Positions 1 through 64,000 of a stretch of 64,000 nt of DNA are shown piece by piece. A program made the translations under genes and the position numbers. The notes below the pieces were generated by a model. That model had not been told where the DNA came from. It did no database searches and saw only the letters and a program-made list of their open reading frames with translations. Origin of the DNA: Acidimicrobiaceae bacterium (lineage in GTDB: Bacteria > Actinomycetota > Acidimicrobiia > Acidimicrobiales > Poriferisodalaceae). The DNA is taken from assembly GCA_002721305.1 (NCBI GenBank), contig PBKA01000006.1, positions 206,659-270,658 on the forward strand, in the 5' to 3' direction. Numbering within the stretch: position 1 is the first letter of the stretch; each line of letters starts with the position of its first letter.

Positions 1-119
1 ACGGTTCGACCGCTCAACACCACTTGGGCTCCACACCCGTCAAGGGCTCGAGCGCTTGCCTCACCAATTCCTCGGCTCGCGCCGGTAACTACTGCAACCT
101 TGCCTGAAAGATTCAACAT
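1..119 (-). CDS. SDR family oxidoreductase, N-terminal part only (cut by left window edge)
   Basis: Reverse-strand translation from ATG at 119: [47 protein letters not shown] is the Rossmann TGxxxGIG motif. Missing from the ORF track because it runs off the edge. Confidence 0.85.
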
Positions 120-152
120 TCCTGCTCCGTTTTGGTTATTGGGTTCGAGGGC

Positions 153-875
153 TCAGGGCCTATGCGCCTCTAAGAAATCAGCGAACTGTTGTGCCGCCAT
201 TTCCATCGCTGCGCCAGCCTTCCAGTCGCGAATGAGGGTCGCGTTTTGAGCTAACTCACTGACCGCTATCGAGGATTCGGAAGGATGGTACAAGTCGCTT
301 CCTTCCATGACTAACAGCGGCGTTTCAACGGATCGCACGAAATCCTCGTCGACGTTGAAAAGAAAGTTGTCTGAACCGTACATATTCGTTTTGAACTGTT
401 CCCAGTCGCTCTCAGATACCTCGGGTCGCTGGGGTCGTAGTTCCTGGGCCCATGCGTCGTACATGTCGAAAAAGGCTTCTCTGTTGCCGCTGAGTCCAAT
501 GGTTTGAAATAACACAGCGGCTGTCACTCGCTGCGGCGCACGCTCGATCAAACCCATCACATATGGTCCACCAATACACATGCCAGCGACGTGAAACCGG
601 TCGATCCCTAAGTGGTCAAGCAACGAGAGTTGATCGTCCGCATAAGTCCCCCAACTGTGATCGGCGGCGATTGGGCCCTTTGACCGCCCCGCATTGCGTT
701 GATCCATCGCTATGACACGAAAGTTATCGCTCAGTTGATGAATCGGATTCCAAGGCGTCGACTCCCAAAACGAAGCCTCCGATTTCATTCCCCCAGGTGC
801 TATGAGAAGCACCGGAAAGCCGCTTCCGTAGTCATCAAAGTGGAGTTCAACGTCACCAGAAATAAAACTAGACAT
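153..875 (-). CDS. alpha/beta hydrolase with Cys at the nucleophile elbow
   Basis: ORF 153..992; likely start is the internal ATG (MSSFISGDVELHFDDYG). GMCIGG nucleophile-elbow motif, MDQRNAGRS. Confidence 0.8.
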   Translation of the reverse strand: MSSFISGDVELHFDDYGSGFPVLLIAPGGMKSEASFWESTPWNPIHQLSDNFRVIAMDQRNAGRSKGPIAADHSWGTYADDQLSLLDHLGIDRFHVAGMCIGGPYVMGLIERAPQRVTAAVLFQTIGLSGNREAFFDMYDAWAQELRPQRPEVSESDWEQFKTNMYGSDNFLFNVDEDFVRSVETPLLVMEGSDLYHPSESSIAVSELAQNATLIRDWKAGAAMEMAAQQFADFLEAHRP

Positions 876-899
876 ACCGATATTGTTACACGTCGGTAT
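874..899. promoter_or_regulatory. inverted repeat ATACCGA-N12-TCGGTAT in a 35-bp divergent intergenic region
   Basis: Exact 7-nt arms seen in sequence; overlaps the minus-strand start codon at 873-875. Confidence 0.4.
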
Positions 900-910
900 T
901 CTCATCGGTG

Positions 911-1744
911 ATGTTGCTACTAACTGGTGCCGATGGCGAACCGTGCGCTCTCCATGATTTCGGCGGCGACGGCCCACCTCTGCTGCTGACACACGGTAAC
1001 GGTCTGAACGCTGGCATGTGGGCGACCGTCGTACCCGTACTTAGAAAACACCGTCAATGTTTCGGCTTGGATTTTCGTGGCCACGGCGCATCACGAATCA
1101 ACCAACCCCCTTTGGATGTTGACAGGTCACGACTAGTCGACGAAATCCTCAATGCCGTTGCGGCGATCGGCAACGATCAAATTGATGCGGTGGGACATTC
1201 CCTCGGAGGTGCAACCCTCATTCGCACTGAGTTGGAAAATCCGGGCACGTTTAGACGGCTCTGGTTGTTCGAGCCCGTGATGGTCCCCGACGGGCATGAG
1301 CGCCCTGCCGGGGATCATCCTCTAGTTGAGGCTGCTCGGCGACGACGAACCGAATTCTCTTCTCTAGAGGACTTCATTGAACGTCTCTTGAGTAAAGCTC
1401 CTTTCGGTGGCTGCGAGGAAACCGCAGTAAGGGCCTACGCTGAGCTCGGCACCTACTCATCTGGGGACGGTGTACGCCTCAGCTGCTCGGGCGACACGGA
1501 GGCACGGATCTTTGGTTCGGCGACAACAACCGACTTCACGTCTTTGGGGTCCATCAACGCACCGGTGGTCGTAGCGCGAGGCGAAGCTGTCGCCCCCGGC
1601 AACGAACTACCTCCTGAAATGGCCGCACCAATAGCCTCCCACCTTCGATTCGGAGAACTGTTACCAATGGAGGGCTTGACCCATTTTGGCCCAATGGAAA
1701 ACGGAGAGGCTGTCGGGCACGCGATACTTCGCCACCTTGTGTAA
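911..1744 (+). CDS. alpha/beta hydrolase
   Basis: LTHGNGLNAGMW, DFRGHGAS, GHSLGG nucleophile elbow, C-terminal LTHFGPME; start GTG 908 or ATG 911. Confidence 0.8.
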   Translation: MLLLTGADGEPCALHDFGGDGPPLLLTHGNGLNAGMWATVVPVLRKHRQCFGLDFRGHGASRINQPPLDVDRSRLVDEILNAVAAIGNDQIDAVGHSLGGATLIRTELENPGTFRRLWLFEPVMVPDGHERPAGDHPLVEAARRRRTEFSSLEDFIERLLSKAPFGGCEETAVRAYAELGTYSSGDGVRLSCSGDTEARIFGSATTTDFTSLGSINAPVVVARGEAVAPGNELPPEMAAPIASHLRFGELLPMEGLTHFGPMENGEAVGHAILRHLV

Positions 1745-1748
1745 AACG

Positions 1749-2891
1749 CTAGGCCATAGCTGGCAATGAATCTGGGTCTATGTCATACAGGTCAACGACA
1801 TTGCCCCAGACCATGGCCTCTCTCTCGTCATCTGGTACGTCCGCCAAAATGTCATCGAGAATTGGTCGAGAATTTGGCCATATCGAGTCATGGTGGGGGT
1901 AATCGTTACCCCAAAGCAGGTTTGTGACACCAATCGCGTGACGAGTGGCAATGCCTTCTTCGTCGTCCTCGAAGGTCACCCAAAAGTTGCGGTCAAAATA
2001 TTCCGAAGGTTTCATTGTCAAACCGTCCGCTAACTCCCAAGGGGTCCGGTACGAGGCGTGATCCAAGCGCTGCAAGGTATGCGCAACCCAACCCGTTTCG
2101 TATTCGCTAATGACGAACTTCAGTTCGGGGAAGCGTTCCACTACTCCCCCACAAATGAGATCGATCATTGTGTTGACTGCTGTCGTGTGAGCCAGCGTGT
2201 ATCCCTTGAGGTGGCCACCGGGAGTGCCCCAATGTTTGGGGAGGCCGCCATCTAACGTCTGGCCGGTGAAAATATGCATCGTGAGGGGGACGCCGTATTC
2301 CTGAGCCCGCGCCCAAAACGGATCGAACGCAGGGTCGTTGTAAGGCAGGGAGGGGTCAACGTGGGTCGGAATAGCAAACCCTCGGACTCCACGTTCCGCT
2401 GAACGGTCGATTTCGGCTATTGCACGATCCACATCGGGCAGAGGCAAACACCCGATACCAATCAGGCGATCCCGATCAACAGAGCAATAGTCCAAAACCC
2501 AGTCGTTGTGTTGACGAAATGCCTGATCCCTCACTTCGGGGTCGGGGATGGCAAAGGTGAACATGCTGAGGCTTGGGTACATCACCTCGCCAACAATCCC
2601 ATCTGTGGTCTGTTCCTCCAAGCGCGCAACCGGGTCCATGACCCCGGGATTGAAACCGTCGTAGCCCATGGCAATTCGTTCATGGGTCGCAGGGTCGTCG
2701 AGGCGCGCTCCCGCTATCCCCAGTCGACCTACGGGAAGCGTTTGCATCCCTCCCGGGAGTACCAGCCACGTTCCCGGTTTTCCCTGATAGTCCTTTTCGA
2801 TAAAAGGCGCCCGTTCACCAAATTTGTCCGTCAAACCGTCATAGATTTCGGCTGCCTCGACCACATGGGAGTCACATGAGTAGTAACGCAT
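1749..2891 (-). CDS. amidohydrolase family protein (ACMSD-like TIM-barrel metal-dependent hydrolase)
   Basis: YYSCDSHVVEA N-terminal metal motif, TMHIFTGQ, WGNDYPHHDSIWPNS C-terminal motif. Confidence 0.8.
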   Translation of the reverse strand: MRYYSCDSHVVEAAEIYDGLTDKFGERAPFIEKDYQGKPGTWLVLPGGMQTLPVGRLGIAGARLDDPATHERIAMGYDGFNPGVMDPVARLEEQTTDGIVGEVMYPSLSMFTFAIPDPEVRDQAFRQHNDWVLDYCSVDRDRLIGIGCLPLPDVDRAIAEIDRSAERGVRGFAIPTHVDPSLPYNDPAFDPFWARAQEYGVPLTMHIFTGQTLDGGLPKHWGTPGGHLKGYTLAHTTAVNTMIDLICGGVVERFPELKFVISEYETGWVAHTLQRLDHASYRTPWELADGLTMKPSEYFDRNFWVTFEDDEEGIATRHAIGVTNLLWGNDYPHHDSIWPNSRPILDDILADVPDDEREAMVWGNVVDLYDIDPDSLPAMA

Positions 2892-2949
2892 AAATTCCCC
2901 TTTTAAGCCCCTACTGGGCTGATCTTGGTAAGTGAAACCGTAGCAGCAC

Positions 2950-2980
2950 CGCGAGGGGGATTTTCTGACAGTTCCTCGCG
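2950..2980. promoter_or_regulatory. inverted repeat CGCGAGG-N17-CCTCGCG between ribH and the amidohydrolase gene
   Basis: Perfect 7-nt arms in a 119-bp intergenic gap. Confidence 0.35.
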
Positions 2981-3010
2981 TGGCCGCAATCCGTCATCAG
3001 CTAGATGAGA

Positions 3011-3490
3011 TCAGGCCCACATCTCTGTCAAACGAGCCATCTCAATTGATGCGATAGCTGCCTCTTCCCCAACGTTGTGTAGACCCGGCCCTTGGGAACG
3101 TTCCATTGCTTGCTCTGTAGATTCAACCGTCAGAACGCCAAAAGCTATGGGCACCGCCGTCTCCAACTGGACCTGTTGGATTCCCGCAGCGCACCCCTCG
3201 GACACGATTTCGTAATGGGTGGTTTCTCCCCGCACCACTGCTCCAACAGCAACGATCGCATCAACATCACCCGAAGACGCAACAGCACGGCACGCCATCG
3301 GCAACTCAAAACAACCAGGAACGGAAACTGGACCCACCACTGTCGCACCAAAAGCTGTCAAGCCGCGATCGGCCCCCGCGACCAGCCGTTCAACTATGGA
3401 TGTGTTCCATCTCGCATGAACAATCGCTATTTGGAGTCCGTCACCACTTAATTCCACTGGCGCAGTTGCACGGTTATCGCCGGTACCCAT
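3011..3490 (-). CDS. ribH: 6,7-dimethyl-8-ribityllumazine synthase
   Basis: IAIVHARWN, VPGCFELP, VGAVVRGETTHYEIV, PIAFGVLT: canonical lumazine synthase motifs; start probably MGTGDNR at 3490. Confidence 0.9.
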   Translation of the reverse strand: MGTGDNRATAPVELSGDGLQIAIVHARWNTSIVERLVAGADRGLTAFGATVVGPVSVPGCFELPMACRAVASSGDVDAIVAVGAVVRGETTHYEIVSEGCAAGIQQVQLETAVPIAFGVLTVESTEQAMERSQGPGLHNVGEEAAIASIEMARLTEMWA

Positions 3491-3547
3491 ACACCAAACT
3501 CTAGAGAACCTTGGCATGGGTTGCTATTAGCGACCTATCGTCTTTCT

Positions 3548-4690
3548 GTGATTCTCAGTTCCGAGCACAAGGCGATACGTGAGGTTGCACGCCAATTCGC
3601 CCGTACCGAGATCGAACCCAATGTCCGGTCATGGGAAGCAAGTGGAGGTCCACCGAAGAGCCTGTATCAATCCATGGCAAGTGTCGGGCTTATGGGTATG
3701 ACGATCGATCCTGTCTATGGGGGTTCAGGTCTGGACTTCGTCTCCTATGCAGTTGCTATGGAAGAAATCGCCGCTGTAGACGGTGGTATTAGCAACATGA
3801 TGTCGGCGAACAACTCACCGGTAGCCCTCGGCATCGCTACCCACGGTAACTCGGATCAAAAGGAACGGTTTTTGCCGAAACTCTGTTCGGCGGAATGGCT
3901 TGGTTCATTTCACTTAACCGAGCCCCACACCGGTTCGGATGCCTCGTCCATCTCTACCCGAGCGATCCGAGATGGCAACGAATATGTCATTGACGGACAC
4001 AAGGCATTCATAACCGCAGGTTCAACTTCGGACATTGCGATGATCGTCGCCGTGACCGACCCAGAGGCAAACAAGCCCGGAATCAGCGTTTTCGTCACGC
4101 CCACAGATAACCCTGGTTATCAGGTACTCAACACTGAACGGAAACTCGGTCATAAAACTAACGATCTGTGCCAGGTGCGTTTCGATTCGATGCGTGTTCC
4201 GGCAACGGACCTACTCGGTACCGAGGGTCGTGGTCTGAGCATCGCTCTCGGGGGTCTGTCCTTGGGTCGGATAGCAACAGCTGCACAAGCCGTAGGTGGT
4301 GCGCGGCAGGCATTGCAGCTGTCTCGCGATTACGCCTCCCAGCGAGAAACATTTGGGAAACCAATCATCAAACACCAGAACATCGCTTTCACTCTCGCCG
4401 AAATGGCAACAGAGGTTGAGGTCGCTCGTCAGATGTACCTGCACGCAGCAGCGCTTCAAGACGCGGGAAGCGACTCCGCTACTGCTGCCTCGATGGCGAA
4501 ACTATTTGCGTCTGAAATGGCGGAACGCGTGGCTTCCAAAGCAATTCAGATTCACGGCGGTGCGGGCTTTCTCGAGGATCACCTTGTCGAGAAGATCTTT
4601 CGCGACGTACGTGTCTACCAGATCTACGAAGGGACCTCAGAGGTTCAAAAGATGGTGATTTCGCGCAACCTCGATTCCCTCGAACTGTGA
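3548..4690 (+). CDS. acyl-CoA dehydrogenase
   Basis: HKAIREVARQFARTEIEP, FHLTEPHTGSDASS, QIHGGAGFLEDHLVEKIFRDVRVYQIYEGTSEVQ. GTG 3548 is a likely start; the ORF extends to TTG 3521. Confidence 0.9.
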   Translation: MILSSEHKAIREVARQFARTEIEPNVRSWEASGGPPKSLYQSMASVGLMGMTIDPVYGGSGLDFVSYAVAMEEIAAVDGGISNMMSANNSPVALGIATHGNSDQKERFLPKLCSAEWLGSFHLTEPHTGSDASSISTRAIRDGNEYVIDGHKAFITAGSTSDIAMIVAVTDPEANKPGISVFVTPTDNPGYQVLNTERKLGHKTNDLCQVRFDSMRVPATDLLGTEGRGLSIALGGLSLGRIATAAQAVGGARQALQLSRDYASQRETFGKPIIKHQNIAFTLAEMATEVEVARQMYLHAAALQDAGSDSATAASMAKLFASEMAERVASKAIQIHGGAGFLEDHLVEKIFRDVRVYQIYEGTSEVQKMVISRNLDSLEL

Positions 4691-4718
4691 TCATCGTTCT
4701 CTGCCCTAGGCTCGAACC

Positions 4719-7700
4719 ATGACGCGGATTCGTCTTGCAGCCGATATCGGTGGAACATTTACCGATATTGCACTTGAGACTCCTGACAACCTTCACACCA
4801 CCAAAGTCCTCACCACCCCTCAAGAGCCTGCAACAGCGGTACTTCAGGGAATAGAGGATGTCTTGATCGAGGCCAAGCTTCTCGCTAGCGACGTTGACGT
4901 ATTCGTGCACGGTACGACTCTTGCCACAAACGCCCTGATCGAAAGAAGCGGCGCAGTTACAGCACTACTCACAACTGCAGGTATGCGCGACTCCGTTGAA
5001 ATGGCGCACGAAAACCGATTCGAACAATACGACTTAGCTATGACACGACCGGAACCCCTTGTCCCCCGAGACCTCCGCTTCGGCATACCCGAAAGACTGG
5101 ATTCAACAGGCCGCGTGCTTCGGGATTTAGAGATCAGCGAACTCGAAGAATCGATTCGCGCCATGAAGGAAAGCGCCGTCGAAAGCGTTGCCATCGGCTT
5201 CCTCCACAGTTACATGAACGCGGAACATGAGCAACGAGCAGCTGACTTTGTGCGAGCTCACTGGCCGGATGTCGCTATCTCCCTGTCCAGCGAGGTGTGT
5301 CCGGAGATCCGAGAATACGAACGTCTGTCAACGACATGCGCCAATGCCTACATCCAGCCCTTGCTCACCCGTTACTTGGAAGATCTCGAATCTCGTAGAC
5401 GCTCATTAGGAATGACTTGCCCAATGCTCCTAATGCAATCGGGCGGAGGACTCGGAACGCTCGAAGACGCTCTTCGTTTCCCTGTCCGGCTCGTCGAAAG
5501 TGGACCCGCCGGAGGAGCGTTGTTGTCTGCTGAATTGGCCCGCTCCTTCGAACTGGACAAGGCCTTGAGTTTTGATATGGGCGGAACCACAGCGAAGCTC
5601 TGCATCATCAACGGCGGCCACCCCCGAACGTCACGAGAGTTCGAGGTAGGACGCGAATATAGGTTCCTATCGGGCAGTGGATTGCCTTTGCGCTTACCAG
5701 TGATCGAGATGGTCGAAATCGGTGCCGGTGGATCATCGATCGCTCAACTTGATGAGTTGGGGCGCATCGCGGTCGGTCCAACTAGCGCCGGCAGTGAACC
5801 CGGCCCCGCTTGCTACGGTCGAGGCGGCAAGGCACCGACAGTCACCGACGCTGACGTTGCCTTGGGTCGTATTCTGCCTGACGGCTTTTCGGACGGCGAC
5901 CTCAACTTTTCCAAGGAAGCTGCGATTCAGGCAATTGCCGGAGCACTCACCGGCGAAGGTTCTTTGGACACCCAGTTGGCGGCCATCGGAATCGTGGAGA
6001 CGGTTGACGAAAATATGGCCAGCGCGGGGCGGGTCCACGCGATCGAGCAAGGATGCGACATCACCGACGGTACCCTGATCGCGTTTGGCGGAGCAGCTCC
6101 CCTCCATGCCGTCCGTGTCGCTGAGAAACTCGGTATTTCCGACGTGATTGTTCCCAGCGGAGCGGGCGTCGGTTCAGCAATTGGTTTTTTGCACGCTCCC
6201 GCATCCCACGAAAATGTCAGAACGCGGTACGTCCATCTGGATACACTCGACGTTAACGACCTCACCACAATGCTTGAAGAGATGCTCCGCGAATCGGAAC
6301 AAATTGTGCGTCGAGCCGCTCAGGGTTCAGAGTTGACCCAAAGCGCTAAGGCATTCATGCGATACGCGGGTCAGGGCCACGAAATAACTGTCGACCTCGA
6401 TCTCGACGAGATTCTCTGCACTCCTCAACCGGACGCCGCCCACCTTCAAAAGGTGTTGGAAGAGGCATTCGTAGACGAATATCGGCGCCTTTACGGACGC
6501 GAAATCACTGGACTGGGGGTCGAGACCTTGAGCTGGGTTGCGACCGTGAGCTCACCGCCACGAGTACCGCCGCTTGAAAATTCGGACGCCCCAAAACGGA
6601 CGATCACAGATTTGCAGACAACCATGGCAGCTGATTCTGCAACTGCGACAATGACACCGACGTCAATAGTCCGCCGTGGCGATCTTCAAGGCCTCTGTGT
6701 CGAAGGCCCCGTCCTCATCACTGAGGATCAGACCACTACCTTCGTTCCAACGTCGTATCGCGCATGGCTGACAGAAAACGGACATCTTCGAATCCAAAAC
6801 CAAACCGTGTTGTCCGACGACACCGATACCAATCGCTCCCAAGCTTTAGAAATTCTGAATAGAGACATCATGTGGAACCGCCTGATCGCGGTGGTACAAG
6901 AACAGGCCACCACCCTCGTCCGGTCCGCATTTTCGACTTCTACTCGCGAAGCGGGCGACCTCTCCGCAGGGGTCTTTGATCCACAGGGCCGGATGCTGGC
7001 TCAATCGGTGACGGGCACACCAGGTCACGTCAATTCGATGGCTGCTTCTGTCGGCCATTTCTTGGACGAGTTTCCTGTTCACGCGATGCGACCTGGTGAC
7101 ATTTATCTGACTAATGATCCCTGGAAGGGAACCGGCCACCTTTTCGACGTTGTCGTCGTTACACCCGTGTTCCGTGGGGACCGAGTAGTGGCACTTTTTG
7201 CTTTCACAAGTCATGTGGTCGATATCGGCGGAGTTGGTTTTAGCTCGGCTTCTCGTGAAATCTTCCACGAAGGCCTGCAGTTGCCAATCATGCGATTCGC
7301 CGCAGAGGACGTATTTGACCCCAACGTCGTGAAAATCATTGAGACCAATGTTCGAGACAGCGTCCAAGTCATGGGTGACATATATTCGCTCGCGGCGTGC
7401 AACCGGGTCGGTGCGCTGCGTCTCATTGAGATGATGGACGAGTACAACCTCGACGATCTCGATGAACTGGGCGACTACATCATCGATACCTCTCGCTCAG
7501 CAATGCTCAAAGAAATAGCGACCCTCCCCAGAGGAACCTGGAGATCCTCCATGAGGGTCGATGGTGTCGACACACCTCTCGACATCGTGACGGAATTAGA
7601 GATAAACAAAGACGGGATAGCTGTTTCCTTCGAGGGAACGAGCAGCGTGCAACCTCACGGCATCAACGTCCCCATGTCTTACACCGACGCATATACATCG

Positions 7701-8447
7701 TTCGGTGTGCGTTGCATTATCGGCCCAAACATCCCGAACAACGCGGGTTCTCTCCAAGTCATTGCAGTCTCGGCACCCTCTGGGTGCATCCTGAACGCCC
7801 CTCGTCCGGCAGCAGTGAACATCCGCCACGTCATGGGCCAAATGCTTCCAGATGCGGTCTACGGCTGCCTTACCCAAATTATTCCGGAAAGGGTTCCCGC
7901 TGAAGGAACTAGCTCCCTGTGGAATCTACTGGCAAGCGGCTCCTGGGATGACGACTCCGATGGGACATTCATGATGATGAGTTTCAACTCAGGGGGCGCC
8001 GGAGCACGTCCAGGTCAAGACGGTTTGTCGGCAACCGCTTTCCCGAGCGGCGTGCGCAACATGCCTGTTGAAATCAACGAAGTTGTCTCCCCACTCATCT
8101 TTTGGCGTAAAGAGTTCCGCCCAGATTCAGGAGGTGACGGACAATTCCGAGGCGGTTTAGGACAGATTGTCGAACTTGGCCACAGAACCGACGGGGAGTT
8201 CCTTTTCAGCGCAACTTATGAGCGGGTGCAGCATCCGGCTAGAGGACGCCAAGGCGGATCCGACGGTTTACCTGGGCGCCTCAGTCTCGACGATGGAACC
8301 GCGGTCCCTGCGAAAGGAAACACGTTGGTACCTGCAGGACGCCACCTGATCGTAGAGTTTCCAGGAGGAGGGGGCTTGGGAGACCCTGAGCACCGAACCA
8401 AAGAAGCTCGACATCGCGATAAGAGATTAGGGTACGTAACGTCTTGA
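4719..8447 (+). CDS. fused hydantoinase/oxoprolinase (HyuA + HyuB in one 1242-aa chain)
   Basis: N-terminal LAADIGGTFTDIAL, FVHGTTLATNALIERSGA, VESGPAGGALLSA, FDMGGTTAK; C-terminal half NRLIAVVQEQATTLVRSAFSTSTREAGDLSAGVFDPQGRMLAQ, GDIYLTNDPWKGTGHLFDV, ending PGGGGLGDP. Confidence 0.9.
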   Translation: MTRIRLAADIGGTFTDIALETPDNLHTTKVLTTPQEPATAVLQGIEDVLIEAKLLASDVDVFVHGTTLATNALIERSGAVTALLTTAGMRDSVEMAHENRFEQYDLAMTRPEPLVPRDLRFGIPERLDSTGRVLRDLEISELEESIRAMKESAVESVAIGFLHSYMNAEHEQRAADFVRAHWPDVAISLSSEVCPEIREYERLSTTCANAYIQPLLTRYLEDLESRRRSLGMTCPMLLMQSGGGLGTLEDALRFPVRLVESGPAGGALLSAELARSFELDKALSFDMGGTTAKLCIINGGHPRTSREFEVGREYRFLSGSGLPLRLPVIEMVEIGAGGSSIAQLDELGRIAVGPTSAGSEPGPACYGRGGKAPTVTDADVALGRILPDGFSDGDLNFSKEAAIQAIAGALTGEGSLDTQLAAIGIVETVDENMASAGRVHAIEQGCDITDGTLIAFGGAAPLHAVRVAEKLGISDVIVPSGAGVGSAIGFLHAPASHENVRTRYVHLDTLDVNDLTTMLEEMLRESEQIVRRAAQGSELTQSAKAFMRYAGQGHEITVDLDLDEILCTPQPDAAHLQKVLEEAFVDEYRRLYGREITGLGVETLSWVATVSSPPRVPPLENSDAPKRTITDLQTTMAADSATATMTPTSIVRRGDLQGLCVEGPVLITEDQTTTFVPTSYRAWLTENGHLRIQNQTVLSDDTDTNRSQALEILNRDIMWNRLIAVVQEQATTLVRSAFSTSTREAGDLSAGVFDPQGRMLAQSVTGTPGHVNSMAASVGHFLDEFPVHAMRPGDIYLTNDPWKGTGHLFDVVVVTPVFRGDRVVALFAFTSHVVDIGGVGFSSASREIFHEGLQLPIMRFAAEDVFDPNVVKIIETNVRDSVQVMGDIYSLAACNRVGALRLIEMMDEYNLDDLDELGDYIIDTSRSAMLKEIATLPRGTWRSSMRVDGVDTPLDIVTELEINKDGIAVSFEGTSSVQPHGINVPMSYTDAYTSFGVRCIIGPNIPNNAGSLQVIAVSAPSGCILNAPRPAAVNIRHVMGQMLPDAVYGCLTQIIPERVPAEGTSSLWNLLASGSWDDDSDGTFMMMSFNSGGAGARPGQDGLSATAFPSGVRNMPVEINEVVSPLIFWRKEFRPDSGGDGQFRGGLGQIVELGHRTDGEFLFSATYERVQHPARGRQGGSDGLPGRLSLDDGTAVPAKGNTLVPAGRHLIVEFPGGGGLGDPEHRTKEARHRDKRLGYVTS

Positions 8448-8464
8448 GCTTTGGGGGAAGCGAC

Positions 8465-9799
8465 ATGACACAGGCCGAGGAACAGTTGCCGCTTAGCGGG
8501 ATAAGGGTCTTTGAGTTAGGGATAGCTATTGCTTCACCCTTCTGCGGCAGATTGATGGCCCACTTCGGCGCGGATGTGCTCAAAATTGAGTCGCGGACGA
8601 GTCCCGATGTAGTGCGTTTGCTTGGCTCCGCTTGGTTGAGGGACAGAGAAGACCTCGCTTCCATCGCCGGAGATACCAGCCCGTACGTCTCCGAGATGAA
8701 CGCCTCAAAGCGTAGTGTTGGTCTAGAACTCAAGACTGAACAGGGCAGAGCGACGGCAATGACCCTCATCGCCGAATGCGATGTGTTCTTGGCTAACTTC
8801 GGTGCTCGAGCACTCGCTGATCTCGGTTTCGACTACGAGGCTGTCAAGGCAGTCAATCCCGAAATCGTCTATGTACAACTACCTGGATTTGGCAGCAACC
8901 CGGAGATGCCCTATTACCCGTTCGTCGCCTGGGGCCCCAACCAAGCACCCCTTGTCGGAATGGATGACTTCACCGGCCATAGCGATGATCCCCCTGCTGG
9001 CATAGCGACGGTCGCCCCACCCGACTACATGTCAGCTTTGCATGCGGCAATAGCCACACTCACCGGACTAGAGCAACGCGACCTCACCGGGAAAGGAGTT
9101 CACGTCGACATCAGCCAATTCGAAACCACTTTGGCGTTACTTGGACCATTCGTCATGGACTATGACCTAACTGGAACCGTATACAGCCGAATGGGAAACC
9201 GTTCAATGTGGGGTGCACCACAAGGCGTCTACCCCTGCGCTGGGGACGAACGGTGGATAGCCATTAGCGCCTCCGACGAAGATGATTGGGACACCCTACG
9301 GGAACTCGTCGGGGACGCCATTGATTCGAAATTCGACGACCCCAGCCTCCGTCTCGCTCAACAAGACGAGTTAGACGAACAATTAGCGACATGGACCGTC
9401 AACTTCCAGGTAGAAGATTTGGCTCACCGTCTTCAAAAACATGGCATCGCAGCTCATACAGTTTCAACCAATGAAGATCTGCTACACGACACCCATGTCA
9501 TCAGTCGGAACTGGTACCAAGTCGCCCCGTCAAAGCGGCTGGGAAGAGACGTATTCAGCGGCAGCGCCGTCAAACTCGACGGCACTTCAGGAACGTGGTC
9601 TCACGCAGGGCCATCCATGGGTCAACACACCCGCGAAGTACTGCGCGAGCTCGCTGGGCTGAGCGATGTCCAAATTGATGAACTGGTCGAGACAGCCGCC
9701 GCATTCGAGCCAGTTGATCCTGAAACAGTGACGACACGGCCCTGGGATGATTGGATCCATATGTTCCTCCCCGGCGTCGAGGATGCGAGGGACCTCTGA
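8465..9799 (+). CDS. CaiB/BaiF family CoA transferase
   Basis: LPLSGIRVFELGIAIASPFCGRLMAHFGADVLKIES, LTGKGVHVDISQFET; ATG at 8465. Confidence 0.88.
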   Translation: MTQAEEQLPLSGIRVFELGIAIASPFCGRLMAHFGADVLKIESRTSPDVVRLLGSAWLRDREDLASIAGDTSPYVSEMNASKRSVGLELKTEQGRATAMTLIAECDVFLANFGARALADLGFDYEAVKAVNPEIVYVQLPGFGSNPEMPYYPFVAWGPNQAPLVGMDDFTGHSDDPPAGIATVAPPDYMSALHAAIATLTGLEQRDLTGKGVHVDISQFETTLALLGPFVMDYDLTGTVYSRMGNRSMWGAPQGVYPCAGDERWIAISASDEDDWDTLRELVGDAIDSKFDDPSLRLAQQDELDEQLATWTVNFQVEDLAHRLQKHGIAAHTVSTNEDLLHDTHVISRNWYQVAPSKRLGRDVFSGSAVKLDGTSGTWSHAGPSMGQHTREVLRELAGLSDVQIDELVETAAAFEPVDPETVTTRPWDDWIHMFLPGVEDARDL

Positions 9800-10926
9800 T
9801 GAGCGGGCCCTATACCGGCATAAAGGTGATCGACACCACCGGCCTTACCGGTGCCTACGCAACGCGACTCTTCGCCGGACTGGGCGCCGAAGTAGTTCGA
9901 CTCGAACCTCCCGAAGGGTCCTCACTGAGGCGATTGGCACCGTTTGTTGAGACACTCGAACCGCCAGAAAATAGTTTGTGGTGGAACTACTTGGCTATGG
10001 GCACACGAAGCGTTGTCATCGACCCAGGAGATAGCGCCTCTCTTGCACAGGTCGTGTCACAAGCAGACGTAATTTTCGAAGATCAATTGCCCGAAAATGC
10101 AATGTTTCCCGACGAAGCCGTGAACCCCGCAACTATCCGAACCCGGATTCTCCCATTCGGACTGACCGGTCCAAAGCGGGGCTGGCAGAGTTCCAATCTC
10201 ATTGCATGGGCAGCCTCAGGCATCCTCTACACCACAGGCTTTACGGACCGCGCACCAGTTGCGCCCGCAGCCCCGGTGCAACTGATTTGTCACGCGGCGG
10301 GCGCATCGGCCCTGGCCGGAACTCTCCTTGCGTTACGTTCCAAAAGACTTACCGGCAATGCCCAAAACATTGAAGTCTCAATGCAGGAAGCCGCCCTAGC
10401 TATCGCACCCGAAACAGGCGTCCCGATGCTGTTGGATGACAGGGTTCATCGGCAACGCACAGGTAATCGGAGGGACTTAGGGCGCCCCTTCGGTCTTTAC
10501 CCGTGCAAAGACGGGTTCGTTTCACTGATCGTGCTTATGCCCAGACACTGGCTTGCTATGGCTCAGTGGGTGGCCGAAACCACCGGCAACGAAAGCATCA
10601 CCGAAGCTGTCTTCGAAGACAATGCTGTGCGCATTGAAGCCAAGGACCTGATTGATGAATGGGTTGAAGAGCTGACGACTCAGGGAACTCGCCTTGAACT
10701 TTTCGAAGAGGGACAACGACGAGGAATACCGATTACGCCTGTCAATACAATTGATGCCCTGGTCGACGATCCCCACCTCAAGGCCGCTGGATACTGGTCA
10801 TCGACCGAACTCCAAGATGGCACGGAGGTGACCGTTCCCGGTGCACCCTTTAGGACAAATGCTCAGTGGTGGTCGACAAGTCGCGCCCCGCTTCTCGGAG
10901 AACACACCGGCTTGTACCTCACTTAG
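9799..10926 (+). CDS. CaiB/BaiF family CoA transferase (second of a tandem pair)
   Basis: YTGIKVIDTTGLTGAYATRLFAGLGAEVVRLEPPEGSSLR; ATG 9799 overlaps the upstream TGA by 1 nt. Confidence 0.86.
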   Translation: MSGPYTGIKVIDTTGLTGAYATRLFAGLGAEVVRLEPPEGSSLRRLAPFVETLEPPENSLWWNYLAMGTRSVVIDPGDSASLAQVVSQADVIFEDQLPENAMFPDEAVNPATIRTRILPFGLTGPKRGWQSSNLIAWAASGILYTTGFTDRAPVAPAAPVQLICHAAGASALAGTLLALRSKRLTGNAQNIEVSMQEAALAIAPETGVPMLLDDRVHRQRTGNRRDLGRPFGLYPCKDGFVSLIVLMPRHWLAMAQWVAETTGNESITEAVFEDNAVRIEAKDLIDEWVEELTTQGTRLELFEEGQRRGIPITPVNTIDALVDDPHLKAAGYWSSTELQDGTEVTVPGAPFRTNAQWWSTSRAPLLGEHTGLYLT

Positions 10927-10929
10927 GGA

Positions 10930-11739
10930 TTATCCGACGAGGTTGAATTTCATCCCACACACCTCGATTGTCCCTTGGTCACAAGCCAGCCCGAAATGCT
11001 CCGCTCGCTCTATTAGTGTCACCGGATCCGAGGCGTGGACGTCTATGCCTCGAAGCCCTTCTGGCCGTCCGTCTGACGGAGTGACGAATCGAACCGGGCC
11101 ATCTGTAGTTGAAATGCTCGGCTGTCCGTCGGTCACGCCGACTTCTTGCTGGAGCAGGTCACCCCACCGCCTCGCCAACTGGTCCGGTTCAGGGGTCTGA
11201 ATCTCAGCCCCGATAATCGCGTCGATCATGTCGGTATTCCGATGTTCTTTCCAGTCCTTTTCGACGGGCCACCAGTCACCGTCGACCGCTTCCTCGTTTT
11301 CACACCATCGCAACTCGACGAGGCAGCCAGGGAGATCCTTCGGATGTACATGGATAGCGTCGCTCTCGCTCTCGCTGATATCGCCGCCAGCTACGAGCCG
11401 CACCCCCAGGTCGCCCAAATGAGTTAGGTGCGACTCATAATCCGAACGCTTCACCTGAAAGAGCAACATATAACCGCCCGGACCGCTTCGGCGTTCGATG
11501 TAACGTCCCCCTGCCGACGCCGGACCGGGTTCCAACGGTGTCACCAGCTCTAGGAACTGATTACCGATCGGCATCACAAAGTTTTTGAGGCCGAAAATGC
11601 TCACCCCAGCCTCATGACCTGGCCTGTGTCCGGGATCCCTGTACGCCACGTCAAGGCCGAACACTTCCCGCAAAGCCTGTTCTGTATGGTCGTACTGATC
11701 CCCGACCATCGCTACTTGACGAAGTCGCAAATCCATCAC
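10930..11739 (-). CDS. VOC / glyoxalase-like domain protein
   Basis: RLRQVAMVGDQYDHTEQALREVFGLDVAYRDPG, FLELVTPLEP. Confidence 0.6.
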   Translation of the reverse strand: MMDLRLRQVAMVGDQYDHTEQALREVFGLDVAYRDPGHRPGHEAGVSIFGLKNFVMPIGNQFLELVTPLEPGPASAGGRYIERRSGPGGYMLLFQVKRSDYESHLTHLGDLGVRLVAGGDISESESDAIHVHPKDLPGCLVELRWCENEEAVDGDWWPVEKDWKEHRNTDMIDAIIGAEIQTPEPDQLARRWGDLLQQEVGVTDGQPSISTTDGPVRFVTPSDGRPEGLRGIDVHASDPVTLIERAEHFGLACDQGTIEVCGMKFNLVG

Positions 11740-11873
11740 AACACCTTAAAACCTATCTCCGGGCGTTGTAGCTGCCCGCAGGTCCCGGACATCAAAATGG
11801 TGCCTGGTTGAAACCCCCTATGACCAAAGAGATAGGCCGGAGAGAACAGTCTATAAGTGCCAATTGTCCGTCT

Positions 11874-12761
11874 TTAATGGCGCAGCGGTGTCGCTACATC
11901 TGAGAGAAACAAGTCGACCTCTCCTGGCGACTCCGGATTCCCGAAATCCAACACGAAGTGTTCGAACCCCGCGTTAATCAAGTCATGCAGCATGTCTGCG
12001 AACGCAGTTGCTTCTTCCCCGGTTCGAGGCAACGGCTTCTCAATGGTGAGTGAAAATTGAACATCTGCTCGCTCACGACCGCACCGCTCTAACTCTTGGA
12101 TCATTACGTCCCGCTTCCGGATCAGGGACTCTTTGTTCCCCCTCCAAACGGTGTTCCAGATATCTGCGTGACGAGCCGCTAACGGTATGCCCACTTGTTC
12201 GCCCGACGTTCCGACGCAGATTGGCGGCGCTGTTTCAGGCAAGGGTGGTGCAGCTGCTCCATCAATCCGAAAGAACTCACCTTCGAAGTGTGGCTCGTCC
12301 TGTGACCACATCAACCGGCAAATAGTTATCGTTTCCTCTAGCTGACTGAATCGAACACTTGGTTTCGGGAATTCATATCCGTATGACAAGTACTCCTCTT
12401 CTCTCCACCCTGCGCCGATGCCAAGGATGAAGCGGTTGTCACTCAAATATTGAAGAGTGCTGGCCATTTTCGCTGTCAGAGCAGGTGGCCGATACCCGAC
12501 TCCCAGAACATGGTGACATAAATCAATATCAGGAAATTTTGCCGCACACCAAGTCAGGGTCGTCCACGCTTCAAGAAACGGGTCCGTCTTCTGATCAAAT
12601 CCATAAAAGTGATCCGCTATCCACAAACTGTCAAAATGCGGAGTTACCGCAGGAAGGATGTGGTCACACTGATATTGGACGATTGGTTGGTATCGGCTCC
12701 ACTGGTTCCCGATCACCGGAGACAGCCAGCCGAACCTCAGACCCCGAGAACTAGTTCCCAC
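11874..12761 (-). CDS. LLM-class (luciferase-like, probably F420-dependent) oxidoreductase
   Basis: FDSLWIADHFYGF, VLGVGYRPPALTAKMASTLQYLSDNRFILGIGAGWREEEYLSYGYEFP. Confidence 0.88.
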   Translation of the reverse strand: MGTSSRGLRFGWLSPVIGNQWSRYQPIVQYQCDHILPAVTPHFDSLWIADHFYGFDQKTDPFLEAWTTLTWCAAKFPDIDLCHHVLGVGYRPPALTAKMASTLQYLSDNRFILGIGAGWREEEYLSYGYEFPKPSVRFSQLEETITICRLMWSQDEPHFEGEFFRIDGAAAPPLPETAPPICVGTSGEQVGIPLAARHADIWNTVWRGNKESLIRKRDVMIQELERCGRERADVQFSLTIEKPLPRTGEEATAFADMLHDLINAGFEHFVLDFGNPESPGEVDLFLSDVATPLRH

Positions 12762-12790
12762 CTTGAGACCTCTCGCTCAGGGGCACTACG

Positions 12791-13816
12791 TCAGCTCCGG
12801 ACGGTCGTACGCCAACCATGGGGGTCGTCGCCACTGCCATTCTGAATCGCCACCAGACTTTCTCTGAGCCGCAGCGTGTTGCTTCCGGGTTCACCATCTC
12901 CGAAAACGATTTTCGAATTCCCCCGCAGCATGGTTCCAACGGGTGAAAGTACAGCAGCAGTCCCGGACAAAAATGCTTCACCACGGCCCGCCCAGTTCTC
13001 GAGCTCGTCCAACTCAATCGGCCGTTCTTGTACCTCGTACCCCAAATCTTCGGCTAGTGCTATCACGGAGGAACGCGTAACACCGTGAAGAAAGGAGCTG
13101 TCCAGCTGTCGCGTCACAACACGGTCATTATCCGCGAGAAAAAAATTGGCGGCTCCCGTTTCCGTAATGTCGCCACCAGTTGCAAACAAGATTTGATCGA
13201 CTGCTGCGTTCTCCGCCATCGCATCCAAGGTGGGCGATAAGGCCATCGCATAGTTGGCACCCGACTTAACCATGCCGAATTGAGGGGTAGTGCGTGGAAT
13301 CTCCTCCTCCACCAACAAAGTCAATGGTCTCACCCCACCTTTGAAATAGTCACCGACCGGGCAGTTCACGATGTACAGCAACGCCTCAGACGTGGGTGTC
13401 GCCGCCGCTCCAATGTTCGGTTCGGTCCCAATGAGAGTTGGTCTGATGTACAAGGAACCAGGTGGAGGTGGAACCTCCCCAACATTGGCTTCGACCGTGT
13501 CTACGATCATCTGCCGTAAAACTGCGGCGTCTAACGCGGGCAACCTCAAGAGCTCCGCGCTCTGACACATGCGTGCAACATGGTCATCAAGACGAAAGAT
13601 TGCAAGCGAACCATCAACTTGCCAGTGAGCCTTGAGGCCCTCGAATATGGCGCTTCCATAATGAAGGGCGTGGGCCGCTGGACTCAAAGAAAAATCGCCG
13701 TAGGGCTCAACGTTGCCGCCATATTCATAGACGCCGTCCTTTGTGGGGGCGGTTGTCATCCAGTCACAAAACACAGTGCCGAAGGGCACCGTCATCGGAT
13801 CCGGTTTCTCACTCAT
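12791..13816 (-). CDS. ilvE: branched-chain amino acid aminotransferase (class IV)
   Basis: HYGSAIFEGLKAH, FRLDDHVARM, YIRPTLIGTEPNIG, SGANYAMAL, DQILFATGGDITETGAANFFL. Confidence 0.9.
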   Translation of the reverse strand: MSEKPDPMTVPFGTVFCDWMTTAPTKDGVYEYGGNVEPYGDFSLSPAAHALHYGSAIFEGLKAHWQVDGSLAIFRLDDHVARMCQSAELLRLPALDAAVLRQMIVDTVEANVGEVPPPPGSLYIRPTLIGTEPNIGAAATPTSEALLYIVNCPVGDYFKGGVRPLTLLVEEEIPRTTPQFGMVKSGANYAMALSPTLDAMAENAAVDQILFATGGDITETGAANFFLADNDRVVTRQLDSSFLHGVTRSSVIALAEDLGYEVQERPIELDELENWAGRGEAFLSGTAAVLSPVGTMLRGNSKIVFGDGEPGSNTLRLRESLVAIQNGSGDDPHGWRTTVRS

Positions 13817-13931
13817 GGCAGCTCCCTCTGAGTTTGAGACTCTACCGCAATGCGGAGAAGATCAAATCGGATTTGCCGTCGATGCCCCACTCGATAGGAC
13901 TTTGGTCCGCTCTGTCCCCTACGTTGTGCAT

Positions 13932-16007
13932 ATGACACAACTCTCTCAGTCCGTCCAACTTGAATTTGACGGCGACATCGCGATCATTCGCGTCGATAAT
14001 CCACCTGTCAACGCACTCAGCCACCATGTCAGGCAAGGTCTCCTCGATGGCATGAAACAAGCAGAGGAGAGCGATGCCGCGGCCATCGTGCTCATTTGCG
14101 ATGGGCGCACCTTCATAGCGGGGGCAGACATAACGGAATTCTCCGGGCCTCCGCAACCCCCAAGCCTTCAAGAGGCACAAGACGCCATGGAGAATTGCTC
14201 AAAACACGTCGTAGCCGCGGTCCATGGAACCGCTCTCGGTGGAGGGCTAGAAGTCGCGTTGTGCGCCCATTACCGCGTGGGTGTTGCTTCCAGCCAATAT
14301 GGTCTTCCTGAAGTAAAGCTGGGCCTTTTGCCCGGAGCCGGCGGGACTCAACGGTTACCCCGTATCACCGGCGCATCGAAAGCGCTAGAGATGATGACAA
14401 GCGGCGACCCCATCTCCGCCGACGAAGCACTTGCTTGCGGGCTCATTGATGAAATCATCGAAGACCTGGAACAGGGCGCTATCGACTTCGCCCGTCGCGC
14501 TGTTTCTGAAAAGATGCCCTTGCTTCGAATTCGAGACAGAAATGAAAAACTTGCCGACACCCCTACGTCGTTATTTGAAGACTTTCGCGCCGGAATAGCC
14601 CGAAAGACGAGAGGATTTCTTGCCCCGGAATATAACGTCCGCTGCGTTGAAGCAGCCGTGGGTCTTGACTTTGAAGCAGGTCTGGAAAGAGAACAAGAGC
14701 TGTTCCGTGACCTAATGAAGGGAACACAGTCCAAAGCCCAGCAGTACTACTTCTTCGCCGAGCGCGCCGCTTTGAAGATACCGGGCCTTCCAAAGGAAAC
14801 GAAGTCTCTCGACGTCCATCGCTGTGGTGTGCTGGGGGCAGGAACGATGGGGGGTGGCATCGCTATGAATTTCGCGAATGCCGGAATCCCGGTGACCATC
14901 GTTGAAAGAGATGCGGAATCCCTAGAACGCGGCCTTGGCATTGTTCGCTCCAACTACGAACGGACAGCGGCACGCGGAGGTATCTCCAGTGACGATGTGG
15001 AGAGTCGCATGGGCCTCATCTCAGGATCAACAGACATGGGCGACTTTGCCGAATGTGACCTCATCATCGAAGCGGTGTTTGAGAACATGGAGCTCAAGAA
15101 GTCCATTTTCGAGCAGTTGGATCAGATCTGTGCGGAAGGGGCAGTCCTGGCATCAAATACTTCAGCTCTCGACATCAACGAAATTGCTTCCGCGACGAGT
15201 CGTCCCGATGCCGTGATAGGAATGCATTTCTTTTCGCCGGCCAATGTCATGAAGATGCTGGAAGTGGTTCGCGGCGATGAGACCTCTGATACGGCAATTG
15301 CCACAGCAATGGCCATTGGGCGCAGGATCGGAAAGACACCCGTACTGTGCGGCGTTTGCCACGGTTTCGTGGGTAACAGAATGCTGTTCATGCGTGGAAT
15401 CGAAGCCGAGAAAATGATTCTCGAAGGTGCAGCGCCCTCTCGGGTGGACCGGGTGTTGTTTGATTTCGGCCTTCCCATGGGCCCGTTCGCTATGAGCGAT
15501 CTCGCTGGTTTGGACATTGGATGGGACGAAACAACTTCCTCGAGTTCGACTGTTCGAGAACTTCTCTGCGAAAGCGGTCGCAGGGGCCAGAAAAACGGTC
15601 GCGGCTATTACACCTACGACCCGGACACAAGAGCCTCTACTCCTGACCCCGAAGTGGAGGAGATCATCAAAAGGTTCGCCGATCAGCAAGGCATCACACG
15701 CCGCGAAATTTCAGACCAAGAAATCCTTGAGCGTTGCCTTTACCCCATGGTCAACGAGGGGGCAAAGATCCTGTCTGAAGGAATAGCGATTCGGGGCAGC
15801 GACGTCGACGTTGTTTGGATCAACGGTTACGGCTGGCCGATGTATACGGGCGGTCCAATGTTTTGGGCGGACACCGTCGGCCTCAAAGAGGTGGCCGAAC
15901 GCATTAACCATTACGCATCTACAATCGGGGGCGAACATTGGTCGATATCACCCCTTATCGAACAACTCGTTTCCGACGGCGGTTCGTTAAGTACATACAC
16001 AAATTGA
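13932..16007 (+). CDS. enoyl-CoA hydratase / 3-hydroxyacyl-CoA dehydrogenase multifunctional protein (FadB/FadJ-like)
   Basis: ECH domain DGRTFIAGADITEF, ALGGGLEVALCAHYRV, KLGLLPGAGGTQRLPR; HAD domain GVLGAGTMGGGIAMNFANAGIPV, GMHFFSPANVMKMLEVVRG. Start ATG 13932 rather than ORF-track 13743. Confidence 0.92.
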   Translation: MTQLSQSVQLEFDGDIAIIRVDNPPVNALSHHVRQGLLDGMKQAEESDAAAIVLICDGRTFIAGADITEFSGPPQPPSLQEAQDAMENCSKHVVAAVHGTALGGGLEVALCAHYRVGVASSQYGLPEVKLGLLPGAGGTQRLPRITGASKALEMMTSGDPISADEALACGLIDEIIEDLEQGAIDFARRAVSEKMPLLRIRDRNEKLADTPTSLFEDFRAGIARKTRGFLAPEYNVRCVEAAVGLDFEAGLEREQELFRDLMKGTQSKAQQYYFFAERAALKIPGLPKETKSLDVHRCGVLGAGTMGGGIAMNFANAGIPVTIVERDAESLERGLGIVRSNYERTAARGGISSDDVESRMGLISGSTDMGDFAECDLIIEAVFENMELKKSIFEQLDQICAEGAVLASNTSALDINEIASATSRPDAVIGMHFFSPANVMKMLEVVRGDETSDTAIATAMAIGRRIGKTPVLCGVCHGFVGNRMLFMRGIEAEKMILEGAAPSRVDRVLFDFGLPMGPFAMSDLAGLDIGWDETTSSSSTVRELLCESGRRGQKNGRGYYTYDPDTRASTPDPEVEEIIKRFADQQGITRREISDQEILERCLYPMVNEGAKILSEGIAIRGSDVDVVWINGYGWPMYTGGPMFWADTVGLKEVAERINHYASTIGGEHWSISPLIEQLVSDGGSLSTYTN

Positions 16008-16016
16008 TCTATACCC

Positions 16017-17186
16017 ATGGCATCTGACTTCTGCGACCTAGCTACTGGATACGTCGAAGAGTTGCGCGCTCGGGGTCAAGAAATCGATGCCACTCGGATG
16101 CTTCCCCAAGACATCGCCGATCGTCTCGCCGACGACGGCTTCTACCGGCTTTGCACCCCACATGAGCTCGAAGGCATCGGAGCGACCCCGGAGAACTTGG
16201 CTCAAGTCTGCGAAATCCTTGCCACTGGAAACGGGTCTGCTGCTTGGTGTGTGTTCATCGGAGCTACATCTCAATACATGTTTCCTGCAGTGTCGCCACG
16301 ACTTCTCAAGGAATTGACCCAACAACCCAACCTCATCACTAGCGGTGTATTTGCCTACTCAGGGACCGCAACACAACTTGACGACTCGGGTGACCGTTGG
16401 ACTATAAGCGGACGCTGGGACTGGGGTTCAGGCTGCCGCAATGCGGCATGGATCTCGGGCGGTGTCATCTTGCACAGCCCGAACGGCGAGCCCCTGCTCG
16501 ATTCTCATGACCGTCCTGCTGAAGCTCGGGCGTTCTTTCGACCAGATGAGATAGACATTCTCGACAATTGGCACACCAGCGGACTCCGCGGGTCCGGCTC
16601 TAGTTCCTATACCGCAGAAGATCTCGAACTTGACGATTACCGAATAGCCACGGTTGAAGCACTCCGGTCCTCTGCGTCGGCACGGTTACCGATTTATCGC
16701 TTTCCCCGTTTCGGATACCTAGCGCTGCCAATAGGTGCCATAGCTCTCGGAATGGCCCGCGACTCCATCGACGAAGCTCTCGGTATAGCCAAATCGAAAA
16801 CACCGACTGGTTCAAACCGGACCCTTGCCGCTCGCCCAGCTTTCCATCGCGAAGTAGCCGTGGCCGATGCTTCCCTTCGAGCAGCCAGGAGCTCATTTTA
16901 CGAAGACATTGCGACAGCCTGGGCCGAGGCCCAGAACGGAATATGTTCGCTCGAGTCACGGAGACTTCTACGGACTTCAACAGTGCATGCCGTTGCTACC
17001 TCAATAGGTGTCATCGACCGCATGTACACATCGGTTGGGGGAACGTCGGTGTATGAAGAATCAGCTCTCCAACGTCACTTTCGCGATGTCCACGTGGCTT
17101 CACAGCACATGATGGTTGCCGAACCAGTACTTGAATTAGCTGGCCGGGTGTTGAGTGGCATCGACGCCAGTGCACCGGGTCTGTAA
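16017..17186 (+). CDS. acyl-CoA dehydrogenase-fold flavoprotein (HsaA/HpaB-type monooxygenase-like)
   Basis: DGFYRLCTPHELEGIGATPENLAQVCEILATGNGSAAWCVFIGA, SGRWDWGSGCRNAAW, TSVGGTSVYEESALQRHFRDVHVASQHMM. Confidence 0.75.
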   Translation: MASDFCDLATGYVEELRARGQEIDATRMLPQDIADRLADDGFYRLCTPHELEGIGATPENLAQVCEILATGNGSAAWCVFIGATSQYMFPAVSPRLLKELTQQPNLITSGVFAYSGTATQLDDSGDRWTISGRWDWGSGCRNAAWISGGVILHSPNGEPLLDSHDRPAEARAFFRPDEIDILDNWHTSGLRGSGSSSYTAEDLELDDYRIATVEALRSSASARLPIYRFPRFGYLALPIGAIALGMARDSIDEALGIAKSKTPTGSNRTLAARPAFHREVAVADASLRAARSSFYEDIATAWAEAQNGICSLESRRLLRTSTVHAVATSIGVIDRMYTSVGGTSVYEESALQRHFRDVHVASQHMMVAEPVLELAGRVLSGIDASAPGL

Positions 17187-17217
17187 GGATCGGACCGTTG
17201 GATGTTGGGAGTGATCA

Positions 17218-17994
17218 ATGGCGATAACTGAAGACACCAAGACCAAAGGCTTTTCGCTTCAGTCGGGCCCACATATGAGCACTGAACTTGATGTTGAACG
17301 CCTGATTCGGAAACGTGAGGCTGCATTGGGTTACCGAATCATGGCCTCTTGGGGTTGGGGCGCTGATGGTTCGGGTCACATCACAGCACGCGATCCGGAA
17401 CACACCGATTGCTTCTGGCTTCTTGGTTATGGGGTTCCATTCGGTGAAGCCACCGTCGACGACTTGGTTCTGGTCAACGAGTCGGGGGATGTAGTCGAGG
17501 GAGCGCTTGAGATCAACCCCGCCGCCTTCTACATCCATGCACCTATTCACGCGAGCCGACCAGACGTCGTTGGCGCAATTCACGCCCACACCCCTTACGG
17601 CACCCCATTTGCGGCGTTAGCGACCCCTCTCACCATGACCAGTCAAGAAGCAGTCGCCTTCCATGAGCTCCAAGGCGTGTTCGACGGCGAGGAGCTCAAC
17701 GTCACTGATTTCGCTACCGGGCAACGAATAGCTGATGCTCTCGGCGAAGGTCGACTGGTTGTATTGGCGAACCACGGCCTACTCACCGTGGGAACCTCAG
17801 TTGCTTCCGCTGTCGGCTTTTACCTCAACGCAGAGCGGGCGGCTGAAGTTTGCATCAAAGCGCCACAGGGTCGAGAAATTAGTTCCCAGTCAGCATCCGA
17901 AGTCCACGAATCTGTTGGCAAGGAGATCAACGGTTGGCACGTGTTTCAATGGCTCATCCGATCTCGAATCAATGACCCCTCTGTAGTCGGTTAG
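17218..17994 (+). CDS. class II aldolase/adducin family protein
   Basis: SWGWGADGSGHITARDPE, AIHAHTPYGTPFAAL, LANHGLLTVGTSVASAVGFYLNAERAAEV. Confidence 0.88.
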   Translation: MAITEDTKTKGFSLQSGPHMSTELDVERLIRKREAALGYRIMASWGWGADGSGHITARDPEHTDCFWLLGYGVPFGEATVDDLVLVNESGDVVEGALEINPAAFYIHAPIHASRPDVVGAIHAHTPYGTPFAALATPLTMTSQEAVAFHELQGVFDGEELNVTDFATGQRIADALGEGRLVVLANHGLLTVGTSVASAVGFYLNAERAAEVCIKAPQGREISSQSASEVHESVGKEINGWHVFQWLIRSRINDPSVVG

Positions 17995-18002
17995 AAACGA
18001 AG

Positions 18003-19493
18003 ATGACCCATTCTCCTGAGTTTGACGTCATCGTCGTCGGAGCCGGAAATGCCGCGTGCTGTGCTGCTTTGGCCGCAAGTGAACAAGGCGCCAAAGTTCT
18101 GGTCCTTGAGAGAGCCCCCTCGAAAGAGTCCGGGGGCAATAGTCGTTTCACTGCCGGCGCCATCCGATTCGCGTACGACGGCGTCGACGATCTCATTGCC
18201 CTGATGCCCGACTTAACTGAAAGCGAAATCAAAGACACCGATTTCGGAACCTACACCGAGGACCAGTTTTACGATGACATGGGCCGCGTTACGGACTATC
18301 GAACAGACCCTGACCTCGCGAACTATCTCGTATCCCACAGCAACGCTACCGTTATGTGGCTGCGAGATCAGGGAGTCCGTTTCGCTCCGATATGGGGCCG
18401 ACAAGCATTCAAAGTGGGCGGCAGATTCAAATTTTGGGGCGGTCTGACGGTAGAAACGTGGGGCGGTGGGGAAGGGCTCATAGAAGCGCTCCATCGAGCG
18501 TTGAAGCAGAATCAGATCGAACTTCGGTACGACACCACGGCAAGAGACCTTCTGTTCGATGGAAATGCCGTGGGTGGGGTGCGGGTTTTACACAAACAGA
18601 AACTTGTAGAGATTCCTTCCGCAAGTGTTGTCCTTGCCGCCGGTGGGTTCCAATCCAACGCAGAGTGGCGGACCAGATATTTGGGCCCGGGTTGGGATCT
18701 AGCCAAGGTTCGGGGAACGCGCTTCAATACGGGCGACGGGATCCGTATGGCGTTGGACATAGGAGCTATGCCGTACGGCAATTGGAGCGGCGCTCACGCG
18801 GTCGCGTGGGAATACAATGCTCCGGAATTCGGCGACCTCGCGGTTGGCGATGCGTTTCAAAAGCACAGCTACCCGTTCGGCCTTGTCATCAACAACAACG
18901 GCGAGAGGTTTCTGGACGAGGGCGCTGACTTCAGGAACTACACATACGCTAAATATGGACGAGAAATTCTGCGTCAACCGGACCATTCAGCGTGGCAACT
19001 CTTCGACGCAAAGGTTGACCACTTGCTGCGGGATGAATACCGCATAAAGCAGGTCACCAAAGTACAGGCCGACTCGATCGAAGAGCTTTGTGGCCGAATG
19101 GATGGTGTCGACACCCAGGCCGCAATACAGACCATTGTCGACTACAACGCTGCCGTCGACACCACTACAAATTTCGATCCGAACGTCAAAGACGGGCGAT
19201 CAACTCGAGGACTCACGATTAACAAAACAAACTGGGCGAACACACTGGACCAACCACCGTTTCAGGCCTACAACGTGACATGTGGTCTGACTTTCACATT
19301 CGGAGGCCTCAGAATCAATGATTCCGCCCAAGTCCTGGACACAGGTCTAGAAGCGATTCCCGGACTATACGCAGCAGGTGAACTTGTCGGAGGACTCTTC
19401 TACGGCAACTATCCGGGAGGCACTGGCCTCATGGCAGGGGCCGTGTTCGGCAAATTGGCGGGCGACAGCGCGGGAATCACATCCACTAGTTGA
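18003..19493 (+). CDS. FAD-dependent dehydrogenase, tricarballylate dehydrogenase (TcuA)-like
   Basis: FDVIVVGAGNAACCAALAASEQGAKVLVLERAPSKESGGNSRFTAGAIRF, VVLAAGGFQSN, GLYAAGELVGGLFYGNYPGGTGLMAGAVFG. Confidence 0.8.
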   Translation: MTHSPEFDVIVVGAGNAACCAALAASEQGAKVLVLERAPSKESGGNSRFTAGAIRFAYDGVDDLIALMPDLTESEIKDTDFGTYTEDQFYDDMGRVTDYRTDPDLANYLVSHSNATVMWLRDQGVRFAPIWGRQAFKVGGRFKFWGGLTVETWGGGEGLIEALHRALKQNQIELRYDTTARDLLFDGNAVGGVRVLHKQKLVEIPSASVVLAAGGFQSNAEWRTRYLGPGWDLAKVRGTRFNTGDGIRMALDIGAMPYGNWSGAHAVAWEYNAPEFGDLAVGDAFQKHSYPFGLVINNNGERFLDEGADFRNYTYAKYGREILRQPDHSAWQLFDAKVDHLLRDEYRIKQVTKVQADSIEELCGRMDGVDTQAAIQTIVDYNAAVDTTTNFDPNVKDGRSTRGLTINKTNWANTLDQPPFQAYNVTCGLTFTFGGLRINDSAQVLDTGLEAIPGLYAAGELVGGLFYGNYPGGTGLMAGAVFGKLAGDSAGITSTS

Positions 19494-21060
19494 CCCCGCG
19501 CTCTTTGCCTTCCCAATATGGCTTTCGAAGTTCAGTCTTCAGTATCTTGCCGGATGGATTCCGCGGAATTACCTCCATCCGGTCGACCGATGATGGGCAC
19601 TTGTAATGGGCCAATCGTTCACGGCAATAATCGATGATCTCAGCCTCTTGCGGATCGCAGTCAGCTGCTGGAGTAACGATAGCTTTCACTGTTTCTCCCC
19701 ATTTCTCGTCTGGTACGCCAATGACAGCTGCGTCAGCAATCTCAGGGTGCGCCATCAAAGCATTCTCTACCTCAGCGGGGTAAATGTTCTCCGCCCCCGA
19801 AATGATCATGTCCTTGACACGGTCGTGAATGAACAGGAAACCTTCCGACATGTAGCCTGCGTCGCCGGTCCGGAACCACCCGCGCCCGTCCTCGTCAATA
19901 CCCTCAGGATAGGCTTCCGCAGTTGCGGTGGGATCATCCCAGTAGCTCTTCAAATTTTGAACCGATTTAACCCAAATCTCGCCGACGTCACCGTCCTCTA
20001 AATCGGTGAGGGTTTCCGGGTCCACGATGCGTAACTCAACGTCACCCCAGACTTCACCAGCCGAACGCAGCAAATGGGCGCGGGGGCCGCCCGGATCGTG
20101 GTCATCAGAGCGAAGGATCGTGACCCCGCCAGTCGTCTCCGTCAACCCGTACGCCTGAACAAATTTGCACCCCATCAAGTTCATGCTTCCCGCCAGGACC
20201 TCTTCGGTGATGGGTGAAGCTCCGTAGACCATGCAACGCAAACTTGAGAAATCGGTGTCTTGCGCTTCGGGGGTTATCAAGAGGAATTGAAGGATGGCTG
20301 GCACCAACAATGCATTGGTGATCTGGTAGGCCTCAACAAGGCGCAACAACTCGACGAGGTCGGCTTCTCGCAAAAGAACGTTGGTGCCCCCGTTGTAGAG
20401 ACCCACCACTCCCCACCCACTGCCTGCAATGTGGAATAGCGGCATCGCCACGAGGTTTACGCTGTCGGTATCGAAATACCACTCATCGCTCGCCGCTGGC
20501 AGCATCTCAAAGAAATTGCGGTTGGTGAGTTCAACGCCCTTGGGTAGCCCTGTGGTGCCCGAGGTATACAGCTGATAGGAGGTATCCGTCCATCCCACCT
20601 CCGCACTGGGGTCGTCGTCGGAGGCTGATGCGATCCATGAGTTGTAATCGACATGTGAGCCCCCATCCCCCACGACGACGACAGTGGTGATGCTCTCCAG
20701 ACTCATCTGCTCGTAGTGCCCCAAAAACTCCTCACCGATTAGCAGCACCTTCGCGCCGGCATGATTCAGGATGTACTCCATCTCTGGTGCAGCTAAGCGC
20801 CAATTCACGGCCACGCCAACTGCATTGATTTTGCTTGCGCCGAAAAGAAAGCTGAAATATTCCGGGCCGTTCTTATCTAGATGTGCAACACGATCTTGTG
20901 CCTTTACCCCCGCGGCAAGCAAGGCATTCGCTACCTGGTTGGATTCGCGGTCTAAGTCCGCGTAACTCCATTCCCGGCCCTCGAAAATCATCGCGATTTT
21001 GTCCGGTTGACTAGCGGCATGAACACGGGTGATGTCAGCGAGAGAAGCGATAGTGGACAT
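19486..21060 (-). CDS. AMP-dependent acyl-CoA synthetase/ligase
   Basis: YQLYTSGTTGLPKGVELTNRN, AYGLTETTGG, WFRTGDAGYMSEGFLFIHDRVKDMIISGAENIYPAEVE, RNPSGKILKTELR. Confidence 0.92.
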   Translation of the reverse strand: MSTIASLADITRVHAASQPDKIAMIFEGREWSYADLDRESNQVANALLAAGVKAQDRVAHLDKNGPEYFSFLFGASKINAVGVAVNWRLAAPEMEYILNHAGAKVLLIGEEFLGHYEQMSLESITTVVVVGDGGSHVDYNSWIASASDDDPSAEVGWTDTSYQLYTSGTTGLPKGVELTNRNFFEMLPAASDEWYFDTDSVNLVAMPLFHIAGSGWGVVGLYNGGTNVLLREADLVELLRLVEAYQITNALLVPAILQFLLITPEAQDTDFSSLRCMVYGASPITEEVLAGSMNLMGCKFVQAYGLTETTGGVTILRSDDHDPGGPRAHLLRSAGEVWGDVELRIVDPETLTDLEDGDVGEIWVKSVQNLKSYWDDPTATAEAYPEGIDEDGRGWFRTGDAGYMSEGFLFIHDRVKDMIISGAENIYPAEVENALMAHPEIADAAVIGVPDEKWGETVKAIVTPAADCDPQEAEIIDYCRERLAHYKCPSSVDRMEVIPRNPSGKILKTELRKPYWEGKERGVN

Positions 21061-21145
21061 GGGTCGTTACCTCCGATGCCTGTGAAATAGACAAACTGAC
21101 TTTAGCCAGTCGAATGCACACAACTGACTACGTGCGTTCATGTAA

Positions 21146-23410
<2,265 letters not shown>

Positions 23411-23554
23411 ACTAGCTGAATCCAGCCGACCCAATGCAATTTCTCGACTCAGCAGAAGCCGTCGAACGTGCCTCATCTATTTCGTTGCGGAATTGTCGCA
23501 CTTGGTTCTTGCAATTTTTGCGCCACATAGCTTAGTTTTTTGCGACTGAACGCA

Positions 23555-23571
23555 CGTTAGGCTGCCTAACG
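23555..23571. promoter_or_regulatory. palindrome CGTTAGGC-T-GCCTAACG upstream of the ABC transporter operon
   Basis: Perfect 8-nt arms with 1-nt centre, 46 bp upstream of the GTG start at 23618. Confidence 0.5.
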
Positions 23572-23617
23572 CAGGAAGCCTTCGTGGCCCCTGCTGAGGA
23601 AGGGGATCAGCGCGATA

Positions 23618-24733
23618 GTGACTGAAACAACGACTCCCCCGCGTTCTGAACCGCTATTGACCGTTGACAACCTCAGCACCCACTTCACAATCGGCGCGGG
23701 GCGCCTCCGGGCGGTCGATGGAGTGAGCTTTTCCTTGCAGCCGGGTCAAACAATGGGAATCGTTGGCGAAAGTGGTTGCGGCAAGACCGTCCTGTCACGA
23801 ACCATCATGCGCTTGAACCTCGGAAACAATATTCACACTTCCGGACACGTCAACTTTCTCGGTAAAGATCTGCTCAATCTTCCGATGAGCGAAATGACCG
23901 ACATCTGGGGTCAAGAAGTAGCGATGGTTTTCCAGGACCCTATGACTTCTCTCAATCCTGTAGTCAAAATAGGCAGACAGGTCCACGAACATGTCCGCAA
24001 GCACCTCGGTGCCTCGAAAACGGAAGCTACAGAACTCGCCATTGAACTCCTAAAGAGTGTCCGAATTCCTGAGGCCGAAACAGCAATCGATGCTTACCCC
24101 CACGAGCTATCTGGAGGTATGCGCCAACGGGTTTCCATCGCCATTGCCCTCGCTTGTAGCCCAAAACTACTTTTTGCCGATGAACCAACCACCGCTTTGG
24201 ATGTCACCGTTCAGCATCAAATTCTCAACCTGCTCGGTATGCAACAACAAGAACGATCAATGGCCATGGTCCTAGTCACCCACGATTTAGGTGTGGTCGC
24301 GGGACGAACCGATGAGATCCTGGTCATGTATGCCGGAAAGATCGTAGAGCAGGCGAAAACCGCTGGGATCTTCCACAGGACGTCTCATCCCTACACGGAG
24401 GCTCTCCTGCGTTCGATCCCGAAAACAGATCAGCCCAGCCACACACGGCTTGCAGCAATAGCTGGTCGGCCGCCGACTCTCATAACAACACCAAAAGGGT
24501 GTTCGTTCAGCCCGCGCTGCCCTTATGCCCAGCAGCGGTGCTTTGAAGAGGAACCCCCTCTAACCGAATCCGATCAAGGACACTTAACAGCGTGTTGGTA
24601 CCAGGTCGGCACAGCGGAGAACCGCGAGGCATGGGAAACGAATCTTGCATCAGGTCGCCTCGCCACTTTGGCAGTGGCCGAAGGGCAAATAGTCGACGAA
24701 ACAGCAGTCAAGCTGACCTCAGGTGACTCCTGA
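23618..24733 (+). CDS. peptide/opine ABC transporter ATP-binding protein (DppD-type)
   Basis: GTG start; Walker [43 protein letters not shown]-terminal [15 protein letters not shown]. Confidence 0.92.
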
Positions 24734-25755
24734 TGGCTGGTAGCGGCAAGGCCCACCTGCGCTCTCCCGAAAGTGTCTTGATCCGTGTAGATGACCTCGT
24801 TGTCGAGTTTCCTGTGTCGAGGGGCCGGGTGGTCCACGCCGTTAGTGGCATTAGCTTTGACGTAACAAAGGGTGAAACTCTCGGGCTTGTGGGTGAGTCC
24901 GGTTGTGGGAAATCCACCACAGCAAAGTCCCTTATCCAACTTCCTGCTCCGACATCGGGCACTGTGACCTACAACGGCACCGATCTGACGAGTCTTGATG
25001 ACGAAGCGCTTAGGCAGGTGCGAACAGATCTCCAAATGATCTTTCAAGATCCCATTTCGTCGCTGAATCCTCGCCGCAAGATCGGTGATGTCGTCGCCGA
25101 GCCACTGCGCGTATGGGGGCCTCGAGACGCGACGAAACAACATGATCTTGTGAACAAAATGCTGGAGGCGGTCGGCATCGATCCAGATATTGCCCGCGAC
25201 AAACGCCCCCACGAATTCTCTGGCGGCCAATGCCAGAGAATCTCAATTGCCAGAGCTCTGGTTCTAAATCCTCAAGTAATCATCTGCGACGAACCGGTGT
25301 CAGCCCTCGATGTGTCAGTGCAGGCCCAAATATTGAATATGCTTGAGGATCTCAAGGCCGACTATGGATTGACGTTGGTGTTTATCGCTCATGATCTGGC
25401 AGTGGTGAAGAACATTTCTGACCGAGTTGCTGTGATGTACCTCGGCAAACTCTGCGAAGTTTCGGAGGCAAATGCGCTGTACTCCGCTCCCGCTCACCCT
25501 TATACCGAATTACTTTTGGGATCAAGCCCGGTACCAGATCCGGATGCCCCACTAGACGTGACAATGGTTGAAGAAAGCGATGTTCCGTCTCCTATCGACC
25601 CACCCTCTGGGTGTCGATTTCGAACTAGATGTAGGTACGCCACCGAGCGGTGCGCCCAAGAAGAGCCGCTTATGCGTGAGGTTGCCCAGGACCATTACGT
25701 TGCCTGTCATCACCCACTCGTCTCCGTTTCCGAAAAGGCGGAGGTGAGTGCCTGA
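24733..25755 (+). CDS. peptide/opine ABC transporter ATP-binding protein (DppF-type)
   Basis: GESGCGKSTTAKSLIQL, EFSGGQCQRISIARALVLNPQVIICDEPVSALDVSVQAQ, GCRFRTRCRYATERC. Confidence 0.92.
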   Translation: MAGSGKAHLRSPESVLIRVDDLVVEFPVSRGRVVHAVSGISFDVTKGETLGLVGESGCGKSTTAKSLIQLPAPTSGTVTYNGTDLTSLDDEALRQVRTDLQMIFQDPISSLNPRRKIGDVVAEPLRVWGPRDATKQHDLVNKMLEAVGIDPDIARDKRPHEFSGGQCQRISIARALVLNPQVIICDEPVSALDVSVQAQILNMLEDLKADYGLTLVFIAHDLAVVKNISDRVAVMYLGKLCEVSEANALYSAPAHPYTELLLGSSPVPDPDAPLDVTMVEESDVPSPIDPPSGCRFRTRCRYATERCAQEEPLMREVAQDHYVACHHPLVSVSEKAEVSA

Positions 25756-25848
25756 ACAACATTTGCTTCCCCGCCCGGGAGGCCCGACGATGTCGATTGT
25801 ACGCATCGCAAAATCCAGCATTAGAGTTAGAACTCAGGGAGGGTTCAC

Positions 25849-27681
25849 ATGAAGAAAAGCTGGCTAAAGCTCGTCGCTCCACTCTTTGTAATTGCGCTTA
25901 TCGGCGCAGCTTGCGGAGACAGCGATTCGGATTCGAGTACTAGCTCGGATACCGAGAGCAGCACAGAAACAGAAACAACAACAGCAGCACCCGAAACGGA
26001 AGACACCGTTCTCGAGGCAGGAACTGAAGCCGAGGGGGACGTTGATACTGAAGTGGAAGAAGTCGCAGAAGAGAGCAGCTACGGCGGCAGCGTCATTATT
26101 GGCCTAGAGGCAGAAAGTACGGGTTTGCGCCCGTGGGAGGACGCTTGCTCCTCTCCGTGTCTCGTCATGATGACCTCAATGATCGATCGCATGGTCGAGA
26201 GACGTGCCGACGGTACTTACGGTCCGTGGCTCGCCAAATCATGGTCACCTAACGACGACTACACCGCATGGACGTTCGAACTCCAGGAAGGAGTGACGTT
26301 CCACAACGGCAACCCGTTCAACGCTCAGACCTTGGTCGATATGTTTGAACTTCAGAAAGTCGGTGCTGTCGCGGCCGGTGTCGTGTCAGCTGCGAAGGTC
26401 GGCGAGGTAGTGGCCGTCGATGAGTTGACCGTCAAGTACGTGCTCACTGGGGCACATTCCGCATTTCCGGCATTCCTTTACGGAGTCGGTCTCGGCGGGG
26501 TGTTTGATCCAGCCGCAGCGAACGAAGATTTCGACGGTTTCTCAATGAATCCCGTCGGAACCGGTCCGTTCATGATGGAAAGTCGCGATTTGGATAACGA
26601 GACAATTGTCGTTCGTAATCCGAACTACTGGATGAGTGACGGGGACGGCAATCAACTGCCGTATCTCGACTCAATATCGTTCCGACCCATTCCAGACGAA
26701 GGAACCCGTCTTGACTCACTGCTTTCTGGCACTACGAGCATGATGCAAACGCTGCGTCAAGGCACCATTCGTGACGCCCGCGCCGCTAAAGCAGACGGTG
26801 CAGACATCGTTCTCCTTGAGTTCCAGGGCAACAATGTTGGCGGTGGCCAATACAACAACAACAACCCACCGTTGGATGATGTTCGGGTACGTAAGGGCCT
26901 GACTCAGATGAACAACCAAGACGCTGTGATTGAGGCGCTCGGTGGTACAGGGATTTCTCTTCCCGGTACCCAGTGGTTCAGCCCAGACAGCCCCTGGTAT
27001 TCGGAAAAGGTTGCGGCGGCATGGCCGAAATTTGACTACGACGCCGGTAAGGCTCTGATCGAGGAATACGTCAATGACCCTGAGCGTTCAGACGGAAAGG
27101 CAGTTGGCGACAACATCGAAGTTGAGCTCTCTTGCCCACCTGATCCAACACTGATCGCTGCTATCCAGGTGATTGAGCAGTTGTGGAGTGCTACGGGAAT
27201 GGTGGACGTCAATGTCACCAACTATGACCAACAAACACACATCAACTACGCGTTGGGCGCCCCACCTGATTTCATGGGTGAACACGGTGCACATTGCTGG
27301 CGCTGGTCGAGCAACGACGATCCGTCGACGTATCTCAACACTGCGTTTGCTCCACACACCTTGGGTGTGGCCGCTGCATATGGGTTGGACGGCATATTCT
27401 CGCCGCTCAACTTCCCCAACTATTTCGACATTGAGATGTTTGGCTGGCTAGTCGCAGCTATCGGCACCGATGTATTCGAGGAGCGTTATGCCCTCTACGA
27501 AATGGTGATGATGCGGCTCGCAAGGGATGTGCCCGTCTGGTATTCCGGTCACACCGCGACCATGTTGGCAACAGAGTCCAACATTGTTGGGGTAAACGGC
27601 TGGCTTCTCCCAGATGGCACTCTGGGGGCCGGGTTCCCATCCGCAGTTGCCCGTTGGAGCCAAGTCTTCATCGACGGCTAA
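25849..27681 (+). CDS. ABC transporter substrate-binding lipoprotein, family 5
   Basis: Signal peptide with lipobox IGAAC, S/T/E/D-rich linker, then SBP_bac_5-like core (MVERRADGTYGPWLAKSWSPNDDYTAWTFELQEGVTFHNGNPFNA). RBS ggaggg. Confidence 0.92.
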   Translation: MKKSWLKLVAPLFVIALIGAACGDSDSDSSTSSDTESSTETETTTAAPETEDTVLEAGTEAEGDVDTEVEEVAEESSYGGSVIIGLEAESTGLRPWEDACSSPCLVMMTSMIDRMVERRADGTYGPWLAKSWSPNDDYTAWTFELQEGVTFHNGNPFNAQTLVDMFELQKVGAVAAGVVSAAKVGEVVAVDELTVKYVLTGAHSAFPAFLYGVGLGGVFDPAAANEDFDGFSMNPVGTGPFMMESRDLDNETIVVRNPNYWMSDGDGNQLPYLDSISFRPIPDEGTRLDSLLSGTTSMMQTLRQGTIRDARAAKADGADIVLLEFQGNNVGGGQYNNNNPPLDDVRVRKGLTQMNNQDAVIEALGGTGISLPGTQWFSPDSPWYSEKVAAAWPKFDYDAGKALIEEYVNDPERSDGKAVGDNIEVELSCPPDPTLIAAIQVIEQLWSATGMVDVNVTNYDQQTHINYALGAPPDFMGEHGAHCWRWSSNDDPSTYLNTAFAPHTLGVAAAYGLDGIFSPLNFPNYFDIEMFGWLVAAIGTDVFEERYALYEMVMMRLARDVPVWYSGHTATMLATESNIVGVNGWLLPDGTLGAGFPSAVARWSQVFIDG

Positions 27682-27733
27682 TCAGCACTGACCATTGACC
27701 ATTGACCGCGATTCTTAGGTAGGAGTTCCACCA

Positions 27734-28687
27734 TTGGGAAAGATTTTGATCGTACGTTTGGCGCGACTTATCGCGACACTCTTTGCGGTTTCACTTCTTA
27801 CCTTTCTCTTGGTGGAGCAACTACCTGGGGATCCGGTCATTGCTCTCTTGGGTCCCGAAGGACTGTATGATTGGGACACCGTAGAGCGCATCCGCGAGGA
27901 GCTTAAGCTCAACGATCCCACCTTGGTGCGCTACGGACGTTGGGTTGGTGACGTCCTACAGGGTGATCTCGGAAAGTCGTACATCACTGACCAGCCCGTC
28001 GCCGATGCCATAAGGGACCGTGTGCCAGTCACATTGGAGCTTGCGCTTTTGGCGACCGTTATCGCCGCTGTATGTGCGGTGCCCATAGGTGCATTCTCTG
28101 CTTACCGTGAGGGCGGACGTCTCGATCGTTTGTTGTCAGGGTTCACTACCGCTGCACTGTCCATTCCTGGTTTCGTAGCGGCAATCTTCTTCATTTGGCT
28201 TTTCACTCTGAAATTCAACTGGTTTCCCTCGACCGGCTGGAATCGAATTACAGACAAGGGTCTCTGGGCGAATCTCAAGACCGCGATATTGCCTGCGAGT
28301 GCGTTAGCGCTAGCTCCCTTGGCAGTCAACGCACGCCTCATCAGGGCGGACATGATCGGAACCTTGAAAGAGGACTATGTGTTGTCTGCGCGCGCGAAAG
28401 GACTCAAAAGCCGCTACATCCTCATGCGACATGCACTTCGGCCAAGCGCCCTTACCGCTGTCACAGTCTTCGGTTTGCAACTCGGTGGGCTCATCGGTGG
28501 CACGGTGGTGATCGAGACCATTTTTGCGTTACCCGGGTTGGGCACCCGCCTGATCAGTGCGATCTACCAACGCGATGTCCTGATGATTCAAGGAATCACA
28601 CTGTTCGTCGCAACCGTTTACGTCGTCGTTAACACCGCGGTCGATCTGCTGTATCTCGCTTTAGATCCCCGAATTCGGAGACAGTGA
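27734..28687 (+). CDS. ABC transporter permease (DppB-type)
   Basis: Start TTG 27734; LLTFLLVEQLPGDPVIALLG, MIGTLKEDYVLSARAKGLKSRYILMRHALRPSALTAVTVFGLQLGGLIGGTVVIETIFALPGLG. Confidence 0.92.
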   Translation: MGKILIVRLARLIATLFAVSLLTFLLVEQLPGDPVIALLGPEGLYDWDTVERIREELKLNDPTLVRYGRWVGDVLQGDLGKSYITDQPVADAIRDRVPVTLELALLATVIAAVCAVPIGAFSAYREGGRLDRLLSGFTTAALSIPGFVAAIFFIWLFTLKFNWFPSTGWNRITDKGLWANLKTAILPASALALAPLAVNARLIRADMIGTLKEDYVLSARAKGLKSRYILMRHALRPSALTAVTVFGLQLGGLIGGTVVIETIFALPGLGTRLISAIYQRDVLMIQGITLFVATVYVVVNTAVDLLYLALDPRIRRQ

Positions 28688-29652
28688 TGCCAAAACGTGC
28701 GCCGTTTCGGCCACGAAGGGCGCCGATCTTGTCGGGGACTGACAAGGATCCAACAACGAGCACCGCTTCTGACTCGAAACGAAATGGTCTGTCGGCCGCG
28801 ATTTCTGACATGCCCATCGTGGTGAAGCTGGCTCTTTTTTGGCTGCTTTTTATTGTCACTGCTGCTATTTATGCCCGGATCGATCGAGTGACCGGCCAGG
28901 CGTTACCGCTTCAGGATCCTTTTTATCAGCCATTTCTCTTTGGTGAGGCCTCGCCAATCGAAGGTCCCTCCGCTGAACATATTCTGGGGACCGACGTGTT
29001 ATCACGGGACAATTTCTCCAGACTCCTGCACGGAGCGTGGGTCTCACTAATCGTCGCCCTTACCGTCGTCGCGTTTGGCATAGTTTTTGGTGGCTTAATT
29101 GGGGCCTTCGTGGGCTATGTCAGGGGCCGCGCCGAAGCAGTCACTATGTTAGGCCTAGACGTTGTTTTGGCGTTTCCGCCTTTGGTGCTTCTCCTCGCCT
29201 TGGTGTCGATTTACAAGGTCCGAAATCTCACCCTCATAGCCTTGGTGTTTGGTGTTTTGGGCATTCCGACTTATGTACGTATCGCTCGAGCGAGCACGTT
29301 AGCAATAGCGAGCCGAGAATTTGTTCAAGCCGCCGAAGCGATCGGCACCAAAAGAGCCGCAATTCTCTTTCGTGAAATCATTCCGAACATACTGCCGGCG
29401 CTGTTTGCTTATGCATTGATCAACGCTGGCTTCGTGATTGTGATTGAGGGGACTTTGTCGTATCTAGGACTGAGCGTGCAAATCCCTGAGCCGACGTGGG
29501 GGAACATGATCAACGAGGGCCGTCGAGACATTCGGATGACCATATTGCCGATCCTTTGGCCGGGGCTGTTTCTTACCCTTACGGTCGTTTCCTTGAACCT
29601 GCTTGGTGATTGGGCCCAACAGCGGATTGCTGTTAGGTCTTCTGCCCTATAG
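28684..29652 (+). CDS. ABC transporter permease (DppC-type)
   Basis: EHILGTDVLSRDNFSRLLHGAWVSL, REFVQAAEAIGTKRAAILFREIIPNILPALF, GLSVQIPEPTWGNMINEG. Confidence 0.92.
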   Translation: MMPKRAPFRPRRAPILSGTDKDPTTSTASDSKRNGLSAAISDMPIVVKLALFWLLFIVTAAIYARIDRVTGQALPLQDPFYQPFLFGEASPIEGPSAEHILGTDVLSRDNFSRLLHGAWVSLIVALTVVAFGIVFGGLIGAFVGYVRGRAEAVTMLGLDVVLAFPPLVLLLALVSIYKVRNLTLIALVFGVLGIPTYVRIARASTLAIASREFVQAAEAIGTKRAAILFREIIPNILPALFAYALINAGFVIVIEGTLSYLGLSVQIPEPTWGNMINEGRRDIRMTILPILWPGLFLTLTVVSLNLLGDWAQQRIAVRSSAL

Positions 29653-31017
<1,365 letters not shown>

Positions 31018-31077
31018 TTACCTTGCATCAGTTTCGGTTCTTAGGGTTTAGGATTCTGTTCCAAAGGGGAGAACAAC

Positions 31078-32214
31078 GTGGAGATAGCTGAACGGGTAGC
31101 CGAGCTGGTACGGATTCCTAGTGTCAATCCGCTCCACGCCGGACCAAAGTCTGGCGATGCCGGAGAACGTGATCTGTCAGATTGGTTGGCTAACCATGCT
31201 GATTCACTCGGAGGCGACGTTGTCGTTGATGAGGTTGAGGATGGTCGGTGCAACGTTTACGCGCGTTTTGAGGGCGCTTCAGATCGAGCCATAACCGTGG
31301 ACGTTCATCTCGATACTGTCGGGGTGGAGCATATGTCCGATGACCCTTTCGATGGTCGTATCGAAGATGGCAGGGTGTATGGGCGCGGGTCGGTCGATAC
31401 CAAACCTACCTTTGCCGTCGTATTGCAGGTTCTAGAGGAACTCCGAAACGAAGGTCGCCGTCCTGTGCCGACTGTGAACCTGATTGGCACCGTCTCTGAA
31501 GAAGGAGGAGGTCTGTTGGGTGCGGCGCGCTATCGCGACTGGCTGTTGGATAGAGGACAACGAGTCGAACAAATGGTGGTTGCTGAGCCAACAATGTGCG
31601 CACCGGTTCATGGCCACAAGGGGGGCATAGGCCTTGACGTCACCGTCCATGGCCATGCCGCGCATTCCTCCAAGCCTCATCTTGGAGCGAACGCACTGAG
31701 CGGCGCTGCACGTGTTGTTATCGCTATCGACGAGGAACAAGAACGGCTGTCCGCTCTTGACGCAACAACCCCGGTGGGTAAGGGCACCGTGTCGGTCACA
31801 GAACTCTCGGGCGGTTTAGCCCGAAATATTATTCCCGACGCATGCGCGTTATATGTAGGGCGTCGCACCGCTCCCGGCGAGAACATCGACGAAGTCCGTG
31901 CAGCCTTGTGCGAACTCATCGAAAACAGCGCCGCCCCGTTGTCAACAACCATCGAATCCCTCTATGGAGATGGCAGCCCCGGCTTTTACCAAGACCCCTC
32001 CTGCTCTCTGGTGACAGTCCTCGCTCAGCTTGCAGACACTGCACCAACCACCGCGGACTATGGGTCGAACGCTCTCCGCTATGGGGAAGTGGCGGATGAA
32101 CTTGTTGTCTTTGGGCCAGGTTCGATCGACCAGGCTCACCAGGCAGTTGAATGGGTAGATATCGGTCAGTTAGAGCGGTCGCTGGACATATATCGCTCTT
32201 GGTTCACCCAATAA
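31078..32214 (+). CDS. M20 family metallopeptidase (ArgE/DapE-like)
   Basis: GTG start after ggggag; VDVHLDTVGVEHMSDDPFDGRIEDGRVYGRGSVDTKPTFAVVLQ; GTVSEEGGGLLGAARY; GHKGGIGLDVTVHGHAAHSSKPHLGANA. Confidence 0.9.
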   Translation: MEIAERVAELVRIPSVNPLHAGPKSGDAGERDLSDWLANHADSLGGDVVVDEVEDGRCNVYARFEGASDRAITVDVHLDTVGVEHMSDDPFDGRIEDGRVYGRGSVDTKPTFAVVLQVLEELRNEGRRPVPTVNLIGTVSEEGGGLLGAARYRDWLLDRGQRVEQMVVAEPTMCAPVHGHKGGIGLDVTVHGHAAHSSKPHLGANALSGAARVVIAIDEEQERLSALDATTPVGKGTVSVTELSGGLARNIIPDACALYVGRRTAPGENIDEVRAALCELIENSAAPLSTTIESLYGDGSPGFYQDPSCSLVTVLAQLADTAPTTADYGSNALRYGEVADELVVFGPGSIDQAHQAVEWVDIGQLERSLDIYRSWFTQ

Positions 32215-32929
32215 TCGCTGCTTCTTTGATCGCTACCTTCAGTGAAAATGAAATCATCTGGTCAAGTGTGCTTTGACGCTCTTCGGGAGTCATACGCGAA
32301 CCCGTGATCAGGTGGTCGGAGATAGTGACCAAACTCAGTGCGCGTTTTCGCTCAGTCTCAGCTAGTGCATAAAGGGCTGCTGTCTCCATCTCCACACACA
32401 ACACTCCGTCTCCAATCATCCGATCATTGAGCGTGTCATCAGGTTCGTAAAAGATGTCAGTACTGAAGACCGTGCCCTGATGAAGTTCAACACCGTGTTC
32501 GTTCGCTACGTCTGCAGCAGTAGCCAATAAGGACGGGGTTGGTAGCAGGTCGTAGTCGGGTCCACCCAGTAAATACTCTGGCATTCGACTGTTCGTTATG
32601 CAGTTCGAAGCGGCAACCATGTCGCGAAGGTCAAGTTCCGGGGAAAAGGCTCCGGCGGTACCGATCCTGATGATGGTCTCAACTTCAAAGGACCGATACA
32701 ACTCGGTGATGTAAATCGCTGCAGAAGGCATGCCCATGCCTGAGGGCATCACAGAAATGGGTATGCCCTCGTAAGAGCCAGTAAATCCTATGGCGTTTCG
32801 GACGTCAGTGACTTGGCGGCTTTCTGCCAAGTGTTCTTCGGCAATGTAGGCGGCGCGACGTGGATCTCCTGGCATCAGGACAACTGGGGCGAAGTCCCCC
32901 AACACTGCGTCAATATGCGGTGTCGACAT
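32204..32929 (-). CDS. deoD: purine nucleoside phosphorylase, DeoD type
   Basis: STPHIDAVLGDFAPVVLMPGDPRRAAYIAE, ISVMPSGMGMPSAAIYITEL, IIRIGTAGA, GVLCVEMETAALYALA, LVTISDHLITG. Confidence 0.88.
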   Translation of the reverse strand: MSTPHIDAVLGDFAPVVLMPGDPRRAAYIAEEHLAESRQVTDVRNAIGFTGSYEGIPISVMPSGMGMPSAAIYITELYRSFEVETIIRIGTAGAFSPELDLRDMVAASNCITNSRMPEYLLGGPDYDLLPTPSLLATAADVANEHGVELHQGTVFSTDIFYEPDDTLNDRMIGDGVLCVEMETAALYALAETERKRALSLVTISDHLITGSRMTPEERQSTLDQMISFSLKVAIKEAAIIG

Positions 32930-32930
32930 G

Positions 32931-34193
32931 TCAGCCTTCCCGTCTCAGTAGATCATCGATTGTGTCTTCTTGGTGTGGCTCTTTGACATCCAGGTGAATG
33001 TTATGGAACCCAAGTTTCGCTGCAGCGATCTCCGCGTCGATTTCCGGTGCTATGACGTGAATTCCCGCTGGTACCACCCCGCGGGCAAGTTCATGGCAAC
33101 CCACTCCCTGAACTGCAAATGACAGATCCATGATTTCGATCGGATGACCCAGACCTCCCGCTATGTTCACCAACGCCCCATTTGCTAGTACCAGCACTGA
33201 GCGATGACCTGACAACACGTATTCATCAATACCCTGCCGTACCGTTCGAAAGTCGTAGGCTTCGTCTGCTAGGGCTTCCACATCTATCTCTAGGTCGTGG
33301 TGGCCAGCATTAGCCAAAATGACACCATCTTTCATATTCGCGAAATGTTCTCGCGACAGTGCTCGTCGTCCGCCTGTGGCGGTAATTACAAAATCCGCTG
33401 ACGGCAGCGCTGTAGCAATATTCCCAACTTGGTGGCCATCCATAAATGCTTCCAACGCTCTCACCGGATTGACTTCGATCACCCACGCCGTTCCACCAAG
33501 CGCTCTAACGTGAGCGGCGATACCCCGACCCACCCATCCGTAGCCTAAGAGCGCCACCGTCTTGCCGGCCATCAACATGTTCGTGAGATTCAAGATCGCC
33601 TGGATGGTGCTTTGACCGGTTCCGTACTTGTTATCGAAGAGATGTTTGCATGCAGCATCATTTGCCGCCAATGCAGGAAAGGGCAGCATGTCTCGTTCTG
33701 CCAGTGCTGCTAGCCGGGCTACACCGGTGGTGGTTTGTTCCGTCACCCCTTTTAACTCCGCTAATAACTCCGGTCGTTGACTAGCTATTCGAATCGTTAA
33801 TTCTGCGCCGTCATCGATGATGAACTCAGGGCCAGTATCTGCCACTGACAGCAGATCTTTCTCCCATGCGTCGTAACCACTGTCTCGAGTCGAGTGAACT
33901 GCAATTCCGCGATCAACCAGGGCCGCTGCGATCTCATCGCGCGTTGAATGAGGATTCGATCCCGCAACCACGACCTCAGCGCCGGCATCGGCTAAGACGG
34001 TGGCAAGAAACGCTGTTTTGGCCTCCAGGTGCACAACCACCGCTATTCTCCGTCCCTCCAAGGCCTTGTCGCTCAATCGGTCACGTAAAAAGCCGTCAAC
34101 GAGGGGGGAATGACGGCGAGCCCATTCAATGGCGAGGTGGCCCTCCGGAGCGAGATTGACATCAAGAATCCGGGAAATATTTAGTGCAGACAC
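32931..34193 (-). CDS. adenosylhomocysteinase-like protein, short archaeal/Thermotoga-type form
   Basis: VHLEAKTAFLATVLADAGAEV, NDAACKHLFDNKYGTGQSTIQAI, LLGYGWVGRGIAAHVRALGGTAWVIEVNPVRALEAFMDGHQV. Probable GTG start 34193; the ORF-track extension overlaps the divergent gene. Confidence 0.85.
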   Translation of the reverse strand: MSALNISRILDVNLAPEGHLAIEWARRHSPLVDGFLRDRLSDKALEGRRIAVVVHLEAKTAFLATVLADAGAEVVVAGSNPHSTRDEIAAALVDRGIAVHSTRDSGYDAWEKDLLSVADTGPEFIIDDGAELTIRIASQRPELLAELKGVTEQTTTGVARLAALAERDMLPFPALAANDAACKHLFDNKYGTGQSTIQAILNLTNMLMAGKTVALLGYGWVGRGIAAHVRALGGTAWVIEVNPVRALEAFMDGHQVGNIATALPSADFVITATGGRRALSREHFANMKDGVILANAGHHDLEIDVEALADEAYDFRTVRQGIDEYVLSGHRSVLVLANGALVNIAGGLGHPIEIMDLSFAVQGVGCHELARGVVPAGIHVIAPEIDAEIAAAKLGFHNIHLDVKEPHQEDTIDDLLRREG

Positions 34194-34231
34194 GAGATGA
34201 GTGTTACACGTTCTGACTCTATTCTTCTGCC

Positions 34232-35485
34232 ATGACCGTAATTGTGGCCGGAGGCGGTATCGCTGGGATGACCATGGCACTTACGTGCCACCAGTTGGGT
34301 ATACCTGTTGTCGTTCATGAAAGCGTGCAAAAGCTGGAACCGTTAGGTGCCGGCATCAACATTCAACCCAACGCTGTAAGGGAACTTTTCGATCTCGGTC
34401 TCCACGACCAACTTGACCACATCGGTATCGAAGCGAAGGAATGGGCCCTCGTTGGACGAAATGGCAATGACGTCTGGGCCGAGCCCCGAGGCTTGGACGC
34501 TGGCTACTTATGGCCCCAATACTCGGTGCATCGCGGGCAACTACAAATGATGTTGTATGAAGAAGTACTTCAGAGATTGGGATCCGGTGCGGTCATTACA
34601 GGAAGCCGTTTAGATCACTACCAGTCTCACGACGACGCTATCGAGGCGACCTTTGTCAATCAATCGGGGGAAGAACTGCTAGAAGAAGGAACCGTTCTGA
34701 TTGGCGCCGACGGGCTACACAGCGCAGTGCGAGCTCAAATGCATCCCCACGAAGGACCTCCTATTTGGGGTGGTCCAGTGATGTGGAGGGGCACAACAGA
34801 AGCAGTACCCATTCGCACTGGCGCCTCTTTTGTCTTGGTAGGCAAGTTAGAACAACGATTCGTTTGCTATCCGATCAGCAAACCTGATCCTGGAACCGGT
34901 CTGGCGACAATCAATTGGATAGCCGAGCTGACCTACGACACGTCTCAGCACTGGGGGCAGAGCGACTGGAACAAACAGGTTCCCACAAGCAAGTTCTTGA
35001 ATGAATTCGAGGATTGGTCGTTTGATTGGCTCGACGTGCCGGAGCTGATCAGGAAAGCTTCAGTGGTCTACGAATATCCGATGGTGGATCGCGACCCATT
35101 AGATACATGGGTCGATGGTCGCTGCGCCCTGATCGGTGACGCTGCGCACGTTATGTATCCAGTTGGCTCAAACGGCGCAAGTCAAGCAATCGTCGACGCG
35201 CGAGTACTCGGCGCAGCGTTTGTCGAAGCCGGGGTGGGTGCCGACGCCCTCAAAACTTATGAATCTCAAATGCTTGCCGACATGAATCAACTCGTTCTAA
35301 GGAATCGCGGCGCTGGACCCATCGGCATCCTGGGACTTGTCGAGGAACGCTGCGGTGGAGTGTTCGACGACATCGAAGACGTAATACCACGAAACGAAAT
35401 TGAGGAATACATGTCGGCATACAAAATGGCTGCTGGTTTCGCCGTCGACGCGCTGAACAACGCTCCCCCGACGATAAAGCGGTGA
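34232..35485 (+). CDS. FAD-dependent aromatic-ring monooxygenase (salicylate hydroxylase-like, group A)
   Basis: VIVAGGGIAGMTMALTCHQLGIPVVVHE, GADGLHSAVRAQM, CALIGDAAHVMYPVGSNGASQAIVDARVLG. Confidence 0.9.
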   Translation: MTVIVAGGGIAGMTMALTCHQLGIPVVVHESVQKLEPLGAGINIQPNAVRELFDLGLHDQLDHIGIEAKEWALVGRNGNDVWAEPRGLDAGYLWPQYSVHRGQLQMMLYEEVLQRLGSGAVITGSRLDHYQSHDDAIEATFVNQSGEELLEEGTVLIGADGLHSAVRAQMHPHEGPPIWGGPVMWRGTTEAVPIRTGASFVLVGKLEQRFVCYPISKPDPGTGLATINWIAELTYDTSQHWGQSDWNKQVPTSKFLNEFEDWSFDWLDVPELIRKASVVYEYPMVDRDPLDTWVDGRCALIGDAAHVMYPVGSNGASQAIVDARVLGAAFVEAGVGADALKTYESQMLADMNQLVLRNRGAGPIGILGLVEERCGGVFDDIEDVIPRNEIEEYMSAYKMAAGFAVDALNNAPPTIKR

Positions 35486-35510
35486 CCTCTAGAGTTCCGG
35501 GCACTTAAAC

Positions 35511-35536
35511 CCCTCAACCTGATGCTGGTGAGAGGG
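35511..35536 (+). terminator. possible terminator hairpin between convergent genes
   Basis: CCCTC-a-ACC-tgatgct-GGT-ga-GAGGG interrupted stem; T-run (gtttttt) about 15 nt downstream. Confidence 0.3.
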
Positions 35537-35586
35537 ATCTCGTATCTTTGCGTTTTTTCCTGCTACCTCGGAACTTCAATCGAGCT

Positions 35587-36030
35587 TTACGTCGGCGGCT
35601 CGGTAATAAACAGCGGGATCTCCCGCTCGGTCTTTTCTTGGTACTCCGCATAAGGGGAAAATGCCGCTACGGAACGTTCCCACCACTCCTCCCGTTCGCT
35701 GCCACTGAGCAGCCTCACGGTCGTTTCGAATGGCTCTGGTCCGTCTTGTATCAGAACTGTCGGGTTCGCCATCAGGTTGTGGTACCAACCTGGATGATTT
35801 ACCGCTCCGCCCTTTGATGCCACGATTGCATAGCAACCTTCATGTTCGACCTTCATGAGAGGGACCTTGCGAACCAATCCGGTGCGGTGTCCGATTGTGG
35901 TCATCACAATGATAGGTAGGCCAGTATCTCGGAGCATGTTTGCATTTTGGCCGTTTGACTTTTCGTATTCTTCAGCCTGCTCTGCTACCCAATCCCATGT
36001 ACTCGGGCCGTATTCACCGTCAAATGTCAT
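35587..36030 (-). CDS. deazaflavin (F420)-dependent nitroreductase-family protein (Ddn-like)
   Basis: TTIGHRTGLVRKVPLMKVEHEGCYAIVASKGGAVNHPGWYHNLMANPTVLIQDG. Confidence 0.88.
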   Translation of the reverse strand: MTFDGEYGPSTWDWVAEQAEEYEKSNGQNANMLRDTGLPIIVMTTIGHRTGLVRKVPLMKVEHEGCYAIVASKGGAVNHPGWYHNLMANPTVLIQDGPEPFETTVRLLSGSEREEWWERSVAAFSPYAEYQEKTEREIPLFITEPPT

Positions 36031-36050
36031 GCCGTCACCCTAGAGCGCGT

Positions 36051-36617
36051 TTAGATCTCTGGCCATGGGTCTTCCATTTCCTTAGATAGTGGCACCTCAA
36101 AGGCGTTCAGAGTCAGACAGATGAGGCAGTAGTAGCCGATTGTGGTGACCAGTTCAACTGCTCCGCTCTCAGAAAAGCACTCCACCAACTCGTGATGGAG
36201 CTCTTCTGACACGCGATGATCAAGCAACAACGCCACGGTATAGCGGTGAGCCAAGTCCAGTTCTCCGCTCCAACCAGGATCTTCTCCTGCCGCCAAGAGA
36301 TCCAAGGCGTCGGCTGATAATCCCGCTTCTATGCCTATGGCCCTGTGCGCCGCGAACTCGAACTTGGCCTTGTAGTGAACTCCCACCGAGCAAATCGCGA
36401 CTTCGCGTACGTCTGCGGCTAGGGCCGTGTCGAATCTAACGGCGGCTCCCAGATCTAGTGCGGGATGTCCGACGTTCGGTGCATTCTGCCAAACACCGAA
36501 TGGGCCCCTGCCCCATACTTCGGGACCAAGACCTTTTCTCGACCCCACAACCGCATCTCGGAGAGCTTGTTGACTTTGATCTAGGTTCTCTTCTTCGGGT
36601 ACCTGAAGCCGACTCAT
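36051..36617 (-). CDS. carboxymuconolactone decarboxylase / AhpD-like family protein
   Basis: REVAICSVGVHYKAKFEFAAHRAIGIEAGLSADALDLLAAGED; ATG 36617 overlaps upstream TGA (ATGA). Confidence 0.75.
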   Translation of the reverse strand: MSRLQVPEEENLDQSQQALRDAVVGSRKGLGPEVWGRGPFGVWQNAPNVGHPALDLGAAVRFDTALAADVREVAICSVGVHYKAKFEFAAHRAIGIEAGLSADALDLLAAGEDPGWSGELDLAHRYTVALLLDHRVSEELHHELVECFSESGAVELVTTIGYYCLICLTLNAFEVPLSKEMEDPWPEI

Positions 36618-37369
36618 CGACCACTCCATTCTGGTTCGCGACGTTCGAAAAACGCGCGAATACCTTCTTTGCGATCCTCGCTGGCAAACACCTCAACTCG
36701 TGCATGATCTGTAGCTGCCCAACCAAGAGTGTCTCCCTCAGCCAAGATGCGTTCCATGGCTTGCACCGAGTTACGAGTCGAGGTTGGAGAATTTGCGGCG
36801 ATTTGCTCTGCGAGCGCCACGGCCTCCTCAAGGGCACGACCGGGTTCCACAAGTCGATTCACCAACCCATACTGAAACGCTCGGTCTGCCGATAACTCTT
36901 CGCCTGTCAACACCAGTTCTTTTGCGATGTGGAGCGGAAGGGAACGAAGTGCTCTGAAAAGTCCGCCGCTGGTGGGCAGAACACCTCTCTTCACTTCGGG
37001 GAGACCCAAACGCAGATCTGTTGCGGCGACGATCAAATCGCAGCAAAACAGTATCTCCATGCCTCCGCCAAGGGCCAAACCCTCTGCTGCGGCAATGATC
37101 GGCTTCAGGCGTTGACGTCGAATGATTCCATATTCTCCTCCGCGTTCAGTTTGTCCGCTGCCTTCTTTTAGATCACTGCCCGCAGAGAACATGTCTGGTC
37201 CGCCGCTGAGAACAGCAACCCATTGGGCAGGATCATCTTCGAATTGATCCAGCGCGTGGTTGAGAGCATCTGTCAACTCCGGATCGAACGCGTTGCGCTT
37301 GTCTCTGCGATGAAGAGTAAGGATGCACACGGGACCCCTTAATTCTGTCTGTACAAGTTCTGACTCCAT
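36614..37369 (-). CDS. enoyl-CoA hydratase/isomerase family protein
   Basis: GPVCILTLHRRDKRNAFDPELTDAL, GLALGGGMEILFCCDLIVAATDLRLGLPEVKRGVLPTSGGLFRALRSLP; start probably MESELVQ at 37369. Confidence 0.88.
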   Translation of the reverse strand: MESELVQTELRGPVCILTLHRRDKRNAFDPELTDALNHALDQFEDDPAQWVAVLSGGPDMFSAGSDLKEGSGQTERGGEYGIIRRQRLKPIIAAAEGLALGGGMEILFCCDLIVAATDLRLGLPEVKRGVLPTSGGLFRALRSLPLHIAKELVLTGEELSADRAFQYGLVNRLVEPGRALEEAVALAEQIAANSPTSTRNSVQAMERILAEGDTLGWAATDHARVEVFASEDRKEGIRAFFERREPEWSGR

Positions 37370-37420
37370 CAGCGCTCGCTCACTTTGTTGATGTCTTTCT
37401 GGTGGACGCAGCGTACTCTG

Positions 37421-38905
37421 ATGCCAGTGACTGAAGTCCGAGTGGATCAACGCGTACCCAACGTATTCTCGGTGTCTCCCTCAAATTCAGCCGGTCAGAA
37501 GGTACCCGACCTCTCCCTCCGCCCTTATCTAGCGTTGGCGACAGGGTCATTAGCGTTCGTCCTAGGAACAGTGAACGTCACTGTTTCTAATGTTGCATTC
37601 CCGGAAATTATCCGAGCCTTTCCTGGGGTGAGTAACGGTATGACTGGTTGGATCATCGCTGGGTACTCGCTCGCATTCGCCACAACCATGTTGGCTGGGG
37701 GTCGATTGGCTGACCGATACGGCCGCTTGACCGTCTTTCGGGTCGGACTGTTCGGACTACTGCTGGGTGCTTTAGGCGCGGGTCTCGCACCGTCGCCTTT
37801 GATCTTGGTACTTGCCCGGGCCCTACAGGGCATGTTCGGGGCGCTCACGGTTCCCTCGTCACTGGCACTGGTCCTTCCTCGATTTCCTCAGTCCAAACAG
37901 GCAAGCGTTATCGGTATTTGGGCCGCTGCGGGCATGGTCGCTTCCGGGCTCTCCCCCGGCTTTGCTGCATTAGTTCTAGAGATCAGTTCGTGGCGTTGGG
38001 TGTACTTGGTTCTGGTGCCCATCATTGCTTTGGGACTGCTAGGTGCGAAGTTCTTCCTCGAAGAAACCGCTGATCGCTCTGCCGATAGCCCCCTCGACCT
38101 GCTTGGTGTCCTCATGGGCAGCGCCTCGGTTTTCTTAGTCGTACTGGCAACCTTGCAGGGGCGAAGTTGGGGTTGGGCGTCCCCATACACGCTCGCCTGT
38201 TTCATTGGTGCGGCCATTCTGCTTCCCTTGTTTATTCTCCGATCATCAAAACATCCCGAACCCTTGTTTGATCCCGCCCTGTTCCGGATTCGCTCGTTCA
38301 CGATCTCCAACATTGCTGTCACCTTCGCCATGGTGGGGGCATTCACCAGTTGGTTTCTCTGGCCTCTGTTTCTCACCGAGGTTTGGGGGTACAGCAAAAC
38401 CAAGGTTGGGTTGGCGTTCACGCCTTCACCCGTTCTCTCGGCAGTTGTGGCCGTCCTCGGTGGCCGTTGGGCAGACAAACGCGGCTTTCGCGGAATCATG
38501 ACTCTGGCCGCGCTGATAGCTACGGCTGGCTTTTTTTGGCTGTACTTTTTCCTCACCGAAGAGACTCAATTCTGGTTCGCGTTCTTCCCGGCGTCGGTTC
38601 TATTCGGGTTCGGAATGGGCGTCCTGGCCAGTCAGCTAAACAGCGCGGCCCTCAGGGATATTCCAACTGACTCGACTGCAACCGCCAACGGTATTCATCA
38701 AAGCCTCAGGTACGCCATTGGAGGAATCGGCGCTGCGACGGCAATCACGGTACTGGACGGCACTCACGAGGTTTACCGATACAGCATCATGTGGTTTTTA
38801 CTGGGAATCCTCATGCTCCTAGTTGCGCCACTCATGTGGTTTCTGTACCCCCAACGACCATCTGCAGCACATGGGCACGGTGACAATGAGATAATTAGTC
38901 CATGA
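37421..38905 (+). CDS. MFS transporter, DHA2-like (EmrB/QacA) drug:H+ antiporter family
   Basis: GTVNVTVSNVAFPEI, GWIIAGYSLAFATTMLAGGRLADRYGRLTVFRVGL, ALQGMFGALTVPSSLALVLPRF; multiple hydrophobic segments. Start MPVTEVRV at 37421. Confidence 0.9.
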   Translation: MPVTEVRVDQRVPNVFSVSPSNSAGQKVPDLSLRPYLALATGSLAFVLGTVNVTVSNVAFPEIIRAFPGVSNGMTGWIIAGYSLAFATTMLAGGRLADRYGRLTVFRVGLFGLLLGALGAGLAPSPLILVLARALQGMFGALTVPSSLALVLPRFPQSKQASVIGIWAAAGMVASGLSPGFAALVLEISSWRWVYLVLVPIIALGLLGAKFFLEETADRSADSPLDLLGVLMGSASVFLVVLATLQGRSWGWASPYTLACFIGAAILLPLFILRSSKHPEPLFDPALFRIRSFTISNIAVTFAMVGAFTSWFLWPLFLTEVWGYSKTKVGLAFTPSPVLSAVVAVLGGRWADKRGFRGIMTLAALIATAGFFWLYFFLTEETQFWFAFFPASVLFGFGMGVLASQLNSAALRDIPTDSTATANGIHQSLRYAIGGIGAATAITVLDGTHEVYRYSIMWFLLGILMLLVAPLMWFLYPQRPSAAHGHGDNEIISP

Positions 38906-39972
38906 CTGACACCGAGACTTCGTTCGACAAGGACAGAGCGCGGGCCTTCACCTCGAGAGTGCTCGGCATTCTCAACGACGGTGCCCTATCTCTCATGATG
39001 AGTATCGGCCACAAAACCGGGCTCTTTGATTCAATGGATGGCAGCGACCCGGCCTCCTCAACGGATATCGCGGCGAAGGCAGGGCTGGACGAACGTTACG
39101 TACGCGAATGGCTATATGCCTTGGCTTGCGGCGGGATCGTGGACTATGACTCCGACAATGAAACCTTTTGTCTGCCCCAGGAACACTCAGGTTTGCTTAC
39201 CAGACGTGCCGGGCCCCTTAACCTGACGGTACCCATGCAACAAATCTCGCTCTTAGGTGAGGTCGAAGACGATTTGGTGCAGGTCTTTAAGGAAGGCGGC
39301 GGACTCCCCTACGACAAATTCCCGCGATTCCAGGCCTTGATGTCGGAGTCCAGCGAACGTCGTTTCCAGAGCGGATTGGTTAACCAAGTCGTTCCCCTTT
39401 TGGAAATGAACGACGCCTTGGTCTCTGGCATCGATGTTGCTGATGTCGGATGTGGAAGCGGCCTAGCTAGTTACCTCCTAGGAAAAGAGTTCCCCAACAG
39501 CCGGTTTGTGGGATTCGACATGTCTTCTGACGGCATTGCGCATGCTTCAGAGGTAGCGGCCGACCTAGACAACGTCTCTTACGAGGTAGCGGACGCCGCT
39601 GCATTAAACCAAAGCGAACGTTTCGACCTCGTGACGACATTTGACGCCATTCACGATCAGGCACGCCCCAAAGACGCTCTGGCCGGAATATTCGCGATGC
39701 TCCGTCCCGGCGGCACCTATTTGTGCGTCGAGCCGAAAGCATCCAGTGTCTTAGAGGAGAACATGGAGGACCCTATGGCACCCTTCATGTACACCATCTC
39801 GACTATGCATTGCATGACGGTGTCGCTCGCATACGGCGGAGATGGCCTGGGCACCGCATGGGGGCATCAACTAGCAACTGAATACCTCACCGAAGCCGGG
39901 TTTACGGACATCAGAATCGAAGGTATCCGCGACGACCGAGGTAATAACTACTTCATCAGCAAAAAGACTTAG
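38902..39972 (+). CDS. class I SAM-dependent methyltransferase with N-terminal winged-helix domain
   Basis: GHKTGLFDSMDGSDPASSTDIAAKAGLDERYVREWLYALACGGIVDYD; VADVGCGSGLASYLLGKEFPNSRFVGFDMS; 4-nt overlap with MFS gene. Confidence 0.88.
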   Translation: MTDTETSFDKDRARAFTSRVLGILNDGALSLMMSIGHKTGLFDSMDGSDPASSTDIAAKAGLDERYVREWLYALACGGIVDYDSDNETFCLPQEHSGLLTRRAGPLNLTVPMQQISLLGEVEDDLVQVFKEGGGLPYDKFPRFQALMSESSERRFQSGLVNQVVPLLEMNDALVSGIDVADVGCGSGLASYLLGKEFPNSRFVGFDMSSDGIAHASEVAADLDNVSYEVADAAALNQSERFDLVTTFDAIHDQARPKDALAGIFAMLRPGGTYLCVEPKASSVLEENMEDPMAPFMYTISTMHCMTVSLAYGGDGLGTAWGHQLATEYLTEAGFTDIRIEGIRDDRGNNYFISKKT

Positions 39973-39987
39973 CTTCTGCTCGAGTGC

Positions 39988-40554
39988 CTAGCTCTCGCCC
40001 TGGCGAACCAATTCTTCAAGCGAAACTCCGGCCTCAAACCGCTCCACAAGTTCATCAGCATCAAACAGAACTCCGATCGGGTTGTCGCGAAATACTGGCC
40101 CGTTCATGAATTCAATGCCCGCCTGAGGATCGTCAAAATTCTCAACCTGTAGCTCGATACGGTTTCCGTCAGGGTCCTTGTAGTACATGGATGTAGTCAT
40201 TCCGTGGTTTATCGTCCGCTCCGGCATTATTCCTTGATCCCTGAGACGAACATAATTCGTTAGGAGATCCCCTAAGGAGTCGTATGTGAACGCAACGTGG
40301 TCGACGCCGTTGACTTCGGGGTCTGGACCTTTATCAAACCCTCTGTCAAGAAACGCTACGCGATGGTGCTCTTCGTCGAATGTCGCGAAGGCAATCATCT
40401 TGTTCCGGTGAACAACTTGCGCGTCCAATACAGTGCAATACCATTCGGCGAGACGATCAATGTCATTCGTCCGCAACACGAAATGAGCAAGTTTTGCGGG
40501 CGAGGTCACAACTTCATCTCCTGGTCCTGTTGTTCGGGGATATTTTTTATCCAA
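39988..40554 (-). CDS. VOC family protein (extradiol dioxygenase-like)
   Basis: KLAHFVLRTNDIDRLAEWYCTVLDAQVVHRN, NGVDHVAFTYDSLGDLL, TSMYYKDPDGNRIELQVENF. Confidence 0.85.
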   Translation of the reverse strand: MDKKYPRTTGPGDEVVTSPAKLAHFVLRTNDIDRLAEWYCTVLDAQVVHRNKMIAFATFDEEHHRVAFLDRGFDKGPDPEVNGVDHVAFTYDSLGDLLTNYVRLRDQGIMPERTINHGMTTSMYYKDPDGNRIELQVENFDDPQAGIEFMNGPVFRDNPIGVLFDADELVERFEAGVSLEELVRQGES

Positions 40555-41150
40555 TCGCTAAGATCATGGTAGGCCTCAAGACAATGTAAGTTCGGATATT
40601 TTTCCGGGAGTCCTACCGGAGCCCGAAAGAGGCAGCTCGCGTCAGCTTGACTCAGCATGCCAATGTCATTGTGGGAATCACCGATCGCTGTCACGTGATA
40701 ACCCTGCCCCTGGTAGCTCGCAACTGCTTTCAGTTTCGCGTCCTCTACCCTCGGAACAAACTGGGTAATTCGATCATCCTCCAATTCCAACCGATGACAT
40801 AGGAGATGCGGGTAACCCAAGAGGTCCATGAAGTGGCCAGCAAATTGTTCGAAGGTGTCCGACAACACGACCACCTGGTGTTGCTTTCGTAACCGGTCAA
40901 GAAAGTCACGTGCCCCTTCAAGTAAGTCGAGCTCAGAAATCACCTCTTGTATGAGTCCTAACCCAATCCCATGTTCAGACAGGACCGAGATGCGATGACC
41001 CATCAGCTTGTGATAGTCGGGTTCGTCTCGGGTGGTGAGCCGAAGTTCAGGTAGCCCGGTGTGGGTAGCAACAGCTATCCAAATTTCGGGTGTGATCACC
41101 CCTTCCATATCTAACGCGATGATTCGTTGCACAATCAAACAGCCTTGCAC
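40506..41150 (-). CDS. thrH: ThrH-like HAD phosphatase (phosphoserine phosphatase/homoserine phosphotransferase-like)
   Basis: IIALDMEGVITPEIWIAVATHTGL, TTRDEPDYHKLMGHRISVLSEHGI, VVVLSDTFEQFAGHFMDLLGYPHLLCHRLELE, AIGDSHNDIGMLSQADASCLFRAP. Start GTG 41150 or 41132. Confidence 0.8.
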   Translation of the reverse strand: MQGCLIVQRIIALDMEGVITPEIWIAVATHTGLPELRLTTRDEPDYHKLMGHRISVLSEHGIGLGLIQEVISELDLLEGARDFLDRLRKQHQVVVLSDTFEQFAGHFMDLLGYPHLLCHRLELEDDRITQFVPRVEDAKLKAVASYQGQGYHVTAIGDSHNDIGMLSQADASCLFRAPVGLPEKYPNLHCLEAYHDLSDWIKNIPEQQDQEMKL

Positions 41151-41168
41151 CTATTCGGGGGGGAATAG
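41151..41168. promoter_or_regulatory. inverted repeat CTATTC-GGGGGG-GAATAG between thrH-like and desaturase genes
   Basis: Perfect 6-nt arms around a G6 spacer in the 52-bp divergent intergenic region. Confidence 0.4.
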
Positions 41169-41202
41169 TAAATCGAAACCCGGTAAGCAGTACCGTATCT
41201 AC

Positions 41203-42189
41203 ATGGCTACTACCCCAAGCCACGATGAACTTGTCAATTCCATGACTGGTGGAATGGCCACACGTCAGTCACCTTTCAGCGGAACCGATCACTTTCGAGC
41301 CGACGGGCGGCCTACATCAGCGTTACGGGCAGAGCTTCGAGCTATTAACGATTTCCGAAACGCATGGACGTGTATCTCTTCAATCGCTCTGCCTGTTCTG
41401 CTTATCGCTGCGGCGCTATGGGTTGACCTCCTGTTCGTAACTTTGAGCATCATCTTTCTCATGGGTTTCGTTCAAAACCGAATGTTTATTCTCCACCACG
41501 AGGGTGCCCACCGCCTGTTGTTCTCAAACCGAAAAATCAACGACTTTGTGGGAATCACAATTTTTGGCTGGCTGTCCTTCGGGACCGGCACCCACGCCTA
41601 TCGCCGGGCGCACACACACCATCACCGTGACGAATTTGGACCCAAAGAACCAGATTTTTTGCTGTACGCCCTTTACCCGATAACTAGCTCCTCAATGCGT
41701 CGAAAACTCCGCCGGGATGCGACGGGAGTTTCCGGGTACCGAATCTTGCGTCCCAGGTTGACGGGTCTTTTCAACCGGCGCTTCTGGCTCAACAGCCTTC
41801 GTTTTTACATGGGACAACTGTTCATCTTTAGCCTCTTCTGGGCCGCCGGCAGTCCATTCGCTTACCTGTATCTGTGGCTGCTTCCGTTTATGACCGTCTA
41901 CCAAGTAGTGAACCGTCTAAGAGCGATCGCTGAACACGGCGGAATGACCCGATCGGCCGATAGACGACAGACAACCCACCACGTCCGTCAAGGCATGTTC
42001 GCTCGAATTTTTCTTGTGCCATTAGCCGTAGGACACCATCTCGCCCATCACGTGGACAGTGGCGTGCCGTTTCGCAATCTCCCTCGTTTAACTCGTTTAC
42101 TTGAGCAGGAGGGGTACATCACTGAGGACAGCAGCTGGCCCAATTACCGAACGCTCTGGCGGGCTCTTGCAGCTAAGGTCAACGTATGA
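41203..42189 (+). CDS. membrane fatty acid desaturase-family protein
   Basis: Histidine boxes HHEGAH, HTHHHRDEFGP, GHHLAHHVDSGVP plus AIAEHGG and hydrophobic segments; ATG 41203, not ORF-track 41032. Confidence 0.88.
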   Translation: MATTPSHDELVNSMTGGMATRQSPFSGTDHFRADGRPTSALRAELRAINDFRNAWTCISSIALPVLLIAAALWVDLLFVTLSIIFLMGFVQNRMFILHHEGAHRLLFSNRKINDFVGITIFGWLSFGTGTHAYRRAHTHHHRDEFGPKEPDFLLYALYPITSSSMRRKLRRDATGVSGYRILRPRLTGLFNRRFWLNSLRFYMGQLFIFSLFWAAGSPFAYLYLWLLPFMTVYQVVNRLRAIAEHGGMTRSADRRQTTHHVRQGMFARIFLVPLAVGHHLAHHVDSGVPFRNLPRLTRLLEQEGYITEDSSWPNYRTLWRALAAKVNV

Positions 42190-43187
42190 CGCTCCGAACC
42201 ACTTGCGTCGGTTCTTGGCCCATTCCTTTTGGTTTACGACCTCAACTAAAGCGCTACTACGCAGGCGAGATGAGTGACTCTGACGCCGCCCCGCTGCTGT
42301 CGCAAGCGGCCCGCATTTCTATGGACGAAATGATCGCCTGCGGCGTCGATCAAATCATGGGTGGAGAGGTGTGGGGACCCGACTTTGTTCACCACGTGCC
42401 CCCTCGACTGAGTGGCCTTGAGACCATTCAAAAACGGGACACGTCGAAAGGTTACGAAGGGATCGGTCGGTACCGGATCGTCGATGACGTGTGCGCGCCC
42501 ACAGGGACAGGTCACGCACTGGGTTATCGAAGGGAAAGTGAGATCGAATCCCGACTCGATAAAGGCGCTGTGCCAAGTCCCCTCACAATGACTCTCGGAA
42601 TGGAAAAGGATCCAAGGTTGGGAGAGCAGCTCCCCAACTACGTGACAATTGTCAAAGACGAAGTCGACGATATGGTCAAAGCAGGCGCTCTTGAGGTCCA
42701 ACTCGACGCTCCATCTGAAGCCACTTCGCTAGTCAACGGAACATCATCGGCAGCCACGCTCTTCGAGACCTTGGTCGCCCCGCTTAGTGACGTTTCAGCC
42801 GTCACCCGTACCGTCCATTTCTGTCTGGGAGATATTTCGCGACGCCCAGGAACCGAGGTGCAAAATCTCTCCTCGTTAATGCCGCTTATCCAGATGCTCG
42901 ATGGATTTGTTGATCGAATACATATCGAATGCAGCCACGCGGGTCAATGGGCCGATCGTCACCTGTTGTCTGAAATTCCTGAGTCAATCGAGATCATTGC
43001 AGGCATCGCCGATGTCAAACAACTACCTGAATCCGTTGCAGTGTTGGCCGAAAGGATCGAACGACTACTTGAAATCGTTAATGAAGATCGCCTGCTCCTA
43101 TCGACATCTTGCGGATGCGGTCGGGTTCCTCATGACGAAGCGATCCGCCTGCTGAGAAACCTTGTGAAGGCTTCTCGTGGCGAATGA
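42186..43187 (+). CDS. MetE C-terminal-domain-like protein (cobalamin-independent methionine synthase / alkyl-CoM transferase superfamily)
   Basis: CVGSWPIPFGLRPQL, EVQLDAPSE, HxC (VHFCLGD), IHIEC, STSCGCGRVPHDEAIRLLRNLV; single domain of 333 aa; 4-nt overlap with desaturase. Confidence 0.75.
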   Translation: MTLRTTCVGSWPIPFGLRPQLKRYYAGEMSDSDAAPLLSQAARISMDEMIACGVDQIMGGEVWGPDFVHHVPPRLSGLETIQKRDTSKGYEGIGRYRIVDDVCAPTGTGHALGYRRESEIESRLDKGAVPSPLTMTLGMEKDPRLGEQLPNYVTIVKDEVDDMVKAGALEVQLDAPSEATSLVNGTSSAATLFETLVAPLSDVSAVTRTVHFCLGDISRRPGTEVQNLSSLMPLIQMLDGFVDRIHIECSHAGQWADRHLLSEIPESIEIIAGIADVKQLPESVAVLAERIERLLEIVNEDRLLLSTSCGCGRVPHDEAIRLLRNLVKASRGE

Positions 43188-44202
43188 TCCGTTGACCTTG
43201 GGAGCCCGTTACGGATGGGTCGGCCACGATCCTCACTCACACGAGTTACAACAGCAACGCCTGCGTTTAAGCGAGAACAACGGCATCAAGGGCCTCGAAA
43301 TTTTGGACCCTGACCGAATCGAAGACGCAAAGAGAATCTTTTATCGAGATGGATTCGTTGTGGTCAGGAACGCTCTCACCGAAGAGCAACTCACCACTAT
43401 AAGAAACGGATGTGCTCGCGTGGTCTCTGAAATCATGGAGCTGGACACCACCCGTCAAGGCAACCGCGGCTCTCACAGATACAGCTTCGGATCAGCAAGC
43501 ACCACCGGTCATCAAGTTCACCAACCTGAGTGGGCGATGCTGATCGATCTCCCCACGGTGACCCCCATTCTTGAAGCAATCTTCGAATCGCCGGACTACA
43601 TATGTCGCGGCGGAGGTGGCGACTTCTGTCTACCAGGTGCAGTCGAATACCAACCGCTCCATAGTGATGTAGCGGACCGACGCGAGAAGACTGATCACAT
43701 CGCTGCAGCGGATAGTGACGGATCAAAGTTCTCTGGGTCGTTTTGGGACCCCCGCGGAGTGATGACTCTCAGAGACCTACCCTGCCCGTATGTCTGTTGC
43801 AACTTCTTGATGACCGACTTCAATGCTCTCAATGGGCCCATCCGACAAATACCCGGGACTCAGAATTCACGAGCACCAATCCCCGATTTAAGTGACGAGC
43901 CATCATGGATGAAACACAGCACTGTGTGTCCGGCACCTGCAGGTAGTGCTCTCATCCGCGACCCAAGAACGTGGCATGGCGGGACGCCCAACCTCTCCAA
44001 TGAACTACGTGCCATACCCAATATCGAGTACTACGCCCCGTGGTTTCATGAACCAATGGCTCGCTCTATGCCTCGCCCCCTCTATGAATCACTTTCGGAA
44101 CACGCTCAGCAAATTTGTCGTTACATCGTGTCCGATGAAGAACTCGTCGGGACCGTTCGCCATGATCTAGGCGGAACCCCAAAACTGCTTCGGACCGAAT
44201 AG
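43177..44202 (+). CDS. phytanoyl-CoA dioxygenase (PhyH) family Fe(II)/2OG oxygenase
   Basis: RIFYRDGFVVVRNALTEEQLTTIRNGCARV, HxD motif PLHSDVADR, distal His RTWHGGTPNLSNELR; GTG start overlaps upstream gene by 11 nt. Confidence 0.85.
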   Translation: MANDPLTLGARYGWVGHDPHSHELQQQRLRLSENNGIKGLEILDPDRIEDAKRIFYRDGFVVVRNALTEEQLTTIRNGCARVVSEIMELDTTRQGNRGSHRYSFGSASTTGHQVHQPEWAMLIDLPTVTPILEAIFESPDYICRGGGGDFCLPGAVEYQPLHSDVADRREKTDHIAAADSDGSKFSGSFWDPRGVMTLRDLPCPYVCCNFLMTDFNALNGPIRQIPGTQNSRAPIPDLSDEPSWMKHSTVCPAPAGSALIRDPRTWHGGTPNLSNELRAIPNIEYYAPWFHEPMARSMPRPLYESLSEHAQQICRYIVSDEELVGTVRHDLGGTPKLLRTE

Positions 44203-44226
44203 AAAAAGTTGCGCTCAGGAGAAGAT

Positions 44227-45039
44227 GTGCCTACATATCACGATCTAGATAGCAAAGTTACGCTCGTAACCGGCGCTGGAAGCGGAATCGGTCAAGCAAT
44301 AGCGATCAGGTTTGCTGAGCATGGAGCTCAGGTTGCTGTTAATGACGTTGACCCCGATCTGGCATCTGCCACCGTCGAGCGAATCGTTGATTTGGGCGGA
44401 TCTGCGCTTGCCGTTCCCGGAGATGTCTCAAACAGCGCTGAGGTCAACGAAATGTTCACCGCAGTCGAATCAGAGATAGGTACCGTCCAAGTCCTGATCA
44501 ACAACGCTGGTCTTGTTGGCCCTATGCTTCACTTTTTCGAAGCCGACGAGGCTTGGTGGCGGAAGATTATTGACGTCAACCTGACCGGCCACTTTCTATG
44601 CGCCCATAGAGCCGCTCGCCCCATGGCCCACGCCGGTTCTGGGGTCATCATCAACATGTCCTCTGGGGGCGCCACCCGCGCTCATCGTGCCTTCACCGCC
44701 TATGACGCCACCAAAGGCGGCATTGAGGCCTTCACACGAGCTCTCGCCCTTGACCTCGCTCCCTACGGCATCAGAGTCAATGCCCTCATGCCCGGTTCCA
44801 TCGATACAAGCGGTCTTGATGCTGCGCAACGATCGCTCAGAGGCGAGAACATCCCTATGGGGCGCATCGGGGAACCTGCCGACATGACTGGCCCTGCTTT
44901 GTTCCTAGCATCAGAGGAATCAGGGTACGTAACTGGCGACGTGATCAAAGTCGACGGTGGCATGTTGGCGCAACAAAGATCAGCAACCGTTGACATCAAA
45001 CCGCCAAGCGACTTTCCCGACTTGGAAGATTTAACCTGA
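44227..45039 (+). CDS. SDR family oxidoreductase
   Basis: VTLVTGAGSGIGQAIAIRFAEHGAQVAVNDVD, NNAGLVG, YDATKGGIEAFTRALALDLAPYGIRVNALMPGSIDT; GTG 44227 preceded by aggag. Confidence 0.92.
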   Translation: MPTYHDLDSKVTLVTGAGSGIGQAIAIRFAEHGAQVAVNDVDPDLASATVERIVDLGGSALAVPGDVSNSAEVNEMFTAVESEIGTVQVLINNAGLVGPMLHFFEADEAWWRKIIDVNLTGHFLCAHRAARPMAHAGSGVIINMSSGGATRAHRAFTAYDATKGGIEAFTRALALDLAPYGIRVNALMPGSIDTSGLDAAQRSLRGENIPMGRIGEPADMTGPALFLASEESGYVTGDVIKVDGGMLAQQRSATVDIKPPSDFPDLEDLT

Positions 45040-45645
45040 CCTAACCCCTTCGCGCCACATGCCCCACATTGTTGGACCATTCGGCAAAGCAATTTCGTGG
45101 ATCACCTCAAAACCAAGGCGCTCATAAAGAGGAACGTTTCGTGAACTTGAACTCTCCAGATAGCAAGGATGCCCACCCCCATCAGCGAGATCCAGCGTGT
45201 GACGGATAATCGCCCCACCGTGACCTTGTCCAGCGAGGGACGGTTCAACTCCCACGGTATTGAGATAAAAGTGCAACTCTTCGGGATGGCTGCTGCCAAT
45301 CATCGACAGGCCTTCCGCTAGTTCCGATGTACGGTCAGGGTTCGCTCCCAACACCAGATACCAGAGTTGGTTGAACCTTCCCCCTTCATGGAGATCGCGG
45401 CCCGGTGGACACCAAATAGTCCCCGCAATGATCTCATCACTAACTAGCGAAACCCAGCTGGCGTCCATCGCCAGGGCGCTCTCAACTTCAACACGCATCC
45501 AAGCCTGAACAAATTTCAGTCGATACGCCGGTTCGGGAAAAAGCCACGACATGAACGGGTCTTCATCAAAGGCACGCGCCAGCACAAGACTCAACTCCCG
45601 CACATCTCCAAAGCCAGCCCGCCGAATGTCGAAGTGTCCAGCCAT
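45031..45645 (-). CDS. GNAT family N-acetyltransferase
   Basis: DIRRAGFGDVRELSLVLARAF, LNTVGVEPSLAGQGHGGAIIRHTLDLADGGGHPCYLESSSSRNVPLYERLGFEVIHE. Confidence 0.92.
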   Translation of the reverse strand: MAGHFDIRRAGFGDVRELSLVLARAFDEDPFMSWLFPEPAYRLKFVQAWMRVEVESALAMDASWVSLVSDEIIAGTIWCPPGRDLHEGGRFNQLWYLVLGANPDRTSELAEGLSMIGSSHPEELHFYLNTVGVEPSLAGQGHGGAIIRHTLDLADGGGHPCYLESSSSRNVPLYERLGFEVIHEIALPNGPTMWGMWREGVRSG

Positions 45646-45672
45646 TGAGTTACCTTTCGTTAATACCTATAA

Positions 45673-46920
45673 CTATGCGCCCTTGATGCTTTCAAGTACC
45701 GGAAGCAGGTACTCGATGAATTTCGCCGGATTTTCCGACATAGGGAAATGACCGATATCTCTCATCTCACAAAAGGAAGACCCCGGGATCGCTTCATGAG
45801 CTTCCCGACCCTTCTCTAAGGTCGCACTGAAATCATATTCCCCAGAAAAAATATGGACGCCAACCTCAGATGTATCGATAGTCGAGGCCAACTCCCTCAA
45901 ATCGTATTCGGCTATGTAGTACCAAAGATCTCCCAGGAACACCGGTGGCCATCCCGCGGCATAAGTCTGCGTCGTTTCCTTCCGATAGGGAAGGGGTGAC
46001 GCCGGAGCTGTCAGGCCTTCCATCATCGTCGCCTTAGTTTCATTGGAAACTTGGGGGTGCCAAAACCCTTCTAGGGCGTTTAGATTGCCGCCAACGTGCA
46101 AAGCTCCTTCAACTGAAATCACTGCTCGAAACGTTTCAGGGTGTTTCTGTGCCAAATCCAGAGCTAATAGTCCTCCTACCGAGCACCCCATGAAAACAGG
46201 CTGCTCGAGTTCGAGAGCTTTGGAAATAGCGAGCGGGACGGACCGCAAAAAGTCACCTTTAAGGCGGTATTGCTCTGACCACCACTCACGTCCTACCGGT
46301 GGGATCGATTTGCCATGAAAAGGCAGGTCGTACGCTATTAATCGGAAATTATCGGTAATAGCTCGCGACTCAAAAAGGTGCCGCCATTGCACCCCGTGAG
46401 ACCCAGCGGTGTGTTGCAGGAGTAGAGGTATGCCTTCCCCTGCTTCTTCGAAATAGATCCTGTGTTCACTGCCTTGAAGTTCTAAACGCAGATAACGCCC
46501 GACAGGAGAGTCAAATGATCCGTGCCCCCGACCTTCTCGGCCGATTTCTCCCGCAGGTGGATCCGAAGTGCGTATCAATTCGCACAGTCGTTGAATTGCG
46601 GGCAGACGTTGCCACCAGGCGAGTCGGTCGCCATTCCATGAAAGCCCACCTTTGCCCGTGGCGATATTTATGTCATTCATGAATCGTGGAGGATTACCGC
46701 TCCGGACTTGGTCCCAAATCTCTTCTGGTCCACTGATTGTGACGACGCCGGTGCCGTGGCCGGGAACTCCTTTGTCTGTCTGCCCGTCTCTGACACAGAC
46801 TCCAAGGGTGGCTTCTCCTATCTCTAAACGCACTCCCCCGGTCCAATATCTTGACGCCATCTGAAACTCTGGATCGTTTCGGCATAGAACATAGAGATCT
46901 TCAGTCGTCAATTTTGCCAT
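45673..46920 (-). CDS. two-domain protein: N-terminal ~120-aa SCP2-like region + alpha/beta hydrolase
   Basis: C-terminal IPLLLQHTAGSHGVQWRHLFE, AYDLPFHGKS, GCSVGGLLALDLA, DIGHFPMSENPAKFIEYLL; N-terminal WTGGVRLEIGEATLGVCVRDGQ...MNDINIATGKGGLSW lies outside the hydrolase fold. Confidence 0.8.
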   Translation of the reverse strand: MAKLTTEDLYVLCRNDPEFQMASRYWTGGVRLEIGEATLGVCVRDGQTDKGVPGHGTGVVTISGPEEIWDQVRSGNPPRFMNDINIATGKGGLSWNGDRLAWWQRLPAIQRLCELIRTSDPPAGEIGREGRGHGSFDSPVGRYLRLELQGSEHRIYFEEAGEGIPLLLQHTAGSHGVQWRHLFESRAITDNFRLIAYDLPFHGKSIPPVGREWWSEQYRLKGDFLRSVPLAISKALELEQPVFMGCSVGGLLALDLAQKHPETFRAVISVEGALHVGGNLNALEGFWHPQVSNETKATMMEGLTAPASPLPYRKETTQTYAAGWPPVFLGDLWYYIAEYDLRELASTIDTSEVGVHIFSGEYDFSATLEKGREAHEAIPGSSFCEMRDIGHFPMSENPAKFIEYLLPVLESIKGA

Positions 46921-46974
46921 CAGTGCCCTCTTTACATTTCCGCCTATGCATTATTGTGCACTAGCTAACAGCGA

Positions 46975-48495
46975 ATGTCTTTAGACCACCGGCTGTTGAG
47001 CGTTGCTAATCTCGAAGCGGGGGAAAGAATGACGTTTGCCTTACGAGAAACATTCGAACCAGGGCTACCACCTGACGATGATCACCCTTATCGCTCTGGT
47101 GTGTGGCGTCCACAGCACCGCGAATACGACGCTTGGGACATGGATGTCATAGGCGAGATACCTGATGACCTCAACGGTGTCTATCTCCGCAACACTGAGA
47201 ACCCGCTCTTCGAACCCATTAAGCGTTATCACCCGTTTGATGGTGACAGCATGATGCACTCCATTTCGTTCGAAAACGGTGAAGCTCGCTACGCGAACCG
47301 ATTCGTTCGGACCGATGCGTTTCTCGCAGAGCAGGAATCCAACGAGAGTCTGTGGGCCGGGATCGCCGAACACCCTTCGAATGCGATCGCCAATTATGGA
47401 TGGGGTGCTCGCACGTTCATGAAAGACAATGCTTCAACCGATGTCATTGTCCACGGGGGCGCCGCTCTCGCAAGCTTTTACCAATGCGGCGAGTTGTACC
47501 GCTTGGACCCGCGAACCTTAGAGGATCTCGGAAAAACCACCTGGAACGGATTCTTTCCCGAAGAAGGCGTATCTGCTCACCCGAAACTTGATGAACATAC
47601 CGGAGAGTTGCTTTTTTTCAGCTACTTCACCGAAGCGCCCTACATGCGTTACGGGGTCGTTAACCGTGCCGGCGAACTCACGACTCATGTAGATATTCCT
47701 TTACCTGGGCCGCGCCTTCCTCATGACATGGCTTTTACAGAAAATTGGTCAATCTTGAACGATCTGCCTCTGTTTTGGAGTCCCGAGGCTCTAGCCGACG
47801 GCTACTACTCGAACACGTTCGATCGCGATCTTCCCAGCAGATTCGCATTACTACCAAGGCACGGATCGACCGAGGACATCCTTTGGTTCGAAGCAGACCC
47901 CACCTTTGTTTTGCATTGGACTAATGCTTACGAAGAGGGTGACTGGGTGATCCTCGATGGATTCTTTCAACATAACCCGACTGCCCGCGGAGTGGATCGC
48001 GGAACCGGGAGCCACAAAGGGTTCGAGACTTTAGACATGAATGTTCTCCAAGCCAGGGCCCATCGTTGGAAATTCAACACAGTTACTGGTCGCTGCACGG
48101 AAGAGCCCATGAGCGAGACTTGCGCCGAATTCCCAATGATCAACGGGCGTCATGCCGGTAGGCGACACCGATATTCCTATAACGCTCGCTGCAGCCCGGG
48201 TTTGTTCGCATTCGACGGCCTCATTAAACACAATCTCGACACTGGGACCGAAGAACTATACGAATTTGAGCCAGGCGTTTTCGTCAGCGAGACCGTGATG
48301 GCCCCAAGGGACGGTTCCAAAGCAGAAGATGATGGTTATCTAGTGACGTTCGCTTCTGACCTCAATAAGGACTGTTCCGAGGCACTTGTCTTTGATGCCT
48401 CCGATCTGATGCAAGGTCCAGTTTGTCAAATCCGCCTTCCGGAAAGAATTTCAAGCGGTACTCATTCCACATGGGCTCCGAGCACTGATATATGA
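46975..48495 (+). CDS. carotenoid oxygenase (RPE65/CCD) family protein
   Basis: Putative iron-ligand His contexts: SAHPKLDEHTGELLFFSY, LPHDMAFTENW, FVLHWTNAYEEGDWVILDGF, SSGTHSTWAP. Confidence 0.9.
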   Translation: MSLDHRLLSVANLEAGERMTFALRETFEPGLPPDDDHPYRSGVWRPQHREYDAWDMDVIGEIPDDLNGVYLRNTENPLFEPIKRYHPFDGDSMMHSISFENGEARYANRFVRTDAFLAEQESNESLWAGIAEHPSNAIANYGWGARTFMKDNASTDVIVHGGAALASFYQCGELYRLDPRTLEDLGKTTWNGFFPEEGVSAHPKLDEHTGELLFFSYFTEAPYMRYGVVNRAGELTTHVDIPLPGPRLPHDMAFTENWSILNDLPLFWSPEALADGYYSNTFDRDLPSRFALLPRHGSTEDILWFEADPTFVLHWTNAYEEGDWVILDGFFQHNPTARGVDRGTGSHKGFETLDMNVLQARAHRWKFNTVTGRCTEEPMSETCAEFPMINGRHAGRRHRYSYNARCSPGLFAFDGLIKHNLDTGTEELYEFEPGVFVSETVMAPRDGSKAEDDGYLVTFASDLNKDCSEALVFDASDLMQGPVCQIRLPERISSGTHSTWAPSTDI

Positions 48496-50147
48496 GCGAA
48501 CTGGTCGTCTATACGGCGCGTCAGATCCGAACGATGGAGCCCTCTATGCCTGTGGCAGAAGCCATAGCGGTGCGCGATGGCCAAATAGTGGGCGTGGGAA
48601 ACTTGGAGTCACTGAAGCCCTGGCTGGAACAAGAGCGACACACCATTGACGACAGGTTCAGTGGTGACGTTTTGATGCCCGGCTTTATCGATCCGCACCT
48701 TCATCCATCGATGGCAGCTCGCCTTCTCACTATGGAGTTCGCCACCGCTGTGGAATGGGATCTCCCTTGGGCCGAAATAGGAGCCGTGAGCACACGAACT
48801 GACTTTCTCGACGCTCTCAACAAATTCGCTGCAGATGGACCCGATGACGAACCTCTCTTTATTTATGGACATCACCCACGATGGCATGGCGACGTTGACA
48901 GAGAACTCCTTAACAGCATCAATCGTCAGCGCCCAATCGTCGTGTGGCATCGCGGTTACCACTCCATCATCGTTAATGACGCTTGCTATCAATGGATGGG
49001 TTTGGACATGGATTCAGCCCGACGCCATCCCCAAATCGATCTTGAACGAGGGGCATTTTTCGAGAATGGGTTGTTTGTCGCGAATAGGCATTTCGTTCCC
49101 CATTCCCTCGAACCTTCCCGCTTCAGGCTTGGTCTCGAGAGAGCACGTGACGTTATCCACGCAGGGGGCCACACCACCATCTGTGATGCAGCGTTTCCGA
49201 TGTATGACCTTGAGCTCGAATGGGCTGCATTGGAGGAGACGATCGGCGGTTCGGAGGTGCCGTTCCGTACGGAATTTATGCCTTATGCCGTCAACACCGA
49301 AGGAATGGCTCCTGGAGATGATGACCAACAACGAGTTGACTTGGTTCAACAGATCCAAAGCCATCGGGAACGCAATGGGCACCGGCTAACTTTTGGTAAT
49401 CACGTCAAAATGTTGGCAGACGGCGGGTTTTTCGCGGAACTCATGCGTTTGAACCCTCCGGGTTACCTTGACGGCCACGATGGTGAATGGATAACACCTC
49501 CTGAACAATTTGAAGCTACCGCCAGGGTGCTGTGGAACGCCGGATTCCAAATTCATGTCCATTGCACCGGAGATGAAGGTGTCGAGCTTGCTTTGGCGAC
49601 CTTGGAGAAATTGCAATGGGAACGACCCCGATTTGACCACCGCTTTACGTTCGAGCATTTCGGACTGTCTGATGCCCAACAGGTCAGACGCATTGGACGT
49701 CAAGGGGGCGTGGTTTCTGGACAGGTCTACTATTTGTACGAACTGTCAGATGTCTTCGGCCGCACCTCCATCGGACACGAACGCGCGTCTCAGATGACTC
49801 GCTTGGGCACTGTCGAACGCGAGGGAATCCCCTTCGCCCTTCATTCGGATTTCACAATGGCCCCCGCTAAGCCACTCCATAATGCTTGGATCGCCACAAA
49901 CCGAATCAACGAATCGGGTGAGCTTGTCGCCCCAAACGAACGAGTGTCCCTGGACGCCGCCATGAGAGCTATCACTATTGACGCCGCGTTCATATTGAAC
50001 AAGGAAGCGGAGATAGGCAGCCTTCGGTGGGGCAAGAAAGCTGATTTCACAGTGTTGAACGAAGACCCCTGGGACGTGGGCATAGAGGGGCTACGCGATA
50101 TCTCAATCAAAGGCACGGTTTTTGAGGGAACTCCCTACCTTCTATGA
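48492..50147 (+). CDS. amidohydrolase family protein, YtcJ-like
   Basis: YTARQIRTMEPSMPVAEAIAVRDGQIVGVGNLESL, VLMPGFIDPHLHPSM, GFQIHVHCTGDEGVELALATLE, FALHSDFTMAPAKPLHNAWIA, GSLRWGKKADFTVLNEDPW. Confidence 0.92.
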   Translation: MSELVVYTARQIRTMEPSMPVAEAIAVRDGQIVGVGNLESLKPWLEQERHTIDDRFSGDVLMPGFIDPHLHPSMAARLLTMEFATAVEWDLPWAEIGAVSTRTDFLDALNKFAADGPDDEPLFIYGHHPRWHGDVDRELLNSINRQRPIVVWHRGYHSIIVNDACYQWMGLDMDSARRHPQIDLERGAFFENGLFVANRHFVPHSLEPSRFRLGLERARDVIHAGGHTTICDAAFPMYDLELEWAALEETIGGSEVPFRTEFMPYAVNTEGMAPGDDDQQRVDLVQQIQSHRERNGHRLTFGNHVKMLADGGFFAELMRLNPPGYLDGHDGEWITPPEQFEATARVLWNAGFQIHVHCTGDEGVELALATLEKLQWERPRFDHRFTFEHFGLSDAQQVRRIGRQGGVVSGQVYYLYELSDVFGRTSIGHERASQMTRLGTVEREGIPFALHSDFTMAPAKPLHNAWIATNRINESGELVAPNERVSLDAAMRAITIDAAFILNKEAEIGSLRWGKKADFTVLNEDPWDVGIEGLRDISIKGTVFEGTPYLL

Positions 50148-51067
50148 GACCTGCTCGTCCAAGAATCCCTGTAACGGTGATCGGGGGCTATCTAGGTGCA
50201 GGCAAGACCTCGCTCATCAACCGACTGCTCACTGAAAGTAGCTCCGAGCGCTTGGGTGTTCTGGTCAACGACTTCGGTGAAATCAACATAGACGATGCCT
50301 TGATCGCAGAACGGGGGGTAAATACCATCTCTCTTTCCAACGGCTGTGTTTGTTGCACAATTCGCGACAGCATCGGGTCGGCTCTAGATGAGATCCTCAA
50401 AATTCGCCCGCTGCTCGACCATGTGATTATCGAAGCAAGCGGCGTGGCCCATCCAGCGAAGGTCGCTCTCTACGGGCAGGGCTGGCCAGGTTGTTCCCTC
50501 AACGCTGTCGTCGTCGCTGTCGATGCTTCAACCATTCGCACCCAGAGCAACGACCGCTTCGTCGGAAGCCTCTGCCTTGAGCAGATCAGGCAAGCTGACC
50601 TACTTGCGCTCACTCACCTCGACCTGTTAGCTGACTCCCAAACGGAGCTATTGTTCGATTGGTTAAACCAGCACAGCAACTCGGCAACTCTCGATGCTCG
50701 CGCACTATCTATCCCTTTCCTTCTCGGCCTAGAGAACACGTCCAGCTTTGATGATCTGCCGTTGAAAACCAACAACTTCCTCACCTCGCACATTGCCTAC
50801 GCGTTCGCGAACTCAAAGGACCATCTATGGTCAATTCTCGATGATCTCCCGATTCAAATCCTCCGACTCAAGGGATTCGTCAATATCGACGGCAGTAAGT
50901 ACCTGATTCAACGAGTAGGGAGCCGTTCGAGTGTCGAAGCCACCGATTTGAACGGCGATGGTCTTGTCGCAATCTGGCCTGCGGACTCTTGCGACTCACA
51001 ACAGGTAACTGAGGTCTTGGAACAACTGCACAGCAGATGCGATCCACCTCCGACTTCTGTTGTGTAG
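50144..51067 (+). CDS. COG0523 / CobW-family GTPase (putative metallochaperone)
   Basis: PVTVIGGYLGAGKTSLINRLL (Walker A), VNDFGEINID, NGCVCCTIRDS (CxCC motif), THLDLL. Confidence 0.93.
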   Translation: MRPARPRIPVTVIGGYLGAGKTSLINRLLTESSSERLGVLVNDFGEINIDDALIAERGVNTISLSNGCVCCTIRDSIGSALDEILKIRPLLDHVIIEASGVAHPAKVALYGQGWPGCSLNAVVVAVDASTIRTQSNDRFVGSLCLEQIRQADLLALTHLDLLADSQTELLFDWLNQHSNSATLDARALSIPFLLGLENTSSFDDLPLKTNNFLTSHIAYAFANSKDHLWSILDDLPIQILRLKGFVNIDGSKYLIQRVGSRSSVEATDLNGDGLVAIWPADSCDSQQVTEVLEQLHSRCDPPPTSVV

Positions 51068-51132
51068 CTGCCTGCCAGAGCTACCGCCGCGTTGGATGCT
51101 CGACTGCTCCCCTTCCGTGACCAACCAAGTGA

Positions 51133-52347
51133 TCAAATCAATGGGAGGGGCTCCTGTCCCAGCGCTGCACGGTACGTGTTGTGGTAGTGATGAAGGGCTG
51201 GTTCGTTCCTACCAAACATCACGTGCTCCACGGCTCCACTATTAGCTGACCGCTGCTGGCTAGCACTTGCGACATAGTCTTCATCTCTAATAATCGCAGC
51301 AAATCCCTCAGCAACCTCTGAAAGTACTTCTAGCGGCGCTGTGTCGAGAAGAGCTTGGCGTTCGGGGGCGACCGTGTTGGATCTCGCCGTTCCTATTCTG
51401 TCGCCACGAACATAAAAAGAGATGACGCTGGTGTGCCGGCTAGGAGTTTCTTCATCCGGATATGCGCGGACCACGTACAGTCCGAAGTCGCTCGGCATCA
51501 CGATGCTGTTGGGGAAGATCCAGTAGACAGGCAAACCAGCGACGGTAATGTCCCAGCGGTCCTCGGACCACTCTCTCATCTCGTGGATGGCCTTCTTGCA
51601 AAGAATCATTCGGTGATGTCGACCATAAGTGTCGTAACACTGAACGTTGCCCTGAAAAAAAGTGGCCAAGGAGTCCCGATGCAAATAATTGAAGTGGTAG
51701 GTCTCCCCGAAGGTATCCATGGCGAGCTTCCAGTTGCAATCAACGTCGTAACGATCTCCGCCCAGCCGGCTATAACTTCCGAAATTCCACGCCTCAAACT
51801 CTTTGCTGAGCTCCGTTCCAAGTAGCTCATCAATGTCGACCGTGCCCGAAGGATCAGGGTTAGCGAACAAGAACCCGTATTTTTCTTGCGCTGAGAGCTC
51901 TATCAGACCGAAAGAATCCTTATCGATCTCTCCGAAGTGGTCCTCTTTGGGCACACCGACTAATGCACCCCGTGAGTCATAAGACCAACCGTGGAACGGG
52001 CACGCGAACCGGCGCTTATTGCCACTTTCCTGTTCCTCAACAGCTACTCCTCGGTGGCGACAAGCGTTCACGAACGCACGAAATTGTCCGTCATCATCTC
52101 GTGTTGCCAGTATTCGTGTATCAAGATCGTTGGCCGTGAAAAACGAACCTGCTTCAGGCAAGTCCCCGGACAGCCCTAACAGTTGCGGGTGGCCACGAAA
52201 GAACAAATCTCGTTCACTGCTAGCCACAATTGGGTCGGTGTAGCTAGATGTCGGATTGAGCCTCACCCCTCCCGCATCTACATTTGTCCCCGAATCCAAC
52301 CTCGATAAAAGCATCTTTATCTGGCTTACTTGCTCGTTGCGCTCCAT
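51133..52347 (-). CDS. Rieske aromatic ring-hydroxylating oxygenase, alpha subunit
   Basis: Rieske motif CRHRGVAVEEQESGNKRRFACPFHGWSYD; mononuclear-iron region WKLAMDTFGETYHFNYLHRDS. Confidence 0.93.
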   Translation of the reverse strand: MERNEQVSQIKMLLSRLDSGTNVDAGGVRLNPTSSYTDPIVASSERDLFFRGHPQLLGLSGDLPEAGSFFTANDLDTRILATRDDDGQFRAFVNACRHRGVAVEEQESGNKRRFACPFHGWSYDSRGALVGVPKEDHFGEIDKDSFGLIELSAQEKYGFLFANPDPSGTVDIDELLGTELSKEFEAWNFGSYSRLGGDRYDVDCNWKLAMDTFGETYHFNYLHRDSLATFFQGNVQCYDTYGRHHRMILCKKAIHEMREWSEDRWDITVAGLPVYWIFPNSIVMPSDFGLYVVRAYPDEETPSRHTSVISFYVRGDRIGTARSNTVAPERQALLDTAPLEVLSEVAEGFAAIIRDEDYVASASQQRSANSGAVEHVMFGRNEPALHHYHNTYRAALGQEPLPLI

Positions 52348-52409
52348 TGAGCCGCCCTCGCCTTCAAACCGTTCCGAACCTCAACTCTCAAAAGATTAGT
52401 GGGTCACCC

Positions 52410-53738
52410 ATGACAAACACACCTCTCGATCGCACTGAAACTGCCCCCGGGTATTGGAATTCGCCATGGCCCGTTGAATGCGGTGGGAACAGACGCCAGA
52501 AAGCTAGAACGGGGCGCTTGGATTCCGCTGACGGTGAGGCTCAAGTCACCCTTATACGTAATGACCGTTGGAACGTCATGACCGTTCGCCGCGATCCAGG
52601 TGAATGGTATGTGGGAGGCACAATGCCGGCCTTTGTCGGACCCCCGCCCTTCGGTTGGGTAAGCCGATTCGATCCGACCTCCCTCGAAAATCTCGCCGAA
52701 TCGCCGGCACTTCCCTGCGGAGACCACGTCTGGTGTGGAGCAATCTTGGTGCACGCTGATGGCTCAATTATGTCGATTAACGGCTCTTTCCTTCACCGCC
52801 TCGATCCCCACAACCTCTCTGTCCTTAATGAGCTCAAGCTTCCGGTTGACCGCGCCCACAACGGTTTACTGTCCTTGTCGGACGGAACTCTAGTGACGAA
52901 GGATTTGCGTTTGGAGGAACAGGGCGGAACGACTCTGACCTTTGTGGATCCCGCAAGCCTTGAAGTCATCGAAACTCTGGTGCTTCCTGAGGGATCCATG
53001 GGCCGGATCGCCGCGGATTTCCACGATGGGATTGATTCCGTTTTTGTTCCCGGGACAGAACATGTGTGGAAGATAGATGTGGTTCAAGGTCAACCAGAAA
53101 TCAGCGATTGGGTCTGCCGTTACAGAACGCCGGGTTCTCCGTGGGGGCTCGCGTGGGATTCATGCATCTCTGATGGGCACCTGTGGCTCATGGACTGTGG
53201 GGACATCGAGGGTGTTCGCGCTATCCACCACAGACTTCCAAATGGTCGTTTTGATGAACCCGCAGGGAAGCTCCTGTCTTGGCAGCGCCCCGCGCCTTGG
53301 AAGGGTGCTCAGCGTTTGTTGCGGGTAGATCAGATGACTGGCCGCTTGGATACCTTGGAACCCTTCGGCGCTCCCGGAGGGGGAATCATCGCGCCCCCGG
53401 TTAATGTCCCTGAGTTTGATATTGCAATTGCATGGGACTCAATTAACGGAGGGCTTGCCGGCATTTCCACCGCTGGACAACTTGAGCCTGTGTGGCACTT
53501 GGATGTCAAGCCGTCGATGCAGCCGGTGGTATTTCCGGAATCTGGGGAGTTGGTGATTAATGATTTCACTGTCGATCAAACTGATGATCTGATAGTGGTC
53601 GATATCGAGACCGGGCAACTACTGAGTCGGGTAGCCACAGGTTCGCGCCTCGCCAACGGCATGTTCCTTACCGCCGGCGACAACCGTGATGTTTATTACT
53701 GTTCCACTCTTTCTTGGGCGCGGGTGGCTTGGGTATGA
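52410..53738 (+). CDS. uncharacterised protein, beta-propeller-like repeats (SMP-30/gluconolactonase-like appearance)
   Basis: Repeated GT/S(L/I)..FDP/DP.(S/N)L blocks (WVSRFDPTSLENL, LHRLDPHNLSVL, LTFVDPASLEVI, LLRVDQMTGRL). Start MTNTPLDRTE. Confidence 0.6.
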   Translation: MTNTPLDRTETAPGYWNSPWPVECGGNRRQKARTGRLDSADGEAQVTLIRNDRWNVMTVRRDPGEWYVGGTMPAFVGPPPFGWVSRFDPTSLENLAESPALPCGDHVWCGAILVHADGSIMSINGSFLHRLDPHNLSVLNELKLPVDRAHNGLLSLSDGTLVTKDLRLEEQGGTTLTFVDPASLEVIETLVLPEGSMGRIAADFHDGIDSVFVPGTEHVWKIDVVQGQPEISDWVCRYRTPGSPWGLAWDSCISDGHLWLMDCGDIEGVRAIHHRLPNGRFDEPAGKLLSWQRPAPWKGAQRLLRVDQMTGRLDTLEPFGAPGGGIIAPPVNVPEFDIAIAWDSINGGLAGISTAGQLEPVWHLDVKPSMQPVVFPESGELVINDFTVDQTDDLIVVDIETGQLLSRVATGSRLANGMFLTAGDNRDVYYCSTLSWARVAWV

Positions 53739-53761
53739 GTTCTTCATCCGGTTAACTAATA

Positions 53762-53784
53762 GACCTTAGATTCCAAGTAAGGTC
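53762..53784. promoter_or_regulatory. inverted repeat GACCTTA-N9-TAAGGTC just upstream of the BVMO gene
   Basis: Perfect 7-nt arms ending 5 nt before ATG 53790. Confidence 0.45.
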
Positions 53785-53789
53785 AGGTT

Positions 53790-55622
53790 ATGGACGAAAT
53801 GCACGAAGCCGTTACGGCTGTCTTGGGCGAGATCGATTTTGACCCCGAAGTGTTGCACGCAAAGTATCTCTCAGAACGAGACAAGCGGTTGCGCGGCGAC
53901 CACAACGAACAGTACGTCGAAGTGACCGGCGAATTCGCTAAGTATCTTGATGACCCCTACGAAGAGACAGCTCAACGCGACCCGCTTTTCGACGAAGTTG
54001 AAATCGTCATCATCGGAGGAGGCTTCGGAGGGCTGCTGATGGGCGGAAGACTCCGCGAGGCCGGCTTTAGCGATATCCGAGTCATAGAACGCGGTGGGGA
54101 TTTTGGGGGGACCTGGTACTGGAATCGTTATCCGGGGGCCATGTGTGACGTCGAGAGTTACTGCTATCTACCAATGCTCGAGGAATTGGACTACATACCA
54201 AAACACAAGTATTCGTTCGCTCCAGAGATTATGGAACACACCCAAAACATTGGTCGGCACTACGGACTGTACGACAATGCGTGTTTCAGCACTTCTGTTA
54301 CCAAAATGACTTGGGATGAAAGCGTGTCTCGGTGGATCATCGAAACTGATCGAGGTGACCGGATGAAAGCTCAGTTCGTTGCAATGGCTAACGGACCACT
54401 TAACCGACCCAAGCTTCCGGGAATTTCAGGGTTGTCGGATTTCAAAGGTCACACGTTTCACACCAGTCGCTGGGATTATGAGTACACCGGTGGAGATAAT
54501 GGTGGAAACCTCACTGGCCTTGCTGACAAGAAGGTGGCGATTATTGGAACGGGCGCCACTGCTATTCAGTGCATTCCTCATCTTGGTGACTCCTCAGAGC
54601 ACCTGTACATCTTTCAACGAACTCCTTCCTCGATTGATTACCGAAATAATCGGGAAACCGACCCAGAGTGGGCCGCTTCTCTGGAACCGGGGTGGCAATA
54701 CCGACGAATGGATAACTTCAACACCTTGGTCGCTGGCGGGGATCAAGACGAAGACCTAGTTTCCGATGGCTGGACTGACATCTTTCGGAATTTGACGGGA
54801 ACTGCTGCCAAGCTGGCTGGACGAAAACTCGGTCGACGAATCACGGGGAGAGAGAAGGGCTATCTGATGAAGATGGCTGACTATCAAAAAATGAACTCGA
54901 TTCGGGACCGCGTTGACGATGTCGTCGCCGATCCTGCAACTGCTGAAGCGTTGAAGCCTTGGTACCGCCAATTCTGCAAGAGACCATGCTTTCATGACGA
55001 GTACCTCCCCACGTTCAATTTGCCTAACGTCACGTTGGTCGACACCCAAGGAAAAGGGGTCGAGCAAATCACAGAAAAGGGTGTCGTTGCCGATGGCATC
55101 GAATACGAGGTTGACTGCATCATCTTTGCGACTGGCTTTGAAGTCGGTACCGGATACACCCGACGAGCCGGCTACGACATAGTTGGCCGTAACAAACAGA
55201 CTCTCAGCGAGAAGTGGGAAAATGGCCCACGCACTTTGCATGGAATGCAGACGACTGACTTCCCGAACTGCTTCTTCTTGGGATTCACGCACACCGCGGT
55301 GACGGTCAACGTGCCTCAGGCCTTAAATGAGCAAGCGCTGCACATTTCGTACATGATTTCCCAAGTTCGAGATCAGGGAGGCAGTGTCATCGAAGCCACT
55401 GCTGAGGGAGAGCAGATGTGGGTCGACGAAATCCAGGATAAGTCGAAGCTGGGAGAACGTTTCCGAGCTGAGTGCACGCCGGGCTACTACAACAACGAAG
55501 GTAAAGCCGGAAATCCTGATGGCTTCTTCACTACCAGCTACGGAGCGGGTCCTATCCGCTTTCACCGAATTTTGAACGAGTGGAGGGAAGACGGCCGGCT
55601 TGAGGGCGCCGACATCTCCTAG
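53790..55622 (+). CDS. Baeyer-Villiger-type flavin-containing monooxygenase
   Basis: VVIIGGGFGGLLMGGRLREAGFSDIRVIERGGDFGGTWYWNRYPGAMCDVESY; exact BVMO fingerprint FxGxxxHxxxW as FKGHTFHTSRW; VAIIGTGATAIQCIP; IFATGFEV. Confidence 0.95.
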   Translation: MDEMHEAVTAVLGEIDFDPEVLHAKYLSERDKRLRGDHNEQYVEVTGEFAKYLDDPYEETAQRDPLFDEVEIVIIGGGFGGLLMGGRLREAGFSDIRVIERGGDFGGTWYWNRYPGAMCDVESYCYLPMLEELDYIPKHKYSFAPEIMEHTQNIGRHYGLYDNACFSTSVTKMTWDESVSRWIIETDRGDRMKAQFVAMANGPLNRPKLPGISGLSDFKGHTFHTSRWDYEYTGGDNGGNLTGLADKKVAIIGTGATAIQCIPHLGDSSEHLYIFQRTPSSIDYRNNRETDPEWAASLEPGWQYRRMDNFNTLVAGGDQDEDLVSDGWTDIFRNLTGTAAKLAGRKLGRRITGREKGYLMKMADYQKMNSIRDRVDDVVADPATAEALKPWYRQFCKRPCFHDEYLPTFNLPNVTLVDTQGKGVEQITEKGVVADGIEYEVDCIIFATGFEVGTGYTRRAGYDIVGRNKQTLSEKWENGPRTLHGMQTTDFPNCFFLGFTHTAVTVNVPQALNEQALHISYMISQVRDQGGSVIEATAEGEQMWVDEIQDKSKLGERFRAECTPGYYNNEGKAGNPDGFFTTSYGAGPIRFHRILNEWREDGRLEGADIS

Positions 55623-55646
55623 ATACTTTGACTATTGCACTCAGAG

Positions 55647-57155
55647 TTAAAGGCCCAGCCTGATGTCGAATTTGGCTCGGATCTGTTGATCCACCGCTGA
55701 AGGAATTAGCTGGAGGGGATCTTGGATTAAGCGCCTTTTCACTTCGTTTCTCGCTAGATCTATCTGCTGCGGTCGGTTCCGCTCTTCCCAGCTTTGAAAA
55801 TCGGTTCGATCCGCAATGTCTGGGTACACAAAGTCAGAATTCATTCTTACCAATGTTGCTTCGTCACCCAGAAAATGGCCGGTGCCTTCCGTGACGGCAA
55901 AATGAATATCCTCAAGTTGCATGTCATCGGTATCCAGCGGCCGCAGGGAACTCATCACACTTCCGAGCATGTCGTTGTCCAACAGGTAGCTCTCAAACGA
56001 CACTCCCATCAGGCCAGCATGCATTCCGCATGCTTGGGTGACCAAGTTGCTGCCCGCTTGTGCTGACAACACTACGGCTAACGCCTTTTCGGATCCGCTC
56101 TGTATATCCGGAATTTTCGAATCACTCGCTCCGGCGATCGAAACATTGGGTAGACCCAACTCCCTGGCGACCTGAGCCGCGGCAGCCATGATCAAAGCTT
56201 GTTCTCCGCCTCCCCCACTCATAGCCCCGGTCCTGAGGTCAACAATCATAGGTTTGGGGCCACAAAGTACCTTTGCTTCCGGATTGACAACCCAGCTAAA
56301 CACCATTCCGGCTAATGCCTCAGCAAGGGTCTGAGCGATGGATGCGCCGAAATTCACTGGCGTTGACGCACCTACTTGGCTGAAGACATTGCAATGTGCC
56401 GGTATTCCTCGTTCAGCTGCCACCAAAAGGACTTCCATTGCGTCCCCGCTCATTCGCATGGGAGGAGTGACGTGGTTGACGTTGAAGGAAAGAAATGGTC
56501 GTTGCACGAAAAGCTCTGGCGATCCAGCTATTTCGAAACAAAGGTCGGCTACTGCTCGAGCCGTCGAAGCATTACTGGCGCTCGTTGCCACGTGTTTGGT
56601 TGTTCCTGCCAGACACGCGTACGCAGTGTTAACGTCGAGCGTTTCTTCGTCGGGCATATCACCTGCTACGAGGGGTCGACTTAGAAAATGGACGTGCTGC
56701 AGAGAGTCGACGAGCCTCGCAGCATCATAAAGATCTTTCAGAGTGGACCGTCGATATTCGCCGGTGTCGACATCAATGACCATCGGGGCGGCCCCGCCTG
56801 TTCCAAGATGTACCCGATGTCCCGAAAGATCTAGATCATGTTTCTCTTCTCGGCCACAAAGCACGAAACCCGATGGCGCACTGGTGATCAGGGGCTCCAC
56901 GAGTTCGCGTGGGAAAAGAAGTCGTCCCTCACGGACCTCCCCCCCTGCCTCGCATATGTGATTCTTGACGAAATCAGGCGCCTCGCTAAACCCAGTTGTT
57001 TCTAGCAACTCGTATGCACCATCGATGATTTCCGCCGTTTGGCTTGCCGAGAGTGGTCTGAAGCGGCCGCCCTCCATGCCCGAAGCTGCAGAATTCTTCG
57101 AAGCTTCGCGACGTAGCTGGGCAGCCGACGGGCGTCGGCGAGTCCTTCCGGTCAC
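55647..57155 (-). CDS. MttB (trimethylamine methyltransferase) family protein, no in-frame amber
   Basis: LSASQTAEIIDGAYELLETTGF, GGAAPMVIDVDTGEYRRSTLKDLYDAARLVDSLQHVHFLSRPLVAGDMP, CGPKPMIVDLRTGAMSGGGGEQALIMAAAAQVARELGLP. Confidence 0.85.
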   Translation of the reverse strand: MTGRTRRRPSAAQLRREASKNSAASGMEGGRFRPLSASQTAEIIDGAYELLETTGFSEAPDFVKNHICEAGGEVREGRLLFPRELVEPLITSAPSGFVLCGREEKHDLDLSGHRVHLGTGGAAPMVIDVDTGEYRRSTLKDLYDAARLVDSLQHVHFLSRPLVAGDMPDEETLDVNTAYACLAGTTKHVATSASNASTARAVADLCFEIAGSPELFVQRPFLSFNVNHVTPPMRMSGDAMEVLLVAAERGIPAHCNVFSQVGASTPVNFGASIAQTLAEALAGMVFSWVVNPEAKVLCGPKPMIVDLRTGAMSGGGGEQALIMAAAAQVARELGLPNVSIAGASDSKIPDIQSGSEKALAVVLSAQAGSNLVTQACGMHAGLMGVSFESYLLDNDMLGSVMSSLRPLDTDDMQLEDIHFAVTEGTGHFLGDEATLVRMNSDFVYPDIADRTDFQSWEERNRPQQIDLARNEVKRRLIQDPLQLIPSAVDQQIRAKFDIRLGL

Positions 57156-59431
57156 TGACGCGACATTTCAGATTTTCCGTTCGCTTCAGTTTCTTGCCCG
57201 GCTCGAGCGCCCAGTTGAATAGTGACTTCTCGAAGGTCCCCAGTGAAGTCGAAGGGACTCTCATACCGAGGGGATACGGGAGATCCCACATCTCTCCCAA
57301 CGCTTGCCCCTATCGAGCTGATCATTCCCATCATGAAGGGAAGTTCGATTGGGCCAGATGGCGCGCCGTTTACCGAGATTTTGATTCGGCCGGCAGTTTT
57401 GTTGAGACGCTCGACCAACACGGATAGTTCGTTCTCCCCAGACACCAATGCATTGTCTGATTCCAGCACGGAATGATCGTTGAACGCGTTGTAGTCCACC
57501 ACCAGGCGCGAATCTTGAACGAAAACAGATATGCCGGAATTTTCATTGCCTCTGGCATAAATGACGCCCTCATCAGAAGCATCACAGTTGACAACGGCAG
57601 TGAGATGCCACGACCGTCCTGACGGTGAAGGCGAAACCTGAGCAGGTATGGGAGACATCGGTGGGCGATACCGGTACTTCCGATGGGTGGGATGAGGCGA
57701 ATGGTCGTCAAGTCGTGATGCGAAGAGTTCCAATGTGCGGTCATCTAAGGGGAGCACGCCGTTTAGCTCTGCTTCTTCCCACCAGATTTCGATCAACTCC
57801 TGTAGCTTTTCTGGTTCGCTCTCAGCAAGGTCCACGCACTCTGATGCATCCAATGAAAGGTTGTAGAGCTCCCACCTATCTTCTTCGAAGGGCTGTCCTT
57901 GCCTATGGCGCGTGACCGCCTTCCAGTACACCCCACCATCTTCAGCCACTAAAGCCCGGGAGCCGAACTGTTCAAAATACTGAAGCCTGTTAGTCGCTGG
58001 AGCGTCAGCAGAATTTAAGACCGACGCGAACGAAGAACCGGTGACCGGCAGTTGTTCATACCCTCGATAGTTCTCAGGTGGAGTGACCGAAAGTAATTCG
58101 TAGAGGGTGGGGACGATGTCCGTTACATTCACGAACTGGTCCCGAAGTGAACCGTTCTGATCCTCATCGATGCCATCTGGCCAGTGGACAATCATCGGTA
58201 CGTGCACTCCGCCTTCATGAGTGTTTTGCTTGTACCACTTGAATGGAGTGTTGCCGCACTGGGCCCAGCCCCATGGATAGTTGGAGTGGCTATGCGGGCC
58301 TCCAATGTCATCAATTTGGCTGATGAGATCATCTGGGGAATCAAACACTCCGTTAAAGAATTTCATCTCGTGCATAACCCCGTAGGGTCCGCCTTCTTGA
58401 GAAGCACCGTTATCAGCTAAGAAAATCAGGACGGTGTTCGCTAGCTCTCCCATTTCCTCAAGTCCATCGACGAAGCGCCCAATTTGATCGTCCGTGTGGT
58501 CTAAGAATGCGGCGAAGGCTTCTTGCAGTCGGCAAGCGAATGCCTGGTGGGTTTCGGGAAGTTCGTCCCAGGGTTCGACCCCCTTGTTACGTGGCGCTAG
58601 TTGGGTTTTTTCGGAGGTAACGCCGAGTTCTATTTGTCGGCGGTACCACGCTTCCCGAGTAGCGTCCCAACCTTGGTCATAACGACCTCGATATTTCTTT
58701 AGGTAGGCCGAAGGTGCTTGATGGGGGGCATGAGTGGCACCGAACGGCAAATACGCAAAAAATGGTCGATCCCCACGAATCCCTTTACTGTCGTTAATCA
58801 TTTTGAGGAGTTGATCCACTAAATCCTCACTGAGGTGATAGCCCTCTCCGGGGTTCGTTGGCGCTTCGATGTGATGATTATCTACCACCAGTTCGGGGTG
58901 GAATTGGTCCGTTTCGCCTTCGAGGAAGCCGTAAAACCGATCGAATCCTCTAGCCAGTGGCCATTGATCGAAAGGTCCCGCGGCAGAAATGTCGTTGGTA
59001 GGCGCGAGATGCCATTTCCCGGAACAGAATGTTGCGTAACCCTCCGACTGCAGCACCTCGGCGATCGTTGCGGCGTGATTAGTTATGTGCCCAAGTTGAT
59101 GTGGGAACCCAGTTTGATGATTGGACACAGATCTCATCCCCACGCTGTGCTGCGACCGACCGGTCAACAAAGCTGCCCGAGTCGGTGAGCAGAGTGGTGT
59201 GACGTGAAAATTTGTGAATCGGAGGCCCCTGCTAGCGAGTGCATCTAGGTGCGTGGTGTCGATGTCGGATCCGTAGCAGCCCAATTGAGAGAAGCCTGTG
59301 TCATCGAGCAAGATGATGACAACGTTTGGCGCGTCTTGACCGGGGTGGCGTGGGGGCGCGAAGTGGGCCTCAGAGTCTTCTAGGGTTTTCCCAATTCGCC
59401 CTTCAAACTTGGGCAGGGGGGCTTCAGTCAC
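57152..59431 (-). CDS. type I (formylglycine) sulfatase / arylsulfatase with C-terminal extension
   Basis: PNVVIILLDDTGFSQLGCYGSDIDTTHLDALASRGLRFTNFHVTPLCSPTRAALLTGR (CxPxR), FCSGKWHLAP, LADNGASQEGGPYG; GTG start. Confidence 0.95.
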   Translation of the reverse strand: MTEAPLPKFEGRIGKTLEDSEAHFAPPRHPGQDAPNVVIILLDDTGFSQLGCYGSDIDTTHLDALASRGLRFTNFHVTPLCSPTRAALLTGRSQHSVGMRSVSNHQTGFPHQLGHITNHAATIAEVLQSEGYATFCSGKWHLAPTNDISAAGPFDQWPLARGFDRFYGFLEGETDQFHPELVVDNHHIEAPTNPGEGYHLSEDLVDQLLKMINDSKGIRGDRPFFAYLPFGATHAPHQAPSAYLKKYRGRYDQGWDATREAWYRRQIELGVTSEKTQLAPRNKGVEPWDELPETHQAFACRLQEAFAAFLDHTDDQIGRFVDGLEEMGELANTVLIFLADNGASQEGGPYGVMHEMKFFNGVFDSPDDLISQIDDIGGPHSHSNYPWGWAQCGNTPFKWYKQNTHEGGVHVPMIVHWPDGIDEDQNGSLRDQFVNVTDIVPTLYELLSVTPPENYRGYEQLPVTGSSFASVLNSADAPATNRLQYFEQFGSRALVAEDGGVYWKAVTRHRQGQPFEEDRWELYNLSLDASECVDLAESEPEKLQELIEIWWEEAELNGVLPLDDRTLELFASRLDDHSPHPTHRKYRYRPPMSPIPAQVSPSPSGRSWHLTAVVNCDASDEGVIYARGNENSGISVFVQDSRLVVDYNAFNDHSVLESDNALVSGENELSVLVERLNKTAGRIKISVNGAPSGPIELPFMMGMISSIGASVGRDVGSPVSPRYESPFDFTGDLREVTIQLGARAGQETEANGKSEMSRQ

Positions 59432-59439
59432 GATGTCCT

Positions 59440-60261
59440 TTAAAGCGAAACCGTTGTGAGGTCATCGCCTATCACTATTTCACCATCGAAGTAGTGTTGG
59501 GCTTGGCTGATCCACTCTGGGTATTGATCTTCGGTTGGTGCCGGCACCATGTGAGTGAGCACAAGCCGTTTGACGTTAACTCGCGCTGCGGTTTGGGCTG
59601 CTTGTTCCAGATCTGAGTGGTAATCCAGGATGTCGAGCATCATCGGATTCGGGCTCAAACCTACAAGATCGCTGCGAATCACAGTCTGGACGTATGCGTC
59701 AGCCTCTCTGGCCAGTTCATCAACACCTTCACAGGGAACCGTGTCTCCAACTAGCGCTACGGCCACCTCGTTGTGCTCTATTCGGTAACCCACCGTCGGT
59801 TTGGCCGGGGCATGTTCGGTTGCTGCAATTCTGATTGACAGGTCGTCGAGGGTAAATTGTTCTCCCGCACCAACTTCAATAACTTCTACTTTGGGGCCGT
59901 GTGTGAGTTCTTCGTGGTGTTCGATGCGGTAGCCGATGTCTGCCTCTAGGGCGTGCATTTGTCTGTTCACGAATTCCTTGATGCCTGGGGGGCCGTATAT
60001 GGGCAAGGTTGCGTTGCCTTGACTCATTATCCAGTGAGTAGTGATGACGTCGTTGAGGTCGCAGATGTGGTCGCTATGTAAGTGCGTTATCAGCACGGCA
60101 CGCAAGAACAAGGGTAATGAGCCCGCCCCAGCCATTCTCATGACTACCCCGCGGCCCGCGTCGATAAGGACGTGACAGTCATCTGCCTTGATCAGAGTGG
60201 AAGGTCCTGCTCGATTGGGGTCAGGTAACGGGCTCCCTGTGCCTGTAAGTACAACGTCCAT
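59440..60261 (-). CDS. MBL-fold metallo-hydrolase (RNase Z/arylsulfatase-like)
   Basis: MDVVLTGTGSPLPDPNRAGPSTLI, HVLIDAGRGVVMRM, LITHLHSDHICDL, LTHMVPAP; ATG 60261. Confidence 0.9.
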   Translation of the reverse strand: MDVVLTGTGSPLPDPNRAGPSTLIKADDCHVLIDAGRGVVMRMAGAGSLPLFLRAVLITHLHSDHICDLNDVITTHWIMSQGNATLPIYGPPGIKEFVNRQMHALEADIGYRIEHHEELTHGPKVEVIEVGAGEQFTLDDLSIRIAATEHAPAKPTVGYRIEHNEVAVALVGDTVPCEGVDELAREADAYVQTVIRSDLVGLSPNPMMLDILDYHSDLEQAAQTAARVNVKRLVLTHMVPAPTEDQYPEWISQAQHYFDGEIVIGDDLTTVSL

Positions 60262-60579
60262 GGGTTTATCTTGCCAGAGACTGGGTCTCTTCTGGTAATG
60301 CCGTCCCACGGAGCCTGTGGTGTTCTACAGGGGTAGGTGTCTAGAGAATCACAACTTTCTAAGGAGATTGAGTTTCCAGAGCCCTGCCAGCAAAACTGCA
60401 ACTGTCAGAAGTGTCAAACCACCAGACACACTCACTCACTCCCGTCTGCCACCCCATTGAAGGGCGATGTCTTCAAATACTTTGCCACAGGAAAGTGTTA
60501 CCAGAATCGTGATACAACGGATCCATGCGATCTGTCCGGTCGCGTCTCAATCCACAAAAGCTGGGACAAAGTTTCGAAA

Positions 60580-61032
60580 ATGAGTGACCTTGACGATGTA
60601 AAGACGTTTCTTGCTGACGAGACGGGCCTCGCCACAATCAGCACGGTTCAGGCAGATGGCCGGGTTCTCTCAAGCGTCGCGAATTGTGGGGTGATCGTCC
60701 ACCCCATTACAGGAACTGAATGCGTTGCATTGGTTTCAATGGGATCGGCGGGACGCCTTAAACATGTGCGCCGCGGGTCAGAGGTAACGATAGCGATTCG
60801 GCGCGGTTGGAACTGGGTAGCTGTAACTGGCAAAGCAGATCTGATCGGGCCAGATGACCAAGAACACAGCTTTGATCCAGAGAGGCTCCGTTTGCTTCTG
60901 CGAGAAATTTATTTAGCGGCAGGTGGTCAGCATGATGACTTCGATCAATACGACCAGGAGATGGTTCGTAGCCGCAGAGCGGCAATACTCGTTGCTCCAA
61001 GCCGCGTCATAGGCAACCACCCATCTGGATGA
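60580..61032 (+). CDS. pyridoxamine 5'-phosphate oxidase-fold protein (PPOX/F420-type)
   Basis: MSDLDDVKTFLADETGLATISTVQADGRVLSSVANCGV, GRLKHVRRGSEVTIAIRRGWNWVAVTGKADLIGPDD; start ATG 60580, not ORF-track 60337. Confidence 0.82.
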   Translation: MSDLDDVKTFLADETGLATISTVQADGRVLSSVANCGVIVHPITGTECVALVSMGSAGRLKHVRRGSEVTIAIRRGWNWVAVTGKADLIGPDDQEHSFDPERLRLLLREIYLAAGGQHDDFDQYDQEMVRSRRAAILVAPSRVIGNHPSG

Positions 61033-61070
61033 TCACTGCCGATATCCACTGAAATGTTTGAGATGACCCT

Positions 61071-61568
61071 CTAGATGAGAAAGGTCAAGTTTCGTTGCCC
61101 CGCCTGAGCCGTCACAAGCTCAATCCACTTTGCCGCCATTCGTAACTCACCCTGTAAGCGTCTCAGTTGGTATTGCGCTTGTCCGGGCCAAACGCGAAGC
61201 TCTCCAGTCGATTGAGCAGCCAACTCGTAGATGACGAAGTTTGCTTTCACTGAAATTTGATCGGCTGCTTCCTGCTGCACCTCAATGTTGGAAAGGATTC
61301 GACGCATTGGAGATGTGGGAAGTTGCGATAGACGCTTTCCCGTTTGGAGCTGTCGAATCCTAGTCGCGACCCGGGCGCGGTTGTCGTTTAGGTAGGCCAA
61401 CTGCTTCGCTGGGTCACCTTCGATACGACCAGCAGGAACCCAGTAATGAAAATCGTCTGTGAGTAACCCCTCCCACTCATCAAGCAAAAATTCGTCCGCG
61501 TAACGGGCTTCGCGGTACAAGAACTCCTCTACTTCTGCCTTCAACTGCGTTGCGGTGTCGGCATTCAT
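61071..61568 (-). CDS. aromatic-ring-hydroxylating dioxygenase, beta (small) subunit
   Basis: VEEFLYREARYADEFLLDEWEGLLTDDFHYWVPA, TPMRRILSNIEV region; ATG 61568 overlaps alpha-subunit stop (ATGA). Confidence 0.88.
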   Translation of the reverse strand: MNADTATQLKAEVEEFLYREARYADEFLLDEWEGLLTDDFHYWVPAGRIEGDPAKQLAYLNDNRARVATRIRQLQTGKRLSQLPTSPMRRILSNIEVQQEAADQISVKANFVIYELAAQSTGELRVWPGQAQYQLRRLQGELRMAAKWIELVTAQAGQRNLTFLI

Positions 61569-62869
61569 TCTTGACTCATAATTTCGAGGTACCGAGACCA
61601 AAAACCCCGGTTCGTCGTCTCATCAGACGCGTCGCTTGATCGCACACCGCCTTCATCCATTACTTCTCGGTGCATGCCGCGACTGAGGTCTACCCAGCCC
61701 CGACTGGTGGCCGCCCATGAGGTAGCTGTTCCGGAGACGCCCGCCTGGATGCGTTCTGCCGTAATCGCGTCGTCACTAGTGATAAACGAGGCGGGCCCGA
61801 CAGCCGCCTCGGTTTGGCGTAGTAAGCGTTCGTTGAATGCGTCGTCCACTCCCTCAAACTGCACCGCTGTGTGGCGGTGAATCATTTCTGTTGGGCTCAC
61901 CGGTTCCACGATTGCGATCACGGTTTCCCCCAAAAAGAGGTTCGGGAACAGAAACGCGTGTGGGGGGCCATCCCAAAGCAGTTGTTGAGCCACCTCATCA
62001 CCGACGCGTTTCGCGAGCGCTGAACAGTAGTTCCGAACTCGTTCTCTGGTTACACCCAGCCAGGAGAGTTCCTGCTTGTAACTTGGTCGCCAATCTAACT
62101 CAAGGTGTCCCCTCCCGTAATCGACGGCTCGTGAGCTCTTAACTGCTTCGCCGCCTACGGCAACGTCGTCGTAGTAGGTGTCGGTTGAGGCCGACATTGA
62201 GGCGTGGACAAAACCCACGTGGTATCCATCGCTGTCACTTTCTGGCCACAACTTCCAGTTCGATTGCACCCGATGACCTATCCAACCTTTGGACAAATCA
62301 ATCTTGCCCGTGGGGCTCATCTCACAGAGGCGGTCAATGAGCTCGAACCCAGCATCTCCCAGGTGCTCATCGATAGAGCAGGCGGAGCCGTCTAAATTCG
62401 CAAAAACGAAACCCCGGTAATTCGCGACTTGACCTGCTCGATCCAATCCGAGATCCTCTTTGGGTTTTGAATACCCATCAGGAAAAGGGACAGCACGTAA
62501 GCTGCCGTCTAACCCAAATCGCCAGTTGTGGTAAGTGCACTGGAAAAAAGAATCGTTACCGCTGTGCTCCCAGCACAGAGCAGTTCCTCTGTGTGCACAC
62601 CGGTTCGATAGAACATTGATCTCACCATCGTCTCCACGAACCATGATCACGGACTCAGTGCCCAGTTGACGTTTAACCCAGTCGCCATTGTTTTTGGTTT
62701 CTGATTCATGTCCGACGAAAGCCCACCCTCGGACAAAGATTTGCTGCATCTCTTCAGCAAAAATGTCGCGATCATGGAGCAAGCTTCCGTGTATGCGGTC
62801 AGCTCGGACTAAATACCGATAGTCAATCTCCATTCCCACAGTTTCGCATGACAGCAATCGGACGTTCAT
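61565..62869 (-). CDS. aromatic-ring-hydroxylating dioxygenase, alpha subunit (Rieske)
   Basis: CAHRGTALCWEHSGNDSFFQCTYHNWRFGLDGSL; WKLWPESDSDGYHVGFVHASM. Start at 62869 has gaggaatta upstream. Confidence 0.93.
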   Translation of the reverse strand: MNVRLLSCETVGMEIDYRYLVRADRIHGSLLHDRDIFAEEMQQIFVRGWAFVGHESETKNNGDWVKRQLGTESVIMVRGDDGEINVLSNRCAHRGTALCWEHSGNDSFFQCTYHNWRFGLDGSLRAVPFPDGYSKPKEDLGLDRAGQVANYRGFVFANLDGSACSIDEHLGDAGFELIDRLCEMSPTGKIDLSKGWIGHRVQSNWKLWPESDSDGYHVGFVHASMSASTDTYYDDVAVGGEAVKSSRAVDYGRGHLELDWRPSYKQELSWLGVTRERVRNYCSALAKRVGDEVAQQLLWDGPPHAFLFPNLFLGETVIAIVEPVSPTEMIHRHTAVQFEGVDDAFNERLLRQTEAAVGPASFITSDDAITAERIQAGVSGTATSWAATSRGWVDLSRGMHREVMDEGGVRSSDASDETTNRGFWSRYLEIMSQE

Positions 62870-62929
62870 TAATTCCTCGCCGGTTCCTAGGCGCCCCTAG
62901 TCTCTAGAAATGGTGTTGGAGATTTCGGT

Positions 62930-64000
62930 ATGAAAATCAGTGCGGTGACCCTTGACGCTGTTGGTGGCCCAGTCCGGGTAGAGACCCTTGATTTGGGTGA
63001 ACCTCGGGAAGGCGAAGTGTTGGTCAAAATGGGGGCGGCTGGGATTTGTCACAGCGACCAACACGTGGTGACTGGTCAGCACGTCGCACCCCTCCCCTGC
63101 GTTCTCGGGCATGAGGGCGCTGGGGAAGTCGTTGCCGTCGGGCCCAATGTCAGTGCCACCAGGCCGGGTGATCGGGTTGCGTTGAATTGGGTGCCTAGTT
63201 GTAAGAATTGTTTCTTCTGCGCCCGAAAACAACATCACCTCTGCCCTGAAATTACACAAAGAATCTTCACTGGGTTTATGGCCGACGGTACCAGTCGAAT
63301 CTCGCGCTCAAATCAGCCAGTTCTGCATTATTCCGGTATTTCAACGTGGGCCGACCACATGGTTGTTCCGGCTGAGTGCTGTCAGATACTAGATCCCCGG
63401 GTACCTTTCGAGGTCGCTGCGGTGGTGGGTTGTGCTGTTGCAACAGGTGTCGGAGCAGCAATGCATCGGGGCAATATTCAGGTTGGGGACCGAATTGTCG
63501 TGGTAGGTGCCGGTGGGGTGGGCCTAAGCGCAGTCATGGGTGCGAAAATGGCGGGGGCAGGCCAAATTATTGCTGTCGACCGTGAACCAAAAAAACGACG
63601 GCTAGCTGAAGAATTAGGTGCAACTCATTTCGTCCAAGCGGACGCGCACGCTGTTCAAGAGATTTACAGATTGACCGATGACCGGGGCGCTGATGTCGTC
63701 CTGGAAGCTATCGGCAACACGGCTCTTCAAGAGGAATGGCTTGAGGCGGTCAGACCCGGAGGATCACTGGTTTTAGTTGGCGTGCCAAGCACCTCCGACG
63801 CAACCGAATTCATCAGCGCCAATCTCATTCGTTCGGAAAAAACTATTAAGGGCAGCTACTACGCTGCCACCGACCCTGGGCAAGCAATTAGCGACCTTTG
63901 CACTGCTTACCTTGACGGTCACCTACCCGTTGATCGCTTGATTTCCAAACGAGTGCCGATAGAAGACGTTCAACTAGCGATCGATGCCATGCTTACCGGA
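62930..64000 (+). CDS. zinc-binding alcohol dehydrogenase (medium-chain), truncated by right window edge
   Basis: Translated from ATG 62930: MKISAVTLDAVGGPVRVETLDLGEPREGEVLVKMGAAGICHSDQHVVTG...VLGHEGAGEVVAVGPNVS...CKNCFFCARKQHHLC...VVVVGAGGVGLSAVMGAKMAGAGQIIAVD. No stop before the edge, so absent from the ORF track. Confidence 0.93.
   Translation, partial: MKISAVTLDAVGGPVRVETLDLGEPREGEVLVKMGAAGICHSDQHVVTGQHVAPLPCVLGHEGAGEVVAVGPNVSATRPGDRVALNWVPSCKNCFFCARKQHHLCPEITQRIFTGFMADGTSRISRSNQPVLHYSGISTWADHMVVPAECCQILDPRVPFEVAAVVGCAVATGVGAAMHRGNIQVGDRIVVVGAGGVGLSAVMGAKMAGAGQIIAVDREPKKRRLAEELGATHFVQADAHAVQEIYRLTDDRGADVVLEAIGNTALQEEWLEAVRPGGSLVLVGVPSTSDATEFISANLIRSEKTIKGSYYAATDPGQAISDLCTAYLDGHLPVDRLISKRVPIEDVQLAIDAMLTG

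Follow-up and report, generated by a model that had tools for sequence, protein, structure and literature searches.

A YtcJ-type amidohydrolase and a COG0523 GTPase, its probable metal insertase, form a conserved gene pair beside a carotenoid-cleavage-type oxygenase in an Acidimicrobiaceae bacterium

Some genes for COG0523 GTPases lie directly behind genes for YtcJ-type metal-dependent amidohydrolases. Here, we report one such pair from an Acidimicrobiaceae bacterium, in which both genes overlap in series with a carotenoid-cleavage-type oxygenase. The conserved unit is the amidohydrolase–GTPase pair and not the three genes. Judging from genomics, we put at roughly two in three the probability that the GTPase serves the amidohydrolase, and not the oxygenase, as a metal insertase or metallochaperone. 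The pair reading draws on observed gene order, motifs, conservation, matching of paralogues, and a cluster of the oxygenase free of the pair in a relative.

The window (the whole stretch of 64,000 nucleotides analysed) contains the following features around the pair:

45673..46920, minus strand: alpha/beta hydrolase, divergent from the oxygenase gene with 54 bp between start codons, and likewise divergent in locus L238
46975..48495, plus strand: RPE65/CCD Fe(II) oxygenase (CCD), 506 aa, assigned by Pfam RPE65; part of the local cluster, outside the conserved pair
48492..48495, plus strand: stop/start overlap ATGA of CCD and amidohydrolase, read from the sequence
48492..50147, plus strand: YtcJ-like Amidohydro_3 metal-dependent hydrolase (AMH), 551 aa, assigned by Pfam, ligands, and fold
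50144..50147, plus strand: stop/start overlap ATGA of AMH and GTPase, read from the sequence
50144..51067, plus strand: COG0523 (CobW/P47K-type) G3E GTPase, 307 aa, assigned by Pfam, CxCC, and the CobW_C domain
51133..52347, minus strand: Rieske oxygenase alpha subunit, with a homologue (516 bits) after the AMH–GTPase pair in locus L105
52284..53738, plus strand: conserved protein, unmatched in Pfam and NCBIfam, found between CCD and the monooxygenase in L238
53790..55622, plus strand: Baeyer-Villiger-type flavin monooxygenase (BVMO), PtlE-like (NCBIfam, 792 bits; cut-off, 1100)

The original prediction described three plus-strand genes joined by two 4-nt ATGA overlaps. The list of open reading frames bears out all three with their coordinates, each has an ATG start, and both overlaps read ATGA. 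The proposed families also hold in Pfam (RPE65, Amidohydro_3, and cobW with CobW_C); all three proteins fall below curated equivalog cut-offs, and therefore no substrate or subfamily name is assignable. A search of the window against Rfam returned no riboswitch or other RNA family match, and a promoter scan found 1 consensus site (4.5 expected in shuffles). As shown, the open reading frame at 52284..53738 has a TTG start that overlaps the Rieske gene; its true start is probably further downstream.

The CCD matches RPE65 at an E value of 2.3e-121. All four of its expected His contexts (SAHPK, LPHD, HWTNAYEEGD, and GTHSTW) align with chains of carotenoid 9,10-dioxygenases in the PDB, which places the four iron-ligand histidines of RPE65/CCD oxygenases in the protein. 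Fold family and His ligands are common to CCD1-type carotenoid 9,10-dioxygenases and lignostilbene dioxygenases, but the window CCD lies under every NCBIfam equivalog cut-off, so its substrate cannot be named.

The AMH matches Amidohydro_3 (E = 3.7e-43), and its predicted metal ligands, H69 and H71 (HxH), K306, H357, H389, and D453, are all intact, giving the HxH, Lys, His, His, Asp pattern of a YtcJ-like barrel. Its AlphaFold2 model (pLDDT, 93) has its best PDB fold matches in the uncharacterised Pyrococcus hydrolases 3igh and 3icj; domain match, ligands, and fold thus agree with the YtcJ-like assignment made beforehand. The fold and ligand pattern are those of YtcJ-type Amidohydro_3 proteins, including NfdA (N-substituted formamide deformylase), a characterised PF07969 member (PMC13081902). 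The window AMH is, however, only about 20% identical to solved members, and few members of the family have assigned substrates.

The GTPase matches cobW (E = 1.4e-40) and, in its C-terminal part, CobW_C (E = 8.6e-6; PF07683, 26 bits against a cut-off of 22). The Walker A motif (GGYLGAGKT) and the CxCC motif (GCVCCT) that had been read from the sequence are both present, accompanied by a G3E-type Walker B motif with Glu (IIEASG), and C68, C70, and C71 are invariant among 35 relatives. The G4 motif is THLD in the window and in locus L036, in place of NKxD. This position varies across AMH–GTPase pairs, and YjiA has TKTD, so THLD does not exclude the protein from COG0523; it counts against the proposed role, even if further members depart from NKxD as well. 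A regular-expression search found no His-rich stretch in the GTPase; following what PMC2770081 argues from such stretches, this would favour insertion over metal storage. The AlphaFold2 model is fair (pLDDT, 84.5). By both sequence (E = 3.5e-21) and fold (E = 2.2e-15), the nearest solved structure is Escherichia coli YjiA (PDB 1nij/4ixm), but the GTPase scores 85 bits against a YjiA-type NCBIfam cut-off of 361, and the two domains together superpose poorly (TM, 0.47). CobW and ZigA share the family and motifs, but again the scores are well under the equivalog cut-offs (107/332 and 96/600 bits, respectively), which places the window GTPase outside the CobW, ZigA, and YjiA-type equivalogs.

For the comparison across genomes, 80 named loci with AMH relatives were fetched, mostly from marine Acidimicrobiia and Alphaproteobacteria. 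Five were undecidable, mostly where the contig or the fetched stretch ended; in 62 of the 75 others, the GTPase gene is directly downstream of the AMH gene. A search from the GTPase side through 198 genomes of the order to which the window belongs gave 29 matches of at least 140 bits, 21 of them directly behind a same-strand AMH and 24 with an AMH within 5 kb; remoter COG0523 proteins in these genomes mostly lack an upstream AMH. A separate sample of Alphaproteobacteria (240 genomes from the class of genome G206) yielded 30 fetched AMH loci, 18 of which are paired. The order AMH–GTPase thus recurs in two phyla, and of 92 pairs, 50 have their genes joined by an exact 4-nt overlap (ATGA or GTGA). 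Plasmid-borne copies of the pair occur in Pukyongiella, Sulfitobacter, Mesorhizobium, and Burkholderia multivorans. A COG0523 gene standing beside the gene of its client across lineages is the mark of a dedicated partner, and it is found here for the AMH.

Every strong COG0523 gene of the window's own genome, three in total, is directly behind a YtcJ-type AMH. With about 15 YtcJ-type AMH loci in about 1,900 genes (gene number estimated), the chance per adjacency is about 1%. The three pairs find the same nearest relatives in the AMH tree and in the GTPase tree: L036 for the window pair, L023 for the pair on contig C3, and L158 for that on contig C16. For 91 pairs, distances in the two trees have a correlation of r = 0.61, against a maximum of 0.13 in 500 shuffles, and mapping the AMH subfamily label onto the GTPase tree takes 4 changes (minimum possible, 2). 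Part of the correlation comes from shared species history, which leaves the matching of several paralogues in one genome unexplained.

What surrounds the pair changes. In many Alphaproteobacteria it is accompanied by an Opp/Dpp-type ABC transporter, an XRE-cupin regulator, and an FAD/GCV_T oxidoreductase; in others, by an MFS transporter and a peroxiredoxin. Some AMHs of Acidimicrobiia adjoin amine-oxidase-like or MFS genes, several of these having no adjacent GTPase. The plasmid pairs, annotated as amidohydrolase and GTP-binding protein, adjoin TetR, branched-chain-type ABC, or sodium:solute symporter genes. Since transporters, regulators, and oxidoreductases vary, the AMH and the GTPase are what persists. 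The original prediction that the GTPase accompanies a likely client metalloenzyme therefore stands for the AMH, which it tracks through paralogues, phyla, and neighbourhoods, and falls for the CCD; likewise, conservation of the GTPase next to both genes in relatives fails in its three-gene version and passes in its AMH–GTPase version.

The CCD joins the pair in the window lineage only. Among the 80 named AMH loci it is present in two: L036, and L047, where CCD and AMH are kept up to the contig end. L036 has the order SDR–CCD–AMH–GTPase–Rieske (minus strand)–conserved protein–BVMO, which is that of the window minus two genes upstream of CCD; all three genes are adjacent in the window and L036 alone. 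Between the window and L036, identities are 84% (CCD), 85% (AMH), and 58% (GTPase), with dN values of 0.11, 0.08, and 0.32, respectively. Synonymous sites are saturated and dN is much lower, so all three genes are constrained and the arrangement is not chance. The GTPase is the least constrained of the three and its C-terminal part the least of all, consistent with the variable C-terminal domains described for COG0523 proteins (PMC2770081).

These two relatives and the overlaps of all three genes are what speaks for the reading that CCD, AMH, and GTPase form one module, with the GTPase loading the CCD or both enzymes and the AMH acting on the CCD product. We consider this unlikely, as the other 78 named AMH loci are without CCD and the CCD occurs without the pair. 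Locus L238, from a genome (G132) of the same family as the window, reads alpha/beta hydrolase (divergent)/CCD–conserved protein–BVMO, with AMH, GTPase, and Rieske genes all absent between CCD and BVMO. CCD orthologues examined in other Acidimicrobiales (69–78% identical), L228 to L237 among them, have neither AMH nor GTPase in their fetched flanks. The iron of known CCDs is held by four His, and no CCD is known to require a COG0523 protein. The CCD was accordingly rejected as a conserved partner, and with it the conserved three-gene module first proposed.

Because the CCD cluster of L238 has no AMH, GTPase, or Rieske gene, these genes look inserted in the window lineage. Insertion of AMH–GTPase(–Rieske) into a CCD–conserved protein–BVMO cluster would be the simplest account; alternatively, G132 may have lost them. 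Locus L105 has an AMH–GTPase–Rieske block without CCD, and the Rieske gene may have been part of the insertion. With its BVMO and alpha/beta hydrolase, the CCD cluster could serve a route in which a carotenoid-like substrate is cleaved to a ketone, the ketone is oxidised to an ester, and the ester is hydrolysed.

Pairing is dispensable in some lineages, as 13 named AMH loci have no adjacent GTPase, and the AMH tree requires no fewer than 12 changes of pairing status. Most of these loci are from metagenome-assembled genomes. Several are from Acidimicrobiia that are probably sponge associated, to judge from isolate names, and these retain only a distant COG0523 (82–90 bits); six alphaproteobacterial genomes have a GTPase at another place, scoring about 180 bits. 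Of the 16 AMHs in one clade, which includes that of Shewanella oneidensis and two lipoprotein-like enzymes, 15 have no partner and one, at a contig end, is undecidable. Altered or missing metal ligands were considered as the reason and rejected: the ligands are identical in paired and unpaired AMHs, all six being conserved in the 34 unpaired AMHs and in all paired sequences that are not gapped at the site (7 rows, mostly from incomplete loci, have a gap at HxH). A signal-peptide-like start is found in 5 of 44 unpaired AMHs and credibly in 0 of 121 paired ones; the two paired AMHs that were flagged (L043 and L147) are duplicates of a single sequence, in which the frame reads through from upstream. 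That export explains the missing GTPase is suggestive, the independent cases being few.

In the reading that we prefer, the core would be a two-gene unit in which a COG0523 GTPase serves a cytosolic YtcJ-type AMH. The switch motif GCVCCT of the GTPase would probably bind a divalent metal, the GTPase would dock on the apo-AMH through its fast-evolving C-terminal domain, and GTP binding and hydrolysis would be used to hand the metal over to the HxH/Lys/His/His/Asp site in the AMH barrel. In the window lineage the pair, probably with the Rieske gene, would have been placed between the CCD and its downstream neighbours, where it would now be translationally coupled to the CCD.

Two further accounts dispense with a dedicated insertase. 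The set could respond to metal starvation, with the AMH as a back-up that uses a different metal and the GTPase as a general manager of scarce zinc, much as Zur regulons co-regulate COG0523 genes and PyrC paralogues of the amidohydrolase superfamily (PMC2770081). The likeness extends to a COG0523 gene beside an amidohydrolase-superfamily enzyme, but the window AMH is of a different enzyme family, and the paired AMHs keep all their ligands, whereas the Zur-regulated PyrC paralogue has lost conserved zinc-binding residues (PMC2770081); the neighbours of the pair, moreover, appear catabolic (transporters and oxidoreductases), and we judge this account improbable. A link through common regulation, or through horizontal transfer of both genes in one catabolic cassette, free of contact between the two proteins, would fit the plasmid-borne pairs and the apparent insertion in the window lineage but is very unlikely, given that the pair outlasts changes of its other neighbours and that three paralogue pairs of one genome match in both trees.

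Pairs of a COG0523 gene and its client gene are already known (Nha3 and CobW). The Nha3/P47K activator matures the metal centre of the linked Fe-type nitrile hydratase, and its CxCC is essential there (PMC2770081 and PMC9164220). As here, the COG0523 gene is linked to a metalloenzyme gene; the proposed client in our case is, however, a barrel amidohydrolase. In the literature searched, which left aside the main recent survey of COG0523 (Edmonds 2021) and the supplement of PMC2770081 (where ten further COG0523 subfamilies are placed), we found no pairing of COG0523/CobW with an amidohydrolase or YtcJ. At about even odds, many COG0523 GTPases are dedicated metal insertases of YtcJ-type AMHs, with which they are inherited and move as two-gene cassettes, several paralogous ones per genome, each matched to its hydrolase.

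A review urges that predictions from gene clusters precede biochemistry for COG0523 (PMC9164220). Clients are known for a minority of COG0523 GTPases, and pairing with the AMH gives a testable candidate client family with statistical support. The three natural AMH–GTPase paralogue pairs of one genome are material for specificity swaps, and the related hydrolases without a partner are natural controls. YtcJ-type enzymes that are expressed heterologously may seem inactive or mis-metallated without their GTPase.

Window-type YtcJ-like amidohydrolases without an adjoining COG0523 GTPase, the proposed cytosolic metal loader, were found at ten loci (L046, L052, L054, L070, L073, L079, L081, L085, L086, and L094) clustered in MAGs, and several of these MAGs seem to be sponge-derived. 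Among these unpaired loci, Acidimicrobiia retained only a distant COG0523 protein, and Alphaproteobacteria retained a closer GTPase elsewhere in the genome. The contigs of L040 and L044, labeled Latescibacterota and Acidobacteria, were probably mis-binned; their amidohydrolases grouped within the Acidimicrobiia cluster.

At L013 (genome G190), a window-type GTPase was flanked on one side by an oligopeptide ABC-transporter gene and on the other by a gene for an adenosine deaminase (PF00962), also a metalloenzyme of the amidohydrolase superfamily; a YtcJ-type amidohydrolase lay ~2 kb away. In two Alphaproteobacteria, FMO/BVMO-like flavoprotein genes lay immediately 5′ of the amidohydrolase (L074:3895-5991 and L078:3681-5990); their products were weakly similar to the window Baeyer-Villiger-type monooxygenase (BVMO; 138 to 146 bits).

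Further genes of the window:
52284-53738, conserved protein of ~460 aa
55647-57155, MttB-family methyltransferase homologue
61565-62869, second Rieske oxygenase

The ~460-aa protein is an unnamed partner of the carotenoid-cleavage oxygenase (CCD) cluster; its homologue in the same-family locus L238 (6779-8173) sits between the CCD and BVMO genes, and neither copy had a Pfam or NCBIfam match. The MttB homologue is probably of the non-pyrrolysine kind, since its 502-aa frame is open with no internal TAG; a sulfatase gene comes after it, and it lies near the second Rieske oxygenase.

Five YtcJ-type amidohydrolases (L140:5884-7659, L140:7869-9704, and those of L203, L204, and L210) had signal-peptide-like or lipoprotein-like starts, and none of the five had a COG0523 gene beside it. 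A cytosolic loader may be dispensable for exported amidohydrolases.
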